DNA from: Armatimonadota bacterium
GTDB lineage: Bacteria > Armatimonadota > UBA5829 > DTJY01
Direction of reading: 5' to 3'
DNA: 64,000 bases
Assembly: GCA_029907255.1 (NCBI GenBank)
Contig: JARYMF010000001.1
Span: 1 to 64,000 of the forward strand
Made by a program: the position numbers and the translations under genes. Positions within the stretch are counted from its first letter, which is position 1; every line of letters starts with the position of its first letter. Below are positions 1-64,000 of this stretch, in pieces. The notes under the pieces were generated by a model. It did not search any database. It was not told the origin of the DNA and saw only the letters and a list, made by a program, of their open reading frames with translations.

Positions 1-1
1 G

Positions 2-1756
2 CTCTTATTCCTGCTTTTATTTAAAATAACAGGCTTTTTATGGAGGAGCGCTTTTGTAGCCGCCTTGTTCGCGGTGCATCCTCTCCATGTTGAATCCGTG
101 GCTTGGATTGCCGAGCGAAAGGACGTACTCAGCACACTTTTTGGGATACTTACGACGTGGGCATATGTTCAATATGTCAAGTCACCGCGAATTGCAACTT
201 ATGTTTTTGTAGTGATCTTTTTTGCCTTAGGCCTTATGTCCAAGCCAATGCTCGTGACCCTTCCCTTTTTGTTCCTCCTCTTAGATTATTGGCCCATTGG
301 CAGGTTTGCTTTTGATGGCAGGTCATTTCGAGTGGCTCCCTCTGGTAAGCTCAAAAAAATATTGGCGGAAAAATTACCCTTATTCGGGCTATCCCTATTG
401 TCGTGTGCGATAACCTATTTTGCCCAAAGTGCAGGCGGAGCCGTCGCTTCATTCGAACGCATGACGCTGGGGGTTAGGGCTGCAAATGCTTTGGTAGCAT
501 ATACGTGCTACATGCTCAAGATGCTTTATCCGGTAAAGTTGGCAGTGCTATACCCTCATCCTGGGAGCACCTTGCCGATATGGAATTGGCTTGGCTCGGC
601 ATTGCTCTTGGTTGCCTTTACCCTGTTGGTAGTCAGAGGTTCAAGAAACAAACCATATCTAGCAGTAGGCTGGCTTTGGTATATAGGCACGATGGTTCCG
701 GTAATTGGCCTCGTTCAAATTGGCATCCAAGCCATGGCAGATAGATATACGTATGTCCCACTAATCGGTCTCTTCATAATAATTGCGTGGGGTACTCCCG
801 ATTTAATTCAAAGTTTGCTAAAGGCTCGCTCCTCAAAAGAAAAAGCTTCCATTTACTCTCCCTCACTATTTTTAATAGTTCCTGCTGTTGTTATTCTTGT
901 TGTTCTTGCTTGGGGTGCTCGAGTTCAAATTGGATATTGGAAGGACAGCATTACTTTGTTTCAACGCGCGCTTGCAGTAACGAAAGGCAATTACCTAGCA
1001 CATCAAAACCTAGGTGTGGCATTGTTCCACCAAGGCAAGCTTGACGCTGCCGCTAATGAATTCCGTGCCGCGCTGAAGTTAAAGCCATCTTATGCGCCTG
1101 CACACAATGGCCTTGGTGCCGTCCTTATGTGCCAAGGTAGGTATAACAAGGCAGTTAAGCACTTCAGTGCTGCTATTAGATTCGACCCTCGCCTCGAGGA
1201 TGCAAGGAATAACATGGCTTTCATCATGGAGAAGTGGGGCAGAAATGACGAGGCAATTGCCCACTATGAGGCGGTTTTGCGGATAAATCCTGACAATGCT
1301 GATGCTCATAACAATCTAGGCTTGGTATTAGCGAAATTGGGACGTTTTGACGAAGCAGCAGCCCATTTCTCCAATGCGCTAAAACTTAAACCCAATGATG
1401 CGGAAATTCATTGCAATCTCGGCTCAGCCTTCGTTAAGCTTGGGCGGTTTGATGAAGCAGTTAGGCATCTCAGTGTTGCTGTAAAAATTAACCCGCAATT
1501 AATTGAGGCGCACTATAACTTGGGGAATGCCATGGTATCGCTGGGGGAGCTTGATAAGGCCGTCGAAGAATACAGAAATGTATTGCAAATAAAGCCAAAC
1601 CATATCCCTGCAAGAAATAACATTGCGGCGGTTTTGTATCTTCAGGGAAAATATTCCGAGGCATGGAAAGAGATTCAGAAATGTCAAAGTTATGGTGGCA
1701 CCCCAAATCTTGAATTAATCCGTTTGCTATCAAGTAAAGCACCTCGGCCTCGCTAG
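2..1756 (+). CDS. TPR-repeat integral membrane protein, TMTC/GT-C glycosyltransferase-like (5' end outside window)
   Basis: The reading frame is open from base 2, so the gene begins upstream of the window; the first possible start inside (TTG at 65) is internal. The visible N-terminal half is hydrophobic, with about eight membrane segments, and contains HPLHVESVAWIAERKDVLS, the signature loop of the TMTC-type (DUF1736) bacterial proteins related to protein O-mannosyltransferases. From about nt 970 to 1710 there are about seven tetratricopeptide repeats with the usual pattern (for example NLGVALFHQGKLDAAANEF and NLGLVLAKLGRFDEAAAHF). The family is thought to transfer sugars to proteins or lipids at the membrane with TPRs outside, but activity is rarely shown for bacterial members. 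It ends at a TAG 104 bases before the next small gene. Family is fairly certain, function is inferred. Confidence 0.85.
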   Translation, partial: LLFLLLFKITGFLWRSAFVAALFAVHPLHVESVAWIAERKDVLSTLFGILTTWAYVQYVKSPRIATYVFVVIFFALGLMSKPMLVTLPFLFLLLDYWPIGRFAFDGRSFRVAPSGKLKKILAEKLPLFGLSLLSCAITYFAQSAGGAVASFERMTLGVRAANALVAYTCYMLKMLYPVKLAVLYPHPGSTLPIWNWLGSALLLVAFTLLVVRGSRNKPYLAVGWLWYIGTMVPVIGLVQIGIQAMADRYTYVPLIGLFIIIAWGTPDLIQSLLKARSSKEKASIYSPSLFLIVPAVVILVVLAWGARVQIGYWKDSITLFQRALAVTKGNYLAHQNLGVALFHQGKLDAAANEFRAALKLKPSYAPAHNGLGAVLMCQGRYNKAVKHFSAAIRFDPRLEDARNNMAFIMEKWGRNDEAIAHYEAVLRINPDNADAHNNLGLVLAKLGRFDEAAAHFSNALKLKPNDAEIHCNLGSAFVKLGRFDEAVRHLSVAVKINPQLIEAHYNLGNAMVSLGELDKAVEEYRNVLQIKPNHIPARNNIAAVLYLQGKYSEAWKEIQKCQSYGGTPNLELIRLLSSKAPRPR

Positions 1757-1791
1757 ATTCGTTTAATGTGTTGGTAAGTCTGGAAAATGCC

Positions 1792-1825
1792 GCAAATTGG
1801 CATGGAATTTGCACATGACTAAATT
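1792..1825 (+). promoter_or_regulatory. Promoter with overlapping inverted repeat upstream of the small peptide gene
   Basis: TTGGCA (1797-1802) and TAAATT (1820-1825) are separated by exactly 17 bases. A perfect 7-base inverted repeat, GCAAATT (1792-1798) and AATTTGC (1806-1812), overlaps the -35 element and would suit a dimeric regulator. It lies between the TPR gene stop and the 30-codon ORF at 1861. The promoter is inferred from sequence only. Confidence 0.45.
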
Positions 1826-1860
1826 GGAAGAGGAAGCCTCAAGCAAGGAGGTAGGGTATA

Positions 1861-1953
1861 GTGAAAGTTCTGGCTACTTTTTTGGCATTAATTATAATTA
1901 TGTGCTTTGTAGAGACTGCCCAAGCTTTTAGCAACTGGGTAGCTGGTTTCTAA
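1861..1953 (+). CDS. Predicted 30-residue secreted peptide precursor
   Basis: A GTG-started ORF of 30 codons with an excellent ribosome binding site (AAGGAGGT at 1845-1852, 8 bases before the start). The product starts MKVLATFLALIIIMCFVETA and is almost entirely a signal peptide: a Lys near the N-terminus, a hydrophobic core, then an AQA signal peptidase-I type site. Cleavage there would release the octapeptide FSNWVAGF. It has its own promoter-like sequence upstream (1797-1825) and a hairpin plus a strong terminator downstream (1963-2105), so it looks like a separate transcription unit. I do not recognise a family. It could be a peptide signal, a membrane micropeptide or a chance ORF; the strong Shine-Dalgarno and signal sequence argue against chance. 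Confidence 0.5.
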   Translation: MKVLATFLALIIIMCFVETAQAFSNWVAGF

Positions 1954-1962
1954 AGGTTGACC

Positions 1963-1989
1963 TTGCCTCGAATTGGGTCAGCGAGGCAA
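1963..1989 (+). other. Hairpin just after the small peptide gene
   Basis: TTGCCTCG (1963-1970) and CGAGGCAA (1982-1989) form a perfect 8-bp stem with an 11-base loop, nine bases after the peptide stop codon. It is followed by only TTTC, so it is more likely an RNA-stabilising or 3'-UTR element than a terminator. Between it and the terminator at 2072 there are about 80 bases without a recognisable gene. Confidence 0.5.
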
Positions 1990-2071
1990 TTTCTACATCG
2001 GAAGCGAGTAGAGTCACGTAGTGAAGCATTCTTATTGCATATCACTTTCTGAGTGCTAGTGACGCCGTATT

Positions 2072-2105
2072 AAGCCCCGATTATTATCGGGGCTTCTTCT
2101 TTTTA
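2072..2105 (+). terminator. Rho-independent terminator
   Basis: AAGCCCCGAT (2072-2081) and ATCGGGGCTT (2086-2095) form a perfect 10-bp GC-rich stem with a TATT loop, followed by CTTCTTTTTAT. It ends the small peptide unit (and any read-through from the TPR gene) before htrA. The 118 bases from here to the htrA start show no further clear gene. Confidence 0.85.
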
Positions 2106-2223
2106 TAAAGGTGAATCTCAATCATTGAGAGCGGTAGCCACCTGCTGTTTTACACAATATTAACCAAGGGTAACAGACTCCATAAGCATTATGAAATAAG
2201 CGCAGAACAGGAGGGAGTAGATA

Positions 2224-3747
2224 ATGCCACTGCGTACGAACGGCGTCATTTGGCTGCGAATGCCCTCTTTTCTTTTAACCTTTTCCATAATCCTTGCCGT
2301 CTTGATTTCACTTTTGTTGCCAAAATATTTCGGATTGGCGGCAAGTTTGCCCTCTGACATTGCTCAGCAGAATTCAATCCTCCCGATTCTTGAGAAGTCA
2401 TTTAGCGAAATTGCCCAACGCGTGGAACCAGGCGTGGTTAGCATAACTGCAGTACGCCCTCCGGATTTGAGGGGGAACCTTCGCGAGAATTCAGAATCAC
2501 TTGACAAGTACTCCCAAGGTTTCTTACATCCTGAGTATTCTTCTAACACTACGAATAAGTTCTCAGGCAATTTTACTGTTCAATCTGAAACTGCAAACGG
2601 TTCTGGCACCATAATTCGACGAGATGGACGCAACTTCTATATCCTAACAAATTATCACGTTGTTGCGAATTCGTATGCCGTTTCTGTAAGGCTTGCTGAT
2701 GATACTGATTTGAAGGGCATAGTTGTTGGTGTAGACCCAGCAACAGATTTGGCAGTCGTACGGGTATCTTCGCCAAGGTTGAGCGATGAGAATGTTTTAC
2801 CGCTAGGTGATTCTGATAAGGTTAAGGTTGGTTCCTGGGTTCTGGCTGTCGGCAGTCCGTTTGGTTTCGAGCATACGCTTACTTTTGGCATAATAAGTGC
2901 TCTTCAGCGCCAACTTGAAGACGAGGATACTCAGTATCTCAATCTAATACAGACTGATGCGGCCATCAACAAAGGCAATAGTGGCGGGCCGCTTCTTGAT
3001 ATGGAAGGCAGAGTAATTGGCATAAATACCGCGATTGCATCCCCGACGGGCGGTTTTATTGGTTTGGGGTTTGCAATTCCAATCAACGATGCGAAGGAGA
3101 TACTGGATGAGCTTATCACCAATGGTCGAGTTGTGCGGGGCTGGCTTGGTATTGGTATACAGCAGCTCACCCCGGTGCTTGCGGAGTATTACAATGTTAA
3201 AAGTGGAGTTCTTGTGGCTTATGTGGATGAGAAAGGTCCTGCTTCTTTTGCTGGCCTTAAGAGTGAGGATATTATTATCTCCTATGGTGGAGTTCCAATC
3301 AATAATGTAGCAGACCTCAAGCGTTTGGTGGCTCATACTGAACCTAGAAACCGGGTAACCCTTGCAATAGTGAGGGACGGGAAGGAAATAAATATATCAG
3401 TCCGAGTGAGGGAATCGCCGAAAACGCCAAAGGCACGTCCAACCGCACCTGAAACCTTTGAGAAGTTGACTCCTGGATTCCAGACTAGGGCGATGACTCC
3501 GGCGATGGCAAAACGAATTGGTTTGGACGTTGTTATGGGAGTGATTGTTACGCAGGTAGAGCCGGGGTCTGCGGCGCAGGCAGCAGGTCTTGAGGTTGGC
3601 GACGTAATATTAGCGCTCAATGGCAAGTCTGTTGGAGGATTCCGCCAGTTTGCCGAGATGTGGGCGGATATTCAAGTTGGGGATATAGTCGTTATGCGCG
3701 TTTTGCGTGATGGGTTGCCACGGATAATCGGATTCCGTTGGGAGTAA
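2224..3747 (+). CDS. htrA: HtrA/DegP-type periplasmic serine protease with two PDZ domains
   Basis: An S1C-family protease of 507 residues for quality control of envelope proteins. It has a hydrophobic N-terminal anchor or signal (about residues 14-40), a trypsin-like domain and two PDZ domains (about 300-395 and 410-505). The catalytic triad is visible as His145 (TNYHVV), Asp175 (ATDLAVV) and Ser253 in GNSGGP. Length matches DegP/DegQ/HtrA proteins. The ATG at 2224 is preceded by AGGAGGG 7 bases upstream. It is transcribed alone, downstream of a terminator at 2072-2105 and convergent with the subtilase gene, whose stop codon is 11 bases away. Whether it is soluble or membrane-anchored cannot be decided. 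Confidence 0.95.
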   Translation: MPLRTNGVIWLRMPSFLLTFSIILAVLISLLLPKYFGLAASLPSDIAQQNSILPILEKSFSEIAQRVEPGVVSITAVRPPDLRGNLRENSESLDKYSQGFLHPEYSSNTTNKFSGNFTVQSETANGSGTIIRRDGRNFYILTNYHVVANSYAVSVRLADDTDLKGIVVGVDPATDLAVVRVSSPRLSDENVLPLGDSDKVKVGSWVLAVGSPFGFEHTLTFGIISALQRQLEDEDTQYLNLIQTDAAINKGNSGGPLLDMEGRVIGINTAIASPTGGFIGLGFAIPINDAKEILDELITNGRVVRGWLGIGIQQLTPVLAEYYNVKSGVLVAYVDEKGPASFAGLKSEDIIISYGGVPINNVADLKRLVAHTEPRNRVTLAIVRDGKEINISVRVRESPKTPKARPTAPETFEKLTPGFQTRAMTPAMAKRIGLDVVMGVIVTQVEPGSAAQAAGLEVGDVILALNGKSVGGFRQFAEMWADIQVGDIVVMRVLRDGLPRIIGFRWE

Positions 3748-3752
3748 CAATC

Positions 3753-3778
3753 AGAAGCTTAATTCAGCTTCTTTATAT
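3753..3778. terminator. Small hairpin between convergent htrA and subtilase genes
   Basis: AGAAGCT (3753-3759) and AGCTTCT (3766-3772) form a perfect 7-bp stem with a TAATTC loop, followed on the plus strand by TTATAT. It overlaps the last codons of the minus-strand subtilase. It is probably a weak terminator for htrA, the only candidate in the 11-base gap. Confidence 0.45.
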
Positions 3779-5645
3779 CAGCCGGTTGTCTGGCACGAAT
3801 TACCGGGATTCTTATTTCAGTATACGCAGGAATTTCAATGGTGCTGATGCCGGTCACGCTTACAAAATCGTTCCTTTTAACGGAAGGCGTCCCGGCTGTG
3901 TAAACCTTCAGTCCTGTAAGGCCCGAACCATCATCTAGATTAGATCCATCGTCGATGTATATGAAATTTCGGCCGACGCTTGTAACTTTGCCCCACGTTT
4001 TTACCAATAGCCCTGTGTTCGGTAGTCCAATTCCGCCCGTTATGCCTCGATATCCCAGCTCCTGCCCTCCAACATCTTTATTTGAAATACCTAGTGGAGC
4101 TACTGTTATTCCATTACCTACTATTGTGACGCGTGGGTTGATAATAGCTAATTCGCCGTTTGGAAAATCCTCAGGCTTTGCTGTATAAAGCTCGCCAGCA
4201 ACTTCCACAAGGTCGCCTATTGACGTTGGTGTGGTTACCGATTGACCATAATAGACCATTATTCCTGCCGATCGGTCGGGTTCCTCGATATAGAATCTGT
4301 CCCCAAACTGTGCCGTTCCTGCCGTTACGGGCTTTGCAGATAGTTTGACAAACTCACCAATTTCGGCGTTCCAAAGCTCTCCGATGGTTGAATAAGTTTC
4401 AAACGCCTCACTGAGCGCCCGATATGCGTTAATTCTTCCCCAACCTGTATACCTATCCCAGCCTGTTGTGCCGATATCGTCGCAGGTTTGCTCAATTTGG
4501 TCGCGCACTTGTTGGTTTGTCCAGTCCGGGTGCGCTGACCATATGAGCGCGGCTAAGCCAGAAACGAATGGCGTTGAGGCTGAAGTTCCACTCAGTATCT
4601 CGTAGCCATCGAACAACCATGACCAATACCACCACGGTACACTGCTAATTATGAAGCTCCCTGGCGCCATGACATCGAGTGAATCTCCATAGTTGCTTCC
4701 ACCTTCGCCCCAGTCAGCAGCTGTGCAACGCATATCATATTCATTGGTTGCACCCACTGAGATTGTCGCTGGATAGTATGAGGGATAATGCGGGTCAGTT
4801 CGGTCATCAAGGCCGTCATTGCCACTTGCAGCGGTAAGTACACATCCGGCGGCCCACGCTTCATTCACTGCAGCTTCCAAAGCTGGCACGTGCAAATATG
4901 TGCCAATGCTCATATTGATAACTTTGGCGCCGTGCTCGACAGCCCAGATTATGCCTTCGGCTGCGTCTGCTTCTTCTCCATAACCGTCGGCGTTCAACAC
5001 CTTAATTGGCATAAGAAGGGCATTCCAATTAACTCCGGCTATTCCCGTGTAGTCATCTCCCCACGCGGCGGCAATTCCTGATACAAAAGTACCATGCATA
5101 TGGTCGTCTTCTGTATTTGACGAACCATCAATCGCATTGTAGCCAGCGACAATCTTACCTGCTAAGTCAGGGTGGCTGGAGTCTATGCCTGTGTCTATTA
5201 TTGCAATTATTATGCTATCTGAGCCAGTGTTTATATCCCATGCCTCAGGGGCATGTATATCGCATCGCCCATAGCTGTTATAAAGACCCCATTGCAGGAA
5301 GAAAAGCTCGTCGTTTGGAAACAAATCGGCGTGTATTATATGGTTCGGGCTAGCGAAGTTTACATGAGGGTTACGTGAAAACTCGGCTTGCGCTTCTTCG
5401 ATTGTTTTCCCTTTTGGCAGACGGAGGCGGTATACATTAATCCGCGGGATAACTTCTTTGACGGAAGCACCGTGTTCTTTAATTATCTTATCTGCTGGCG
5501 CACCTTTTCGAAATTGCACAAGTATTTCGCCAGGTACGTATTTCTCATGTCTTGGAAGCGAATGCTTCCATGGTAGTGCAAAGCAAAGGGTGGGCAGAAT
5601 CAAGAAGTAAATGGCTAATATTGAAGCGTATCTAATGCTTTTCAT
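3759..5645 (-). CDS. Secreted subtilisin-like serine protease (S8) with a C-terminal paired OB-like region
   Basis: 628 residues: a signal peptide (1-23), an I9-like propeptide (about 36-100), a subtilase catalytic domain (about 115-405) and a C-terminal region of roughly 210 residues. The triad is Asp151 (IIDTGIDSSHPDL), His184 (HGTFVSGIAAA) and Ser355 (GTSASTPFVSG), with the oxyanion Asn276 in AASGNDG. It should be an exported, propeptide-processed endopeptidase. The C-terminal region (residues about 415-628) is not part of the usual S8 fold; it resembles the tail of the large amidase at 54872-58543 (shared GLLxKTxG, FxYIxDGS, GISS/T and IPVxRxR blocks) and looks like two OB-type beta domains. 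A 7-base inverted repeat (5664-5686) lies in its leader. No close ribosome binding site is obvious beyond GGAAAG. Confidence 0.93.
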   Translation of the reverse strand: MKSIRYASILAIYFLILPTLCFALPWKHSLPRHEKYVPGEILVQFRKGAPADKIIKEHGASVKEVIPRINVYRLRLPKGKTIEEAQAEFSRNPHVNFASPNHIIHADLFPNDELFFLQWGLYNSYGRCDIHAPEAWDINTGSDSIIIAIIDTGIDSSHPDLAGKIVAGYNAIDGSSNTEDDHMHGTFVSGIAAAWGDDYTGIAGVNWNALLMPIKVLNADGYGEEADAAEGIIWAVEHGAKVINMSIGTYLHVPALEAAVNEAWAAGCVLTAASGNDGLDDRTDPHYPSYYPATISVGATNEYDMRCTAADWGEGGSNYGDSLDVMAPGSFIISSVPWWYWSWLFDGYEILSGTSASTPFVSGLAALIWSAHPDWTNQQVRDQIEQTCDDIGTTGWDRYTGWGRINAYRALSEAFETYSTIGELWNAEIGEFVKLSAKPVTAGTAQFGDRFYIEEPDRSAGIMVYYGQSVTTPTSIGDLVEVAGELYTAKPEDFPNGELAIINPRVTIVGNGITVAPLGISNKDVGGQELGYRGITGGIGLPNTGLLVKTWGKVTSVGRNFIYIDDGSNLDDGSGLTGLKVYTAGTPSVKRNDFVSVTGISTIEIPAYTEIRIPVIRARQPADIKKLN

Positions 5646-5663
5646 TTATATCGCACTACTTTC

Positions 5664-5686
5664 CAAGCGATTTTCTAATTCGCTTG
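5664..5686 (-). promoter_or_regulatory. Inverted repeat in the subtilase leader
   Basis: CAAGCGA (5664-5670) and TCGCTTG (5680-5686) form a perfect 7-base inverted repeat with a 9-base spacer, starting 19 bases upstream of the subtilase ATG and directly next to its weak GGAAAG ribosome binding site. It may be an operator or an mRNA hairpin affecting translation. Confidence 0.35.
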
Positions 5687-5815
5687 AATGTCGGTGTACG
5701 AGGGGTTGTTAGTGATTACTGGCTTTCATTTTTGAAGACTTTGCATTTCTACTCTATCACCGACAGCTCGAATTGTCAACTAACTGCTCACAAACTGGCA
5801 ATTTTACTAGCTTGC

Positions 5816-5844
5816 TTGACACTTTTGCCCATGGTTGTTAGAAT
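5816..5844 (+). promoter_or_regulatory. Strong sigma70-type promoter for a short RNA or leader
   Basis: TTGACA (5816-5821), a 17-base spacer and TAGAAT (5839-5844). The expected transcription start is about 5850, exactly where the structured RNA candidate begins. The region 5687-5815 upstream shows nothing I can name. Confidence 0.7.
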
Positions 5845-5849
5845 AATAG

Positions 5850-5996
5850 CGATCTCCTATCTCGGTTATATAAAATGCACTTGGTATAAAAGCGATAGCA
5901 GGCAATGCAATTTACCTGCTATCGCCCTGGAGAGAGGTGATCGTATAGCGTAGGGTATTAGACACGCAAGCAATTCGGACGCTATACTATTTTTTT
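5850..5996 (+). ncRNA. Candidate structured small RNA or riboswitch-like leader, about 147 nt
   Basis: From the predicted start of the promoter at 5816-5844 the RNA can fold into a closing helix P1 (CGATC at 5850-5854 with GATCG at 5939-5943, extended by CCT/AGG and CTC/GAG pairs across a small bulge) that encloses a perfect 11-bp hairpin P2 (GCGATAGCAGG at 5892-5902 with CCTGCTATCGC at 5915-5925). It ends in a long-looped terminator (5943-5996). It does not match the SRP, tmRNA, RNase P or 6S conserved motifs as far as I can recall them. It could be an independent sRNA, or an aptamer plus terminator controlling the small gene at 6103. Structure is read by eye; function unknown. Confidence 0.5.
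5943..5996 (+). terminator. Rho-independent terminator with long loop
   Basis: GTATAGCGT (5943-5951) and ACGCTATAC (5979-5987) are a perfect 9-bp stem around a 27-base loop, followed by TAT and a run of seven T. It ends the RNA that starts near 5850, or acts as the expression platform for the gene at 6103. The 106 bases after it, up to the ATG, show no other feature. Confidence 0.65.
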
Positions 5997-6102
5997 GCTA
6001 CCCCATTGCAATCATATTCCAAACCTATGGGCATAGCTAGCCTGCAGGGAATGCATTTATTGAAGCATTGGCATTGCATACTATACCAGGATGGTGACGG
6101 TT

Positions 6103-6357
6103 ATGGACCTGGCAGCTATAGAATCAAGACTAATGTCAGGCGAGGAATTGAAGATCAAGTATAAATATCCTCGGCAATTGGGTCCTGGGGAAAAGGGTTC
6201 GGCTTATGGGGTACGCAGCGACAAATTGGTTGATGTTTCTACGGAACTACGGCGATTTTATGTGATTTTTCGCGGCCAGACGCCAATCTGGATTGAAGAG
6301 AATGAAGTAATAGAAATCACCCCTGATGATGGTGTATATCAGGAGTTCGAGGAATAG
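6103..6357 (+). CDS. Uncharacterised small protein, 84 residues
   Basis: I do not recognise a family. The product is a soluble, charged, single-domain protein with alternating beta-like stretches (for example LRRFYVIFRGQTPIWIEEN) and an acidic C-terminus; it has no signal peptide, membrane segment or metal motif. An in-frame ATG at 6091 exists, but ATG 6103 is preferred because GGATGGTGA lies 6-8 bases upstream, whereas 6091 has no ribosome binding site. It follows the promoter-hairpin-terminator element at 5816-5996 and may be controlled by it. It is convergent with the next gene. Confidence 0.6.
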   Translation: MDLAAIESRLMSGEELKIKYKYPRQLGPGEKGSAYGVRSDKLVDVSTELRRFYVIFRGQTPIWIEENEVIEITPDDGVYQEFEE

Positions 6358-6391
6358 GGTCTAGCTACTACAAAGTGTTTTTTTTGTGATT

Positions 6392-7192
6392 TTACGGCAA
6401 TTCAGCATACTCTTGTGCGGCAATTACAAAGGCTTTGAATAGACGTTTACATGGCTTATAGATGTATTCATCTGATGCTTTCTCTGGATGCCATTGGACC
6501 GCTATTATCCAGGGATGGTTCAATCCCTCAAGTCCTTCGATAAGTCCATCTGGTGCGAACGCAACGGGCACAAGCCTTGGCGATTTTTCCTTTGCGGACA
6601 CTCCTTGATGATGGCGGCTGTTTACTTTCTTGATATCTGGCCCGAGAATTTCATATAAGCGACTATCCTCGCGAATTTGTATGTCGTGTGAGCTACTTGA
6701 ACCCGATTTATGCTCTGGCTCATCTTCTTTAGTATATGATTTATGCCTTAGGCCAGTGCGAACATCTTTCACTAAACTGCCACCAAGTGCGACATTCAAA
6801 ACCTGAAAGCCGCGGCATATCCCAAGAATAGGCATGCCCTTTAAGTAGGCCGCACGAATAAGCGGAAGTTCAAGCGCATCGCGCTCGGGGTCGCAGTCCA
6901 TTTTATATTTTGCAATCAATTCCTCCGTTGAGAGTTTTTCATCCCCTGGCTCGGTCCGCGAATTATAATTATCGGGGTGAACGTCCCGACCGCCACTCAG
7001 GAGGAGACCGTCAATTTGGAGCAGAGATTCATGGAGCTCTTGGGGGTCGAGATATGGAGAGGGACAGAGAAATATCGGCGCTCCTCCCGCATCTCGAATA
7101 GCATCAGCGTAGGGTTGGTAATCCTTAAGCTGGTCGTCTGGCGGTGAATTTTTGGCTGTCCCAGTTGTAATTCCGATTACAGGTTTTTTCAT
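6392..7192 (-). CDS. Class I glutamine amidotransferase-like hydrolase (peptidase C26, PuuD-like)
   Basis: 266 residues, the size of gamma-glutamyl-gamma-aminobutyrate hydrolases. The nucleophile is Cys126 in GICRGFQVLNVALGG, with His235 and Glu237 in QWHPE; the LLLSGGRDV oxyanion region is also present. Members remove the gamma-glutamyl group from small amines (PuuD in putrescine breakdown), but no polyamine genes are nearby, so the substrate is open. A good promoter, TTGACA-N18-TATTCT on the minus strand (7216-7245), lies just upstream. Monocistronic by position. Confidence 0.88.
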   Translation of the reverse strand: MKKPVIGITTGTAKNSPPDDQLKDYQPYADAIRDAGGAPIFLCPSPYLDPQELHESLLQIDGLLLSGGRDVHPDNYNSRTEPGDEKLSTEELIAKYKMDCDPERDALELPLIRAAYLKGMPILGICRGFQVLNVALGGSLVKDVRTGLRHKSYTKEDEPEHKSGSSSSHDIQIREDSRLYEILGPDIKKVNSRHHQGVSAKEKSPRLVPVAFAPDGLIEGLEGLNHPWIIAVQWHPEKASDEYIYKPCKRLFKAFVIAAQEYAELP

Positions 7193-7215
7193 GTCTTCCT
7201 TATTCTCCGGGTGAT

Positions 7216-7245
7216 AGAATAGCAGGCAATATTTACGAATGTCAA
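7216..7245 (-). promoter_or_regulatory. Promoter for the C26 hydrolase gene
   Basis: On the minus strand TTGACA (7245-7240) and TATTCT (7221-7216) are 18 bases apart, giving a start about 15 bases before the ATG. In the same intergenic stretch TATAAT at 7335-7340 could be the -10 of the divergent GNAT gene, though it lacks a good -35. Confidence 0.6.
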
Positions 7246-7369
7246 CGTCTTGAACCGTTTGCTTAATTTAATTAACGGTATACAAATGCTGCTACACAGG
7301 CGTTCGAAAAATCGGGTGATTTGCAAAAGCAGGATATAATGGGATTGGTTGGCGAAGAAAAATTTTGTT

Positions 7370-7933
7370 ATGGAATTGATGACGCTAGAGACCGAACGCC
7401 TAGTTCTGAGGCTAATTAGAGAAAATGACGCGCCTGCTTTGCATCGGATTATGAACGATCCGGAGGTTACCCATAATCTGCTATTCCCCTATCCTTTGCC
7501 AAAGGAGCAGTTGGCGATTTGGATAAAAAGCAGTATCGAGGGCTTTAGCAGTCGTGAGAAATACCCAATGGTTATCGTGTTAAGGGAATCTAATGAGGTG
7601 ATTGGCGTTTGCGCCTTCTACCGAGTCAACTGGGAACATATGAATGCCGAACTTGTCTATTGGCTTGGCAAGCAACACTGGGGCAAAGGTTATATGACGG
7701 AGGCCGTCCGCAGAATGCTTGTGTTCGGTTTTGAAGAGCTAGGATTTGAGCGAATTTATGCAGGATGTTTTACAAGAAATCTTGCCTCTCGTCGTGTTCT
7801 GGAGAAGGTGGGATTCTTATACGAAGGACTTGCTAGACATGAATTCAAAAAGGGCGACGAGTTTCTTGATGTTTTTCATTTTGGCTTGACGCGTAGCGAA
7901 TTTTTCAAAGAAAAATATAAAACTCGTGTTTAG
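7370..7933 (+). CDS. GNAT N-acetyltransferase, RimJ/RimL type
   Basis: A single GNAT domain: LETERLVLRLIRENDA at the start, beta-bulge NAELVYWLG, acetyl-CoA loop QHWGKGYMTEAVRRML and the C-terminal NLASRRVLEKVGF motif, all typical of RimJ/RimL ribosomal-protein or small-molecule acetyltransferases. The frame is open up to a TTG at 7349, but TATAAT at 7335-7340 would put the transcript start close to that TTG, so ATG 7370 (187 residues) is preferred; ATG 7379 is also possible. It is convergent with another GNAT gene and separated from it by a long palindrome. Substrate unknown. Confidence 0.87.
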   Translation: MELMTLETERLVLRLIRENDAPALHRIMNDPEVTHNLLFPYPLPKEQLAIWIKSSIEGFSSREKYPMVIVLRESNEVIGVCAFYRVNWEHMNAELVYWLGKQHWGKGYMTEAVRRMLVFGFEELGFERIYAGCFTRNLASRRVLEKVGFLYEGLARHEFKKGDEFLDVFHFGLTRSEFFKEKYKTRV

Positions 7934-7955
7934 CTTACCAATCTAACTGGTTATA

Positions 7956-8043
7956 AATAAAACAGCTGGACCATCCACGGTGATTTATGTTCCGCTTGAA
8001 AGCGGAATGTGTATTTTGCCGTGGATGGTCCAGCTGTTTTATT
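7956..8043. repeat. 88-base nested perfect palindrome, probable bidirectional terminator
   Basis: Two perfectly complementary 25-base arms, 7956-7980 and 8019-8043 (core CAGCTGGACCATCCACGG), enclose a second perfect palindrome TTCCGCTT/AAGCGGAA (7990-8007). Each arm begins AATAAAA and so ends in TTTTATT in the transcript, on both strands, as expected for a bidirectional intrinsic terminator between convergent genes. The right arm includes the TAA of the minus-strand GNAT. It is far longer than a normal terminator stem and may be a repeat-derived element. Confidence 0.85.
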
Positions 8044-8569
8044 ATTTGGTTTCGCCGATTTGAGCCAATATAGTCTTCCAACGAGTTGGGTGCGTGTCAT
8101 CTGTGTATAGAGGCTGGAATCCAAGTCGAAGATAGGTCTTTATCGCCGGGATTCGAAAGTCATCAGTCAACAGTTCTACTTCCTTAAAGCCGTGGTCCCG
8201 AAAGAAATGGAGCACAGCTAGCGACAATAAGTATCCCAAACCTTTCGACCGGTGCTCAGGCAGCACACAGACCATGTGAAGCGAACCTTTTTCCCACTCT
8301 GTTTCAGAAGGTCGCCATGCACATGCTGAGCCCACTGGCTTGCCGTTGTATGTAACGAAGAACAATCCTTCTGGCATAAATTGCGGGCACCCTGTGAGCT
8401 TTTCACGGCAGCTTTGTTCATTCCATTCGCCAATTCCTGTGTTCATTATTTCTGCCCATGCGGCTTCATCTCCAGGCTTGAATGTTCGTAATTCGTAACC
8501 CTTGGGGATTTCGATTGGCGGCAGATTGCTTAAATCCCGAATAATCATTTTTAACTGGCTGCGGCTCAT
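8042..8569 (-). CDS. GNAT N-acetyltransferase
   Basis: 175 residues with one GNAT fold: IPKGYELRTFKPGDEAAW at the start, beta-4 LHMVCVLPEHRSKGLGYLL as the acetyl-CoA binding loop, and a C-terminal AIKTYLRLGFQPLY motif. The ATG at 8569 has AGGAAGC 7 bases upstream. Its stop lies inside the palindrome arm at 8019-8043. It is not closely similar to the neighbouring GNAT at 7370. Substrate unknown. Confidence 0.87.
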   Translation of the reverse strand: MSRSQLKMIIRDLSNLPPIEIPKGYELRTFKPGDEAAWAEIMNTGIGEWNEQSCREKLTGCPQFMPEGLFFVTYNGKPVGSACAWRPSETEWEKGSLHMVCVLPEHRSKGLGYLLSLAVLHFFRDHGFKEVELLTDDFRIPAIKTYLRLGFQPLYTDDTHPTRWKTILAQIGETK

Positions 8570-8646
8570 TGGCTGCTTCCTAAATTTTAGTATCCCTTTA
8601 TCATTTATGGCACAATTAAAAAATTCCTTTTATCCAGGAGAGTGAA

Positions 8647-8678
8647 ACAGCACTAGAAACTTTAGTTTTTAGTGCTGT
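8647..8678 (+). other. Hairpin in the hisS upstream region
   Basis: ACAGCACTA (8647-8655) and TAGTGCTGT (8670-8678) are a perfect 9-bp stem, with AAACT/AGTTT as a possible inner helix. There is no T run after it, so it is not a terminator, and no T-box consensus was seen. The rest of 8570-8808 shows only the AAGGAGG ribosome binding site of hisS. Confidence 0.4.
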
Positions 8679-8808
8679 AAAGAATGATTAACGTTGCATG
8701 CTAACTATGCTGCCAATCTAGCCGCTATCGAATGGGATTTTGGACTTTGTTTACGTTTGACAATCTAAGGAGAATTCCCATAGAATATCGCAAGGAGGCG
8801 AGTGAGTA

Positions 8809-10095
8809 ATGCGATATTCCGCGCCGCGGGGGACGCAGGACATTCTCCCGCGCGAAAGTTTTCGCTGGCAATACATCGAGGCTAAATTCCGAGAAGTCTG
8901 CAGCTTATATGGATATAATGAGCTACGCACTCCTACGTTCGAGGAAACGGAGCTTTTTACACGAAGCATAGGCGAGCATACAGACATTGTCAGTAAGGAG
9001 ATGTATACCTTCCTTGACCGGGCTGGTCGAAGCATGACGCTAAGGCCGGAAGGCACGGCGCCAGTTGTGCGAGCGTATATTCAGCATAAACTTTTTGGCG
9101 AGATGCCGGTCTCGAAATTCTACTACATCGCCAGCATTTTTCGCTATGAGCGACCCCAAGCTGGAAGGTTTCGTGAGCACCACCAGGTTGGCGTGGAAGC
9201 CCTGGGCTCGCTTGACCCGGCAATTGATGCGGAGGTCATTGCATTGCTCATGCATTATTTGAGTTCGCTTGGCCTCCAAGATTTAGAGCTGAGAATTAAC
9301 TCAATTGGTTGTCCGGGGTGCCGGCCTGAATACAGGGAGATTTTACAAAAGGCAGTTCAGCCTTTCCTTGTGGAATTGTGCGAAAGCTGTCAAATCAGAT
9401 TCCATGCAAATCCCCTGAGGATGCTTGATTGCAAGGTGCCTCGTTGCCGAGAGCTAACCGTAAGCGTTCCAAATATCGTTGAGCATTTGTGCAAGGAATG
9501 CGATGAACACCTCAAAACCGTTCTGCACTACTTGGATATCCTTGGCATCAGCTATGTTTTGGATCCTAGATTAGTTCGAGGATTTGACTATTACACTAAA
9601 ACTGCATTCGAAGTAGTGAGCACCTACCTTGGAGCGCAAAATGCTGTTGGAGGTGGCGGGCGATATGACGGTCTTGTTGCCGAAATGGGCGGCCCTCCAA
9701 CTCCTGCTGTTGGTTTCGGCTCGGGAATCGAGCGAACACTTATGGTCATGGAAGCGCAAGGAATCGAAATACCAGTAGCCGATCATCCGGCGGTATTTGT
9801 GGCTACCGTTGGCGATGCCCCTCGTGAGGCGGGCATAAAACTCCTTGCAGACCTTCGGAAAGCTGGTATTTCGGCGGAGACTGATTACTCCGGCAAAAGT
9901 CTAAAGGCTCAAATGAAAGCCGCTGACCGTGCACACGTTTATTTGGTAATCATCATTGGTGAGGACGAATTGAATCGCGGCAAAGTGAAAATTCGGGATA
10001 TGGAAACAAAAGAAGAAACTGATGTATTGCTAGGCGATGCAGTAGAGCAAACACGGAAGATGATTGAAAGCAAGCGAAAATCTGGTGGCAAATAG
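8809..10095 (+). CDS. hisS: Histidyl-tRNA synthetase
   Basis: 428 residues, the usual length of bacterial HisRS, a class II synthetase that charges tRNA-His in the cytoplasm. It starts with YSAPRGTQDILP, has motif 2 (FRYERPQAGRFREHHQVG), the histidine-specific motif LVRGFDYYTK, motif 3 GFGSGIERTLMV and a C-terminal anticodon-binding domain (about 330-428). The insertion region carries cysteine pairs (CPGC, CESC, CKEC) that could bind a metal. The ATG is preceded by AAGGAGG. It is followed by aspS 39 bases on, the hisS-aspS order common in many bacteria. Confidence 0.97.
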   Translation: MRYSAPRGTQDILPRESFRWQYIEAKFREVCSLYGYNELRTPTFEETELFTRSIGEHTDIVSKEMYTFLDRAGRSMTLRPEGTAPVVRAYIQHKLFGEMPVSKFYYIASIFRYERPQAGRFREHHQVGVEALGSLDPAIDAEVIALLMHYLSSLGLQDLELRINSIGCPGCRPEYREILQKAVQPFLVELCESCQIRFHANPLRMLDCKVPRCRELTVSVPNIVEHLCKECDEHLKTVLHYLDILGISYVLDPRLVRGFDYYTKTAFEVVSTYLGAQNAVGGGGRYDGLVAEMGGPPTPAVGFGSGIERTLMVMEAQGIEIPVADHPAVFVATVGDAPREAGIKLLADLRKAGISAETDYSGKSLKAQMKAADRAHVYLVIIIGEDELNRGKVKIRDMETKEETDVLLGDAVEQTRKMIESKRKSGGK

Positions 10096-10134
10096 AAAAG
10101 ATTATATAATTTTTGATTTAATTCAGGAGGAAAA

Positions 10135-11928
10135 ATGGAGTGGCAGCGTACGCATAAATGTGGCGAGTTAACAGCCGCAAATATTGGCGAGGAAGTTCGC
10201 CTAAATGGCTGGGTACAAAGAAGGCGCGACCACGGTGGCATCATTTTCATTGATTTGCGAGACCGATGGGGCATTGTGCAGGTGGTTTTCGACCCCCAGA
10301 CTGCCCCTCAGGCCCATGCCGAAGCAGAAACAGTGCGCAGTGAATATGTATTAAGCGTTCACGGCACAGTGAGGCGCCGCCCTGAGGGAACAGAGAACCC
10401 AAAGCTTTCAACAGGGGAAATCGAAGTAGCCGCAGACAACGTATTTATACTCAATCCAGCCAAGACGCCACCATTCCAGATTCTAGACGATGTTGAGGTT
10501 GATGAACTTGTCCGTCTGAAATACCGGTATCTCGACCTCAGGCGGCCTATAATGCAAAAAAAGCTAATACTTCGCCATAAAGTCGTTAAGCTAATTCGCG
10601 ATTTCCTAAGCGAGCGCGATTTCATCGAAGTCGAGACACCAATTCTAATCAAAAGCACGCCAGAAGGGGCGCGCGACTATCTTGTGCCAAGCCGACTCTA
10701 CCCAGGTCATTTCTATGCGCTACCCCAGTCCCCCCAACAGCTCAAGCAGCTTCTGATGGTGGCTGGCATAGAGCGCTATTTCCAAATCGCAAAATGCTTC
10801 CGTGATGAAGACCCACGGGCAGACCGACAGCCGGAGTTCACCCAGCTTGACTTAGAGATGTCCTTTGTTAAGCAAGAGGATATCCTCGAAGTCATCGAGG
10901 CACTCATGATTGAAATTGTTGAGAAGCTTAGCGATAAAAAAATCATTAAGCCATTTCCAAGGCTTTCATATGCGGAAACAATGGAGAAATACGGTTGCGA
11001 CAAGCCGGACCTCCGCTTTGGGCTTGAGCTTGTCGACCTTTCCGACTTGTTGAAAGAAAGCCAATATCAGGTTTTTCGGGGTGCTCTTGACAAGGGTGGG
11101 CAGGTAAAGGCAGTTTTAGGCCCAGGGCTCGCACATTATAGTCGCAAGGAAATTGATGACCTAACCAATCTCGCAAAGGGATTTGGTGCAAAGGGCCTCC
11201 TTACAATCCAGGTAACTCCAGATGGCATTAAATCGCCTAGCGCAAAATATCTAAGCGAGAATGAAATGGCTGGCATCGTGAGCCGCGCTGGCGCAAAGAC
11301 TGGCGATCTCATAATGATTGTTGCCGACCAGCAGCCGGCGGTTGTGGCTAAGGCGCTTGCTGGCCTAAGGCTTGAAATGGGAAAGCGTTTGGGTCTCCAG
11401 GATCCAAACTTGCTATATTTCGTGTGGGTGCTCGATTTTCCACTTTTGGAATGGAATGATGAGGAAAAGCGGTGGGATTCTTCGCACCATCCGTTTACCT
11501 CTCCAAATGAGGAGGACATTCCGCTGTTGGACACCGACCCAGGGAAGGTGCGCTCATATGCTTATGACCTTGTATGCAACGGTGCAGAGTTAGCCAGCGG
11601 AAGCGTGAGAATTCATCGGCGAGATGTTCAAGAGAAAGTATTTAATTTGTTGAATATATCGCACGAAGAGCAAATTGCGCGGTTTGGGCATATGCTTGAG
11701 GCATTTGAGTATGGTGCGCCTCCTCATGCGGGAATAGCCCCTGGGATTGACCGCCTAGTTATGCTATTGCTCGATGAGGAAAATATTCGCGAAGTGATTG
11801 CTTTCCCGAAAACGGCGACGGCATACGACCCAATGACCGGCGCGCCATCTCCTGTAACCGAAGAGCAGCTTAAGGAACTCCATATTAAGCTACGAGAAGG
11901 TGCCGTTAGCAAAATTAGAATGACATAA
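10135..11928 (+). CDS. aspS: Aspartyl-tRNA synthetase, predicted non-discriminating (Asp/Asn)
   Basis: 597 residues of the bacterial type: N-terminal OB anticodon-binding domain (1-110), class II core with motif 2 [18 protein letters not shown], an inserted GAD domain (about 280-420) and motif 3 [12 protein letters not shown]. Within the anticodon domain RRRDHGG carries His33, and the loop RPEGTENP carries Gly. At these places discriminating enzymes such as E. coli have Leu and Lys, while the non-discriminating Pseudomonas-type enzymes have His and Gly. It may therefore also charge tRNA-Asn for GatCAB. AGGAGG precedes the ATG; it is co-transcribed with hisS. Confidence 0.96.
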
Positions 11929-12008
11929 GATATCTTTTTGTTCTGCAAGAGTCCTGTTTCTTTTTGCGCATGTGAGGGGTATGAACTCATGTTGAGTGAA
12001 AGCACCAA

Positions 12009-12641
12009 ATGAGCGCAGAGAGTAAACAGCGAGTTGTAAAGTTTGCAGGATTGGATATTGAACGGGGCGATCTGACTCGGGCTAAGCATCGCCTACGTTC
12101 TTTACTTCATGATTCTCCTTGTGATTCCGACGCACTTCGACTTTTGGGAAGCATCTACTTCCGGCAGCGGGATTATAGGAATGCCGTTGCTTACTGGTCA
12201 AGGTGTGGCTATTGGGGCTATGATGCGTTATTAGCAGCCAACAAGGTTTTTAGGATTATTGTGCGCGCGTTGGAGCATGAGAAGATTGAGGTGGCCCGCC
12301 ATCATTTGGTTGCTTTTGCAGGAAGTTCGCCGCCTGGTGAGGTTGGTGAAAGGCTGACACTTCTTCGCGACGCTTACTTCAAACTTGGACGCAAGCGTTC
12401 TAAGCTCCTAGGGATGGCTTATGTGCCATTTTCAGGCATATTATTTTTGGGGATGCTTTCTTTAGTGGGCCTTGTGCTTGGTGCTGGATGGTCTTGGTTT
12501 CGCTTGATGATTTGCCTCTCGCTAGTAGCTACCATCATAACACTAGTAATTTGCTGTACTAAATACCTTCGAGCCTCAGCCGAATACCGCTGGTCGCTTA
12601 TTCAATGTAAGCATTTGAAAACCGCGTGTGGCAATTCCTGA
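12009..12641 (+). CDS. Small TPR-like protein with two C-terminal membrane segments
   Basis: 210 residues. The N-terminal half holds helical repeat-like sequence (GDLTRAKHRLRSLLHDSP, then ALRLLGSIYFRQRDYRNAV), similar in layout to DUF6584-type TPR proteins. Residues about 140-185 form two hydrophobic helices separated by a short turn, and the C-terminal tail is soluble. It would be a tail-anchored or hairpin membrane protein with a cytoplasmic TPR domain. The start has only a weak ribosome binding site (GAGTG). Function is unknown; the position between aspS and an ABC permease gives no clear hint. Confidence 0.65.
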   Translation: MSAESKQRVVKFAGLDIERGDLTRAKHRLRSLLHDSPCDSDALRLLGSIYFRQRDYRNAVAYWSRCGYWGYDALLAANKVFRIIVRALEHEKIEVARHHLVAFAGSSPPGEVGERLTLLRDAYFKLGRKRSKLLGMAYVPFSGILFLGMLSLVGLVLGAGWSWFRLMICLSLVATIITLVICCTKYLRASAEYRWSLIQCKHLKTACGNS

Positions 12642-12711
12642 CCTTTACGAGTGTTGATGTTGAATATTAGATTTTGATAGGATAAGGTAATCTTGTCTTG
12701 TCTTCCAACAA

Positions 12712-13590
12712 ATGCATGACATTTTCGACGCTGAGCTAATTAGGAGTACTTTCCGTTTGGCGGCACCGCTGATTTTGGCGGCGCTTGGAGGCGTTATTTC
12801 GGAGCGTTCCGGAGTTGTAAACATTGCCCTCGAAGGAATGATGCTCGCGGGCGCTTTCTTCGGAATGCTAGGCTCATACATAACCGGCAATCCTTGGGTC
12901 GGAGTAATGATTGGAATGCTTGCCGGTGGTCTTCTTGGATTAGTTCATGCCGTTCTTACCCAACGGATGAGACTGAACCATATTGTTAGCGGGGTAGCGC
13001 TGAATATCCTTGCGCTGGGAATGACTACTTATCTGCTAAGGCGGATCTTCCAACATGCCGGTAGCTCGCCGCCAGTTAATGGGCTTCCTCAGTTTGGTGG
13101 CCAAAACCCGCTGTTTTACTTTTCCATAGTCCTTGTTGTTGGGGTGGGTTTTCTGCTATTTCGCACCCCAGCGGGCTTATGGATTAGGGCTTCGGGCGAG
13201 AATCCCGAAGCAGCTGCAGCTGTTGGAATACGCGTATGCGTTGTTCGATATTTAGCAGTTACCATAAGTGGACTTATAGGCGGTCTTTCGGGTACTTATC
13301 TCTCTTTGGGGCAGCTGAATATGTTTGCCGAGGGAATGTCAGGAGGGCGAGGTTTTATTGCGCTTGCGGCAGTAATATTTGGAAAATGGAATCCATATGG
13401 AGCAGCAGGTGCGGCGATTTTCTTCGGGTTCTTTGATGCGCTCCAAATGCGACTTCAAGGAAAGATGGTTGGTACGATTGCGATTCCATCGGAATTCATG
13501 CTCATGCTTCCTTATATTCTAACTATTATTGCCCTTACTGGATTGGTGGGGAGGGCCACTGCCCCGGCGGCATTGGGTCGGACGGAGTAA
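12712..13590 (+). CDS. ABC transporter permease, nucleoside/branched-chain type (NupQ/YufQ-like)
   Basis: 292 residues, about eight to nine transmembrane helices, BPD_transp_2 family. ERSGVVNIALEGMMLAGAF near the start is the signature of the second permease of bacterial nucleoside (BmpA/NupOPQ-type) importers. Such importers normally have an ATPase and a first permease immediately upstream and a lipoprotein nearby; none is present here, and the flanking genes are unrelated. It may use components encoded elsewhere or be a relic, although the frame is intact. No good ribosome binding site precedes the ATG, and an in-frame stop at 12688 excludes a much longer form. The 128 bases after it, up to the next gene, hold no clear feature. 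Confidence 0.85.
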   Translation: MHDIFDAELIRSTFRLAAPLILAALGGVISERSGVVNIALEGMMLAGAFFGMLGSYITGNPWVGVMIGMLAGGLLGLVHAVLTQRMRLNHIVSGVALNILALGMTTYLLRRIFQHAGSSPPVNGLPQFGGQNPLFYFSIVLVVGVGFLLFRTPAGLWIRASGENPEAAAAVGIRVCVVRYLAVTISGLIGGLSGTYLSLGQLNMFAEGMSGGRGFIALAAVIFGKWNPYGAAGAAIFFGFFDALQMRLQGKMVGTIAIPSEFMLMLPYILTIIALTGLVGRATAPAALGRTE

Positions 13591-13718
13591 ATCTCCCGCT
13601 TAAATATAGATTTCCATGAGTAAGAGTTACTTGCGAAGCTGTGCGTCTGTGATTTGCCCAAGGGATATTCAAGATTTGTTACACTGAGCGGCAAGAATAA
13701 GGTAAACTTTGGCGACAT

Positions 13719-14771
13719 CTAGTTAATTATTTTCTGCCCTTTGCGGTATTTTGAGATCAACTTCCAGTAGTTAGGATCTTCATCACCAAGCCGCCAAATT
13801 GAGATTCCCGCAATGCGATACTTCCGTGCAAGCTCGAGCTTGTGGGCAAAACTGCTTGGGTCTTCATACCAAACTTGGTGTTTTCCATCTTCGCTTTGAT
13901 ACTCAAACCAATGCGATTTTGCTTCGTTATCCCACCGAAGCAATGGCTTCTTGTCGGCTATTAACTCAGCAATGCCCTTGCTTGTGTATGCTTTTGCACG
14001 TCCGTTTTCAGGCCAATCATATCCATACCAGCCTACTCCCAGAATGATTTTGTGCCGCGGGATGGTGCTGACGGCGTAATTTAGGCACTTTTCTACCCAA
14101 GGTTTCGAAGCAACCGGGCCCGGCTTGCCGCTGCTCCAGTGTTCATCGTAGCACATAAGCATTACTAAATCACAACACTTGCCGAGGAATTCATAATCAA
14201 AAGCACCTGACCAATAGCTGGTTGGATTGTCTTTCGTTTTTGCTGGCACATCGATGGTAACCGCAAGTCCTTTCTCATGGAAGCGGTCGCAGAGCTCTTG
14301 CATGAATAGGTTAAAAGCTTGACGGTCAGCTGCATCGATGTTTTCGATGTCTATATTGATTCCTGGGCATTTCCAATCAAGCGTAATCTCGAGTAGTTGG
14401 TCCACAACTTTCTTGCGTTTAGCGGGATCATTCAATACTGCACTGGCAATTTCTCTGCTGAAATTGCTGTTGGCAACAAGCGGTAGAATTGCAATGCCGT
14501 GCTGTTTTCCAAATGCTAGGAGCCATTTGTCTTTACTGCAAGCTATGTTGCCTTGCGTGTCCTTAATGGCGATTCGTGTAGGGCAGAGATGGGTTATGTG
14601 TTTGTAGTTCTGCCGAACGCTAGTATAGTGCTCTTTGTATTGCGGCCCTCTGTGCCAGAAGTAGCCAATGACTAGGTTCCTGCTTTTGGGTTGCCTTACC
14701 GCTCCTACCGCGAGGATAAAAACTGCGAAAAAGCTTGCAATCGCTATTAGATAAGCATTTGGTTTTTGCAT
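13719..14771 (-). CDS. GH18-family glycosidase-like protein, membrane-anchored or secreted
   Basis: 350 residues: an N-terminal signal or anchor (8-28) and a TIM-barrel of the YaaH/chitinase-like GH18 group. The catalytic strand reads PGINIDIENID with the acid Glu143 (GH18 consensus DxxDxDxE, here NIDIE), and the barrel continues with LVMLMCYDEHWSS and IILGVGWYGYDW, typical of this family. Members cleave beta-1,4-linked N-acetylglucosamine polymers or peptidoglycan. It follows the sugar ABC permeases after a terminator-like hairpin (14800-14837), so it may be partly co-expressed. Polysaccharide hydrolysis outside the membrane is inferred. Confidence 0.85.
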   Translation of the reverse strand: MQKPNAYLIAIASFFAVFILAVGAVRQPKSRNLVIGYFWHRGPQYKEHYTSVRQNYKHITHLCPTRIAIKDTQGNIACSKDKWLLAFGKQHGIAILPLVANSNFSREIASAVLNDPAKRKKVVDQLLEITLDWKCPGINIDIENIDAADRQAFNLFMQELCDRFHEKGLAVTIDVPAKTKDNPTSYWSGAFDYEFLGKCCDLVMLMCYDEHWSSGKPGPVASKPWVEKCLNYAVSTIPRHKIILGVGWYGYDWPENGRAKAYTSKGIAELIADKKPLLRWDNEAKSHWFEYQSEDGKHQVWYEDPSSFAHKLELARKYRIAGISIWRLGDEDPNYWKLISKYRKGQKIIN

Positions 14772-14799
14772 AGTTTGATAATTTTGGCAACGAAAAGTA

Positions 14800-14837
14800 A
14801 GGAATTGGGAAGGGTATTCTTTTCCCTCCCAATTCCT
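14800..14837 (-). terminator. Terminator-like hairpin between the ABC permease operon and the GH18 gene
   Basis: Arms 14800-14814 and 14824-14837 pair over 14 bp (AGGAATTGGGA then GGG, with one bulged A). On the minus strand the stem is followed by TTACTTTTC; on the plus strand by TTTTTATTTAT. It probably reduces read-through from the permease genes into the GH18 gene. Confidence 0.65.
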
Positions 14838-14843
14838 TTTTAT

Positions 14844-15740
14844 TTATCCTTTAACACCAGAGATTACTACGCCTTGGATGAAGTGCTTCTGAGCAGCGAA
14901 GAAGAGTACTAGGAGGGGCAGCATAACGACAGTTGCCGCCGCCATTAGCAAGTTCCAATCGGTCGCATGTTCTCCTTGGAATGCCCAAAGAGCAAGCGCT
15001 AGAGTACGCTTGGTTGGGTCACCAAGATAAATCAAAGGGCCAAGGAAATCGTTCCAATGAGCCATAAATGAGAAGATTGCAACTGTTGCAAGCGCAGGCT
15101 TTGCCTGAGGCAAGATTACCTTTGTGAAAACGCCGAAAGTTCCTGCGCCGTCGATTTTTGCAGCTTCATCCATCTCGATTGGTATCGTCATGTAGTATTG
15201 TCGGAGTAGAAAGATGGCAAATACTCCGCCGCCAAAGAATGCGGGCACCGTCAGTGGGTAGAAGGTATCATACCAGCCAAGGCTGGTAAAAATCTTAAAT
15301 ACCGGTATTAGGGTTACTTGAGGGGGCAGCATTATCGTTGAAAGCAAAACTACGAATAAGAAGTCTCTTCCAGGGAAGCGCATTCGAGCAAATCCATAGG
15401 CAACAAGGGAGGCTGACATCAACTGCCCTGCCATTGCAGTAAAAGTAATTATGCATGTATTTTTCAAACATCCGAAGAAATTCATATACTTAAGCGCCTC
15501 AGGATAGTTCGACCATTTGATAGGATTTGGAATCCATTGTGGTGGTATGTCGAACACGTGGCTGCTATCTTTGAGCGCGCTGGATACCAGCCAATAGAAA
15601 GGAATCATGATAAGAAACGACCCGACAATAAGCAAAAAATAGGTAATCGTATTTGCTATGAGCTTTTGGGTGCTTTTTGCAATTATTTTGTCGCTTTTCT
15701 TTTTTGATTTTTGCATTTGGATTTTTGATTGCATGCTCAT
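14844..15740 (-). CDS. Carbohydrate ABC transporter permease, MalG/UgpE type
   Basis: 298 residues with six predicted membrane helices after a Lys-rich cytoplasmic N-terminus. The EAA loop MDEAAKIDGAGTFGVFTKVI, followed by LPQAKPALATVAIF, is the ATPase docking motif of binding-protein-dependent sugar permeases. It forms the second half of the translocation channel with the gene just upstream (16 bases apart). No MsmK/MalK-like ATPase is encoded nearby, as is common for CUT1 systems that share one ATPase. Substrate probably an oligosaccharide or amino sugar. Confidence 0.93.
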   Translation of the reverse strand: MSMQSKIQMQKSKKKSDKIIAKSTQKLIANTITYFLLIVGSFLIMIPFYWLVSSALKDSSHVFDIPPQWIPNPIKWSNYPEALKYMNFFGCLKNTCIITFTAMAGQLMSASLVAYGFARMRFPGRDFLFVVLLSTIMLPPQVTLIPVFKIFTSLGWYDTFYPLTVPAFFGGGVFAIFLLRQYYMTIPIEMDEAAKIDGAGTFGVFTKVILPQAKPALATVAIFSFMAHWNDFLGPLIYLGDPTKRTLALALWAFQGEHATDWNLLMAAATVVMLPLLVLFFAAQKHFIQGVVISGVKG

Positions 15741-15756
15741 AGTAGTTTCTCCGTTT

Positions 15757-16914
15757 CTATCGTCGGCCCCTTACATCCGCCTCGTAGTACACCCAGCGAG
15801 CTGAGGATTTGAAAACTAAGAGGGTGCAGAAGAGTATCAGCACAAACAGAATCCAAGCCATCGCTGCGGCATAGCCCATTTGGAAATACTGAAATGCTTT
15901 TTGGTATAGGTAAAGCAGGTAGAACAACGTGGCGTATGCCGGGCCACCAGCTGTCATAATGAACGATGATGTAAATACTTGGAAGCTTCCAATAACTCCC
16001 ATAACTAAATTGAAAAATATTGTGGGCGATATCATTGGAATAGTAATCTTGCGGAATTTTTGCCACCAATTAGCGCCGTCAATCTCGGCTGCCTCGTAAA
16101 GTTGGGTGGGGATGCTTTGGAGTCCCGCTAGGTATATTATCATTCCTCCGCCAATGCCCCACAAACTCATGATGATAAACGATGGAAGGGCTAAGGCTGG
16201 GTCAGCAATCCATCCAGGTGGTTCTTTCCCAGGTCCTACGCTTATTAAGCCGAGTTTCAGTAGGAAGCTGTTAAGGATGCCATACTGTGGGTTGAATATC
16301 CACCGCCAGAGCATCGCTGTTGCTACTCCAGGTAGGATTGCTGGAATGTAGAAAATTGTTCTAAACCATGTCATGCCTTTGACATTTTGGTTGAGGAGTA
16401 TCGCCACAAGGAGCGAACCCATCAGGCCAAGTGGTAGGGCGAATGCTGCGTAGGTTACCGTTACCTTTAGAGCTTTTACGAACCGAAAATCGTGGAATAA
16501 TGCCTGTTCAAAGTTCGCAAGCCCGACGTATTTCGGCGGGTTTATGATATCCCAGTCGCACATGCTGATGTAAATCGAGAAAATCATGGGGCCTAAAGTG
16601 AAGGCTGTGAATCCAATAAGCCAGGGAAGTATACACAAGAACCCTTCCGCGGCTTCTTTTCTCGCCATTAGCGTCATTTTGCGCGTAGCAAAAATAAATA
16701 CCAGGCGGCCGATTAGGAGGAGTGTTAAAATCGCCCACAGCATGAGTAGCTTGAAGACAAGCTCGCCGGCAAGCGTTTCCATTCCTCGTATTTCTTGCCA
16801 CAAAAGCGGCGGCGCGACTGCAAAGTCGAATATATAAACGACCCACCAAAGTAAACGTTTGATGGTATTCCATGCGTCTATTTTGCTTTGTTGTTCAGCA
16901 CGTTTTTTCTCCAT
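15757..16914 (-). CDS. Carbohydrate ABC transporter permease, MalF/UgpA type
   Basis: 385 residues. An N-terminal extension of about 100 residues carries two extra hydrophobic helices before the six-helix core (starting AAEGFLCILPWLIGF), so it resembles MalF more than the shorter UgpA. The EAA loop is LYEAAEIDGANWWQKFRKI. AGGGGAGC lies a few bases before the ATG. It pairs with the downstream permease. The 91-base gap to the upstream binding-protein gene contains a GCTGGC/GCCAGC hairpin (16954-16986). Confidence 0.93.
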   Translation of the reverse strand: MEKKRAEQQSKIDAWNTIKRLLWWVVYIFDFAVAPPLLWQEIRGMETLAGELVFKLLMLWAILTLLLIGRLVFIFATRKMTLMARKEAAEGFLCILPWLIGFTAFTLGPMIFSIYISMCDWDIINPPKYVGLANFEQALFHDFRFVKALKVTVTYAAFALPLGLMGSLLVAILLNQNVKGMTWFRTIFYIPAILPGVATAMLWRWIFNPQYGILNSFLLKLGLISVGPGKEPPGWIADPALALPSFIIMSLWGIGGGMIIYLAGLQSIPTQLYEAAEIDGANWWQKFRKITIPMISPTIFFNLVMGVIGSFQVFTSSFIMTAGGPAYATLFYLLYLYQKAFQYFQMGYAAAMAWILFVLILFCTLLVFKSSARWVYYEADVRGRR

Positions 16915-16953
16915 TTGTTGCTCCCCTTAGAAGTATTCCTCTTTGTAGATAGC

Positions 16954-16986
16954 GCTGGCTATTTTTGAGAATCTGTTTTTGCCAGC
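16954..16986 (-). other. Intercistronic hairpin between binding-protein and permease genes
   Basis: GCTGGC (16954-16959) and GCCAGC (16981-16986) form a 6-bp stem with an A/T-rich loop between the solute-binding gene and the permease genes. Such hairpins often stabilise the binding-protein mRNA relative to the permeases. Weak evidence. Confidence 0.35.
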
Positions 16987-17005
16987 TATTCATTAGCAAC
17001 AGGAA

Positions 17006-18340
17006 TTAGTCGTTCTCATACTTTAGCAAATCGTTAATATGCGGTGTGATATTTAGACATGCCTCTTTGGCAGTTTTCTTTCCTAAGATTGCCCATGTAA
17101 TCTCATTTGCAATAAGGTCGTTCATTTCGCGAGAGCAGGGAACGCTTGGAAGCGGGTGTCCATAACTGATAGCTTCAATAAACACTCTCTTGTTCTTCGG
17201 CTTGTCTTTTAGATATAAGTACGCGCCGGATTCTGCAACGGAACGGCGGCTTGGGATGATATGCTTTGTTTGTGCGAAGTGTCGTTGCATAGTCGGCGAA
17301 ACCATGAACTTGACAAGTTCCCAAGCTTCCTTTTTATGTTTGGAGCGCTTGAGAATCCCGAAGGCACCTCCGCCAATAAAGGACGCCCGTACCTTGCCTT
17401 TTGGAAGTGGTGCTACGTCCCAGTCAAAAGTCTTGATTTCCTTTTGGAAAACCAATGGTGAAGCCCAGCTTCCGCTAACGAACATGCCTATTTTGCCGTT
17501 AGTGAAGAGCTTTTGCGCGCCGACATCGGCAGTGTCTGATGGCAGTGGCGCGACACGATGTTTCTGCCGCAAATCTGCCATCCACTGGATTGCTTCATAT
17601 GCCTCGGGTTGGTCTAGGGTACATCTTGTCTTTTCTTTGTTTAATATATCGCCGCCATTTTGCCATACATATGCCTGCCATGTTGAGTCGGGGTTGCAGC
17701 CCCATTGATCGAGGCGACCATCACCATTTAGGTCTTTTGTTAACTTGCGTGCGGCTTCAAGATAGGTATTCCAGTCCCAGGTTTCATCTGGGAAGGGCAC
17801 GCCATACTTTCGGAACATATCTTTGTTGTAGTACATTGCGTAAATGTCGATGTCGCCTGGAAGAGCATAGATATGTCCTTTGTATGTTCCCCATCCCTTC
17901 AAGGCGGGCTGGTAGAAATCACTGAGGTCAAATGTGGGGTCATTGGCTATGTATTCATCCAATGGCTCAAGAAGACCTTTTGCCGCACAAGGCACAAACC
18001 AGTTCGAGCTAATTCGGCTTACATCTGGTGGTCGGCCGCCTGCGGTGGAGATAAGGAGTTTGTCGAAAACCCTTATCCAAGGGATAATTTCGAGTTTGAC
18101 ACGTATTTTGGGATGTTCTTTGTAGAATTCTTTTAGCGCCATGTTGTAGAAGGCAACATCTTCTTGGGTGCCCCACATGGTTAGCCTAAGTTCGACTATG
18201 TCAGATTGCTGCTTCTGCGAGCACCCGGCACAAAGAAGACCCAAAACTATGCCGATAGTAATAAGCGTGCAAAAAATACGTCTAGCCATCATAGTTTCAT
18301 CAGTTCCAACATTACTATTCGACGAGGTCAAAGCCCTCAC
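17006..18340 (-). CDS. Sugar ABC transporter solute-binding lipoprotein, copy A
   Basis: An SBP_bac_1 family protein of 444 residues from the GTG at 18340; an internal ATG (18292) would give a more typical lipoprotein start. The lipobox is LLCAGC, so the mature protein is lipid-anchored outside the membrane. The fold shows RLTMWGTQEDVAFYNMALK, the hinge YALPGDIDIYAMYYNKDMF, and a calcium-loop-like DLNGDGRLDQWG. It is highly similar along its length to the next two genes (copies B and C) and lies just upstream of the permeases. An unusual triplication; each copy may bind a different ligand. Confidence 0.9.
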   Translation of the reverse strand: MRALTSSNSNVGTDETMMARRIFCTLITIGIVLGLLCAGCSQKQQSDIVELRLTMWGTQEDVAFYNMALKEFYKEHPKIRVKLEIIPWIRVFDKLLISTAGGRPPDVSRISSNWFVPCAAKGLLEPLDEYIANDPTFDLSDFYQPALKGWGTYKGHIYALPGDIDIYAMYYNKDMFRKYGVPFPDETWDWNTYLEAARKLTKDLNGDGRLDQWGCNPDSTWQAYVWQNGGDILNKEKTRCTLDQPEAYEAIQWMADLRQKHRVAPLPSDTADVGAQKLFTNGKIGMFVSGSWASPLVFQKEIKTFDWDVAPLPKGKVRASFIGGGAFGILKRSKHKKEAWELVKFMVSPTMQRHFAQTKHIIPSRRSVAESGAYLYLKDKPKNKRVFIEAISYGHPLPSVPCSREMNDLIANEITWAILGKKTAKEACLNITPHINDLLKYEND

Positions 18341-18344
18341 CTTC

Positions 18345-19652
18345 TTAGTTATGCCTCCTCCCGCTGTATTTTAGTAAATCGTTTACATAGGGCGTTACTT
18401 TGAGGCATGCTTCTCGGGCGCTCTTTTTTCCTAACACCGCTAAAACAATTTCGTTATTGATGATGTCATTCATTTCACGAGAGCATTCTACATTTGGAAT
18501 AACACGCCCATATTTGATTGCATCGATAAATGCCTGTTTGTTTTTTGGTTTATCTTTGAGATATAAATAGGCACCTGATTCGGCTACTGAACGCCTACTT
18601 GGGATTATATGTTGGGTGCGTGCGAAGTGAGCTTGTATTTCAGGCCCCGTCATGAATTTGACAAGTTCCCATGCTTCTTTCTTATGCTTGGAGAGCTTAA
18701 GGATACCAAAGGAGGCACCGCCCATAAAAGCAGCCCGCCTTTTCCCCTTTGGAATTGGAGCAACGTCGTAGTCGAATGTCTTAATTTCCTTGTGGAACAC
18801 AAGTGCCGCTGCCCAGCTTCCTGTGATATACATGCCTACCATGCCGTTTGTGAACATCTTTTGAGGACCTATGTCAGCCATGTCGGTTACTCCTGGTGCG
18901 ACGCGGTATTTGCATCGTAGGTCAGAGGCAAATTGAATCGCTTCGTATGCTTCTGGTTGGTCAAGGAGACACTTTTTCCCGTCTTTGCTGATGATTTCGC
19001 CGCCATTCTGCCATACGTAGTCTTGCCACCAGGGATCGGGTATGCAGCCCCACTGGTCTATCCGCCCATCGCCATTGAGGTCTTTGGTTAGCTTCCGTGC
19101 GACTTCTAAGTATTTGTTCCAGTCCCAAGTTTCGTCTGGATATGGGATGTCATATTTATCGAACATTGTTTTGTTGTAGAACATTGCGTAAATGTCTACA
19201 TCCCCTGGAAGGCCATAAACTTTGCCATCGTACATGCCCCATCCTTCGAGCGCTGGTCCGTAGAAATCCTTGAGGTCGAACTCGGGATCGTTTGCGATAT
19301 AAGGGTCTAAACACTCAAGCAAACCTTTTGCAGCACATGGAGTGAAGTAGGTGGAGTCAATGCGGCTGACGTCTGGAGGCCTACCCCCGGCGGTGGAGAT
19401 AAGAAGCTTATCGAAAACCCGGCTCCAGGGAATTAACTCGATTTGCACGCGAATGTTTGGGTGTTTCTTATAGAAGCTTTCAAGGGCTTTATGATAATAG
19501 CTTAGCTCCTCTTGCTTGCCCCACATACTCATGCGAAGCTCAACGATTTTTGGGTTTTCCTTTGGTTTTGAACAGCCCGAGAGAAGCAAGACCGCAATTA
19601 TAGGAAAAATGGTTACAGTGGAAATACGCACTGTCATAATCTCAACGTGCAT
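18345..19652 (-). CDS. Sugar ABC transporter solute-binding lipoprotein, copy B
   Basis: 435 residues, SBP_bac_1 family, with lipobox LLLSGC near residue 27. Blocks shared with copies A and C include FDKLLISTAGGRPPDVSR, YGLPGDVDIYAMFYNKTMF, DLNGDGRIDQWG and KHKKEAWELVKFM. The ATG used here overlaps the end of copy C by 11 bases; an ATG five codons later would avoid this. Only four bases separate its stop from copy A, so the three are co-transcribed. Residues lining the ligand site differ between copies (for example ITGSWAAALVF here, VSGSWASPLVF in A). Confidence 0.9.
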   Translation of the reverse strand: MHVEIMTVRISTVTIFPIIAVLLLSGCSKPKENPKIVELRMSMWGKQEELSYYHKALESFYKKHPNIRVQIELIPWSRVFDKLLISTAGGRPPDVSRIDSTYFTPCAAKGLLECLDPYIANDPEFDLKDFYGPALEGWGMYDGKVYGLPGDVDIYAMFYNKTMFDKYDIPYPDETWDWNKYLEVARKLTKDLNGDGRIDQWGCIPDPWWQDYVWQNGGEIISKDGKKCLLDQPEAYEAIQFASDLRCKYRVAPGVTDMADIGPQKMFTNGMVGMYITGSWAAALVFHKEIKTFDYDVAPIPKGKRRAAFMGGASFGILKLSKHKKEAWELVKFMTGPEIQAHFARTQHIIPSRRSVAESGAYLYLKDKPKNKQAFIDAIKYGRVIPNVECSREMNDIINNEIVLAVLGKKSAREACLKVTPYVNDLLKYSGRRHN

Positions 19653-21021
19653 CCGATTGCCTGCGGATTAGTTTGAATTCTTTTGTCTGAACTGGCTCCT
19701 CATATCTCAAGAAGTCGTTAATTTTTTTAGCGAGTTCTGGACAAACTTTTCTTGGGTCTTTTTTTCCGGAGATTACCCAGTAAAGTTCATTGTCGATTAT
19801 GTAATTCATCTCCCTGCTCGATGGTAGGGAGGGTAGGGTGTGTCCGTAGGCGATTGCATCCAAGAAAACTTTTCTATGTTTTGGAGGACCTGGGAGATGT
19901 AAGAATGCATTAGATTCGGCAACAGAGATGCGACTGGGAACGACCTGCTCCTTTATGGCTCGTTCGCGGAGAGCTTCTTTCCTTACCATGAATTTTACTA
20001 ATTCCCAAGCCTCTTTTTTGTGTTTCGAACCCCGAAGTATTGCATAGGATGCTCCGCCAAAGAACGTTGCCCTGCGTTTGCCTTTAGGGACTGGTGCAAC
20101 GTCGTATTCAAAATTCTTGATTTCCTTTTCAAAATAGAGAGGCACCGCCCAACTTCCGCTGAAATACATTCCGACACGGCCGTTAGTGAACAAATTTTTT
20201 GTGCCGATGTCGGCAATATCGGTTGGCATTGGCGCCACATGATATTTATCTCGTAGGTCTGCCATAAACTGCAGTGCTTCTATCGCTTCAGGACTGTCCA
20301 AAAGGCATTTTTTTCCTCGCTTGTCTATGATATCCCCACCGTTTTGCCACACGTATGTCTGCCACATATTTTGGGTTGTACCCCATTGGTCAATACGGCC
20401 GTCGCCGTCCAAATCTTTGGTTAGCTTCTTTGCCGCCCAGACGTACTTCTTCCAGTCCCACGTTTCATCTGGATATGGTACGCCGTATTTATCGAACATA
20501 GTTTTGTTGTAATACATCGCATATATGTCTATGCCGGCTGGGATTGCATATAACTTGCCGTTGTATTGGCCCCAGCCATTGATGGCAGCGGGGTAGAAAT
20601 CTTCTAGGTCGAACTCTTTGTCATTCGCCACATATGGCCCAAGGTCTTCGAGCAGACCTTTAGCAGCGCAAGGCACGAACCATACGGAACTGATAATTGA
20701 GGCATCGGGCGGATTGCCGCCAGCTGTTGAAATCAAGAGTTTGTCAAACGTTCGTTCCCATGGGGTAAATTCAAGTCGCACGCGGATATTGGGATGTTTT
20801 TTATAGAATATTTTGAGCTTCTCGTTCCATGCTTTTTCGTCAGCTGCTGTGCCCCATACCACCATGCGAAGCATTACCGTATTGGGCTTTGTCTGCTTCT
20901 TACCACTGCAGCCGCCAACGATGCATAGCATTAGGAGAAGCAGCATGAAGATAATTTTTTGTTTGTTTTGAATTGCAAAATGCCAAAGATATTTTTGTGT
21001 TTTGCAAACTTTTTGGCTCAT
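19642..21021 (-). CDS. Sugar ABC transporter solute-binding lipoprotein, copy C
   Basis: 459 residues, SBP_bac_1 family; lipobox CIVGGC after a positively charged N-terminus and a Leu-rich core. It is the most diverged of the three copies: RMVVWGTAADEKAWNEKLK at the start, YAIPAGIDIYAMYYNKTMF in the middle and a short extra C-terminal tail. It retains DLDGDGRIDQWG. It begins 17 bases after the LmbE gene stop, linking the transporter to the upstream deacetylase-like, GNAT and TolB-like genes. Confidence 0.9.
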   Translation of the reverse strand: MSQKVCKTQKYLWHFAIQNKQKIIFMLLLLMLCIVGGCSGKKQTKPNTVMLRMVVWGTAADEKAWNEKLKIFYKKHPNIRVRLEFTPWERTFDKLLISTAGGNPPDASIISSVWFVPCAAKGLLEDLGPYVANDKEFDLEDFYPAAINGWGQYNGKLYAIPAGIDIYAMYYNKTMFDKYGVPYPDETWDWKKYVWAAKKLTKDLDGDGRIDQWGTTQNMWQTYVWQNGGDIIDKRGKKCLLDSPEAIEALQFMADLRDKYHVAPMPTDIADIGTKNLFTNGRVGMYFSGSWAVPLYFEKEIKNFEYDVAPVPKGKRRATFFGGASYAILRGSKHKKEAWELVKFMVRKEALRERAIKEQVVPSRISVAESNAFLHLPGPPKHRKVFLDAIAYGHTLPSLPSSREMNYIIDNELYWVISGKKDPRKVCPELAKKINDFLRYEEPVQTKEFKLIRRQSDAR

Positions 21022-21038
21022 AGTTGGCTAGTAGCTTA

Positions 21039-21743
21039 CTAGAAAAATGACTGAACCTTCTTTCGGTGTGCGCTTTTGGGGAGCATGAATGCCGTTGCAA
21101 ATTCAAACCCGACTTCAGCGCCGCGGACGCGTGCAAGGGATTTATAGTAATCAACATATGGGAACTTTGCTACCTCTCCTCTGAAAAGCGCATATTTCGT
21201 AACCATATCTTCCCAAAGCTTTAAATCTTCCTTTGTAATCTCAAGGTAGAGCTCTGGTACAAAGTCCTCGCGGTCTTCCCAATTTTCCGCGTAATAGAGT
21301 GTTCCTGCCCAGTGCGGTGGGTCTTTCCGTTTGAAGCCTTCAATGCCCGCGTAAAATTGGGCGTCTGGCACATTTAGAGCAGTATTTATGTGGTCTTTAT
21401 GGATGCTTTTCATCCAATGGGTGAGGATAATGCTAGGCTTGCAAGCTCGAATGACGTCGCAAATAGCGAACTTCACCTCGTCATTGACTGGTAGTTCGCC
21501 ATCGAGGTAGGGCAGGAAATATACTTTTGCACCAATAGTCTTTGCGGCATATTCGGCCTCGGTTTTTTTGAGTTCGGCATATCGTTCAGGGGGCATTTCC
21601 TTATGCCCTTTCTCGCCAAGTGTCATGTGGAGCATTGCGACTTTTTTGCCGTGAATTACATGGTGGCACAAAGCCATTCCACACGAAATTTCTGCGTCAC
21701 CAGCATGAGCCCCTATGGCAAGTATGTCAACTTTGTCTGCCAT
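21039..21743 (-). CDS. LmbE/PIG-L family deacetylase-like protein lacking the usual catalytic Asp
   Basis: 234 residues. The family are zinc N-deacetylases acting on N-acetylglucosamine conjugates (MshB, BshB, PIG-L, chitooligosaccharide deacetylases). Here the hallmark AHPDDxE reads AHAGDAE: the zinc ligands His13 and Asp16 and the following Glu18 remain, but the general-base Asp at position 15 is Gly. The third ligand is in IHKDHIN. The protein may be inactive as a classical deacetylase or use another base. Its ATG overlaps the stop of the upstream GNAT gene (TAATG), and the three sugar-binding protein genes follow. Confidence 0.87.
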   Translation of the reverse strand: MADKVDILAIGAHAGDAEISCGMALCHHVIHGKKVAMLHMTLGEKGHKEMPPERYAELKKTEAEYAAKTIGAKVYFLPYLDGELPVNDEVKFAICDVIRACKPSIILTHWMKSIHKDHINTALNVPDAQFYAGIEGFKRKDPPHWAGTLYYAENWEDREDFVPELYLEITKEDLKLWEDMVTKYALFRGEVAKFPYVDYYKSLARVRGAEVGFEFATAFMLPKSAHRKKVQSFF

Positions 21744-22693
21744 TATTCCAATTCCTTTCTCATCACTGCGTGGCGCCGAGTTTCCTTAAAGCCACCGTGG
21801 ACGTAGACTTTTGCAGCATCGTCGGTTGTAGACATAAACCATGCCATATGTATGCCTTTTGCTTTCATGCCATGAAGACATTTTAGCAAAAGCACTGCCC
21901 CGATGCCGCGTCCTCTTTCGGCTTCGTCAACGCCAAAAGGTCCAAAACGTTCGTGTTCATGTTGACAAAAACCGATGCACTTGCCATTTTGCATCGCTAC
22001 GTAAATTTCACCGCGGTCAAATTCGCCCATTGTCTTGCGCACCATCGACTCTCGCAGGTAACGCTGCCAGTCGCCAGGAAAGCATTTTCTTAAATGTTCC
22101 AGTAGAGGAAGAATATACTCGGGCTTGAAGCTGTCGAATACGACGCCCTCAGCCGTCAGCTTAGCCTCTCTTTCTTTTATCCAATCAGGGGTCTTTAGAT
22201 TGACGAGGGGCGATTCCATACTGATAACAGTAACTGGTATCGTAAAGCCCATTGCCTTAAAAAATTCGACAGCTCCTGCATACGCGGCAAGGTCCACGCC
22301 TGGGACGAAATAATTCGGAACAAAAGTTCCAACGATTGCAACTTTTGCTCCACGTGCCTTAAAAAAGGATTGGACGTGTTCCCAAAGCTTTGTTCCAATG
22401 CCTTGTCGCTGGAAATTGCGGTCTACAGCAATTAGGGAGATATAGCCGCGGTCAAAATCTGGCTTCTGGTCTTCCATCAGGTATTTCCGATGCATTCCCA
22501 ACATGAAGCCTACAACCCGGTCGCCAAGTTTCGCTACTGGCGCTCCTTCTGGCTCAAAGTTTGCATCTAGAAGCGCTTTTCGTTGGAATATCTCGCTTGT
22601 TATGGGGTCAGCTGTCATCTCCTGGTTAAGAAGGGCAACCACCCCATCAAGGTCTTTCGGCTGAAATGGTTTTATAACTATCTCGTTTGCCAT
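21743..22693 (-). CDS. Tandem double-GNAT acetyltransferase
   Basis: 316 residues with two GNAT units. The first (about 1-150) has YISLIAVDRNFQRQGIGTKLW and a typical C-terminal strand; the second (about 165-316) has GPFGVDEAERGRGIGAVLLL. The frame is open back to 22843, but ATG 22693 is chosen because AAGGAG is 9 bases upstream and the longer form would overlap the TolB-like gene. It is coupled to the LmbE-type gene by a one-base overlap. Acetylation of a sugar amine or small molecule in the uptake locus is possible but unproven. Confidence 0.85.
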   Translation of the reverse strand: MANEIVIKPFQPKDLDGVVALLNQEMTADPITSEIFQRKALLDANFEPEGAPVAKLGDRVVGFMLGMHRKYLMEDQKPDFDRGYISLIAVDRNFQRQGIGTKLWEHVQSFFKARGAKVAIVGTFVPNYFVPGVDLAAYAGAVEFFKAMGFTIPVTVISMESPLVNLKTPDWIKEREAKLTAEGVVFDSFKPEYILPLLEHLRKCFPGDWQRYLRESMVRKTMGEFDRGEIYVAMQNGKCIGFCQHEHERFGPFGVDEAERGRGIGAVLLLKCLHGMKAKGIHMAWFMSTTDDAAKVYVHGGFKETRRHAVMRKELE

Positions 22694-22796
22694 GCCGAGG
22701 AGCTCCTTAAAAAGCATTTTTATAATGGAACATTCGGCATGCGAAAGGGCAAATCCTTCGCTGGCTTCTACTCTAATTGTGAACACTAAATTGAAG

Positions 22797-23834
22797 TCAC
22801 AGCTTGAGAACCTTGATGTCACCTGTGCCGGTGACAAATGCAATGGATTTGCTATCTGGAGACCAAGATATGTACCTTAGGTGGTCTTCGAAGTTTCCAG
22901 TCGGTTTAGCTGCTCCTTTGCTATAAATTTTGAAACTCCAGTTTTGTGTATTTCCGACGTAGAGATTATATTGCGGTTCCATTCCCGACTTCTCGACAAG
23001 TTTGCCAAGGAATGCAAATTGCTTTCCGTCAGGACTCCAAGAAAGCTCTTCTGCGCGGCAACTTACCATTTTAGTTAGAGAGCCGCTTTTCAAATCGATA
23101 CGGTAAAGGCCTTCGCCTTTAGGCGCCCGATTCTTTATCCACAGCCAGGCATATCCTGCCCTTGGAGGTACTAAAATTTTAGCGGCGCCTATATCTTTAA
23201 GGAGTGTGCGGTAATTGCCTGTTGTGGGGTCAGTGATGCGAACCCAGTTTGCTTCGGGAGCCTGTTGTTCGCCAAAAAATGACGAGAGGAGCTTGCTATC
23301 AGATATCCAGGTTGCGCTTAAGCCTGCTGTAAGACCTAAGTTCTTTGCGCTTTTGATATCGAAAACAAATGGTTTTCGTTCTTGCGGAGTCGTTGGCAGC
23401 ATTACTATATAGCGGCCATTTGGTGACCAGCTTTGTGGAAAGAATACGCCACCACCTGGATTTTGCTTCAGTACGACATTAGTTTTGCCTTCTGCTAGCG
23501 TCATTATTGCCAGACCATTCTGATAGAATGCTAGCTTCTTTCCATCAGGCGACCACACAGGCCAGTCGGCATCCTTTGCTATAAGACGATGGCTCCATCT
23601 CCCTTTGGTTAATGTAGCAACGTAAATGCTTTTTGCAGGCGGCTCTGATGAATCAGGGCGGGGTGTAATTGCAACGTATGCAATCGAACGCCCATCTGGT
23701 GACCAGACTGGATTTGTATAAGTCGTTCCTGTTTCGGAATTTGCCGGGATCAGGACATATTCCGTAGCGCAGAAAACGCTAATTGAAGATAAAAGCAAGA
23801 TAGAAAAGATAAGTAGCGGCAACCTGTACTTCAT
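22797..23834 (-). CDS. Secreted TolB-like beta-propeller protein (PD40 repeats)
   Basis: 345 residues with a signal peptide (1-22, ending VFCA). Five or more WD40-like PD40 blades are visible: WSPDGRSIAYVA, WSPDGKKLAFY, WSPNGRYIVML, WSPDGKQFAFLG and WSPDSKSIAFVTG. The fold resembles the C-terminal half of TolB; no partner Tol/Pal genes are near, so a binding or scaffold role outside the membrane is more likely. AGGAGG lies 12 bases upstream of the ATG. It is the first gene of the minus-strand block that leads into the GNAT, LmbE and sugar transporter genes. Confidence 0.85.
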   Translation of the reverse strand: MKYRLPLLIFSILLLSSISVFCATEYVLIPANSETGTTYTNPVWSPDGRSIAYVAITPRPDSSEPPAKSIYVATLTKGRWSHRLIAKDADWPVWSPDGKKLAFYQNGLAIMTLAEGKTNVVLKQNPGGGVFFPQSWSPNGRYIVMLPTTPQERKPFVFDIKSAKNLGLTAGLSATWISDSKLLSSFFGEQQAPEANWVRITDPTTGNYRTLLKDIGAAKILVPPRAGYAWLWIKNRAPKGEGLYRIDLKSGSLTKMVSCRAEELSWSPDGKQFAFLGKLVEKSGMEPQYNLYVGNTQNWSFKIYSKGAAKPTGNFEDHLRYISWSPDSKSIAFVTGTGDIKVLKL

Positions 23835-24119
23835 TTATATAGATACCTCCTGACTTTTATACGCACTCCCATTAAGTTTTGTTGCAGAAAGATGAAGAAT
23901 CCTTTTTGGGGAAGGGCGCATTTAAAAATTTGTGCGATGTTAGAATCGTTTGCCGAATGGGAATTATAAATCAAACGTTTTTGGGTTTTGCCGGTATGCC
24001 GGATGAAGACGACAGGACGACCAAATTCCCCATAGCATTGAGTCTCACGGTTGTCTGCGTTCGCCTAGCCCCGGGTAAATACTAGGCCAATTCCCAAATT
24101 AATAGGAGGAGCTAAGCAA
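23835..24119 (+). other. Divergent intergenic region with a possibly structured leader for the zinc-ribbon gene
   Basis: GGGAATT (near 23959) and AATTCCC (near 24028) can pair around a CCGG/CCGG hairpin, and GCCTAG/CTAGGC (about 24063-24088) forms a second stem just before the AGGAGG ribosome binding site. The frame 23879-24085 encodes no recognisable protein. No conserved riboswitch motif was identified. Confidence 0.3.
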
Positions 24120-24329
24120 ATGGAGGACAAGATCCTCAAATGCAAGAATTGTGGCCAAGACTTTGTTTTCACGTCAGGCGAGCAGGAGTTTTACGCACGA
24201 AAAGGTTTTCAGAATGAACCTGCACGTTGTGGTCCCTGTCGTCAGGCAAGGAAGCGGGAGCGCGACGCACTGAGCAATGCTCATTTCCGCCCCCAAAGGG
24301 AGCGCACGCAATTCCGGCCACGCTATTAG
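24120..24329 (+). CDS. Small zinc-ribbon protein (zf-trcl type)
   Basis: 69 residues. CKNCGQDFVFTSGEQEFY, followed by CGPCRQARKRER, gives two CxxC pairs of the 'probable zinc-ribbon' family (PF13451-like). The C-terminus is rich in Arg and Gln, suggesting nucleic-acid contact. AGGAGGAG precedes the ATG by 8 bases. These proteins are widespread and uncharacterised, often with cold-shock or RNA-binding contexts. Monocistronic, convergent with tatD. Confidence 0.85.
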   Translation: MEDKILKCKNCGQDFVFTSGEQEFYARKGFQNEPARCGPCRQARKRERDALSNAHFRPQRERTQFRPRY

Positions 24330-24347
24330 AAACCGTTTATTAGGAAT

Positions 24348-25130
24348 CTAGCTTGCGCCAATATTGAAAAACTGTGTCGCATTGGCGGTTGTTATTTTAG
24401 CAATTTGAGAAGGCGGGGTCCCCTTAACTTCAGCCAAACAAGTTGCTATTAAAGGCAGGTAGGATGGTTCGTTTCGTTTCCCACGATGGGGGTGAGGAGC
24501 AAGATATGGGGCGTCAGTTTCAATTAGCATTTGTTCCAACGGTATCTCCGCAACTATCTTGCGTAACTTTTCGGCATTGAGAAACGTAACGGGTCCTGCT
24601 ATCCCGACGAAACATCCGCGCTCAAGTGAGGCTTTGGCGAATTCGGGTTCGCTAGGGAGACAATGCATCACAACACCTTGTTTTGGCATGTTTTCTTCGT
24701 CGAGTATTCGAATGACATCTTGCCATGCCTCGCGGCTGTGGATAATAAGCGGTAGCCCAAGTGTCTGCGCCAGTTTAATATGCCTGCGATATGCGTCCTG
24801 CTGGATATCGCGAGGTGATAGGTTGCGATAATAATCAAGGCCAGTTTCGCCAATAGCAACTACTTTTTGGCTTTCGGAGGCAAGCTGGGCAAGTTTTGCT
24901 TCAACCTCTGGCTCGAAGGTTTTTGCATCATGAGGGTGAATGCCAACCGCTGCAAATACATGGCTGTATTTTTCAGCTAGCTCAACCGCGCGGATGCTTG
25001 ATGGGAGGTCGTATCCTACGCAAATTATTCTAGTGACGCCCGAAGATTCTGCACGATGGAGGACTAAGTCTAGGTCAGCGGCAAAGTCATGGTGGTTTAG
25101 ATGACAGTGGGTATCTACCAAATTTTGCAT
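24348..25130 (-). CDS. tatD: TatD family metal-dependent deoxyribonuclease
   Basis: 260 residues, the usual length. Metal-binding motifs of the amidohydrolase fold are all present: DTHCHLNHHDF at the start, GIHPHDAKTF, GETGLDYYR, a central IIHSREAW and ETDAPYLAPHPHRG near the end. TatD enzymes are cytoplasmic 3'-5' exonucleases or DNA-repair nucleases. It starts four bases after the stop of the alpha/beta hydrolase gene, so the two form an operon. Confidence 0.94.
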   Translation of the reverse strand: MQNLVDTHCHLNHHDFAADLDLVLHRAESSGVTRIICVGYDLPSSIRAVELAEKYSHVFAAVGIHPHDAKTFEPEVEAKLAQLASESQKVVAIGETGLDYYRNLSPRDIQQDAYRRHIKLAQTLGLPLIIHSREAWQDVIRILDEENMPKQGVVMHCLPSEPEFAKASLERGCFVGIAGPVTFLNAEKLRKIVAEIPLEQMLIETDAPYLAPHPHRGKRNEPSYLPLIATCLAEVKGTPPSQIAKITTANATQFFNIGAS

Positions 25131-25134
25131 TCGT

Positions 25135-25950
25135 TTATGCCATCTCCTGAAGGTGCTTTGTTAAGAATTCATCTAAGATAGCGTTGAATTGATCGTGGCG
25201 AGTAAGAAAGCAAAAATGTCCTCCTCCTTCGATAACCTCAAGTGAAGCATTGGGTATCTCTTCGTATAACTGTTGGGTTGCTTTGAGAAATATACCTTGG
25301 TCCTTAGCTCCAGCAACCACAAGGGTTGGAACTGTAATTTCTCGTAAGTTAGCGCTCAGGTCTGTACTATGAATGATACGAAGTCGCTGGGTGATGGTTG
25401 TGCGTGAGGTCTTTACCGCCTGGCGAGCTATGGCTCTAATCGCTGACACTTCGTCCACCATCGAAAGCATTTTCGGTCCTTTAACTCCCAGAAGTTTGGC
25501 GATTTGGACTCTTAATCCTGCTCCCAAGGACTTGTGGAACGGGTGACCAGCCGATGAAATCCATCCAAGCAGCCGGTCCTCATGTAATGGTGGTAGAGAT
25601 GCAAATGCTGATATAAGTATTAGGGCACTTGTTTCCTCGGGATAAGTGAGTGCAAACTTTAAGGCAATCAGTCCGCCAAAAGAATGACCGCATATTACAG
25701 CATTGTCAATTTTCAAACCCTTGAGCAAACCTTTAAGGTCTTGGACGAGTAAATCAAGAGTGTAATCTGTCGCGCGCTTTAAGCCTCGGCGAACATCATA
25801 GCTGATGACTCGATAGCTGTCTTGCAATCCTCTAAATTGGAAGACGAATGCTTCTTTATACTCAGTAATGCCGGGAATAAAAACTACAGGAATTCCATTA
25901 CCAGCTTCATAATAGTCTATGCTAAGCGTATCTACCTTAATGGTAGGCAA
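25135..25950 (-). CDS. Alpha/beta hydrolase
   Basis: 271 residues with the full alpha/beta hydrolase fold: oxyanion region VVFIPGITEYK, nucleophile Ser90 in GHSFGG, acid in GAKDQGIF and His in GGHFCFLTRHD. It starts at a TTG with AAGGGGTGG just upstream. Substrate cannot be predicted; esterases, lactonases and C-C hydrolases share this pattern. It heads a two-gene operon with tatD. Confidence 0.9.
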   Translation of the reverse strand: MPTIKVDTLSIDYYEAGNGIPVVFIPGITEYKEAFVFQFRGLQDSYRVISYDVRRGLKRATDYTLDLLVQDLKGLLKGLKIDNAVICGHSFGGLIALKFALTYPEETSALILISAFASLPPLHEDRLLGWISSAGHPFHKSLGAGLRVQIAKLLGVKGPKMLSMVDEVSAIRAIARQAVKTSRTTITQRLRIIHSTDLSANLREITVPTLVVAGAKDQGIFLKATQQLYEEIPNASLEVIEGGGHFCFLTRHDQFNAILDEFLTKHLQEMA

Positions 25951-26314
25951 TCAGCGCCACCCCTTGTTTATTATAAATCACAATTATGTTCGGCTTTTTC
26001 CCGACTAAGATACATGAAAAGAAATACGGGTGTCAATTTGTAATACCCTTCCAGGAATAGCAAACGAAACCTTAATGTATTTTAGGGGACCATGCGCTCT
26101 AGATAAACATGCTGAATTGTTATTCTATGTGCAAAGCTTTAAAACGTAAAAGCTAATACCTAACAGCCCTCTGGTCTAATCCAATTTTCAAGAAAATTAG
26201 AAAACTCTAAGGTTTATTAAAGCTGCGTCTAAGAAAACGTGGAGAAAATAATTATGTCAGCATTGGGGCTGAGGTTTTTAGTCTGATTCAAGACCATGAA
26301 AGGAGAGTTGCGAA
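25951..26314. other. Intergenic region, 364 bases, no gene seen
   Basis: A/T-rich, divergent between the hydrolase and the PepSY-like gene. No convincing promoter pair, RNA structure or ORF was found, apart from the AAGGAGAG ribosome binding site of the PepSY-like gene at its right end. Confidence 0.5.
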
Positions 26315-26653
26315 ATGACATGGAGAGAAGCTTTGGTTGTGCCTATTAGTGCGGTGTCCCTCTTGGGCTTTTCAGTATTGGCTTTTTCTGGAAAAATCGA
26401 CAAGGGTGAAAGCGAGGAGCAGGTTACTCTCGAGCAATGTCCGCCAGCTGTTCAGGATACAATTAAAGCACAGGCTTCGGGCGGAGTAATCAAGGAGATT
26501 GAGAAGGAAACTAAGAACGGAAAAACTATATACGAAGCTGAGATACTAAAAGATGGCAAGACCATCGAGGTAAAAGTCGCTGAGGACGGTACGCTCATTA
26601 AGTCCAGAGTTGAGGATGACGACGAGGAAAACGAGGGTGAAAACGAAGGCTAG
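26315..26653 (+). CDS. Small secreted PepSY-like protein
   Basis: 112 residues. An N-terminal signal sequence (about 1-26) precedes one PepSY-like domain: VTLEQCPPAVQDTIKAQA, then IKEIEKETKNGKTIYEAEI and KTIEVKVAEDGTLIKS, a common pattern of small periplasmic proteins. It ends in a very acidic tail (DDDEENEGENEG). AAGGAGAG is 8 bases before the ATG. Possibly a protease inhibitor or metal-responsive envelope protein; function unproven. Confidence 0.8.
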   Translation: MTWREALVVPISAVSLLGFSVLAFSGKIDKGESEEQVTLEQCPPAVQDTIKAQASGGVIKEIEKETKNGKTIYEAEILKDGKTIEVKVAEDGTLIKSRVEDDDEENEGENEG

Positions 26654-26714
26654 GTGTTGAACCAGCATGCCTCAGCCCTTTAATTATGCAATAGTTGTGG
26701 CAGACTTCAATTAA

Positions 26715-26939
26715 TACTCTGTAGTTGAAGACGACCCCAGCGTAGCCCGTTTCCTAAAACAAGCGATGATGGAGGCGGGGTACAACGTCGAAGTCGTCAG
26801 CGACGGAAGGGAGGCTATCTCTATGGCGCGCACCTTCCCGTTTGACCTTGTGCAGCTAACGAACTTGGTGCCTGCAAGCTCAGCGCCTCCGCTTTTGGTT
26901 TCCTTAACTTTGCAAAAAGGCAAGTCGTCTGTCAATTAG
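26715..26939 (+). pseudogene. Truncated response-regulator receiver domain remnant
   Basis: The frame translates to VVEDDPSVARFLKQAMMEAG followed by YNVEVVSDGREAISMARTFP and FDLV, unmistakably the first half of a CheY-like receiver with its acidic pocket (EDD). It then changes to unrelated sequence (QLTNLVPASS...) and stops at 26939. The phosphorylatable Asp, the rest of the receiver and any output domain are missing. There is no start codon in frame before the homology: TAA sits at 26712-26714. No sensor kinase is near. Confidence 0.8.
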
Positions 26940-27016
26940 CTTTTGGCTGCTTTTAAAAAGAACAATAATTGAAAGCTGCTTACAGTTCTTAGCGTTTTAT
27001 CTGATGCTGTTTCAAT

Positions 27017-27045
27017 TTGACATTGTGCGGACACAATGATAGAGT
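27017..27045 (+). promoter_or_regulatory. moxR promoter with a palindromic operator in the spacer
   Basis: TTGACA (27017-27022), 17 bases, TAGAGT (27040-27045). A perfect inverted repeat CATTGTG-CGGA-CACAATG (27021-27038) fills almost the entire spacer, the classical place for a repressor operator. The start would be about 27052, close to the ribosome binding site GGAGGAG. Confidence 0.65.
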
Positions 27046-27062
27046 ATTGATGGAGGAGTAAG

Positions 27063-28025
27063 TTGGCGAAAACGGCATCGGTTGATTCGAAGGAAATCGA
27101 ACAGAAAATAAGCCAGGTAATCGATGAAATTGAGACGGTCATTATTGGCAAGAGGGATGTTATTCGTCTTGTTATATGTGCTGTCTTGTGCAATGGGCAC
27201 ATCCTAATCGAAGATGTGCCTGGGGTTGGGAAGACAACCCTGGGCAAGACCCTAGCAATTGTCCTTGGTTGCACTTTCAAAAGAATTCAATTCACGCCCG
27301 ACCTACTCCCAGCAGATATCACTGGGACGTCAATATTCAATCAGAAAACCAGCGAGTTTGAATTTAGGCGTGGGCCAATTTTTGCGCAGTTTGTCCTGGC
27401 TGACGAGATTAACCGGGCAACGCCAAAGGCGCAGTCTAGCCTTCTTGAATGCATGGAAGAACGCCAGGTAACCGTTGATGGCGTTACATATCCACTGCCT
27501 CAGCCATTTTTCGTAATTGCAACCGAGAACAATGTTGAATATCACGGCACATATCCGCTACCGGAGGCACAGCTTGACAGGTTTATGATGCGGCTTTCCA
27601 TAGGCTATCCTGGTGCGGAAGAGGAATCAGCTATCATTGAGCGCCAGGAGGTCGAGCATCCGATTACCAAGGTTCGCACAATTCTTTCTTCATCTGAAGT
27701 CGTCGAGCTTCAGTTGGCAACAAGGCATATTTTCATTGAGCCATCGGTTAGGGATTATATTGTCGAGATAGTCAGGGTTACTAGGGAACATCCAAACCTT
27801 GCTTTGGGCTCAAGTCCTCGCGGGTCGTTGCATCTCTCGCATGCAGCAAAGGCATTTGCGGCAATTTCAGGCAGGGAGTACGTATTGCCAGATGACGTAA
27901 AAGCGGTTGCAATACCCGTACTGGCACACCGTTTAATACCAAAGCCCGAGGCACGTATCCGCAAGGTCTCAACAGCTGACATCGTTTCTGAAATCATATC
28001 AACAGTGCCAGTTCCTGCAGTTTAA
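27063..28025 (+). CDS. MoxR family AAA+ ATPase
   Basis: 320 residues, TTG start with GGAGGAG just upstream. Walker A is DVPGVGKTTLGKTLA with Lys57; Walker B is VLADEINRA (Asp114, Glu115); sensor sequences follow in PFFVIATENNVEYHGTYPLP. MoxR ATPases act as metal-insertion or complex-assembly chaperones and are usually followed by DUF58 and von Willebrand domain genes. Here the next gene is hemC after 107 bases, so it stands alone. Its promoter carries a palindrome suggesting repression. Confidence 0.93.
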   Translation: MAKTASVDSKEIEQKISQVIDEIETVIIGKRDVIRLVICAVLCNGHILIEDVPGVGKTTLGKTLAIVLGCTFKRIQFTPDLLPADITGTSIFNQKTSEFEFRRGPIFAQFVLADEINRATPKAQSSLLECMEERQVTVDGVTYPLPQPFFVIATENNVEYHGTYPLPEAQLDRFMMRLSIGYPGAEEESAIIERQEVEHPITKVRTILSSSEVVELQLATRHIFIEPSVRDYIVEIVRVTREHPNLALGSSPRGSLHLSHAAKAFAAISGREYVLPDDVKAVAIPVLAHRLIPKPEARIRKVSTADIVSEIISTVPVPAV

Positions 28026-28062
28026 TTTTCAGCATCAGTTTCTAGCATGTTCCTCCTTCCAT

Positions 28063-28092
28063 TTGACGTTGCATCCCCAAGAATGAGATAAT
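28063..28092 (+). promoter_or_regulatory. Probable promoter of the hemC operon
   Basis: TTGACG (28063-28068), 18 bases, GATAAT (28087-28092). It would start transcription about 35 bases before the hemC ATG. No recognisable riboswitch lies between. Confidence 0.5.
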
Positions 28093-28132
28093 TCTATTGG
28101 TAGCATTTCATTCTAGTTTGTCGGTAGATTAA

Positions 28133-29068
28133 ATGGAAGCTAGTTATACGAGGAAGCTGAGGGTTGGTACCAGGGGAAGCGCTCTTGCAATTCGCCAGAC
28201 TACTTGGGTTGTAGACCAGCTCAGACTTTTTAATCCGGAAGTTGAAGCTGAAATTATAACTATAAAGACCAAGGGCGACCTAGTGCCAAACGTTCCGCTT
28301 GCTCAGATTGGCGACAAAGGGATTTTTGTGAAGGATATTGAACAAGCGCTTCTCGATGACGCCATTGATTTGGCAGTGCACAGCATGAAGGATCTTCCGT
28401 CGGAACTGCCCGAAGGTCTTTGCATTGGTGCTGTCCCAGAGCGGCTTGACCCCAGTGACGTTTTAATCAGCAATGGGCTGGGGCTGATGGATTTGCCAAA
28501 AAATGCGCGAATTGGGACGGACAGTCTGAGGCGTCGAGCCCAACTAAGCTACTTACGGAGAGATTTTCAATTTCCTGGTCTCCGTGGAAACCTAGATACA
28601 AGGTTGCGCAAGCTCGATGAAGGGGAGTTCGATGGAGTTATCGTTGCATATGCCGGAATGGCGCGTATGGGCTGGACTGAGAGGATTGTAGAAAAGATTC
28701 CTTTAGATAAATGCCTCCCGGCAGCGGGACAAGGAGCGATAGCAGTCGAGGTTCGCGAGGATGACATCGAAGCGCTTGGGTTCCTTTTAGCGCTGAACCA
28801 TTATGAAAGCCGAGTGGCTGTGACTGCCGAACGAAGTATGATTGGTGCTCTCGGAGGCACATGCCGAGTTCCAATGGGCGCCTGCGGTGTTGTTGAGAAT
28901 GGAAAGCTTAGGCTCATGGGGGTTGTTGCAAGTCCCGATGGCGACTGCCTAATTCGTAGGGAAGTCTTTGGCGATCCCGAGCAGGCAGAGGAAGTTGGTC
29001 GAGAGCTGGCAGAAATCCTTCTTGCTAGCGGGGCAGATGAATTGATAAAGAGAATGGAGTATTGGTGA
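28133..29068 (+). CDS. hemC: Porphobilinogen deaminase (hydroxymethylbilane synthase)
   Basis: 311 residues; polymerises four porphobilinogen units to hydroxymethylbilane. RVGTRGSALAIRQT at the start, HSMKDLPSELP with catalytic Asp87, the Arg-rich IGTDSLRRRAQL, GLRGNLDTRL, and cofactor Cys244 in GALGGTCRVPMGA, which carries the dipyrromethane. First gene of an apparent operon with nadB, a cobA-hemD fusion, a radical SAM gene and mnmA. Confidence 0.96.
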   Translation: MEASYTRKLRVGTRGSALAIRQTTWVVDQLRLFNPEVEAEIITIKTKGDLVPNVPLAQIGDKGIFVKDIEQALLDDAIDLAVHSMKDLPSELPEGLCIGAVPERLDPSDVLISNGLGLMDLPKNARIGTDSLRRRAQLSYLRRDFQFPGLRGNLDTRLRKLDEGEFDGVIVAYAGMARMGWTERIVEKIPLDKCLPAAGQGAIAVEVREDDIEALGFLLALNHYESRVAVTAERSMIGALGGTCRVPMGACGVVENGKLRLMGVVASPDGDCLIRREVFGDPEQAEEVGRELAEILLASGADELIKRMEYW

Positions 29069-29074
29069 TGTCTT

Positions 29075-30670
29075 ATGCCGATTGATGTTGAGTATCTTGT
29101 GTTGGGGAGCGGCATTGCCGGACTAACTTTCGCTTTGCGTGTTAGTAAGTTCGGAAAGGTAGCCCTCGTCACCAAAAAAAGCGACACAGAGTCGAATACA
29201 AATTACGCCCAGGGTGGGATTGCATGCGTAATGAGCGAGGATGACTCGTTCGACCTTCACATACTCGATACGCAAATTGCAGGTGCTGGCCTCTGCCGGA
29301 AAGAAGCAGTCGAAACCATCGTTAGGGAAGGCCCAAGCCGTGTTCGAGAATTGGTTGAACTAGGGGTCAAGTTCAGCACGGAGAAAACACCCACGGGAGA
29401 GGAGCGTTTTGCTCTTGGGCGAGAAGGCGGTCATTCAAAGCGAAGAATCCTTCATGCCGCCGACCTAACGGGGCGTGAAATTGAGCGTGCTCTAGTTGTT
29501 CAAGTTAAAAAGCAGGAGAATATTCGCATTTTTGAGCATGAGTTTGCAATTGACCTAATTATCGAAAAGAATGGTAATAAAACTTGTCTAGGTGCCTATG
29601 TCTTTGATCCAGAGACTGAGGAGGTTACAGTTTTCAGAGCAAAAGCCACCATGCTAGCTACTGGCGGCCTTGGTAGGGTGTACTTGCATACCACCAATCC
29701 GGAGATCGCTACGGGCGATGGTGTGGCAATGGCTTATCGAGCTGGCGCGAAAATTGCGAATATGGAGTTTATTCAATTTCACCCAACTTCGCTTTACCAT
29801 CCCGATGCCCGGTCGTTCTTAATCTCAGAAGCTGTGCGCGGTGAAGGAGGCGTGCTTAGACTCCGAGACGGCAGCACATTCATGGAAAAGTACCATCATA
29901 TGGGTTGCCTTGCGCCCAGAGATATTGTTGCTCGGGCAATTGATGCGGAACTTAAGAAAAGTGGCGATGAGTGCGTCTACCTCGATGTAACCCACCTTGA
30001 TCCTGAGAAGCTGAAAAGGCGTTTCCCTAACATTTACGAAAAATGCCTTTCAGTCGGTTTAGATATTACGAAAGAGTGGATTCCTATAGTTCCTGCGGCT
30101 CATTATAGTTGTGGTGGTGTGCTGACAGATATTTACGGCCGAGCCTCGATTGATAGGCTGTATGCTGCTGGCGAAGTAGCTTGCACCGGCGTTCATGGAG
30201 CAAACCGTCTTGCGAGCAATTCTCTGCTAGAAGCATTGGTATTTGCCCATCGTGCTGCGGATGATGCAATTGGCATTCCGTATAATAGCGTCATGGACTT
30301 GGACCGAGAAGTTGCCGATTTCCCAAGAGATGTTCACTCTCAGTATGTCAGCGAAAAATTAATTGCAGAACTTACTGAACATCTCCGGAATGTAATGTGG
30401 AGAGATGTCGGCATAGTTCGCACGAATGATAGGCTTCTAAAGGCACAAGCTGAGGTGCGAGAAATTGCAGATAAAGTTAACGAGCTGTATTCGACTGGTC
30501 GTCTTACTACATCCTTGCTCGAACTTCGAAACCTAGCGACTGTCGCCGAATTGATCATTAAATCAGCCCTTATGCGTAAAGAAAGTCGTGGCTTGCATTA
30601 CAATTTAGATTATCCCACACTGGATGATGTTAATTGGAAAAAGGAAACAATTCTCGTTTGCGACCAATAA
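29075..30670 (+). CDS. nadB: L-aspartate oxidase
   Basis: 531 residues; FAD enzyme converting aspartate to iminoaspartate, the first step of NAD synthesis. N-terminal dinucleotide site LGSGIAGLTFALRV, TNYAQGGIACV, the flavin-contact block EFIQFHPTSLY, SEAVRGEGGVLR and GVHGANRLASNSLLEALVF near the C-terminus all match NadB/SdhA-type enzymes. nadA and nadC are not in the window. It lies 6 bases after hemC, an unusual insertion into a tetrapyrrole operon. Confidence 0.95.
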   Translation: MPIDVEYLVLGSGIAGLTFALRVSKFGKVALVTKKSDTESNTNYAQGGIACVMSEDDSFDLHILDTQIAGAGLCRKEAVETIVREGPSRVRELVELGVKFSTEKTPTGEERFALGREGGHSKRRILHAADLTGREIERALVVQVKKQENIRIFEHEFAIDLIIEKNGNKTCLGAYVFDPETEEVTVFRAKATMLATGGLGRVYLHTTNPEIATGDGVAMAYRAGAKIANMEFIQFHPTSLYHPDARSFLISEAVRGEGGVLRLRDGSTFMEKYHHMGCLAPRDIVARAIDAELKKSGDECVYLDVTHLDPEKLKRRFPNIYEKCLSVGLDITKEWIPIVPAAHYSCGGVLTDIYGRASIDRLYAAGEVACTGVHGANRLASNSLLEALVFAHRAADDAIGIPYNSVMDLDREVADFPRDVHSQYVSEKLIAELTEHLRNVMWRDVGIVRTNDRLLKAQAEVREIADKVNELYSTGRLTTSLLELRNLATVAELIIKSALMRKESRGLHYNLDYPTLDDVNWKKETILVCDQ

Positions 30671-32190
30671 GCAAAGGAAAGGTCTATTTGGTTGGGGCGG
30701 GACCTGGTGACCCCGGACTTCTTACCATCAGGGGATTAGAATGTATTAAACAAGCGGACGTAATTGTTTATGACCGCTTGGTTCATCCCTCAATCCTTTC
30801 GCATGTGCGCTCTGGTGCTGAGTTGATTTATGTGGGTAAGACATCAGGTGCGCATACAATGAATCAAGAAGACATAAACCGTTTATTGAGCAGCAAGGCA
30901 CTGGAGGGCAAAACAGTAGTTCGTTTAAAGGGTGGCGATCCGTTTGTGTTCGGCCGCGGCGGCGAGGAGGCAGAGCACCTTGCAAACCTAGGGATTGAGT
31001 TCGAGGTCATTCCAGGTGTAACATCTGCTATTGCAGTACCAGCTTATGCCGGTATCCCAGTTACTCACCGGGAATTCGCTTCGTCTTTTGCTGTCGTTAC
31101 CGGCCATGAAAAAGCCCAAAAGGGCGGGCATGAAGAAGGTCAAATGCCTTTAACTTCCTCCATTTCTCAGTTAGCTTGTTTTCCTGGTACCCTTGTTTTT
31201 CTTATGGGTATGGAAAACTTGCGAGAAATTGTTGCCGAACTTGTCAAAGGTGGACTGGCGCCGTCCACACCCGTTGCCATTATTCGATGGGGCACGTTGC
31301 CAAGCCAGGAAACACTTATGGGGACTTTGGAGTGTATTTGCGCGGAGGTAGAGCGAGCAAACTTTAAACCCCCCGCTGTAATTGTCGTTGGGGAAGTTGT
31401 GAGGCTTAGGGAAAAGCTTAGGTGGTTTGACAATCGGCCATTATTTGGCAAGAACGTTTTGGTTACTCGAAGCCGCGACCAGGCTAGCGTGTTATCTGAC
31501 CTATTGCGAAAATGTGGAGCTAACCCCATAGAATTTCCGCTCATAAGAATTGTTTCGCCGACGGATTTTAGCAGGTTGGATATGGCACTCGACCATATCG
31601 AAGAATATGATTGGCTTATATTCACAAGCACAAATGGCTTCAAGGCCGTCATAAATCGTCTAGAAGTACTTGGGCACGACATCAGGTGGCTGAAGGGCCC
31701 AAAGATTTGCGCAATAGGCTCAGCCACTGCCGAAGCCATCAAGGCATTTGGAATTCGCATAGATTTCGTGCCTTCACAATTCATAGCAGAAGCAATTGTG
31801 CGAGAATTTCCTGAGGAAGTTAGTGGGAAGCGAATTCTTCTTCCGAGGTCAGAAGAAGCACGTGAAACTCTTCCAGAAAAATTGGGTGAGCAAGGGGCGG
31901 TGGTAGATGTAGTGAGTGTTTATCGGACTGAGCTTGATGAAACCGGGGAGATAAGTAGAATTCGTGAAATGCTCTCCAAGGGCGAAATCGATATTATAAC
32001 TTTCACTAGCTCGTCAACGGTGAAAAATTTCGTAAAGTTGATCGGAGCAAGCGTTCCCGAAAACACTACGGTAGCTTGCATTGGCCCAATTACGGCGCAG
32101 ACTGCAAAAGAATTGGGCATCGAGCCCGATGTCGTTGCAGAGAGCTATACAATAGAAGGTTTGGTTAGATCGCTAATAGGTAGTCAATAA
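30634..32190 (+). CDS. Fused uroporphyrinogen-III C-methyltransferase / uroporphyrinogen-III synthase (CobA-HemD)
   Basis: 518 residues with two enzymes. Residues about 14-255 are a CobA/SUMT methyltransferase: GKVYLVGAGPGDPGLLTIRG, VVRLKGGDPFVFGRGGEEAE and PGVTSAIAVPAYAGIPVTHR. Residues about 262-518 are HemD: NVLVTRSRDQASVLSDLL, WLIFTSTNGFKA and TIEGLVRSL at the end. The fusion cyclises hydroxymethylbilane and dimethylates it to precorrin-2. It starts at a TTG (30634) overlapping nadB by 37 bases; TTG 30658 is an alternative. With hemC upstream and the radical SAM gene downstream this directs flux to siroheme. Confidence 0.94.
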   Translation: MEKGNNSRLRPISKGKVYLVGAGPGDPGLLTIRGLECIKQADVIVYDRLVHPSILSHVRSGAELIYVGKTSGAHTMNQEDINRLLSSKALEGKTVVRLKGGDPFVFGRGGEEAEHLANLGIEFEVIPGVTSAIAVPAYAGIPVTHREFASSFAVVTGHEKAQKGGHEEGQMPLTSSISQLACFPGTLVFLMGMENLREIVAELVKGGLAPSTPVAIIRWGTLPSQETLMGTLECICAEVERANFKPPAVIVVGEVVRLREKLRWFDNRPLFGKNVLVTRSRDQASVLSDLLRKCGANPIEFPLIRIVSPTDFSRLDMALDHIEEYDWLIFTSTNGFKAVINRLEVLGHDIRWLKGPKICAIGSATAEAIKAFGIRIDFVPSQFIAEAIVREFPEEVSGKRILLPRSEEARETLPEKLGEQGAVVDVVSVYRTELDETGEISRIREMLSKGEIDIITFTSSSTVKNFVKLIGASVPENTTVACIGPITAQTAKELGIEPDVVAESYTIEGLVRSLIGSQ

Positions 32191-32193
32191 AGA

Positions 32194-33357
32194 ATGATTG
32201 GAGTTACTAGGTTATACTGCGGCACGGTTACCTCTGGCGATTCTTTGAGATATGAGAGAGGACATATCTCAACCTTAGATAAGAGACCTATCGTCGTTTG
32301 GAATTGCACACGCCGCTGCAATCTTCAATGCATCCATTGTTACTCTGACTCACAGAACATTAGTTACTCAAACGAACTCACGACTGAAGAAGCACGAGCG
32401 CTGATAGAGGACCTAGCGGATTTTCATGTGCCAGTTTTGCTGTTTTCGGGCGGAGAGCCTTTGATGCGGAAGGATATATTTGATCTTGCTGCATTAGCGA
32501 GGGAAAAAGGCATTCGGCCTGTGCTCTCAACAAATGGTGTTCTCATAACCAAGCACATAGCAAAAAGAATCGAACAAGCCGGATTCGGGTATGTTGGTAT
32601 AAGTCTGGATGGGATTGGCGAACGAAATGATGTGTTTCGTGGGAAAAAAGGTGCATTCGAGTTGGCGATGCAAGGCTTTGATAACTGCGTTGAAGCTGGG
32701 CAGAAGGTGGGCCTTCGTCTTACACTCACGCGACATAACTTCAAAGACTTGAATGCAATTTTTGACTTCATTGAGGAGCACAAAATAAATCGAGCTTGTT
32801 TTTATCATTTGGTATATACAGGTAGAGGGCGGGGTCTTCGAGACGAGGACCTGTCGCACGTAGAGACGCGAAGGGCGGTTGATATTATAATTGACCGCGC
32901 CGCCGATTTCCACCGGCGAGGGCTAGAAAAGGATATCCTTACCGTGGACAACCATGCAGATGGACCATACCTTTATATGCGCATGCTCCGAGAAGGTTCC
33001 AGCCGGGCAGGGGAAGTTCTGCAGCTCCTAAAGTCAAATGGCGGCAACCAGTCTGGCATTGGTATCGGTTGCATAGATAATGAGGGCAATGTGCATGCTG
33101 ACCAGTTTTGGGGTCATTACTCTTTCGGCAATGTTAAGCAGCGGAAGCTTAGTGAGATATGGTTGGACACCTCCGACCCATTAATGGCTGGTCTTAAAAA
33201 CAGGAAGACGTTGCTTAAGGGCAGGTGCGCGGCATGCAAGTGGCTTGACATCTGCAATGGGAATTTTCGCGTACGCGCTGAGGCTGTTTTTGGTGATGTT
33301 TGGGCTCCCGACCCAGCGTGCTATCTAACGGATGAGGAGATTGGAGTAAAAGGATAA
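32194..33357 (+). CDS. Radical SAM/SPASM protein of the AhbC/NirJ heme-biosynthesis group
   Basis: 387 residues. The [4Fe-4S] motif is Cys42-x3-Cys46-x2-Cys49 in TRRCNLQCIHCYSD; a SPASM-type Cys-rich tail (CAACKWLDIC and later Cys) binds a second cluster. The start MIGVTRLYCGTVTSGDSLRY is typical of AhbC (12,18-didecarboxysiroheme deacetylase) and NirJ proteins, which remove side chains from siroheme derivatives. AhbA/B and AhbD were not found in the window. It overlaps the next gene by one base. A role in siroheme-dependent heme (or heme d1) formation is a strong inference. Confidence 0.88.
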   Translation: MIGVTRLYCGTVTSGDSLRYERGHISTLDKRPIVVWNCTRRCNLQCIHCYSDSQNISYSNELTTEEARALIEDLADFHVPVLLFSGGEPLMRKDIFDLAALAREKGIRPVLSTNGVLITKHIAKRIEQAGFGYVGISLDGIGERNDVFRGKKGAFELAMQGFDNCVEAGQKVGLRLTLTRHNFKDLNAIFDFIEEHKINRACFYHLVYTGRGRGLRDEDLSHVETRRAVDIIIDRAADFHRRGLEKDILTVDNHADGPYLYMRMLREGSSRAGEVLQLLKSNGGNQSGIGIGCIDNEGNVHADQFWGHYSFGNVKQRKLSEIWLDTSDPLMAGLKNRKTLLKGRCAACKWLDICNGNFRVRAEAVFGDVWAPDPACYLTDEEIGVKG

Positions 33358-34538
33358 TGGATGGCAATCTGTTATCCCAGCAACCCACATCCAATATACA
33401 AGCCAAACAACATTCGCGTTGTCCCACCGTTGTTGTAGCGATGTCGGGCGGTGTAGACAGCTCAGTAGCTGCGGCAATTCTTGTCGAGGAGGGTTATAAC
33501 GTAATTGGCGTTACAATGCAAATATGGCCGCAGCAAAACGAAACCGAGCAAAAGTTTAGTCGAACATGCTGTTCGCTGAGCGCAATTGATGATGCCCGCC
33601 GAGTTGCTTTTCAATTAGGTATTCCGCATTACTTAATGAATTTCCGTGAAGTGTTTGCACGCACAGTTGTTCATGATTTTATTGAGGAATATCGGCGAGG
33701 ACGAACTCCAAATCCATGCATTCGTTGCAATCGTTTTATTAAGTTCGAAGCCCTTTTGGACAAGGCTAGGAGCCTTGGCGCTGAGTATATTGCAACTGGC
33801 CATTATGCTCGCATAATTTTCGATGAGTCACGGGGGCGGTGGCTGTTAAAACGTGGAGTTGATAGTTCTAAAGACCAGTCTTATGCTCTGTATAGCATGA
33901 CCCAAGACCAGCTTGCCCATACGCTAATGCCGCTTGGCAATATGACTAAGGACGAGACTCGACGAATGGCATCAAAGCTTGGTTTGGCGGTCGCAACAAA
34001 GCCTGAAAGCCAAGAGATATGCTTTGTGGAAGACAGGAAGTACCCTGAGTTTCTCAAATCGGTTGCGCCTGAGATTGCAAGGCCAGGGCCGATTCTAGAC
34101 ACGAAAGGGCAAGTTATTGGAGAGCATAAAGGGATTGCCTTTTACACTATTGGCCAGCGCAAAGGACTTGGAATTGCCCTGGGCAAACCAATGTATGTTG
34201 TCAGAATAAATCCAGAGCGCAATGCCATTGTAATTGGGCGAAATGAAGATTTATATTCCCGCACGCTAGTGGCAAAAGACTTAAATTTTATTTCTATCGA
34301 AAACCTGCAGGAGCAGATTGTTGTCACGGCGAAGATAAGATATAATATGAAAGATTCGCCAGCCATACTTGCTCCCCTACCAAACGGGGAGGCGCTTGTA
34401 ACCTTTGATAAACCGCAGAGAGCAATAACTCCGGGCCAAGCTGTGGTGTGCTACAGGGGCGAGGAAGTTGTCGGTGGTGGCACAATAGATAGGGTAGTAG
34501 AAAGCAACGAAGCAACAAAATATTGCAACTTTAACTAA
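33357..34538 (+). CDS. mnmA: tRNA-specific 2-thiouridylase
   Basis: 393 residues; inserts sulfur at U34 of Lys, Glu and Gln tRNAs. PP-loop SGGVDSS (30-36), the catalytic cysteines in NPCIRCNRFIKF and ESQEICFVED, and the C-terminal beta domain are all present. The ATG overlaps the stop of the radical SAM gene (TAATG). The first 20 residues are an unusual hydrophilic extension before the PP-loop strand (RCPTVVVAMSGG). Confidence 0.95.
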   Translation: MDGNLLSQQPTSNIQAKQHSRCPTVVVAMSGGVDSSVAAAILVEEGYNVIGVTMQIWPQQNETEQKFSRTCCSLSAIDDARRVAFQLGIPHYLMNFREVFARTVVHDFIEEYRRGRTPNPCIRCNRFIKFEALLDKARSLGAEYIATGHYARIIFDESRGRWLLKRGVDSSKDQSYALYSMTQDQLAHTLMPLGNMTKDETRRMASKLGLAVATKPESQEICFVEDRKYPEFLKSVAPEIARPGPILDTKGQVIGEHKGIAFYTIGQRKGLGIALGKPMYVVRINPERNAIVIGRNEDLYSRTLVAKDLNFISIENLQEQIVVTAKIRYNMKDSPAILAPLPNGEALVTFDKPQRAITPGQAVVCYRGEEVVGGGTIDRVVESNEATKYCNFN

Positions 34539-34564
34539 AATATGTCACTATTAGGCATTCGGGG

Positions 34565-34990
34565 GTGCGATTGGTGGAAGGGCTACTTATAGCGGCGGTG
34601 GTGCTTACGTCAATAGCTCTGTTCTTGCTTGCAGTAGCTTTCATAATTCTCGCCACCATGGCTGGCAGGATTGGCAAGCTCAGTGAGGAAATAACCAAGT
34701 TTGTAAGAGATGCCCGGGAAGAGTTCATCCCTGTTGCCGCTGAGGCTCGGTCAGCATTGGCGAATATTGATAAACTCACAAACAGAGCAGCTGACATCGC
34801 TGAGCGTGTAAGTCGTGTTGCAGAAAAAGCCGAATGCTTGCTAGACGGCGCATATGTCGCCGAAGTTGCAGGCAGAGTGGTGAAATCTTCAGCTTCAAGT
34901 CTATTAAGTGTTTATGAAGGAATTAAGCAGGGAATTAAAACATTGCGCAAATCTAAGGAAGGAGTCGAAGGAGGTATTGGAAGTGAGTAA
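34565..34990 (+). CDS. DUF948 membrane protein (YtxG-like)
   Basis: 141 residues (GTG at 34565; TTG 34571 or GTG 34574 are equally plausible because GGGGG lies just upstream). One N-terminal membrane helix (about 5-32) is followed by an amphipathic coiled-coil-like region. In Bacillus subtilis the DUF948 protein YtxG is encoded with YtxH in a stress operon; here a YtxH-like gene overlaps by 8 bases and rsbV-rsbW-sigB like genes follow. Confidence 0.8.
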   Translation: MRLVEGLLIAAVVLTSIALFLLAVAFIILATMAGRIGKLSEEITKFVRDAREEFIPVAAEARSALANIDKLTNRAADIAERVSRVAEKAECLLDGAYVAEVAGRVVKSSASSLLSVYEGIKQGIKTLRKSKEGVEGGIGSE

Positions 34991-35318
34991 CGAAGAGGAA
35001 AAAAGTGTTCTAATCAGCGTTCTTGCAGGCATAGGTATAGGAGCAATCGTTGGGGCGGCAGTCGGGCTTTTGTTCGCACCCAAAGCTGGCTCGGAGACGC
35101 GCGAGGATATAAAGAAAGCTGCGGACGACCTGAAAGCAAAAGCGCAAGATGTAGTTCAAGAGCTATCTACATCAGCTGAGGAGCTTGTCTCGAAGAGCAA
35201 GGACCTTATTGAGGCTACCCGTGAAAAGGTTCAACAGGCAATTGAGGCAGGCAAGCGAGCAATGGCTGAGAAGAGGAATGAATTAGAAAGAAAAGGCGAG
35301 GAGTCAGCCGAAGCCTAA
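34983..35318 (+). CDS. YtxH-like small membrane protein
   Basis: 111 residues from GTG 34983, chosen because AGGAGG lies 8 bases upstream and it overlaps the DUF948 stop; the frame is open further back (to 34908) without homology. A glycine-rich membrane segment (VLAGIGIGAIVGAAVGLLFAP) is followed by KAGSETREDIKK, the standard YtxH pattern, then a long charged helical tail. YtxH proteins are general-stress proteins of unknown mechanism. Confidence 0.85.
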   Translation: MSNEEEKSVLISVLAGIGIGAIVGAAVGLLFAPKAGSETREDIKKAADDLKAKAQDVVQELSTSAEELVSKSKDLIEATREKVQQAIEAGKRAMAEKRNELERKGEESAEA

Positions 35319-35326
35319 TAAAAAGC

Positions 35327-35352
35327 GTGTAAACTGGGCTAAATATGGGAAA
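35327..35352 (+). promoter_or_regulatory. Possible alternative-sigma (SigB/SigF-type) promoter before rsbV
   Basis: GTGTAA (35327-35332), 14 bases, GGGAAA (35347-35352) approaches the SigB-type consensus GTTTAA-N12-14-GGGTAT. It lies 42 bases before the rsbV-like ATG and would allow autoregulation by the encoded sigma factor. Match is partial (5/6 and 4/6). Confidence 0.35.
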
Positions 35353-35393
35353 AACTTATTTGGCCATCTGATTCCAAAGAAAGGCGGCGAAAC

Positions 35394-35753
35394 ATGAATC
35401 TGAGGCTGGAGACACGTTCTGTTGATTCGAAGGTTTCAATAATAGATTTGCAGGGCGAGATTGATGTTTTTACCGCTCCCCAGCTGAAACAACGGATACT
35501 TGAAATGCTTGATCAAGGGGTAATTCATCTCATAGTAAACCTTTCGGGCGTCGAGTATCTGGACAGTGCAGCATTGGGAGTGTTAATTGGTGGATTGAAG
35601 CGACTTCGAGAGCGGGATGGAAGCCTAAGTATCATATGCCCGAATATGCGGATAAAACGCATCTTTGAGATTACAGGTCTAGACAAGATTTTTGACATAT
35701 ATGCGACTGAGGGTGAAGCGGTAAAATCGCTCAAAGCGAAGGAGGTCAGCTAA
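35394..35753 (+). CDS. rsbV: Anti-sigma factor antagonist (STAS domain, RsbV/SpoIIAA type)
   Basis: 119 residues, one STAS domain. The phosphorylatable Ser58 is present in EYLDSAALGVL, at the same number as in SpoIIAA; the residues after it are AlaAla instead of SerGly. When unphosphorylated, such proteins bind the RsbW-type anti-sigma and free the sigma factor. It is followed without a gap by the rsbW-like gene and then the sigma gene, the standard order. Confidence 0.92.
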   Translation: MNLRLETRSVDSKVSIIDLQGEIDVFTAPQLKQRILEMLDQGVIHLIVNLSGVEYLDSAALGVLIGGLKRLRERDGSLSIICPNMRIKRIFEITGLDKIFDIYATEGEAVKSLKAKEVS

Positions 35754-36182
35754 GTGTCTCTTAACGGCCAGTCCGACGTCGTCGAGCTAAGAATACCATG
35801 CAAGCCGGAATTCGTCAGCGTTGCAAGGTTGGCGATTCTTGGGATTGCTAGTAGAATGCAGCTTTCATATGACGAAGTGGAGGATGTGCGGCTTGCGGTT
35901 GGCGAGGCTTGTACGACAGCCGTCGAACGGGCTAAGAACGCTGCCAAAACCGATACTTATATCAACATACGAAGCGAAATCTCAAATTCCAAACTAACCA
36001 TCGAAGTTGAAGATGAGGTTCCTACTGCTGAAATTCGCCCTTCGGAAGAGGCAGCTTCGCCTGAGAATATAGATGAGCAAAGCCTGGGGGCTTTGCTGAT
36101 GGAGCTGCTTGTTGACGAAATCCAAATCGAACAAACCCCTAAGGGCGGCACACTCGTTCGCATGGTAAAATATGCAGGATAA
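35754..36182 (+). CDS. rsbW: RsbW/SpoIIAB-like anti-sigma factor with a degenerate ATP site
   Basis: 142 residues, GTG start directly after the rsbV stop. The overall layout is a GHKL-type anti-sigma kinase: SRMQLSYDEVEDVRLAVGEA covers the N-terminal helix region and ALLMELLVDEIQIE the C-terminal part. However, in the N-box EACTNAV reads EACTTAV (Thr55 where SpoIIAB has the Mg-binding Asn50), and the G1 box, normally D.G.GF, reads EDEVPTAEI without glycines. It may bind sigma but not phosphorylate the STAS protein, or use another phosphorylation route. Confidence 0.85.
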   Translation: MSLNGQSDVVELRIPCKPEFVSVARLAILGIASRMQLSYDEVEDVRLAVGEACTTAVERAKNAAKTDTYINIRSEISNSKLTIEVEDEVPTAEIRPSEEAASPENIDEQSLGALLMELLVDEIQIEQTPKGGTLVRMVKYAG

Positions 36183-36187
36183 ATAAT

Positions 36188-36961
36188 ATGGCTCCACGAA
36201 AGAAAAGCGAAGCCGCTATTCAAACGGACGACGATGCCGAGGCCCTTTTTGAAGAATATGCCCGCACAAGGGATCCTAAAATCCGCGATCGGCTGGTTTT
36301 GATGCACCAAAACCTGGTTCGGTTTCTGGCCGGGAAGTTTGTTAACCGAGGAGAGCCGATTGAGGACTTAGTCCAAGTGGGCACTATTGGGCTCATCAAC
36401 GCTATTGACCGCTTTGACCCCAAGCGGGGCACGAAGTTCTCAACCTACGCCACTCCTACAATAGTCGGCGAAATTAGGCGTTACTTCCGCGACAAAGCTT
36501 GGAGTCTGAAAGTTCCGCGACGGCTCCAGGAGTTGAATCTGGCGGCGAACAAGGCGGCTGAAGAGCTATCACAAAAGTTGGGAAGACCGCCAACTATCCA
36601 GGAGATTGCGGAAGCAGTGAATGCTACTGAGCAAGAGACTCTTGAGGCAATCGAACTAGGAAACGCCTATGACGCAATCTCGCTTGATAGCAAGCTTGAG
36701 CATGAAAGCGATTCTTCGCCTCTTAGCTTGTCCGAGTTTGTAGGAGATATAGACGGTTCGCTTGACAACATCGAGAGATACGGAGACCTCAACCAGGCAA
36801 TTGATTGTTTAGACCAGCGTGAGAAGTCCATTATTTACCTGAGATTCTTCAAAGATATGTCACAAACTGAGGTTGCCAAAAGGCTGAATATTTCACAGAT
36901 GCACGTATCCCGTCTTCAGCAAAAAGCCCTAAAGCGGCTCAGGGAGCTTCTCGCCGATTAA
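36188..36961 (+). CDS. sigB: Alternative sigma factor, SigB/SigF family
   Basis: 257 residues with regions 2 (LVRFLAGKFVNRGEPIEDLV, FDPKRGTKFSTYATPTIVGE), 3 (VPRRLQELN, LGRPPTIQEIAEAVNAT) and 4 (LDQREKSIIYLRFFKDMSQT, then the HTH VAKRLNISQMHVSRLQQKAL). It is the SigB/SigF/SigG-type group-3 sigma used for stress or development. Third gene of the partner-switching cassette, 5 bases after the anti-sigma gene. No spore genes are near, so a general stress role is more likely. Confidence 0.94.
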   Translation: MAPRKKSEAAIQTDDDAEALFEEYARTRDPKIRDRLVLMHQNLVRFLAGKFVNRGEPIEDLVQVGTIGLINAIDRFDPKRGTKFSTYATPTIVGEIRRYFRDKAWSLKVPRRLQELNLAANKAAEELSQKLGRPPTIQEIAEAVNATEQETLEAIELGNAYDAISLDSKLEHESDSSPLSLSEFVGDIDGSLDNIERYGDLNQAIDCLDQREKSIIYLRFFKDMSQTEVAKRLNISQMHVSRLQQKALKRLRELLAD

Positions 36962-37037
36962 TATCCGTTTAATAGCGAGGATACAACCGCCACCTTTTGG
37001 GACTTCAATTCTTCCTTCTGAAGGACAACTCGGTTTG

Positions 37038-37067
37038 TTGACAATATATTTTCAAAGTAACTACTAT
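37038..37067 (+). promoter_or_regulatory. Promoter of the AI-2E family transporter gene
   Basis: TTGACA (37038-37043), 18 bases, TACTAT (37062-37067), with a start about 25 bases before the ATG. It separates this gene from the sigma operon. Confidence 0.6.
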
Positions 37068-37100
37068 TGGTGAAAGTTTACACTTGAATGGTGTATAACC

Positions 37101-38216
37101 ATGAAAGCGTCGCCTTGGTACTATGTTTCGATAGTTCTTCTTATACTAGTTGTTATTGCTGCGTTGGTTCTCGCTGGTGCATTTTTGTTGGCTGTTCGCG
37201 GCGTTCTGCCGCCATTTATCATTGCATTTGTAATTGCCTGGTTGCTAGACCCTCTTCTTGGAAGGCTTCAGAAACATAAGGTGCCTAGAATTGCGGCAGT
37301 AGCTGGAGTCTATATCCTATTCCTTGCTCTTTTCGTTTTGGGGATACTTTTCATTGTGCCTATTATTGTTAAACAAGCCCAGGACTTAGCAAGAGACATC
37401 CCGCATCAATACGCTCGCTTTCAAGATTTTCTTACTGCATTTATGCAAAAACATCAGATTCTACTAGAAAGATTGCAGCTGCCAACAACTCTGCAAGAAG
37501 CTTTTAGCAGGTATAGCAGTCGGATTGCACCGATAACAAAGTCTGCAATTCAAGCTTTGAGTCATTGGTTGCTAGAAAACCTCTCGAAAGCAATATGGCT
37601 TATCTTAATACCGCTATCGGCATTTTATTTCTTAAACGATATGGAGCGTATACGGAGCAAGTCTGTGCTTATTGTGCCGAAACAATATCGGGTGCGAGTA
37701 ATCGAAGTTGCTTCACGAGTCGGGCAGGTATTCAGTAGTTATGTTCGTGGATTAATAATCGTTTGTCTACTATACAGCATTGGTACAACCGTTATTCTAG
37801 CGGCTATAGGTCTTAAATATGGGATTATCCTTGGTCTTCTCGCAGGCGTACTATACGCTGTGCCATACGTAGGCGCCATCACCATAACATTGCTTGTATT
37901 TCTTGTGGGTTTGGCGACGTACCAGCAAGGAGCATTTGCGCATGCTGTTTTTGCAGGCGTTTTAATGGTGGCTTTAAATCAAACCTTCGATTTGGTAATC
38001 ACACCGAGGATACTGGGGAAGTCAGTTGGACTACACCCTGTTCTTAGTCTAATGGCACTGGTAGCAGGTGGCCAACTATTTGGCATTGTGGGTATGATTC
38101 TTGCAGTTCCATTTGCGGCAAGCATTCAGGAAGTTGTTTTTGAATTCTTCCCGGAACTCAAAGACAAGGAAAGTAAGAAGCGCAAAGGCCATAAGAATAG
38201 CAAAAAGCAAGGCTAG
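37101..38216 (+). CDS. AI-2E family transporter (PerM/YtvI-like) membrane protein
   Basis: 371 residues with about eight transmembrane helices and a central cytoplasmic domain, the common UPF0118 layout. Motifs PPFIIAFVIAWLLDPLLGRL near the start, LIPLSAFYFLNDMERIR, GLKYGIILGLLAGVLYAVPY and KSVGLHPVLSLMALVAGGQLF are typical. Members export autoinducer-2 or Na+/H+ exchange; the substrate is open. The C-terminus is Lys-rich. Confidence 0.93.
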   Translation: MKASPWYYVSIVLLILVVIAALVLAGAFLLAVRGVLPPFIIAFVIAWLLDPLLGRLQKHKVPRIAAVAGVYILFLALFVLGILFIVPIIVKQAQDLARDIPHQYARFQDFLTAFMQKHQILLERLQLPTTLQEAFSRYSSRIAPITKSAIQALSHWLLENLSKAIWLILIPLSAFYFLNDMERIRSKSVLIVPKQYRVRVIEVASRVGQVFSSYVRGLIIVCLLYSIGTTVILAAIGLKYGIILGLLAGVLYAVPYVGAITITLLVFLVGLATYQQGAFAHAVFAGVLMVALNQTFDLVITPRILGKSVGLHPVLSLMALVAGGQLFGIVGMILAVPFAASIQEVVFEFFPELKDKESKKRKGHKNSKKQG

Positions 38217-38290
38217 TATTTCAACGAGCCTCTTTCTCCCCCTAGATTAGTAAAATTCCATTAAATGGGTAATACATTTGGGGAAGAATC

Positions 38291-39022
38291 ATGTTAATCC
38301 AGCTTATTGCATACAGCACGACAGCAGGTCTCGCTACTCTTGCGGGGGCGATTGCGGTATTGGCAAGAGGGCCTCTGAGACGCAAAACCGTGGCTAGAAT
38401 GATGGGTTTTGGCTCAGGGGTTCTTACTGGCGCCGCTTTTCTTCATCTCATCCCAAGTTCGGTGGAGCGGTCGCCAATTATCGCTGGAGCGGCAATGGTA
38501 ATCAGCTTCTTAATTTTTATAGCAATTGAGCATGTGGTAGTCATCCGCGCGCACCCGCATGCAGCACATCATCCGATTGGTCGAGTGGAAGCTATTGGCA
38601 TTGTGGGTTTTATAGCGTTGACTGTGCATAGCCTTGTGGATGGTGTGGCTATTGCTGCGGGTTTCCGTGTTTCCCACGAGTTGGGGTTGGCAGCGGCGGT
38701 TGCGGTAATTGCTCACGAAGTTCCGGAAGGTATAACCTCAGTATCCGTCTTCACGGCTGCAAATTACGCACGCAAGTTGACTCTTATCCTGTCTTCAATT
38801 GTTGCCTTGGCAACGCCAGGAGCTGCACTTGTGTCGTGGTTTTGGACGAGGGGGATTTCCCAAGAAGCGCTAGCATTTCTATTAGCATTTGCCGCAGGTT
38901 CGTTTATTTACGTCCCAGCCGCAGATATTCTACCTCGACTGCATGAAGAGCGAGATATTCCTTCGTTTCTTTATCTCCTGCTAGGTGTTACAATACCTGT
39001 GGTGCTTTTATTCTTAGAATAA
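38291..39022 (+). CDS. ZIP family divalent metal transporter
   Basis: 243 residues, eight predicted helices. The metal-translocation motifs HSLVDGVAIAAG and HEVPEG are intact, and a His-rich loop (HPHAAHHPIG) lies between helices 3 and 4. Likely takes up zinc or iron, or handles related metals. Start ATG 38291 has GGGGAAG upstream. Its stop is 7 bases from the convergent glpD stop. Confidence 0.92.
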   Translation: MLIQLIAYSTTAGLATLAGAIAVLARGPLRRKTVARMMGFGSGVLTGAAFLHLIPSSVERSPIIAGAAMVISFLIFIAIEHVVVIRAHPHAAHHPIGRVEAIGIVGFIALTVHSLVDGVAIAAGFRVSHELGLAAAVAVIAHEVPEGITSVSVFTAANYARKLTLILSSIVALATPGAALVSWFWTRGISQEALAFLLAFAAGSFIYVPAADILPRLHEERDIPSFLYLLLGVTIPVVLLFLE

Positions 39023-39029
39023 CAGATGT

Positions 39030-40592
39030 TTATTCGACAATGTATCCCTTTGCGATTTTCTCATACTCGGCTAACTGCTTTTTGCACCAGCTTTCGTCTC
39101 GCCCCAGCTCGGCAGCCATAATCTTAGCCACCGTTGGTGCCATCTCAACGCTGGTTCGTGCACCATGAAGCAATGCACGTGTCCTCCGAGAAAGTACATC
39201 TTCAACCGTTCGAGCCATTTCGTTTCTAACAGCCCAGACGATTTCTCCTATAAGATAAGGCATTTTAGGATGAATACGCTTCCCATACTCAGGTTTTTCA
39301 TTAAGCAACGATTGAAGCGCTGGAGCGTCTGCCCCATAAATGCTTAGATTTCCGAAGCGTTCAGCATTCTTATGGAAGCCGTGAATTGGAAGACTGGCGG
39401 TAACACATTCTCTAGCTTCTAGGTTTCCCAGCAGGATGGCTTGGTCTACGACATCCTGCGCCATCTTTCTATAGGTTGTCCACTTGCCGCCCGCGATTGT
39501 GATTAGGCCTGATTGAGAGATATGTACAACATGGTCGCGTGATAGTGCAGCCGTACTTTCGACATCCGCTGAAGCCACTAGCGGCCGAATCCCTACAAAG
39601 ACGCTTAGAACATCGCTTTCGTTTGGGTCCTTGCTTAAGTAGCGCGCAGCATGGCATAGCAGAAAGTCAATTTCTTCTTTAAAAGGCTTTGGCTCAACGG
39701 GAACATCATCAATCGGAGTGTCTGTAGTACCAATAACTACGGTATTGTGCCATGGAATGGCAAACATGACACGGCCGTCGTCGGTATGCGGTACCATAAT
39801 TGCTGAGTCTCCAGGAAGGAATGATCTATCAAGAACAATATGCACGCCTTGACTTGGACTAATGATTGGTTTTGCTTCCGGATTGTCGAGCCGGCGAATT
39901 GTATCGGCAAAAGGGCCTGTGGCGTTAACAACTACCTTCCCACGAATCTCGAGGATTTCGCCGGTCTCAAGGTCCACAACCTTGATACCATCTACAACGC
40001 CATCTGATTTTAGAAGTCCTGTTACTTCTGCATAATTAACTAGGATTGCTCCCTGCTCGGCGGCTGTTTGTGCCATGTTTATGATAAGACGGGCATCGTC
40101 AAACTGTCCGTCGTAATAAATCACGCCTCCGCGAAGGCTTTTCGTTTCGATGGTAGGAATTCTAGCCAGAGTTTCGTCATGTGAGAGAAGGCGGGAACGC
40201 CCGAATCCCTGCCTGCCAGCCATAATATCGTAAACCTTAAGACCAAACCCATAGAATCCCCCTTCCCACCAATCATAACGTGGAACTACGAAAGGCAAGT
40301 CATGGACAAGGTGGGGGGCATTTTGTCTAAGGAGTCCTCGCTCACGAAGTGCTTCAAGAACCAAGGAGATGTTTCCTTGCTGAAGATACCGCACCCCGCC
40401 GTGGGCAAGCTTGGTGCTTCGACTTGACGTTCCTTTGCCAAAGTCGTACTTCTCTACGAGCACAGTGCGATAGCCTCGGGATGCTGCATCAATAGCAATC
40501 CCAATTCCAGTGGCTCCTCCTCCGATTACCACTATATCCCAACAATCAGGAAAGTTCTTGATTTGCTTAAGCATTTGACCGCGGTCTAACAT
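39030..40592 (-). CDS. glpD: Aerobic glycerol-3-phosphate dehydrogenase
   Basis: 520 residues; membrane-associated FAD enzyme oxidising glycerol-3-phosphate to dihydroxyacetone phosphate and feeding electrons to quinone. FAD motif VVIGGGATGIGIAIDAASRG, then GTSSRSTKLAHGGVRYLQQG, MFAIPWHNTVVIGTTDTP and AGGKWTTYRKMAQDVVD are all typical of GlpD/GlpA. GGGAGA precedes the ATG. No glpK or glpF is near. A -10/-35 pair lies at 40614-40642. Confidence 0.95.
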   Translation of the reverse strand: MLDRGQMLKQIKNFPDCWDIVVIGGGATGIGIAIDAASRGYRTVLVEKYDFGKGTSSRSTKLAHGGVRYLQQGNISLVLEALRERGLLRQNAPHLVHDLPFVVPRYDWWEGGFYGFGLKVYDIMAGRQGFGRSRLLSHDETLARIPTIETKSLRGGVIYYDGQFDDARLIINMAQTAAEQGAILVNYAEVTGLLKSDGVVDGIKVVDLETGEILEIRGKVVVNATGPFADTIRRLDNPEAKPIISPSQGVHIVLDRSFLPGDSAIMVPHTDDGRVMFAIPWHNTVVIGTTDTPIDDVPVEPKPFKEEIDFLLCHAARYLSKDPNESDVLSVFVGIRPLVASADVESTAALSRDHVVHISQSGLITIAGGKWTTYRKMAQDVVDQAILLGNLEARECVTASLPIHGFHKNAERFGNLSIYGADAPALQSLLNEKPEYGKRIHPKMPYLIGEIVWAVRNEMARTVEDVLSRRTRALLHGARTSVEMAPTVAKIMAAELGRDESWCKKQLAEYEKIAKGYIVE

Positions 40593-40613
40593 ATTCGCTT
40601 TCTCCCTTCTGAA

Positions 40614-40642
40614 ATTATACAGACATCACAATCTGTGGTCTA
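40614..40642 (-). promoter_or_regulatory. Promoter of glpD
   Basis: On the minus strand TAGACC (40642-40637) and a perfect TATAAT (40619-40614) are 17 bases apart. An ACAGA/TCTGT dyad sits in the spacer and may be a regulatory site. Confidence 0.55.
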
Positions 40643-40766
40643 TATAAGAAGGAGGTTTTGTCTTGTCGAATGCTTAAAGAAAAAACAGAATGCTTGCTTT
40701 TCGATAGGAAGTTTGGAAGGCCTGTTGCAAACCGAGGAATTATGTTTGTATTATGCACTGCGATAC

Positions 40767-40795
40767 TTGAAATTTCCAAAATTGCATGTTATACT
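40767..40795 (+). promoter_or_regulatory. Promoter of the rpsB operon
   Basis: TTGAAA (40767-40772), 17 bases, TATACT (40790-40795). The predicted start, about 40802, coincides with the first leader hairpin, leaving a leader of about 118 bases before the rpsB start at 40920. Confidence 0.7.
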
Positions 40796-40802
40796 AGTTT
40801 TC

Positions 40803-40860
40803 CATGACCTTAGGTCATGAAATTCGCACCCTTTTGGACCTCAGTCCGGGTGCCATTTTT
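40803..40860 (+). promoter_or_regulatory. rpsB leader: two hairpins with attenuator-like layout
   Basis: Hairpin 1 is CATGACC (40803-40809) with GGTCATG (40813-40819). Hairpin 2 is GCACCC (40826-40831) with GGGTGC (40848-40853), containing an inner GGAC/GTCC helix, followed by CATTTTTATG: a probable terminator. The AGGTC of hairpin 1 can instead pair with GACCT in hairpin 2 (40837-40841), giving mutually exclusive folds. This suits autoregulation of the operon by ribosomal protein S2, but no conserved S2-leader consensus was checked. Confidence 0.6.
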
Positions 40861-40919
40861 ATGTGGTCGGACCGAGGGTTGAAGAAAGGGGAGGCTTAAA
40901 ACCGAAAGGAGAAAGGCAA

Positions 40920-41813
40920 TTGAGTTCACTAACAATGAAAGAGCTCCTCGAGGCAGGAGTTCACTTTGGCCATCAGACCCGCAAATGGAACCCTAAGATG
41001 AAGCGGTATATCTATGGTGGCCGGAATGGAATCTACATCATCGATCTCCACCAAACTCTAAAGCTCTTCGAGGAAGCCAAGCAATTCATCCAAGAGGCCG
41101 TTGCGGCTGGCGAGATTGTGCTCTTCGTTGGCACAAAGAAGCAGGCACAAGAGGCAGTTGAAGAGTCGGCAAAGCGTGCTGGAATGTACTGGGTCAACCA
41201 GCGATGGTTGGGTGGTATGCTCACCAACTTCAAGACGATTCAGACAAGGATAGAGCGTCTAAATGAGTTAAAGAGGATGGCGGAGGATGGCACCCTCGAC
41301 AAGCTTCCTAAGAAGGAGGCGAAAAAGCTAAGGGACGAATTGGCAAAGCTAGAGAAGTTTCTTGGCGGGATAAAGGAAATGCCAAAACTTCCTGGCGTTG
41401 TCTACATCGTCGACCTAAAAAAGGAGCGGATTGCACTTCAAGAAGCACGAAAGCTAGAGATTCCTGTGGTTGCAATTGTAGATACAAACTGCGACCCCGA
41501 TGAAGTTACTTATCCAATACCTGGCAACGATGATGCTATTCGTGCAATCAAGCTAATCACCAGTAAGATAGCTGATGCCATCCTCGAAGTGCGACAAGTT
41601 GAGACCGAAGGCGAAGTGACAGAGGTCGAAGCGGCAGAGGAAGCCGAAGAAGTCGAGGAGCTGGAAGGTGAGGAGAAACCCGAAGCGTTAGCCGACGAGG
41701 ATCTCGTGATGGCTTTCGAGATGGGAGAAGAAGCACTCGAAGAGGAAGAGATTGGTGATGCGGAAAGCATCGCACGAAAATACGGCATTGAGATAAAAGA
41801 AGAGGAAGAGTAG
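40920..41813 (+). CDS. rpsB: 30S ribosomal protein S2 with acidic C-terminal extension
   Basis: 297 residues from TTG 40920, chosen because AAAGGAG is 8 bases upstream and the protein then begins [20 protein letters not shown]; the frame is open to 40863 but those codons lie in the leader. Typical S2 core: [51 protein letters not shown]. The last 65 residues or so are mostly Glu/Ala/Asp and absent from E. coli S2. First gene of the rpsB-tsf-pyrH-frr operon. Confidence 0.96.
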
Positions 41814-41823
41814 GTAGAATCTT

Positions 41824-42423
41824 ATGACAATCTCGGCAGATAAAGTTAAGGAACTAAGAGAAAGAACCGGCGCTGGCATGATGGAGTGCAAGAGAGCGCT
41901 CGAAGAAGCTGGTGGCGATATGGAGCGAGCTGCAAACATCCTGCGCGAGAAAGGAGCGGCTACCCTTTCAAAGCGTGAAGCAAAAGCTACCACAGAAGGC
42001 ACAATTGCTTGTTACGTTCACACTGGTGGAAAAATTGGTGTCTTAGTGGAGCTCGACTGCGAAACTGATTTCGTGGCCAAAACCGAAGAGTTTCAACAGC
42101 TCGCTCATGACATCGCAATGCAGATTGCTTGGAGTCAGCCAGAATACATCTCAAGGGAGGATATCCCACAAGAGCGTTTGGAACAGGAGCGTGAAATTCA
42201 TAGGCAGTGGGCTTTGAACCAAGGCAAGCCTGAAGCGGCATTGCCGAAAATTATAGAAGGCCGAATGGAGAAGTTCTACGCTACTGTCGTACTTATGGAC
42301 CAGCCGTTCATTAAGGATGAGACCAAAACAATCGCCGATCTAATTCATGAGAAAGTAGCAAAACTCAAGGAAAAGATCGTTGTTCGCAGGTTCGTCCGCT
42401 ACCGGGTTGGCGAGCTGGGCTAG
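41824..42423 (+). CDS. tsf: Translation elongation factor Ts
   Basis: 199 residues, the short form of EF-Ts that regenerates EF-Tu-GTP. N-terminal UBA-like VKELRERTGAGMMECKRALE, the core LVELDCETDFVAKTEEFQQL and QPFIKDE are all present; one of the two core subdomains is compact, as in many thermophile and chloroplast-like versions. Ten bases after rpsB. Confidence 0.96.
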   Translation: MTISADKVKELRERTGAGMMECKRALEEAGGDMERAANILREKGAATLSKREAKATTEGTIACYVHTGGKIGVLVELDCETDFVAKTEEFQQLAHDIAMQIAWSQPEYISREDIPQERLEQEREIHRQWALNQGKPEAALPKIIEGRMEKFYATVVLMDQPFIKDETKTIADLIHEKVAKLKEKIVVRRFVRYRVGELG

Positions 42424-42480
42424 GAGATTCCATCCCTTTCCTCCAAGAGGGTCTGCAGGATAGGGAATAAGGTTTGCAAG

Positions 42481-42536
42481 GGGATTGGCAAGCCGTTGGC
42501 AGTTTGTTGGGGCACCATTGACATAAAGTCAATCCC
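42481..42536 (+). other. Possible RNA structure between tsf and pyrH
   Basis: GGGATTG (42481-42487) and CAATCCC (42530-42536) can close a junction containing GCC/GGC and competing ATTGAC/GTCAAT hairpins. The 175-base gap (42424-42598) is long for this operon and holds no gene. No terminator T run is present. Confidence 0.3.
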
Positions 42537-42598
42537 ATAGCTGGAGGAGCGTCAAAATCCTTTTCGGACTTCTTTTGGGGGAGGGGTGGCTTAAAAAT

Positions 42599-43333
42599 AT
42601 GGGTTCAAATAAACTCAGGTGGAAAAGAGTCCTGCTTAAGCTCAGCGGCGAGGCATTTGCTGGTGATAAGGGCCAAAGGGGCATCAACCCGCTAGTTGTA
42701 AAAAACCTGGCCGAGGAGATAAAGGCAGCTCACGAATTGGGAATTGAGATTGCTGTCGTTGTAGGTGGCGGCAATATTATACGCGGCGGCAAAGCTTCGG
42801 AGAACGGAGTTGACCGCGCAACAGCCGACTATATGGGTATGCTTGCCACCGTGATAAACGCTTTGGCATTGCAAGAAGCATTAGAAAAGATTGGCATCAT
42901 GACGCGCGTTCAGACAGCAATCGAAATGCGCTCTGTCGCCGAGCCGTTTATTCGGCGAAGGGCAGTGCGTCACCTGGAGAAAGGTCGTGTCGTTATCTTT
43001 GCGGCAGGCACGGGAAATCCATTTTTTACAACAGATACAGCAGCTGCCTTGAGGGCTCTCGAAATACATGCCGACGTAGTTTTGAAGGCAACCGACGTTG
43101 ATGGCGTTTATGACCGAGATCCTAATGTCTGTCCAGACGCGAAAAAATACGAATCAATAGATTTTATGGAAGCCATCAATCGGGGACTTGGCATTATGGA
43201 CCTTACAGCTTTCACGTTGTGTAAGGAGAATAATCTTCCAATAGTTGTATTTGACATTACAAAACCGGGAAGCATTAAAAAGGCAGCTATGGGTGAACCG
43301 ATTGGAACGTATGTCGGGAGGGTAAAGTCATGA
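42599..43333 (+). CDS. pyrH: Uridylate kinase
   Basis: 244 residues from ATG 42599 (the frame extends to a TTG at 42575, not conserved). Hexameric UMP kinase of the amino-acid-kinase fold: [58 protein letters not shown] and [13 protein letters not shown]. It makes UDP for nucleotide synthesis. The ATG of frr overlaps its stop (ATGA). Confidence 0.96.
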
Positions 43334-43887
43334 TTCAAGATGTGGAGAAGGAAGCCGAAAAGAAGATGATTGGGGCAGTCGAAGCTGCCCAACGTGAATT
43401 TGCTACTATTCGCACGGGGAGAGCTAATCCAGCTCTTCTCGAGAGGGTAACAGTGGATTACTATGGAACACCAATGCCGGTCAACCAGCTAGCCACAATT
43501 TCCGTGCCGGAGCCGAGGCTTCTCGTGATCTCACCTTGGGATAGAAACGCTCTTCCGCTTATAGAAAAGGCAATTATCAAGTCGGACCTAGGGTTGACGC
43601 CGGTTAGCGATGGGCACGTAATAAGACTTAATATCCCTATTTTGACCGAGGAGCGTCGCAAGGAAATGATAAGACTTCTGCACAAAAAGGCTGAGGAAGC
43701 GCGTGTGGCCGTGCGAAATGTTAGAAGGGAGGCTAACGAGGAGCTCAAAAAGTTGGAAAAAAGCGGCCAAGCATCTGAGGACGATGTTCGGCGTGCCCAA
43801 GAATACATTCAAAAGCTTACTGATAAGTATATCGAACAGATAGACCGCATTACCGAAGCAAAAGAAGCCGAGTTAATGGAAGTTTAG
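43330..43887 (+). CDS. frr: Ribosome recycling factor
   Basis: 185 residues, the invariant RRF length. [40 protein letters not shown] and the C-terminal [20 protein letters not shown] are diagnostic. With EF-G it splits post-termination ribosomes. Translationally coupled to pyrH by a 4-base overlap. Confidence 0.97.
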
Positions 43888-43936
43888 AGTTCCTTCACTT
43901 TTCATCACTCACTTACTTCGTCAGGGGTTAACGCAT

Positions 43937-44689
43937 TTGACTGAAACCGAACGAGTTATGCAGCAGATGGGCATTACTCTAGATCCCCACCGTATGCCCC
44001 AACATATTGCAATCATTATGGATGGGAATGGCCGCTGGGCGACTCAACGCGGCTTGCCTCGTACCATGGGCCATAAAGAAGGCTATAAGACGGTAAATGA
44101 GATTGTTCGCGCCTGCGGTGAGCTCAAGATAAAAGCCCTGACCTTATATACTTTCTCAACCGAGAATTGGAACCGGCCCAAGGAGGAGACAGAAGTTATA
44201 ATGCAGCTCATCGAAATGGCTGCAAGGGCGGAGCTTCAAACCTTATTGGAAAACAACGTCCGCTTGAAGGTTTCAGGACGATTTTCAGGTTTGCCGGAAT
44301 CCCTTCAGGAAGCACTCAGAACAGACATAGAAGCAACAAAAAATAACACGGGATTGATACTCAATCTTGCAATCAACTATGGCGGCCGACAGGAGATACT
44401 TGACGCAGTTAAAGAGGCATGTCGGCAAGTACGCGATGGCAGAATCGCACCGGAGGATATCACAGAGGACTACTTTTCAAACTTGCTATACACCGCCGGT
44501 TTGCCAGACCCCGACCTTTTGATTCGAACAGCCAATGAGCTTCGCGTCAGTAATTATCTGTTATGGCAGATTGCCTACGCAGAGATATGGGTAACTCCAA
44601 CTCTCTGGCCTGACTTCCGACGGGAAGACCTCATTCGAGCGATTGCAGATTATCAAAAAAGGATTCGTAAGTTTGGAGGAGTGGTATAG
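43937..44689 (+). CDS. uppS: Isoprenyl transferase (undecaprenyl diphosphate synthase)
   Basis: 250 residues; cis-prenyltransferase making the C55 carrier for peptidoglycan and glycan export. HIAIIMDGNGRWA with catalytic Asp29, TLYTFSTENWNRP, NYGGRQEILDAV and LLIRTANELRVSNYLLWQIA are conserved. TTG start at 43937 with AGGGG upstream; ATG 43958 is also possible. In most bacteria cdsA follows; here dxr follows at once. Confidence 0.95.
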   Translation: MTETERVMQQMGITLDPHRMPQHIAIIMDGNGRWATQRGLPRTMGHKEGYKTVNEIVRACGELKIKALTLYTFSTENWNRPKEETEVIMQLIEMAARAELQTLLENNVRLKVSGRFSGLPESLQEALRTDIEATKNNTGLILNLAINYGGRQEILDAVKEACRQVRDGRIAPEDITEDYFSNLLYTAGLPDPDLLIRTANELRVSNYLLWQIAYAEIWVTPTLWPDFRREDLIRAIADYQKRIRKFGGVV

Positions 44690-44696
44690 AACCATT

Positions 44697-45839
44697 GTGA
44701 AAAACCTTGCTCTCCTTGGTTCAACAGGCTCAATTGGAAGGCAGGTGCTGGACGTAGTTTCGCGGCTCCCCGACCGGCTTAAAGTTGTTTCTATAGCTGC
44801 GAACAGAAATGTTGAACTTCTTGCCGACCAAGTGCGAAAGTTCGAACCTTCTGTTGTTTCGGTTGGCACCGAGGAACATGCTCGCCAATTGAGCGATTTG
44901 TTAGGAAATGCCAAGCCTCCAGCGATTTACAGCGGTGCGAAAGGTCTTGAGACAGTAGCAACCCACCCAGAGGCTGATATTGCTGTCATAGCGGTTGCCG
45001 GGGCGGTGGGACTTGCACCTACAATTGCTGCTATTCTAGCAGGGAAGCATATTGCGCTTGCAAGCAAGGAGGTGCTTGTTGCCGCAGGGAGCTTGGTCAC
45101 AAAACTTGCTGAAGAGAAGGGCATCCAAATCCTGCCCATTGATAGCGAGCATTCAGCAATATTTCAATGCCTCCAAGGTCAAGATAGAAGCAAACTCAGA
45201 AAGCTAATTCTAACAGCGTCGGGCGGTGCTTTTGCTAAGTATCCCATCGAGCAATTGCAAACGGTCAGTATTCAGGAAGCATTAGCGCATCCCACATGGA
45301 GCATGGGACGCAAAATTACTATAGATTCTGCAACGCTTATGAACAAGGGGCTGGAAATAATCGAAGCCCGATGGCTTTTCGGTGTAGACCCCTCCCGAAT
45401 TGAGGTTGTTATTCATCCGCAAAGTATAGTACACTCAATGGTGGAGTTCGAAGACGGTTCGGTGCTTGCGCAAATGGGTATTCCAGACATGCGGCTTCCA
45501 ATTCAGTATGCTCTCCTATACCCAGAACGCATTGACACCGGTCTTCCCAGGCTCGACATTACGGCTCAGGGTTTACTCACATTCGAAAGACCCGACCCAG
45601 CGCGCTATCCTGCGCTTGAGCTTGCGTATAGGGCTGCCGAGCAGGGTGGCACAATGCCAGCCGTGATGAATGCGGCGAATGAAGTGGCAGTAGGATTATT
45701 CCTAGAGGGAAAGATTGGTTTCCTTGATATAGAACGAAAAGTCCGTCGTGTCATGGAAAAACACAAACCTATTTATGACCCTGACCTTGCCCAAATACTT
45801 GAAGCAGACTCATGGGCAAGGATTACAGCAGCAGAATAA
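44697..45839 (+). CDS. dxr: 1-deoxy-D-xylulose-5-phosphate reductoisomerase
   Basis: 380 residues from GTG 44697 (the longer frame from 44643 overlaps uppS and is not conserved). NADPH site LALLGSTGSIGRQVLDVV, substrate and metal site LPIDSEHSAIFQCLQG, SGGAF, HPTWSMGRKITIDSATLMNK, and the C-terminal helical domain. Second step of the MEP isoprenoid pathway, shared in this operon with ispG. Confidence 0.96.
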   Translation: MKNLALLGSTGSIGRQVLDVVSRLPDRLKVVSIAANRNVELLADQVRKFEPSVVSVGTEEHARQLSDLLGNAKPPAIYSGAKGLETVATHPEADIAVIAVAGAVGLAPTIAAILAGKHIALASKEVLVAAGSLVTKLAEEKGIQILPIDSEHSAIFQCLQGQDRSKLRKLILTASGGAFAKYPIEQLQTVSIQEALAHPTWSMGRKITIDSATLMNKGLEIIEARWLFGVDPSRIEVVIHPQSIVHSMVEFEDGSVLAQMGIPDMRLPIQYALLYPERIDTGLPRLDITAQGLLTFERPDPARYPALELAYRAAEQGGTMPAVMNAANEVAVGLFLEGKIGFLDIERKVRRVMEKHKPIYDPDLAQILEADSWARITAAE

Positions 45840-45854
45840 TGGAGGAGTATTCTC

Positions 45855-46925
45855 GTGCAAACAAGCATAGACTGGGTGGCTTTTGGCCAGACCAGCTTAG
45901 CATTAATAGTTATAATTGGCGCGCTCATCTTCTTTCACGAGTTAGGGCATTTTGCCGCGGCAAAATTGTTCAGAATTAGAGTGGAAGAGTTTGCGTTTGG
46001 CTTTGGCCCAAAGTTTATCCGTATTTTTAAGCGTGGCGAAACTGAATACACGATTCACCCCATACCGCTTGGCGGGTTTGTTAAGTTAGCCGGAATGGAA
46101 CCTGGCAAGGAGGATATCCCCGGTGGGTTCAATAGCAAGCCAGTTGGCCAAAGGATGCTCGTTTATTTCTCGGGACCACTTATGAGTTTTGTCCTTGCAT
46201 ATCTCATCTTTTGCATGCTGGGCGTGGTGATTGGCCTGCCCACCGGAATAATTAACAAAGTAGACCTCGTCGCACCGGGAAGCGAGGCAGAACGAATAGG
46301 GCTGAAAACTGGGGATTTGATAGTCAGCATCAATGGCGAGAAAATAGACTCGGGCATGGAAATGCTAAAGATAATCCACGGCAGCCCGAATAAGCGTTTA
46401 ACACTTGTTATCCAACGCGACGGTAAGCTGTTAACCAAAGTAGGGACCCCTCAACCTCAAATGCAGGAGGGTAGCAAGAAGATTGGCATTTTAGGATTCC
46501 TGCCGGCGCCGGTGCTCAAGCGGGTTAGTATTGGCGAGTCAGTTGTATATGGAACAAAAACGACAAAAGTATTCTTAACAAACATTCTCGCTTCAATATT
46601 CAGCCGTGAAATTGCAGATTCGGTTGGTGGGCCGATTTCTATTGCGGATGCCGCGAGAACTGGCGTTGAGCGGGGATTGAATGGCCTTCTCCAGCTAACG
46701 GCTGTGCTCAGCCTTAGTTTGGGCATAATTAACTTACTTCCAATCCCTGTCCTTGATGGAGGACATTTAATGCTGTTGCTCGTGGAAGCAATCAGGGGTA
46801 AGCGGATTTCCCAAGCTACCATGGAGCTTGCTATAAGGATCGGGATTACAACAATAGCCATTATTTTTCTTTTAATCATGTACCTGGATCTAAATCGGTT
46901 GGCTTCCAATAAGCTTTTCCGCTAG
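45855..46925 (+). CDS. rseP: Site-2 intramembrane zinc protease
   Basis: 356 residues. Zinc motif HELGH (His28, Glu29, His32) in the first membrane helix, FGFGPKF just after, one PDZ domain (about 120-200) and the second active-site motif PIPVLDGGHL near the C-terminus. It cleaves membrane-anchored anti-sigma factors or remnant signal peptides. GGAGGAG precedes the GTG start by 7 bases. A single PDZ rather than the two of E. coli RseP. Confidence 0.95.
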   Translation: MQTSIDWVAFGQTSLALIVIIGALIFFHELGHFAAAKLFRIRVEEFAFGFGPKFIRIFKRGETEYTIHPIPLGGFVKLAGMEPGKEDIPGGFNSKPVGQRMLVYFSGPLMSFVLAYLIFCMLGVVIGLPTGIINKVDLVAPGSEAERIGLKTGDLIVSINGEKIDSGMEMLKIIHGSPNKRLTLVIQRDGKLLTKVGTPQPQMQEGSKKIGILGFLPAPVLKRVSIGESVVYGTKTTKVFLTNILASIFSREIADSVGGPISIADAARTGVERGLNGLLQLTAVLSLSLGIINLLPIPVLDGGHLMLLLVEAIRGKRISQATMELAIRIGITTIAIIFLLIMYLDLNRLASNKLFR

Positions 46926-46933
46926 GTGATGGG

Positions 46934-48007
46934 ATGCGCGAGCGGCGTTTGACAAGACAAGTTCGCGTTGGGAATCTGCTAATCGGCGGAGGCGCACCGA
47001 TTTCTGTCCAGTCGATGACTAACACCCCCACTGCTGATGTCGCAGCAACAGTTTCTCAGATTCATGAACTTGAAAAAGCAGGCTGCGATTTAGTTCGCGT
47101 TGCTGTCCCTGACGAGCAAGCCGCAAAAGCCTTGCGGAAAATCAAACAGCGTATTAATATTCCTCTAGTCGCCGACATTCACTTTGACTACCGATTGGCT
47201 CTTGAAGCTATCGAACAAGGAGTGGATAAACTACGCCTGAATCCTGGAAACATCACTGATCCCGAGAAGATAAAAATTATAGTTGACCGTGCTCGAGAAC
47301 GTAAAATTCCAATTCGCGTTGGGGTAAACGCTGGTTCACTTGATCGCAAACGTTATGGGCCTCCGACGCCAGAGGCTCTAGTGCAAAGTGCCTTGGATGA
47401 AATTGAGCTTTTAGAATCGCGAGGCTTTTCAGATATTGTTGTCTCGCTAAAATCGTTCGACGTGCCGACTACAATAAAAGCCTATGAGATAATTTCGGAA
47501 AAAGTAGACTACCCACTTCATCTTGGCGTTACCGAGGCAGGACTTTTTAGCCAGGGAGTAGTTCGTTCAGCAGTGGCTATTGGTGCGCTTCTTGTAGAGG
47601 GAATTGGGGATACTCTCAGAGTCTCACTTACTGCTGAGCCGGTCGAAGAGGTGAAGGTGGGAATAGAAATCCTCAAGGCGCTAAATCTGCGTGAGCATGG
47701 ATTTACGTTAATTTCATGCCCAACATGCGCTAGATGTGGAATTGACCTTATAGACATGGTAATGGAAGTAGAGCGGCGGCTTAGCGAGATGAAGGACCTA
47801 CCTCCGCTGAAGGTGGCAGTTATGGGGTGCGTGGTAAATGGCCCTGGCGAGGCGCGGGATGCAGATGTTGGACTTGCAGGTGCGCGCGATGGAGGCGTTA
47901 TTTTCACCGAGGGCCGTGCGATAAGAAAAGTGTCCAGCGAGCATATGGTAGATGAACTAATAAAGGAAGTTCAAAATCTCGCAGAGCGTCGAAAACATAG
48001 CCAATAA
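46934..48007 (+). CDS. ispG: (E)-4-hydroxy-3-methylbut-2-enyl-diphosphate synthase
   Basis: 357 residues; iron-sulfur enzyme of the MEP pathway. APISVQSMTNTPTADVAATV, DIHFDYRLALEA, RLNPGNITD and the cluster ligands in LISCPTCARCGIDL plus VNGPGEARDADVG are diagnostic of GcpE. Last gene of the rpsB operon, 8 bases after rseP. The 124 bases that follow have no clear terminator. Confidence 0.96.
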   Translation: MRERRLTRQVRVGNLLIGGGAPISVQSMTNTPTADVAATVSQIHELEKAGCDLVRVAVPDEQAAKALRKIKQRINIPLVADIHFDYRLALEAIEQGVDKLRLNPGNITDPEKIKIIVDRARERKIPIRVGVNAGSLDRKRYGPPTPEALVQSALDEIELLESRGFSDIVVSLKSFDVPTTIKAYEIISEKVDYPLHLGVTEAGLFSQGVVRSAVAIGALLVEGIGDTLRVSLTAEPVEEVKVGIEILKALNLREHGFTLISCPTCARCGIDLIDMVMEVERRLSEMKDLPPLKVAVMGCVVNGPGEARDADVGLAGARDGGVIFTEGRAIRKVSSEHMVDELIKEVQNLAERRKHSQ

Positions 48008-48131
48008 GACAGTGGGCCAAGTATCAAATCCAGCCACAATTGTTTGTTATAGTAAATAACGACGGAACCTCAGCGCTTTGCCTGATAAAATAAATTATTA
48101 TTTTTAAAGGTTAAAAGATTAGAGGCATAAA

Positions 48132-48593
48132 ATGGAGATAAGGAAGGCCAAAATAGGCGACGTGCCAGAGATGCAAAGATTGATTAACTTTTTTGCTGAG
48201 CAAGGTGACCTTCTCCCTAGGTCACTCAATCAGCTCTATGAAAATATCCGAGACTTTTTTGTTCTTGAGGAAGACGGGCAGGTTATGGGTACTTGTGCAC
48301 TTCATGTCAACTGGGAGGATTTAGCGGAGGTAAAGTCGCTTACTGTTGACAAGAAGGTTCAAGGAAAAGGATTTGGCAAAGAGCTTGTTCAAGCCTGCCT
48401 AAATGAAGCTAGGGAATTGGGTATATCTCGTGTATTTGCATTGACCTTCAGGCCCGAGTTTTTTATAAAGCTCGGCTTTCGCTTAATTGATAAATCCGAG
48501 TTGCCACATAAAGTTTGGAATGAATGTATCAATTGCGTGAAGTTCCCAAATTGCGGCGAGGTAGCGGTAATTTACGAACTTGGAGAAAGCTAG
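48132..48593 (+). CDS. GNAT acetyltransferase, short ArgA-like N-acetylglutamate synthase type
   Basis: 153 residues. IRKAKIGDVPEMQRLINFFA, AEVKSLTVDKKVQGKGFGKE and FALTFRPEFFIKLGFRLIDK followed by WNECINCVKFPNCGEVAVIY (a Cys-containing C-terminal stretch) match the short stand-alone NAGS-like enzymes. It could make N-acetylglutamate for arginine synthesis, though no arg genes are near. Confidence 0.85.
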   Translation: MEIRKAKIGDVPEMQRLINFFAEQGDLLPRSLNQLYENIRDFFVLEEDGQVMGTCALHVNWEDLAEVKSLTVDKKVQGKGFGKELVQACLNEARELGISRVFALTFRPEFFIKLGFRLIDKSELPHKVWNECINCVKFPNCGEVAVIYELGES

Positions 48594-48682
48594 CAGATAA
48601 AAGCACAGTATGCCAAAAAGTAAAATGCCTTCTGCATAGAGATAAAGTGTGCGCGGAATCTACCCTCAGGTTTGGCTAGCAA

Positions 48683-49570
48683 CTAAAGGAGTGCAGTGCT
48701 GAAATAACGTTCGGCTCTGTCGGGAAGCACTGTTGCAATATTTCCTTTTATCTTTTTAGCCAATTCTCTTGCCGCCCAGACATTAGCACCCGAAGAGATA
48801 CCTACAAGAAGTCCAAAATCGCGGCTTAGCTCCCTGGTGGTTTCAATAGCGTCATCGTCGCTAACCTCTACAACTTCGTCTATCAAAGAAACGTCAAGTA
48901 CACCTGGAATAAACCCATCGCCGATGCCTTGTATCTGATGAAGGCCAGGTTCATGGCCAAGGAGTGCCGACACGTTTTTCGGTTCGACAGCGACAATACG
49001 TACATCCGGCTTGTGTTCTCTTAGAAACTTACCGACGCCTTGGAGTGTTCCGCCGCTTCCGACGCCTGCAACGAAGCAAGCGATGTCACCGCTCATCTGC
49101 CTCCAAAGTTCACGCGCCGTTTCCTCGTAGTGCACACGAGGGTTGTCAGGATTTTCAAACTGCTGAGGTACATATATCCTCGGGTCTTCAGCTGCTAGCT
49201 GTTCAACCCGACGAACCGCGCCTGCAATGCCCTCATTGTCTGGTGTTAAGATTAGCTCTGCGCCAAGAGCTTTGATGAGCTTTTTGCGTTCTTCGCTCAT
49301 ACCCTCGGGCATAACAATCCGCACTTGATAGCCCTTAAGCCGGCCAACTAGCGCTATCCCTATGCCTGTGTTGCCGGAGGTTGGCTCCATAATAATCGAG
49401 TCAGACTTCAGCTTCCCATCGCGCTCGGCGCCTTCAATCATAGCAAGGGCGACGCGATCTTTTATGCTACCACCGGGATTGAGGAACTCCGCCTTTGCGT
49501 ATACATTTTCGCCCTTAAGCTGAATAAGCGGAGTATTGCCAATTAAATCAAGTATGTTGTCGGTTTTCAT
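48683..49570 (-). CDS. PLP-dependent cysteine synthase family protein (CysM/CysK-like), shorter paralog
   Basis: 295 residues, beta-family PLP enzyme. The PLP lysine is Lys37 in PGGSIKDR; TSGNTGIGIAL, GVGSGGTLQGVGKFL and ISSGANVWAA are the phosphate and substrate loops. It would condense an activated serine with sulfide (or a related sulfur donor). It differs clearly from the second cysteine synthase gene at 63008, so the two may use different acceptors. AGGTAACGAGC precedes the ATG. The 254 bases upstream (49571-49830) show no gene. Confidence 0.92.
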   Translation of the reverse strand: MKTDNILDLIGNTPLIQLKGENVYAKAEFLNPGGSIKDRVALAMIEGAERDGKLKSDSIIMEPTSGNTGIGIALVGRLKGYQVRIVMPEGMSEERKKLIKALGAELILTPDNEGIAGAVRRVEQLAAEDPRIYVPQQFENPDNPRVHYEETARELWRQMSGDIACFVAGVGSGGTLQGVGKFLREHKPDVRIVAVEPKNVSALLGHEPGLHQIQGIGDGFIPGVLDVSLIDEVVEVSDDDAIETTRELSRDFGLLVGISSGANVWAARELAKKIKGNIATVLPDRAERYFSTALL

Positions 49571-49830
49571 GCTCGTTACCTGGCAAGCTCAGCTGTTACA
49601 ATCATCTTACAACAGCAGAGCATTGCAGTCAAGGTAAAATAGAATTCTCAATTCCCAGTGTAGCATGGAAGTTTGAAAAAGAGGAAGGGTTGTAAAAGGC
49701 ACATAATTTCAAGAAAGGAGCTTTGTCATAGGGGCTGAAATACTTAGTATTAAGCGTAGATAGCAGAATATCTAGAGTTGGTAGTTTTGCAGTAAGCCAG
49801 CCTTTTAGATAAGCGAAATAGGATATGACC

Positions 49831-50895
49831 ATGACAAATCGAGAACGAATGCTTGCTATCGTTCAAGGACGGATGCCAGACCGCGTGCCGTTCGTCCAGT
49901 ATGACGGAATTGCTGCTCCCAACGAAGAGGTATGGGCGCTGGTCGGTCGAGAGAACATGGGAATACTTAGGTGGAGCAGTGTTCATTCTGCCTTTGCGCC
50001 AAATTGTCGCTTTGAAACCGAAAAGATTTGCATTGACGGAGTTCCCGGAGTTCGCACGTTCCTTATAACCCCCAAGGGAATGCTTTTTCAAGAGAAACTC
50101 ATCGAACCTGTTTATGGCACGGGAGCGACGAAAAGGCACTTTATCCAAAAGAAGGACGATTACCTAATCCTCATGGCTTACCTTAAGGACCTGAAAGTAA
50201 CTGAAAACTTCGACCGATTTTATTTTGATGACAGAGAGCTTGGTGACGACGGACTGCCGCATGTTTCACTCGGTCGTACGCCATTCCAAAGATTGTGGAT
50301 AGAATGGGTGTCGCTGGAAGACCTCTGCATTCATATTGCAGACTATCCAGACTTGATAGCCGAAGTAATTTCGCTAATTGGCAGGCATTTGCGTGCTATA
50401 TTCGAAATCGTGCGTCGAGCTCCAATGCCCTATGTTGTGTTTGGCGATAACATTACTGCGCCTGTAATCGGCGAACAATACTTCCGCGAGTATTGTGTGC
50501 CTTATTACCGTGAACTATCTGAAATGCTTTCAGATAGGAATATTCCTGTTTACGTTCACATGGATGGCGATTTAAAGCCATTATGGGATGCAATTGGAGA
50601 GTCGGATATTTTAGGCATTGATTCTATGTCGCCACCGCCAGATAACGATACAAGTGTTGCTCAAGCTGTTGCAATGTGGCCCAAGATGCGTTTGGGTGTA
50701 AACTTCCCGTCATCGGTTCACCTGGCGTCGTCTGAAACGATTCGTGCGACAGCGGAAAGAATTCTCGAAGAGGGAGGGCGCACTGGAAGGCTTCAAATCC
50801 AAATATCGGAAAACGTTCCTCCGGGCGTTTGGCGGAAGAGCTATTCGGTAATCGTCGACGTAATTCGCAATTATGGCTACTTTGAGGAAAGATGA
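49831..50895 (+). CDS. UroD-like (uroporphyrinogen decarboxylase family) protein, probably a corrinoid methyltransferase
   Basis: About 354 residues from ATG 49831 (preferred, with AGGA 7 bases upstream; ATG 49825 also open). The barrel shows MTNRERMLAIVQGRMPDRVP, YVVFGDNITAPVIGEQYFRE and VPVYVHMDGDLKP-like segments. The RxxGR substrate motif of true HemE is absent, so it is more like MtaA/MtbA-type methyltransferases of this fold. No corrinoid protein gene is adjacent. Substrate unknown. Confidence 0.85.
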   Translation: MTNRERMLAIVQGRMPDRVPFVQYDGIAAPNEEVWALVGRENMGILRWSSVHSAFAPNCRFETEKICIDGVPGVRTFLITPKGMLFQEKLIEPVYGTGATKRHFIQKKDDYLILMAYLKDLKVTENFDRFYFDDRELGDDGLPHVSLGRTPFQRLWIEWVSLEDLCIHIADYPDLIAEVISLIGRHLRAIFEIVRRAPMPYVVFGDNITAPVIGEQYFREYCVPYYRELSEMLSDRNIPVYVHMDGDLKPLWDAIGESDILGIDSMSPPPDNDTSVAQAVAMWPKMRLGVNFPSSVHLASSETIRATAERILEEGGRTGRLQIQISENVPPGVWRKSYSVIVDVIRNYGYFEER

Positions 50896-50898
50896 TTC

Positions 50899-51366
50899 TT
50901 GAAAAAAATAATTAAAAAACTTAAAGCGGAGGGTGTGCGCTTTAGAATCCATGAGCATGAACCTGTTTTAACAATGCAAGATGTTTTAGATAAACTGCCT
51001 TTTTCGAAAGATAGACTCTTAAAAACCCTTGTATTCAAAGTTAAAGGTTCAGGTTGGATATTTGCGGTTGTAAGAGCGAAAGATATGGTGGATTATCGTG
51101 CCCTAAGCCAGATTCTTGGTATCCCAAGGTCGGATATCAAATTTCCCACAATAGACAATATCAAGACACAGCTTGGGTTGCAGGTTGGTGGTATTTGCCC
51201 CGTGCCCGTTCGCGATGATATTCTAGTTGTCTTTGATAAGCACATTCTCGGTATGGATACCGTTTATTGTGGAGCTGGTCAAAACGACTGCACTCTTGAA
51301 ATAAAGGCTGATGACATAGTCCGTGTTTGCAATGCGAGAATCGGCTGCATAAGCAAACATACCTGA
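50899..51366 (+). CDS. YbaK/EbsC-type aminoacyl-tRNA deacylase
   Basis: 155 residues, TTG start with AGGAAAG upstream. LLKTLVFKVKGSGWIFAVVR, VGGICPVPVRDDILVVFDK and GAGQNDCTLEIKADDIVR match the Cys-tRNA-Pro/Ala-tRNA editing family. It removes mischarged amino acids from tRNA. Three bases after the UroD-like gene, so probably co-transcribed. Confidence 0.92.
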   Translation: MKKIIKKLKAEGVRFRIHEHEPVLTMQDVLDKLPFSKDRLLKTLVFKVKGSGWIFAVVRAKDMVDYRALSQILGIPRSDIKFPTIDNIKTQLGLQVGGICPVPVRDDILVVFDKHILGMDTVYCGAGQNDCTLEIKADDIVRVCNARIGCISKHT

Positions 51367-51472
51367 GTGCCAAAAGTTTGCGGTCACTTGGTTTATGGTT
51401 GACTAACATTACCCTCTGCACAAAAACCGCATGGTATTTTTTAAAAGAAATGCTCGTGGCAAAAATTAGCCG

Positions 51473-51508
51473 TTGACATCCTTATTACCTTGTGCTAACA
51501 TAAGGTAA
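51473..51508 (+). promoter_or_regulatory. Promoter with a dyad across the -10 box, upstream of amidase 1
   Basis: TTGACA (51473-51478), 17 bases, TAACAT (51496-51501). TTACCTT (51485-51491) and AAGGTAA (51502-51508) form a perfect 7-base inverted repeat around the -10, suitable for a repressor. Confidence 0.6.
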
Positions 51509-51515
51509 ATAGTAT

Positions 51516-51576
51516 CGCTCACTAGAGCGGTCGTTCCCCTGCATCCGGGATCCCATGGCCACCAACGATCGCTAGT
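51516..51576 (+). promoter_or_regulatory. Stem-loop leader of amidase 1
   Basis: CGCTC/GAGCG (51516-51529) forms a small hairpin that competes with a larger imperfect stem ACTAGAGCGGTCGTT (51521-51535) with AACGATCGCTAGT (51564-51576). GGGAGGG then precedes the ATG at 51609. Possible mRNA-level control. Confidence 0.35.
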
Positions 51577-51608
51577 AGTAGAGTGCAATTTTTCATGGGA
51601 GGGATGCA

Positions 51609-54581
51609 ATGAAAGATTCACATCTTTCACCCCAAGTAGTTTTGTTCCTCGTAGTTTTGGGTTGCTTTTGCATTGTAGCAAGCACCTACGCTGGACCTGT
51701 GGCCTATATTGACGCCTCTGGGACTATCACTGTTCTCAATCACCCAAGGGCTGTAGATGTGGTCTCGGCACTGTCTCTCTTATCGTCACCGCCTCCGGGT
51801 ACTCAAGCTGCATTGGGTATTACCTCTGCAATACCTCCAGGCACGAAGTTGCTTAGCCTCACCTTTGAGGGCGATAGGGCGGTTGTTGACTTTTCCAAAC
51901 GATTAATGTCGCAGGGAGCTGGTGAGGCGCGACTTGCGGCAATTTTCGACCAGGTAAAGTGGACGTTGCGTTGCTACGGCATTGATGGCGACGTCTCAAT
52001 CCTAGCTGAGGGTGTGCCTTTTGCGGAATACGCAGAGCCTGCGCCAGTAATTGAACCGAGAAGCGATGTTAAGCTTAATACTCTCTCGGGACGCAGTGTC
52101 ACGTTGTCTCCAGGTCATGGATTGGTGTGGACTGGGTCAAGTTGGGGATTCCAGCGCAGTCCAACTTGCAGCGGCCAGCTTTCGCGTGAGGATGACCACA
52201 ATATTGAAATCTGCCAGTATATTAAAACCTACCTTGAGCAAGACGGTATGACTGTCAAAGTGCCAAGGTGCTTGGACAAAAACTATGGGACATGTCCATT
52301 GGTGAGCTACCCTTGGTGGCAAATGGCTTCCGTATATTGGCTTTGGCACAAAGGGTATCCTTGCACTGTTTGGGGAAGCACCACCGACTGTACGCCAGGT
52401 TCAGGCGCTGACGAATGGAATGACGACATCCGTGCTCGCCCATTAGCATCGGACTACGACAACACGGACATATACATTTCAATCCATACCAATGCCTACC
52501 AGGGCGATTGCTATGGCACTTCTTGCCCTACCGGTTCCGATATGTATTATGATTGTAGCTCGGAACATGCGGCGTGGTGTACGGTGAGCCAGAACCTGGC
52601 AAATGCAATAAACAATGCGCTTATTGACGCCATTCGGAACAAAATGCCGGATAGCGATTGGAACAATCGTGGCGTGCATGATTCAAATGGCGCCTACGGT
52701 GAAATTCGAATTCCCGATAGAGCCGCTTGTCTGCTAGAACTCGGATTCCACGACACCTGCGATCATGACGTTCAGCATTTAAAGGATAACTTCTTCCGCT
52801 CAGTAGCGGCATGGGGAATCTACAAGGGTGTTTGCGATTATTTTGGCCAGACACCTACATGGGATTTCTATTCGGATGAGTTAGTAAGCCACAACATTCC
52901 GTCGTCTCTACTTCCGGGCGAGCGTGCCAATGTGCAAATCGTGTTCCGAAATAGAGGAGTGCTATGGAACCAGGCAAGGGGATTCAAGCTTGGAGCTGTG
53001 GGAGATTCTGATCCTTTCACGACCACCATTCGCTACGATGTTACAAGCGAAGTAGCGCCAGGTGATACATATACCTTCAACTTAACTCTCACTGCTCCCT
53101 CAACCACTGGCACCTATACGACGGATTGGCGAATGTTGCGAGAAGGTTATCAGTGGTTTGGTGCAACATGTCAGCAGCAAATCACCGTGTCTGGTACTCC
53201 TGATACAACTCCGCCCAGCGTCCCAACCAACCTATCAGCTTGGCCGCCAAGTCAGACACAGGTAAATCTAGCTTGGTCAGCCTCGACAGATAATAGGGCG
53301 GTTGCAGGATACAAGGTCTATCGGAATGGATCGCAAATCGCAACAACTGAAAGCACCTCATATTCCGACACCACTTGCTCGGCAAACACCACCTATACCT
53401 ATCAGGTATCGGCTTTCGATACGTCGGGGAATGAATCTGCCAGGTGTACAGGGGTAGTAGTAACCACTCCTCCAAGCTATCAAGTGATTTTGGATGAGGA
53501 GTCTTGCACTTGGTATGGTTCGTGGACTAGCGCCACTGCGACTGCGCCAGCGGCGTATAATGGCGACTACAAATATACCACCTCGTCGGCTAGTAGTGAG
53601 ACTGCTTGGGCAAAGTGGACGCCGAACCTTACCTATGCCGGTACGTATGAGGTTTATGTCTACTATAGGTCTGGTACCAACCGCACGACTAAAGCACCTT
53701 ACACCGTCTATTTCAAGACTGGATCAACAACCATTCAGGTTAACCAGACAATTAATGGCGGCCAGTGGAACATAATAGCAACGAAGCCTTTCAATAGCGG
53801 TACCGGCGGTTATGTAAAGCTAAGCAACTACACTGGCGAAAGCGGTCTGGCAGTGATTGCCGATGCAGTCCGCTGGAATTACCTGACCTATCTGGATTCG
53901 CAGGCTCCAAGCACGCCCACTAACCTTCAGGGGACAGCAATTTCGGGCAACCAGGTGAATCTCACATGGACTGGTTCCACAGACAATATTGGCGTAGCTG
54001 GCTATAAAATCTACAGAAACAGCTCGCAAATTGGCACGAGCGCTACCACTAGCTACTCCGATACAACTTGCTCGTCCAACACGACGTACACGTATCAGGT
54101 GAGCGCGTACGATGAGGCCGGCAACGAGTCAGGTCTAAGCAACCAGGTGGTGGTGACCACACCAGCGAGGACTGAGTACATCATAGACGAGGAGGCGGCC
54201 ACCTATCAAGGTTCGTGGGTAACTGCAACCTGTGATACTTCATACGCTTATAATGGTGACTATCGTTACTACAGCACAGCCACGAGTGAAACGGCATGGG
54301 CCAAGTGGACGCCGAATCTTGAAGCCGCTGGCTACTACAATGTCTACTGCATGTACCGCTCTGGTTCAAACCGCTCGACCAAAGCTCCATATACTGTGTA
54401 TTGGAATGGCGGATCGCAGACAGTTCAAGTCAATCAAACTGTCAATGGCGGTACTTGGGTCACCTTGGTTACCAACAAGCCGTTTGCGGCTGGTACTTCA
54501 GGTTACGTGAAACTTGGCAACGGCACGGCAGAGAGCTCGAAGGTAGTGATCGCCGATGCTGTAAAGTTCAATAAACAATAA
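51609..54581 (+). CDS. Large secreted GerMN/amidase_3 cell-wall hydrolase with repeated Fn3 and golvesin-like modules
   Basis: 990 residues. Signal peptide (1-28), a GerMN domain (about 30-145), an N-acetylmuramoyl-L-alanine amidase_3 domain (about 155-405) with His170, Glu194, His293 and catalytic Glu377 (LLELGFHD), an NBR1/Ig-like domain (about 415-528), then two copies of an Fn3 domain plus a golvesin/Xly-type carbohydrate-binding-like domain (about 531-757 and 764-990). It should cleave the amide bond between MurNAc and the stem peptide outside the membrane. Paralogous to the gene at 54872. Own promoter and a strong terminator. Confidence 0.92.
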   Translation: MKDSHLSPQVVLFLVVLGCFCIVASTYAGPVAYIDASGTITVLNHPRAVDVVSALSLLSSPPPGTQAALGITSAIPPGTKLLSLTFEGDRAVVDFSKRLMSQGAGEARLAAIFDQVKWTLRCYGIDGDVSILAEGVPFAEYAEPAPVIEPRSDVKLNTLSGRSVTLSPGHGLVWTGSSWGFQRSPTCSGQLSREDDHNIEICQYIKTYLEQDGMTVKVPRCLDKNYGTCPLVSYPWWQMASVYWLWHKGYPCTVWGSTTDCTPGSGADEWNDDIRARPLASDYDNTDIYISIHTNAYQGDCYGTSCPTGSDMYYDCSSEHAAWCTVSQNLANAINNALIDAIRNKMPDSDWNNRGVHDSNGAYGEIRIPDRAACLLELGFHDTCDHDVQHLKDNFFRSVAAWGIYKGVCDYFGQTPTWDFYSDELVSHNIPSSLLPGERANVQIVFRNRGVLWNQARGFKLGAVGDSDPFTTTIRYDVTSEVAPGDTYTFNLTLTAPSTTGTYTTDWRMLREGYQWFGATCQQQITVSGTPDTTPPSVPTNLSAWPPSQTQVNLAWSASTDNRAVAGYKVYRNGSQIATTESTSYSDTTCSANTTYTYQVSAFDTSGNESARCTGVVVTTPPSYQVILDEESCTWYGSWTSATATAPAAYNGDYKYTTSSASSETAWAKWTPNLTYAGTYEVYVYYRSGTNRTTKAPYTVYFKTGSTTIQVNQTINGGQWNIIATKPFNSGTGGYVKLSNYTGESGLAVIADAVRWNYLTYLDSQAPSTPTNLQGTAISGNQVNLTWTGSTDNIGVAGYKIYRNSSQIGTSATTSYSDTTCSSNTTYTYQVSAYDEAGNESGLSNQVVVTTPARTEYIIDEEAATYQGSWVTATCDTSYAYNGDYRYYSTATSETAWAKWTPNLEAAGYYNVYCMYRSGSNRSTKAPYTVYWNGGSQTVQVNQTVNGGTWVTLVTNKPFAAGTSGYVKLGNGTAESSKVVIADAVKFNKQ
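53199..54575 (+). repeat. Internal duplication of the Fn3 plus golvesin-like module
   Basis: Two direct modules of about 680 bases lie in the 3' half of amidase 1: unit 1 about 53199-53880 and unit 2 about 53898-54575. Both contain SYSDTTC...NTTYTYQVSA and ETAWAKWTPNL with APYTVY and VIADAV blocks. The close similarity suggests a fairly recent in-gene duplication. Confidence 0.8.
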
Positions 54582-54617
54582 AGGCGCAAGTAAACCCCCG
54601 TTGGCGCGCTAGCAATG

Positions 54618-54661
54618 GCACCTGGAGCTCTATTGGTGAGCTCCAGGTGCGTTTTATTTTT
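54618..54661 (+). terminator. Strong rho-independent terminator after amidase 1
   Basis: GCACCTGGAGCTC (54618-54630) and GAGCTCCAGGTGC (54638-54650) form a perfect 13-bp stem with a 7-base loop, followed by GTTTTATTTTT. Confidence 0.93.
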
Positions 54662-54724
54662 GCGAAGTATAACTTAACGGTTGCACAACTGGTAATTATA
54701 CTGGTACACTCCTTGCCATGAAGG

Positions 54725-54733
54725 TGATATAAT
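54725..54733 (+). promoter_or_regulatory. Extended -10 promoter for amidase 2
   Basis: TGATATAAT (54725-54733) is a TGn-extended -10 with no clear -35, about 135 bases before the ATG. The remaining leader has no recognised structure. Confidence 0.4.
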
Positions 54734-54871
54734 ACTTTCAAACATTAATTTGACCTTTATTTTAGCGGCTATCAGGCATTTTATAGTTAATGAAAGCAGC
54801 TAACTTTAAGAAATTTTATTGGTTGGTGGGCAAGAAAGCAAGTTTAAAGTTTTAAGGGAGGGGTTGCTAGA

Positions 54872-57800
54872 ATGGGCGCTCATTTCCGTCACTTTTTAAT
54901 CCTTTTTTCTGCTCTTGTCTTTCTCCTAAGCATAGAGCTTTGTGTGTATCCATCAGCTGTTGTGTTTTACCTCGATGATCTGGGTGGTTTGAAGGCGGTG
55001 ATGCATCCGGACGTCTCGGACCCAGTTTCTGCGGTTGCCGCATTAGCACAGCCAATTGTGGATCCAGATACCGGAAAGCAGTTATCCTCAGCCATCCCAC
55101 AAGGAACTAAGGTTCTTGACCTGCGAGTAGAAGGCGAAACTACTATTGTAGATTTTTCGAAAGAGGTAACAGCTGGGATTACGGAGGAAAAGCTTGGGAT
55201 AATTTTTAAGCAAGTAAACCTCACTCTAAGGCAGTTTAGCCTCGATAAAGATGTCAAAATTATGGCCGAGGGGAAGCTGCTATCCGATTATCTGCCGCCA
55301 ACACCTATAATTACGCCTCGTTCGAAAGAAGCGACTCCTTCCTCTGCACCTGGTATTCCTCCACTTGTCGGCGGTCTTGCAGGGAAAAGTATCACAATTT
55401 CTCCTGGACACGGCATCTATTGGAATGGTAGTGGCTGGTATACGCAGCGCCCCGTTTATTGTTCGCCGCTGAACGAGGAGGACTTCCACAACCTGGAAAT
55501 GTGCCAGTACCTTGAGAAGTACCTTCTCAATGATGGAGCTACTGTTCGAATGGTCCGCTGTACTAATAAGAACTATGGTAACCATCCTACTACTGGCAAG
55601 CCTTGGTGGCAGATGGCGGCTTGTTATTGGCTTCAGCATATTGGATATCCTTGTAGCGTATATGGAAGCTACTCTGGTTGCACCTTGGGAAGCGGGTCGA
55701 GCGAATCCAGCGATGATATCCGCTCCAGACCGCTTGCCTCGGATTACGACAATAGCGATATTTATGTGTCGCTGCATACTAATGGTTATGCTGGGGATTG
55801 TTATTCAGGCTGTCCGACAGGCACAGAGACCTATTATGATGCGAGTACTGAGCATGCCCCTTGGGGTGCAGTCAGCCAGACTCTCGCTACCTACATCAAC
55901 AACAACATAATGAGTGCCATCCAACAGAATGTTGATAGCCAGTGGACCTGTCACGGTGCTTGTGTAAAGAATTCGAACGGTGCATATGGAGAAATTCGCA
56001 TCCCAGACCGGGCAGCGACTCTTACTGAATTAGCTTTTCATGATACGTGTAATTACGATGCTGTTTATTTGAGAGACAATTTCTTCCGGTCCGCGGCAAT
56101 GTGGGGCATGTATAAGGGTATCTGCCAATACTTTGGGACAAACCCCACGTGGGATTTTTATTCCTGCGAACTTGTCAGCGAGGACATTCCAACGACCATG
56201 GAGGCCGGCCGTCAGTATACAGTGCATATTACTTTCCGAAATAAGGGAGTCTTGTGGACCGAAGCCCGCCAAATTAGATTAGGTGCAGTTGGAGACTCTG
56301 ATCCATTTACCACCCAGACGAGACACATCATATCTGGCGAAGTTGGCCCAAATGAAACTTATACGTTCACATTTGTACTAACAGCCCCCAATTCTGGCAA
56401 CACCTACCTCACCGATTGGCGAATGGTGCGCGATGGCTACACTTGGTTTGGTCCAACAGTTAGCAAACAAGTATTAGTAATTGGCGAGCCCGATACCCAG
56501 CCGCCCAGTGTCCCAGCCAATCTAGTTGCCGAAGCAGTAAGCACAAGCCAAATTGAGCTGACATGGTCTGCTTCAACCGATAATGTAGGTGTCACTGGTT
56601 ATAAGGTTTTCAGGAATAGTTTGCAAATCACCACGACTACACAGACTTCATATACAGATACTGGACTTGCAGGCAACACAACATATACCTATACAGTTTC
56701 GGCTTATGACGCAATCGGAAATGAGTCTGCTCAAAGTGCTCCATCTGCTGCTATAACCCATGTAGTCGTATTCCAGGACGGCTTCCCTAATCTAAATGCA
56801 TGGGGTCCGGACGTCGTTGCAGATGGTTCAACAAGAGGAGTAAGCTTGTACACCGATGAGCACCATGGTACATATTCTGGTTCAGGTGCGGCATTAACGC
56901 AACCAGGCTCGAATTCCAATCAGGGCTGTCTGAGCTACCGAGCATTACAAGATACTTTTTCCTGCGGTGCATTTGACTGTTGGTTCTATGACCTTGGAGG
57001 TACGGACAACAGCAATCAGGGTATTCACGTGCGAGGGTACAACGGAAACACAATAGTGTTTTCAGCATACTTAGGAACATATCCCAACTCACCGGGGAGT
57101 TCTACGAAGTATTCTGGAGGGGTTTTCGATGGCACCTCTTGGTCATGGGCACCGCAGCTAGCTTCGAGGTCGATTGCTTGGCGTAATCTTAAAATTGTTG
57201 TTGGACCAACCCAAATCAAATACTATATTGATGGAGTGAAAAAGGGTAGCCTGCCCAGGCCTGCAAATGCGGACACCTTTGGCTTTACGCGGGTCAACAT
57301 TGGCCGTGAGTATAATGTGGTAACCGAAAGCCTTTTCGACGATGCTCAATTCACAGCCAGCCCTCCGTTGGCGCCCATTCCTGGGACGCCAGTCGCACTC
57401 TCAACATCGAGCATTCGGTGGAACTTTACCGATGTCTCGAATAATGAATCCGGTTTCAGATTGCATGACGCTAGCCACGCGGTTAAGGGCACTGCAGGCA
57501 GAAATGCCTCATATATAGACGAAACTGGCCTTGCGCCAAATACGCTATACACACGGCATTTCCATGCGAGAAATGGCTCAGTCGAGGGCCCTGGCACATC
57601 AACTGTATATACGTATACCTTGTCAATTCCACCTTCGACAAGCAACGTAATTTGCGACAAAGCAACGAATACATGGTACTCTACGCCAAGTTTTACCTTT
57701 ACCGCGGTTGGAGGCTTTGGCGCTGGCAAAGTTCAGTATTACCGCTATGCTTGGAATAAAAACAGCACGCATACTTGGACGGGTGTTGAGCCACAATGGA

Positions 57801-58543
57801 ATTATGGTGATTTGACGCTAACAGCGTCTGAACCAGGTAGCTGGTATCTGCATATCAAAGGTTATAACGGTGCGAACGTCGAGAATGGCACTCTTGATCT
57901 CGGCCCATTCAAATATGCTCCGACGGTATCTACGATTTCCGATGCAAAAGCGCTTCCAAATGATACACCGGTCTCACTTGCGAACAAGGTGGTGACAGGA
58001 AACTTCGGATCGTTCTTCTACATCCAAGAGAACGGGACGCCGAGAAGCGACCAATCGGCTGGCATCCGTGTGGATGGTTCAGGTCCAGCGGTCGGAACGC
58101 TGGTTACGGTATCGGGGGTAATTAGGCTTCAGGATGGTGAGCGCAGAATTGCCGAAGCGAATGTGATTCCGGGTTCTGCCGGAATAGTACCCGATGCGCC
58201 GTTTATGGTTAACCGTTGCGTTGGCGGCGGTTCGCTGAATACATGGACCCCAGGTCTGCCCGGTCGTTGGGATATCCACAACGTTGGCTTGCTAATCAAA
58301 ACCTCCGGCATAATCTCGTTTGTGGGTTCAGGGTTTGTCTACATTAATGATGGCTCAGTACAAAACGACGGCACCGGCCACTCGGGTCTTAGAGTGGAAA
58401 CAACAAACTTAACTGGTCCGTTCAACTATGGCGACTACATGATAATTCGCGGTATAAGCTCCACAATGGTGGACGGAGGCGTTTTGATACCTGTTGTTAG
58501 GCCAAGAAACGACGGAGACAAGACAATCTATTCACTACCCTAA
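54872..58543 (+). CDS. Very large secreted GerMN/amidase_3 protein with mixed C-terminal modules
   Basis: 1223 residues. Signal peptide, GerMN (about 30-150), amidase_3 (about 175-415; His180, Glu203, His302, catalytic Glu386 in ELAFHD), NBR1/Ig-like (about 425-535), Fn3 (about 540-630), a LamG-like domain (about 633-830), further Fn3/Ig-like stretches (830-1015) and a paired OB-like tail (about 1020-1223) related to the subtilase tail at 3759. Probably a cell-wall amidase attached to or acting on surface polymers. GGGAGGGG lies just before the ATG. Similar to amidase 1 only through the first 630 residues. Confidence 0.9.
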   Translation: MGAHFRHFLILFSALVFLLSIELCVYPSAVVFYLDDLGGLKAVMHPDVSDPVSAVAALAQPIVDPDTGKQLSSAIPQGTKVLDLRVEGETTIVDFSKEVTAGITEEKLGIIFKQVNLTLRQFSLDKDVKIMAEGKLLSDYLPPTPIITPRSKEATPSSAPGIPPLVGGLAGKSITISPGHGIYWNGSGWYTQRPVYCSPLNEEDFHNLEMCQYLEKYLLNDGATVRMVRCTNKNYGNHPTTGKPWWQMAACYWLQHIGYPCSVYGSYSGCTLGSGSSESSDDIRSRPLASDYDNSDIYVSLHTNGYAGDCYSGCPTGTETYYDASTEHAPWGAVSQTLATYINNNIMSAIQQNVDSQWTCHGACVKNSNGAYGEIRIPDRAATLTELAFHDTCNYDAVYLRDNFFRSAAMWGMYKGICQYFGTNPTWDFYSCELVSEDIPTTMEAGRQYTVHITFRNKGVLWTEARQIRLGAVGDSDPFTTQTRHIISGEVGPNETYTFTFVLTAPNSGNTYLTDWRMVRDGYTWFGPTVSKQVLVIGEPDTQPPSVPANLVAEAVSTSQIELTWSASTDNVGVTGYKVFRNSLQITTTTQTSYTDTGLAGNTTYTYTVSAYDAIGNESAQSAPSAAITHVVVFQDGFPNLNAWGPDVVADGSTRGVSLYTDEHHGTYSGSGAALTQPGSNSNQGCLSYRALQDTFSCGAFDCWFYDLGGTDNSNQGIHVRGYNGNTIVFSAYLGTYPNSPGSSTKYSGGVFDGTSWSWAPQLASRSIAWRNLKIVVGPTQIKYYIDGVKKGSLPRPANADTFGFTRVNIGREYNVVTESLFDDAQFTASPPLAPIPGTPVALSTSSIRWNFTDVSNNESGFRLHDASHAVKGTAGRNASYIDETGLAPNTLYTRHFHARNGSVEGPGTSTVYTYTLSIPPSTSNVICDKATNTWYSTPSFTFTAVGGFGAGKVQYYRYAWNKNSTHTWTGVEPQWNYGDLTLTASEPGSWYLHIKGYNGANVENGTLDLGPFKYAPTVSTISDAKALPNDTPVSLANKVVTGNFGSFFYIQENGTPRSDQSAGIRVDGSGPAVGTLVTVSGVIRLQDGERRIAEANVIPGSAGIVPDAPFMVNRCVGGGSLNTWTPGLPGRWDIHNVGLLIKTSGIISFVGSGFVYINDGSVQNDGTGHSGLRVETTNLTGPFNYGDYMIIRGISSTMVDGGVLIPVVRPRNDGDKTIYSLP

Positions 58544-58609
58544 ATTGCTTCTAAGGCCCTTGACAGACTCTTCCCTGGGCGTTATGCTGGATGCGAGGTT
58601 CCAAACGAC

Positions 58610-59614
58610 ATGACGCCCAGGGAACGAGTCATCCGCTCAATTGAGTTCTGTGAAACTGATATTATCCCCTATCATGTCACCTTTACCGCTGGTGCCCGAA
58701 GAAAGCTAGCTGAATTTTACAGTGATTCCGAATTCGAGGCGCGATTAGGAAATCATTTGGCTATGATCTCGCATGACGGCTTATGGCCACGAGAGGAGGT
58801 CAAGCCAGGCTACTTCAAAGACAGGTGGGGAGTAATTTGGAACCGAACAATAGATAAAGATATTGGTTGTGTTGACAACCAAGTGCTCTCAGAACCTTCA
58901 CTGCGTGGCTGGCAGCCTCCTGACCCAGTCTACCCACTTCTTGCTGAAACCTATCCAACTTTTATTGAAGCCAATGCGGACAAGTTTCGTGTTGCCAGCA
59001 TAGGGTTTTCACTCTTTGAAAGGGCATGGACTCTTCGGGGGTTCGAACAGTTGCTTGTAGATATGATTGAATTACCCCAGTTTGTTCATGAGCTTCTCGA
59101 TAAAATTACAGAGTTTAATTTGGCGCAGATTGACTTTGCTCTCAAGCACGACATTGACTGTGTTCGGTTTGGTGACGATTGGGGGAGCCAGAATGGACTT
59201 ATCATGGGCCCAGCATTGTGGCGAGAGTTCATCAAACCACGGATTGCAAAAATGTACAAGCGAGTTCGAGATGCTGGCAAATACGTTATGATTCACTGTT
59301 GCGGCGATGTTAAAGCTATCCTTCCAGATTTAATTGAATGTGGTTTGAATATTTTTAACCCTTTTCAGCCGGAAGTGATGGATATATTTGAGACCAAGAA
59401 GCGATATTATGGGCAACTTTCGTTTTTCGGCGGCATAAGCGTCCAACGCCTCCTCCCGCTTGGGACGCCTGATGAGATTCGGCGTGAGACTCGGCGACTG
59501 CTTGACGTGCTCGGTAAAGGCGGGGGATACATCGCTTCACCGTCGCATGACATTCCTGTGGATGTTCCTGCAGAAAACATGGCAGCAATGATAGACGTAC
59601 TCCGAGGGCAGTGA
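58610..59614 (+). CDS. UroD-like family protein 2
   Basis: 334 residues, uroporphyrinogen decarboxylase superfamily barrel: MTPRERVIRSIEFCETDIIP, IDCVRFGDDWGSQNGLIMGP, GKYVMIHCCGDVKAILPDLI and GGGYIASPSHDIPVDVPAEN. The His-Cys-Cys motif is a possible zinc or thiol site, as in corrinoid-dependent methyltransferases. It lacks the HemE RxxGR signature. The next gene starts inside its stop. Confidence 0.85.
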   Translation: MTPRERVIRSIEFCETDIIPYHVTFTAGARRKLAEFYSDSEFEARLGNHLAMISHDGLWPREEVKPGYFKDRWGVIWNRTIDKDIGCVDNQVLSEPSLRGWQPPDPVYPLLAETYPTFIEANADKFRVASIGFSLFERAWTLRGFEQLLVDMIELPQFVHELLDKITEFNLAQIDFALKHDIDCVRFGDDWGSQNGLIMGPALWREFIKPRIAKMYKRVRDAGKYVMIHCCGDVKAILPDLIECGLNIFNPFQPEVMDIFETKKRYYGQLSFFGGISVQRLLPLGTPDEIRRETRRLLDVLGKGGGYIASPSHDIPVDVPAENMAAMIDVLRGQ

Positions 59615-60606
59615 TGACAAATAGAGAAAGATTTCGACGAGTAATGAACTTCGAGCCGGTTGATAGACTGCCGATTTTTGAATGGGCGCCTTGGTGGAAC
59701 AAAACAATAGAGCGTTGGTATGAAGAAGGGCTTCCACGCGATTTGAAAGATGGTTTTGCAATTAGAAGCTACTTCGGTCAGGATGCACACCGACAATATT
59801 GGATTTCGCCTCGAAAACCTAGTTGCCCACATCCACCAGGTCATGGGCTAGGAATAATCGTCGACAGAAAAGATTATCTTGCGATTAAAGAACATCTCTA
59901 TCCCGACCCAGCTCTCGACGTGGCGACAGTTGAAGCATGGGCAGAAGAGCAGGCACGCGGCGAAACGATTGTATGGATTTCACTTGATGGATTTTTTTGG
60001 TTTCCTCGGACACTTTTGGGTATTGAAAGGCATCTATTTGCCTTTTATGACCAACCCGAACTAATAAAAGAAATAAACGAGGACCTACTTGCTTTTCATT
60101 TGCGCACTATTGAGCAATTTTGCAAAATCTGCATTCCGGACTTCATGACCTTTGCTGAGGATATGTCATATAATCATGGGCCAATGCTTTCGAAGGCGCA
60201 GTTTGACGAGTTTCTTGCTCCATATTACCAACAAATTACTCCACAACTCCACAAGATGGGCATAATTCCATTCGTTGATACGGACGGCGATGTAACCAAA
60301 CCTGTGGGTTGGTATGAGGAAGTAGGCATAGTGGGCTTCCTTCCTCTTGAGCGAATGGCTGGCGTTGATGTGAACGCTCTACGCAAAGACCACCCAAATC
60401 TCAGAATGATTGGCGCTTTTGATAAGACCGTGATGCACCTGGGTGAGGAACGCATAAGACAAGAATTTGAACGCCTGCTGCCGGTGATGCGCCAGGGTGG
60501 TTTTGTGCCATCGGTTGACCACCAAACGCCACCTGAAGTATCGCTCGAGGATTACAACCTCTGGATGCGACTCCTTCGCGAATATTGCGAAAAAGCTGCT
60601 CGATAA
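59614..60606 (+). CDS. UroD-like family protein 3
   Basis: 330 residues from ATG 59614 (GTG 59611 also possible; GAGGG upstream). Same superfamily: MTNRERFRRVMNFEPVDRLP, FMTFAEDMSYNHGPMLSKAQ, GIIPFVDTDGDVTKPVGWYE and GGFVPSVDHQTPPEVSLEDY. Asp replaces the His-Cys pair found in protein 2, so the two probably act on different substrates or as a catalytic and a non-catalytic partner. Coupled by a TGATG overlap. Confidence 0.85.
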   Translation: MTNRERFRRVMNFEPVDRLPIFEWAPWWNKTIERWYEEGLPRDLKDGFAIRSYFGQDAHRQYWISPRKPSCPHPPGHGLGIIVDRKDYLAIKEHLYPDPALDVATVEAWAEEQARGETIVWISLDGFFWFPRTLLGIERHLFAFYDQPELIKEINEDLLAFHLRTIEQFCKICIPDFMTFAEDMSYNHGPMLSKAQFDEFLAPYYQQITPQLHKMGIIPFVDTDGDVTKPVGWYEEVGIVGFLPLERMAGVDVNALRKDHPNLRMIGAFDKTVMHLGEERIRQEFERLLPVMRQGGFVPSVDHQTPPEVSLEDYNLWMRLLREYCEKAAR

Positions 60607-60640
60607 GCCCTCAAAAACTCACCCCTTAAAAAATAAGGTA

Positions 60641-60669
60641 TTGACAAATTAATTGTTTCTGCCTATAAT
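60641..60669 (+). promoter_or_regulatory. Perfect-consensus promoter
   Basis: TTGACA (60641-60646), 17 bases, TATAAT (60664-60669): both hexamers match the sigma70 consensus exactly. The transcript leader to the GTG at 60770 is about 95 bases and A/T-rich. Strong constitutive expression of the secreted protein downstream is expected. Confidence 0.85.
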
Positions 60670-60769
60670 TAATAGCAGACAATAGCTTATAATATAAAGC
60701 CAGCATTATTTTCACGGTTCACTTATAAAAGTATTTTATAGAGTTAAGTGTGGAGAAAGGAGCAAAAAC

Positions 60770-63004
60770 GTGCGGTCAAAACTTTGTCTAGTTTCATTTC
60801 TTTTCCTAATCGCTAGTATTGGTATGCCCTTAAATGCTACCGAGGGCGTTCCAAATCAAATAAGCTATCAGGGAAAGCTAGTAAGTCCGCTAGGTGTCCC
60901 TGTTCCTGATGGAACTTACCAAGTGCAATTTAAACTTTATACCTCCGAAGATGGTACTACTCCCGTTTGGACATCCGCTACTTCTAACGTCAATACAACC
61001 GGCGGCTTTTTTACCACAAGAATTGATGATGTGCCGATAGAGGTATTTTCGAATCCAGATGTGTGGCTAGAGGTAATTATTGAGGGAAAGGCACTCTTAC
61101 CACGGGTTAAACTTAGCTCAGTGCCATACGCCATTCGTTCTGCCGAGATTGCTCTGCCTTTTTCTGGAGTTGCCAATAGTGATAAGCCTGCGTTTACGGT
61201 GACAAACACAGGAGCAGGCGGAGCTATCAAGGCAGTGGCGGCAGGCGATGCAATTGCAGGCGAATTTGTTGGAAGGGTGCAAATAAGCAAGAATACAGAG
61301 GGGTCGCCAGCGTTTGAAGTTGATGGCGTTGCTACCTTTGGCAAACTTGTTACATTTAACGAAGATGTTACTGTTGCGCCAGGCAAGAAAGTAGATGGTG
61401 TTGATATTTCAGAGCATGACCACTCTGGACCTGGTCAGGGAGGTCTTTTGCGTTGGGATAAGGTTGGCAATCAGCGTCGCCTTCGCGTTGAAAGATATTT
61501 CACAGTTGATGCCATAGGTGAGACCGTTGAGTGGACTCACATTACAAATGGTGTTATTGGTTTTCTATTTGAGACAGGTTATGGTTCAACCTGGGCAAAT
61601 AGTCATAACCAAGTAACAATCCGTCGCATTCCAGTTATCGCTCTCGGTTTGGACTATGCACACCCGGATAACTCTCAGGCTAATTCTCCTTTTACGCCAT
61701 ATCATGGAAGATATGGATCAAGATGTTGGTCATGTCTTACGGAATTAGGCTTTAGGAATGGGAATGGTATAGAAATTGACCCTGACTCGCTTTCACCTTT
61801 GGATGATAAGCTAGTTCTCTATTTCAGCCGGTGGGTTGGCTGTGGCGGGGCTGATGGCACCCAGAATGATGCCCAGTTTGTTTGTAGTGAAAATAAGACT
61901 GCAGCCATTTACCTTGCCGACTCAGAAGGACATCCAATTTTTCGAAATGATAGCGGCGTTAATGAAAATATTAGCGAGGCATGTGATCTACGACCGCTTG
62001 GCCAGAGGGGGCTCGTAGGCAAAGTAATTCAATATGATGGTCCGAAAGAGCAAAATGCTATTCGGGGTGATTCTCTGCGGTTGTATTTCTATATTAAGGG
62101 ACCTGTTACCGGCTCGCCAGTGCTTAGTGTATGGGTTTTTCCTTCGTGCAGGTACAACAAATACCCAGGATATCATTTTGCCAGATACCGCCGCTCAGAT
62201 AGATTAGTGTATACCCATCAAGGTCCGCGTTTGGGTGATGGTCCTAGTTTTCAGGGTGATGCATGGAATTATATTGACCTGGATTCAATAGTTTTAACCC
62301 CAGGGACAAACTTGATAGTACTAGACGGAAGCTTAATGTCTAATAGTAGCAAGTTTTCCATAGGTGTTGATACTTCCGTTAGAACCACTCAGCGTAATAA
62401 AGCTTATTTACTATATCAAAGCTGTGCCAACTATTGGCGGGTGATACGTACAAAGTACACTTTCTATCGAGATTACGATAAGATAGACATGGAGCCATCT
62501 GTTCCTCCGGATTATGCAGTTTGTGGAAATGGGCCAGCCGCATTGGCGTCGTTTGAATACAACTTCGGAATGATCAAAAACTTTTTCCGTGAAATGCCAT
62601 TTGAGTATTCGCCTTGTGGATCAAATAACGAGTTTCCACGTCTATCATATAAACACTATGCTCCCAACAGGGTAAACTACCTGGGAACAGAGTGGATACC
62701 CACAGTTCTACCTTATAATTTTCCGTTGCTTGTTTGGGATGAAAACGACCAAGCTCACATAGATTTCTATAGGCAGGAGGATCCAACGAAAGCTTTCAAA
62801 ATAACGTTACAACGCAATGGTTCAACTAAACCCATTCAACTGATGGTAGGAAGATTCGGCGACCCGCCGTATTGGTATAGGGACAATGATATGCCTCAAT
62901 ATGATTTCAATGACTGGATTTTTCATGTATGCGGGTCAGTTCGAGCAGGCGAGCCAATGCCAATTATAACACTTGATGTCTCCAGCTTGATAGGCAGTTT
63001 CTAG
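60770..63004 (+). CDS. Large secreted protein of unknown function, tail-fibre-like N-terminal domain
   Basis: 744 residues. Signal peptide (1-24), then NQISYQGKLVSPLGVPVPDG followed by GTYQVQFKLYTSEDGTTPVW, a beta-rich domain seen at the start of many bacterial surface and fibre proteins (about 27-125), and a short linker with a repeat-like VDGVDISEHDHSGPGQGG. The C-terminal 500 residues are not recognised: Trp, Tyr and Cys-rich, without enzyme motifs I can name. GTG start with AAAGGAG. Its stop is 3 bases from cysK, which is convergent. Confidence 0.75.
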   Translation: MRSKLCLVSFLFLIASIGMPLNATEGVPNQISYQGKLVSPLGVPVPDGTYQVQFKLYTSEDGTTPVWTSATSNVNTTGGFFTTRIDDVPIEVFSNPDVWLEVIIEGKALLPRVKLSSVPYAIRSAEIALPFSGVANSDKPAFTVTNTGAGGAIKAVAAGDAIAGEFVGRVQISKNTEGSPAFEVDGVATFGKLVTFNEDVTVAPGKKVDGVDISEHDHSGPGQGGLLRWDKVGNQRRLRVERYFTVDAIGETVEWTHITNGVIGFLFETGYGSTWANSHNQVTIRRIPVIALGLDYAHPDNSQANSPFTPYHGRYGSRCWSCLTELGFRNGNGIEIDPDSLSPLDDKLVLYFSRWVGCGGADGTQNDAQFVCSENKTAAIYLADSEGHPIFRNDSGVNENISEACDLRPLGQRGLVGKVIQYDGPKEQNAIRGDSLRLYFYIKGPVTGSPVLSVWVFPSCRYNKYPGYHFARYRRSDRLVYTHQGPRLGDGPSFQGDAWNYIDLDSIVLTPGTNLIVLDGSLMSNSSKFSIGVDTSVRTTQRNKAYLLYQSCANYWRVIRTKYTFYRDYDKIDMEPSVPPDYAVCGNGPAALASFEYNFGMIKNFFREMPFEYSPCGSNNEFPRLSYKHYAPNRVNYLGTEWIPTVLPYNFPLLVWDENDQAHIDFYRQEDPTKAFKITLQRNGSTKPIQLMVGRFGDPPYWYRDNDMPQYDFNDWIFHVCGSVRAGEPMPIITLDVSSLIGSF

Positions 63005-63007
63005 TAG

Positions 63008-63934
63008 CTAGGTTGTAAACATTGCGGTGCTAAGGTATCTTTCTCCTGTGTCGGGAAGGATGACGACTATCATTTTGCCCTTGTTTTCCTTGCGATGGGC
63101 AACTTGTGTCGCAGCCCATGTTGCTGCGCCTGATGAAATGCCTGCCAGGATGCCTTCCTCGCGGGCTAGCCGCCTGCCTGTTTCCATCGCGTCCTCGTCT
63201 TTGACCTGAATTATCTCGTCAATCAAATCAGTCCTTAGGACGTCTGGCACAAAGCCAGCGCCTATGCCTTGAATTTTGTGAGGGCCAGGCTGACCGCCAG
63301 AGAGCACGGGCGAGCTTGCTGGCTCCACTGCAATTGCTTTGAATTCGGGCTTTAGCGGCTTGATGTATTCGCTCACCCCTGTAATTGTTCCGCCCGTCCC
63401 CACGCCCGCGACTAGAATGTCAACCTTACCATCTGTATCGTTCCAAATCTCAGGCCCTGTTGTTTCTCGATGTATCTTGGGGTTAGCAGGATTTTTAAAC
63501 TGCATTGGAATGAAAGAGTTCGGAATCTCCTTGGCTAATTCTTCTGCTTTGCGGATTGCACCCTTCATTCCTTCACTTCCCGGCGTCAAGATTAGCTCGG
63601 CTCCAAATACCTTAAGCAGTTTTTGTCGCTCTATGCTCATTGTTTCAGGCATGGTAAGTATCAGCTTATATCCAAGGGTAGCCGCAGTGAATGCAAGCGC
63701 AATGCCTGTGTTGCCGCTTGTCGGTTCGATGATTACGGTATCTTTCGTGATTAAGCCCTTTTCAATGGCATCGCGAATCATGCTGACGCCAATTCTGTCT
63801 TTAACACTTCCTGCTGGGTTGAACGACTCAAGCTTTGCCACAACCTCGGCATAAGCCCCACGGGTAATCTTGTTCAACCTAACCAGAGGTGTTTTTCCTA
63901 TAAGTTCTGTTATATCATTAGCAATTTTGACCAT
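63008..63934 (-). CDS. cysK: Cysteine synthase A (O-acetylserine sulfhydrylase)
   Basis: 308 residues, the typical CysK length. PLP lysine Lys45 in [47 protein letters not shown] and [11 protein letters not shown]. It makes cysteine from O-acetylserine and sulfide in the cytoplasm. GGAG is 8 bases before the ATG. No cysE is adjacent. A second, shorter cysteine synthase lies at 48683-49570. The last 66 bases of the window, upstream of it, show no clear promoter. Confidence 0.94.
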
Positions 63935-64000
63935 TTTGGTCTCCTTTTCTAAGGGAAGATTATATGCGTAGATTTCTTGTAAATTTGATACTTGCTATAG

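Follow-up and report, generated by a model that had tools for sequence, protein, structure and literature searches.

An unclassified structured RNA of narrow distribution upstream of an 84-residue protein gene in Armatimonadota

Introduction

Terminated structured 5' leaders and transcription attenuators are arranged as a promoter, a structured leader, an intrinsic terminator and a gene, all on one strand. The unit described here has the same order of promoter, leader, terminator and gene, but neither an antiterminator nor a leader peptide was found in it, and its counterpart in a sister genus has no U-tract. Hfq-dependent sRNAs are a second group that comes close, since the unit likewise has its own promoter and a Rho-independent terminator with seven U in a genome that encodes a canonical Hfq; it differs in that the U-tract is absent from the sister genus. 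With T-box leaders (RF00230) the unit has in common that a leader is combined with a terminator, but there is no Rfam match to them even at E<=10. With 6S RNA (RF00013) it shares a closing stem, a large one-sided internal loop and a terminal stem, whereas the two sides of the loop in the unit are very unequal (28 and 4 nt). Our analysis indicates that the unit is a real, narrowly distributed and unclassified structured RNA. The Armatimonadota thereby gain a structured RNA not catalogued before, tied to an unnamed class-wide protein family. If both are functionally linked, this RNA-protein pair would be a simple test case for small-gene regulation in such lineages; if they are not, the RNA would be an ordinary leader or sRNA of narrow distribution.

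Genomic setting and architecture of the unit

The window, i.e., the whole stretch of DNA analyzed, corresponds to the initial 64 kb of contig C1; the genome totals 3.23 Mb in 33 contigs. In the following, this genome is designated G000, its congener G001, and the member of a second genus within the family G003. The unit is flanked on one side by a minus-strand subtilase gene (3759-5645) and on the other by an open reading frame (ORF) of 84 amino acids on the plus strand, the latter being convergent with a peptidase-C26-type gene on the minus strand (6392-7192). The features are as follows:

5816..5844, plus strand: sigma-70-type promoter TTGACA-N17-TAGAAT with TG ahead of the -10 element, 11 of 12 matches; same hexamers and spacing 5' of the G003 ortholog
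5850..5854, plus strand: 5' strand of outer P1, CGATC, at or adjoining the predicted transcript start; from the fold, unchanged in G001, no counterpart among the transcribed positions of G003
5856..5863, plus strand: 5' strand of inner P1, CCTATCTC, 7 of 8 pairs with GAGAGAGG (5930-5937)
5866..5889, plus strand: P2, possible weak hairpin TTATAT/GTATAA; pair probability about 0.5 in G000 and 0.7-0.9 in G001, not seen in G003
5892..5925, plus strand: P3, perfect 11-bp hairpin of GCGATAGCAGG (5892-5902) with CCTGCTATCGC (5915-5925); arms aligned in G003
5929..5949, plus strand: 21-nt motif GGAGAGAGGTNAYCGYATAGC, covering the 3' strand of inner P1, the junction and the 5' arm of the terminator; no other part is as well conserved between genera
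5944..5996, plus strand: intrinsic terminator (P4) with a stem of 8-9 bp (TATAGCGT, 5944-5951, with ACGCTATA, 5979-5986), a loop of 27 nt and seven T at 5990-5996
6103..6357, plus strand: gene of the 84-aa protein, a class-wide Armatimonadota family modeled as an alpha plus five-strand small barrel; SD-like GGTGA upstream

The initial annotation had proposed a discrete promoter-RNA-terminator unit, with a strong promoter, a closing helix at the predicted start around a perfect 11-bp hairpin, a separate terminator with seven T and an 84-residue protein downstream. All of these parts were found, and the discrete unit is supported. The promoter is one of four sites in the 64 kb that score at least 11/12, and none of its 34 bases is changed in G001. 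The terminator had been missed by a stock terminator scan because of its 27-nt loop; it ends 106 nt 5' of the start codon of the 84-aa gene and is overlapped by a promoter-like site with 10 of 12 matches (5959-5988). An ORF of 89 amino acids (5684-5953) also overlaps the unit; it contains the whole promoter as well as the position of a 5-nt indel in the congener. Elsewhere in the window, a perfect consensus promoter TTGACA-N17-TATAAT is found at 60641-60669; the ORF behind it, which begins near 60770, apparently encodes a signal peptide.

Fold of the RNA

The outer closing helix is formed by CGATC (5850-5854) with GATCG (5939-5943), so that the P1/P3 fold spans 5850-5943 (~95 nt). The minimum free energy is lower than that of 200 of 200 dinucleotide shuffles, with z=-3.0 for the whole unit and z=-4.9 for P1-P3. 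However, such a fold energy is not unique, since among 1598 windows of equal length across the 64 kb, 11 (~0.7%) do as well against shuffles. Fold energy by itself would thus be too little to establish the unit, and the case for it rests on promoter, fold and comparison together.

The terminator forms together with P1-P3, with pair probabilities of 0.96-1.0, and neither in folds of the growing transcript (unconstrained) nor in the pair probabilities was an antiterminator or a mutually exclusive structure found. The idea of an aptamer-terminator, which had been put forward for this locus, is therefore not upheld. A translation switch, in which the P1 5' strand pairs with the Shine-Dalgarno sequence of the gene, was hinted at by one 250-nt fold, but it had a probability of 0.00 in all three full leaders and was rejected.

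Comparison within the genus and across genera

A search for homologous regions in relatives, as had been suggested for this locus, identified such regions in G001 and G003, with the pairing of inner P1 and P4 kept. Three homologs are thus known, two of them 95% alike, as G001 carries the unit in the same place as G000 and with that identity. When the columns of a G000-G001 comparison are sorted by the P1/P2/P3/terminator structure, changes are found in 0 of 78 that are paired and in 10 of 70 that are unpaired (Fisher p=4e-4). Divergence between the two genomes is 6.4% in P1-P3 and 5.9% in the upstream spacer, which, along with the changes avoiding pairs, indicates that the pairing and not the whole sequence is held constant.

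In G003, the ortholog of the 84-aa gene is preceded by TTGACA-N17-TAGAAT followed by GGAGAGAGGTAACCGCATAGC, compared to GGAGAGAGGTGATCGTATAGC in G000, and this promoter with identical hexamers is the only one found in a scan of 720 bp. The local similarity between the G000 and G003 leaders is 37, whereas the shuffled null has a mean of 20.6 and a maximum of 35 (500 shuffles); the leaders of 17 other 84-aa homologs reach 17-28. Inner P1 is in register in G003, where CCTCTGTC makes 7 of 8 pairs with GAGAGAGG as CCTATCTC does, with probabilities of about 0.8-1.0 overall and of 0.89-1.0 in G003, and folding the G003 sequence by itself also yields both inner P1 and P4. The P4 counterpart there is GCATAG/CTATGC, with one double change and a probability of ~0.89 for the outer pairs, but no U-tract follows it. 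The closing helix P1, which had been stressed in the initial annotation, stands in its inner part across genera, but not in its outermost CGATC/GATCG pairs, which have no counterpart in the transcribed part of G003. Compensatory changes in the helices, asked for at the same time, appear as two double-sided changes in the aligned arms of P3. However, 11% of shuffles reach as many, and the minimum-energy fold of G003 lacks the aligned P3, a different pairing being preferred by 8.8 kcal/mol. As judged from the alignment, covariation across genera in the 11-bp hairpin is therefore suggestive only.

Distribution and known RNA classes

The RNA is single-copy in its genome, and GGAGAGAGGTNAYCGYATAGC occurs without mismatch in three genomes only among 29 relatives, once in each of them. 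A core model derived from these three copies matches all of them at E ~1e-18 or better, and no further copies were found in 291 genomes of the phylum: the next match has E=6e-5, and the best extra matches that were inspected appear to be unrelated sequence. An origin from a mobile element or phage was rejected, as no similar DNA is present in plasmids or phages, the motif is absent from IMG/VR viral contigs and the unit is single-copy. In G004, whose leader has a similarity of 21 and lies inside the null, a homologous RNA was likewise rejected, and G002 contains neither the 84-aa gene nor the RNA.

That the RNA matches no known class, as had been stated for this locus, is borne out by Rfam 15: searches of the window, G003 and other leaders gave no family over the gathering threshold and no credible match in the permissive mode (E<=10). 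This applies to T-boxes and known riboswitches as well as to 6S RNA, for which the unit gave no match at gathering threshold or E<=10, and the real 6S RNA of the genome is located at G000:C4:209412-209607 (88.5 bits). The stretch GGTAACCGC in G003 is what we take to be faintly like part of a T-box sequence, a likeness that is absent from the window's own copy. A literature search gave nothing specific to the RNA at 5850-5996.

The downstream 84-aa protein

The 84-residue protein noted downstream in the initial annotation corresponds to the ORF 6103-6357 and carries no family name, as searches of Pfam and NCBIfam with the protein of the window gave no match. Homologs are present in 20 of 61 genomes searched. 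An AF2 model (pLDDT 89.5) predicts an N-terminal helix followed by five strands (H-E-E-E-E-E), and its top structural neighbors are Hfq chains (Z ~6, 2.3 A over 58 residues), with Tudor domains being nearly equal. An assignment as Hfq homolog by sequence was rejected (hhalign probability 0.6%), and a normal Hfq is encoded elsewhere in the genome. As far as can be taken from the model, the protein is a small beta-barrel that is Hfq/Sm-like in topology only. RNA binding by it would be possible.

In nine leaders of 84-aa orthologs from other families of the class (L011, L012, L014-L018, L020, L021) a different motif is shared, approximately AGGAAGGATAT...TATAAC, which in several of them stands after a TATCAT-like -10 element, and some could be read as very short leader ORFs. 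In another family, two leaders on the reverse strand (L007, L008) have two consecutive strong hairpins 5' of the 84-aa ortholog, with a sequence unrelated to that of the RNA in the window.

Possible function as a leader of the 84-aa gene

All three copies of the RNA are located directly 5' of the 84-aa gene and on the same strand, whereas the upstream gene differs between genera, being the opposite-strand subtilase in G000 and a same-strand gene in G003. Position and synteny agree in three genera. Moreover, in G004, where the RNA is missing, a promoter with 11 of 12 matches is located 158 nt 5' of the 84-aa ortholog with no terminator between them, and this suggests that the promoter belongs to the 84-aa gene. 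Since the RNA is always found 5' of one gene while the upstream gene changes, since G002 lacks both, and in view of the G004 promoter, we favor the reading that the unit serves the 84-aa gene as a structured 5' leader specific to this family and ending in a terminator in one genus, to which we give an even chance of being right, over that of an independent RNA. Transcription would start at about 5850, and the first ~95 nt are predicted from folding and comparison to form P1 as a closed stem that carries a hairpin at its end, directly followed by the terminator. In the genus of the window most transcripts would then end near 5996 as an RNA of ~147 nt, and a minority that reads through would be the mRNA of the 84-aa protein, so that the leader probably adjusts the amount of this protein that is made. 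The likeliest candidate contact site for a trans factor setting the fraction of read-through would be GGAGAGAGGTNAYCGYATAGC. In the sister genus the leader appears to be kept, but control there would not rest on this intrinsic terminator, because the U-tract is gone. Several points speak against such a leader. The missing antiterminator or exclusive structure is unusual for an attenuator, the terminator lies well before the start codon, the site at 5959-5988 could drive the 84-aa gene separately, and shared synteny alone could be the cause of the linkage between RNA and gene.

The strongest competitor, which we regard as a serious though clearly less probable possibility, is a free-standing, trans-acting sRNA of ~147 nt, possibly bound by Hfq via its U-rich 3' end, with the 84-aa gene having its own promoter near 5959-5988. 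The strong promoter and terminator in the genus of the window are consistent with this, as are the stability of P1-P3 and terminator without an alternative fold, the canonical Hfq of the genome and the promoter-like site overlapping the terminator, which could serve the 84-aa gene. However, G003 has no U-tract, no unpaired seed is conserved between the genera, the conserved motif being mostly helical, and every copy of the RNA that was found adjoins the 84-aa gene.

That promoter and terminator merely enclose ordinary hairpins and the fold is functionless appears improbable. Although a number of same-size windows fold equally well compared to shuffles and P1-P3 has diverged no less than the upstream spacer, the changes avoid paired columns, a second genus retains the promoter, the 21-nt motif and inner P1, and the similarity of the G000 and G003 leaders exceeds every shuffle. 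A metabolite-sensing riboswitch of aptamer plus terminator would fit the three-way-junction-like shape with a terminator directly after it and a gene downstream, but is decidedly unlikely given that Rfam has no match, that P1 and terminator are compatible and not exclusive, that P2 is weak and absent in G003 while the junction sequences vary even inside the genus, and that the RNA is limited to one family and one gene. More far-fetched still is a reading by which the 84-aa protein would be a new Sm-like RNA-binding protein of the Armatimonadota that binds GGAGAGAGGTNAYCGYATAGC in its own leader and thereby controls its own termination or read-through, RNA and protein forming an autoregulated pair.

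Further observations in the window

The subtilase next to the unit carries a C-terminal segment of ~200 residues (encoded by 3759-4360) that is also present in dozens of large proteins other than the subtilase, spread over several genomes of the class (G000 to G006). On the other side of the unit, a very strong inverted repeat, AAACAGCTGGACCATCCACGG ... CCGTGGATGGTCCAGCTGTTT, is located at 7953-8043 between a gene for a GNAT acetyltransferase and its convergent neighbor (fold z ~-9). It has no second copy in either genome, is 93% alike in the congener, and is probably a bidirectional terminator.
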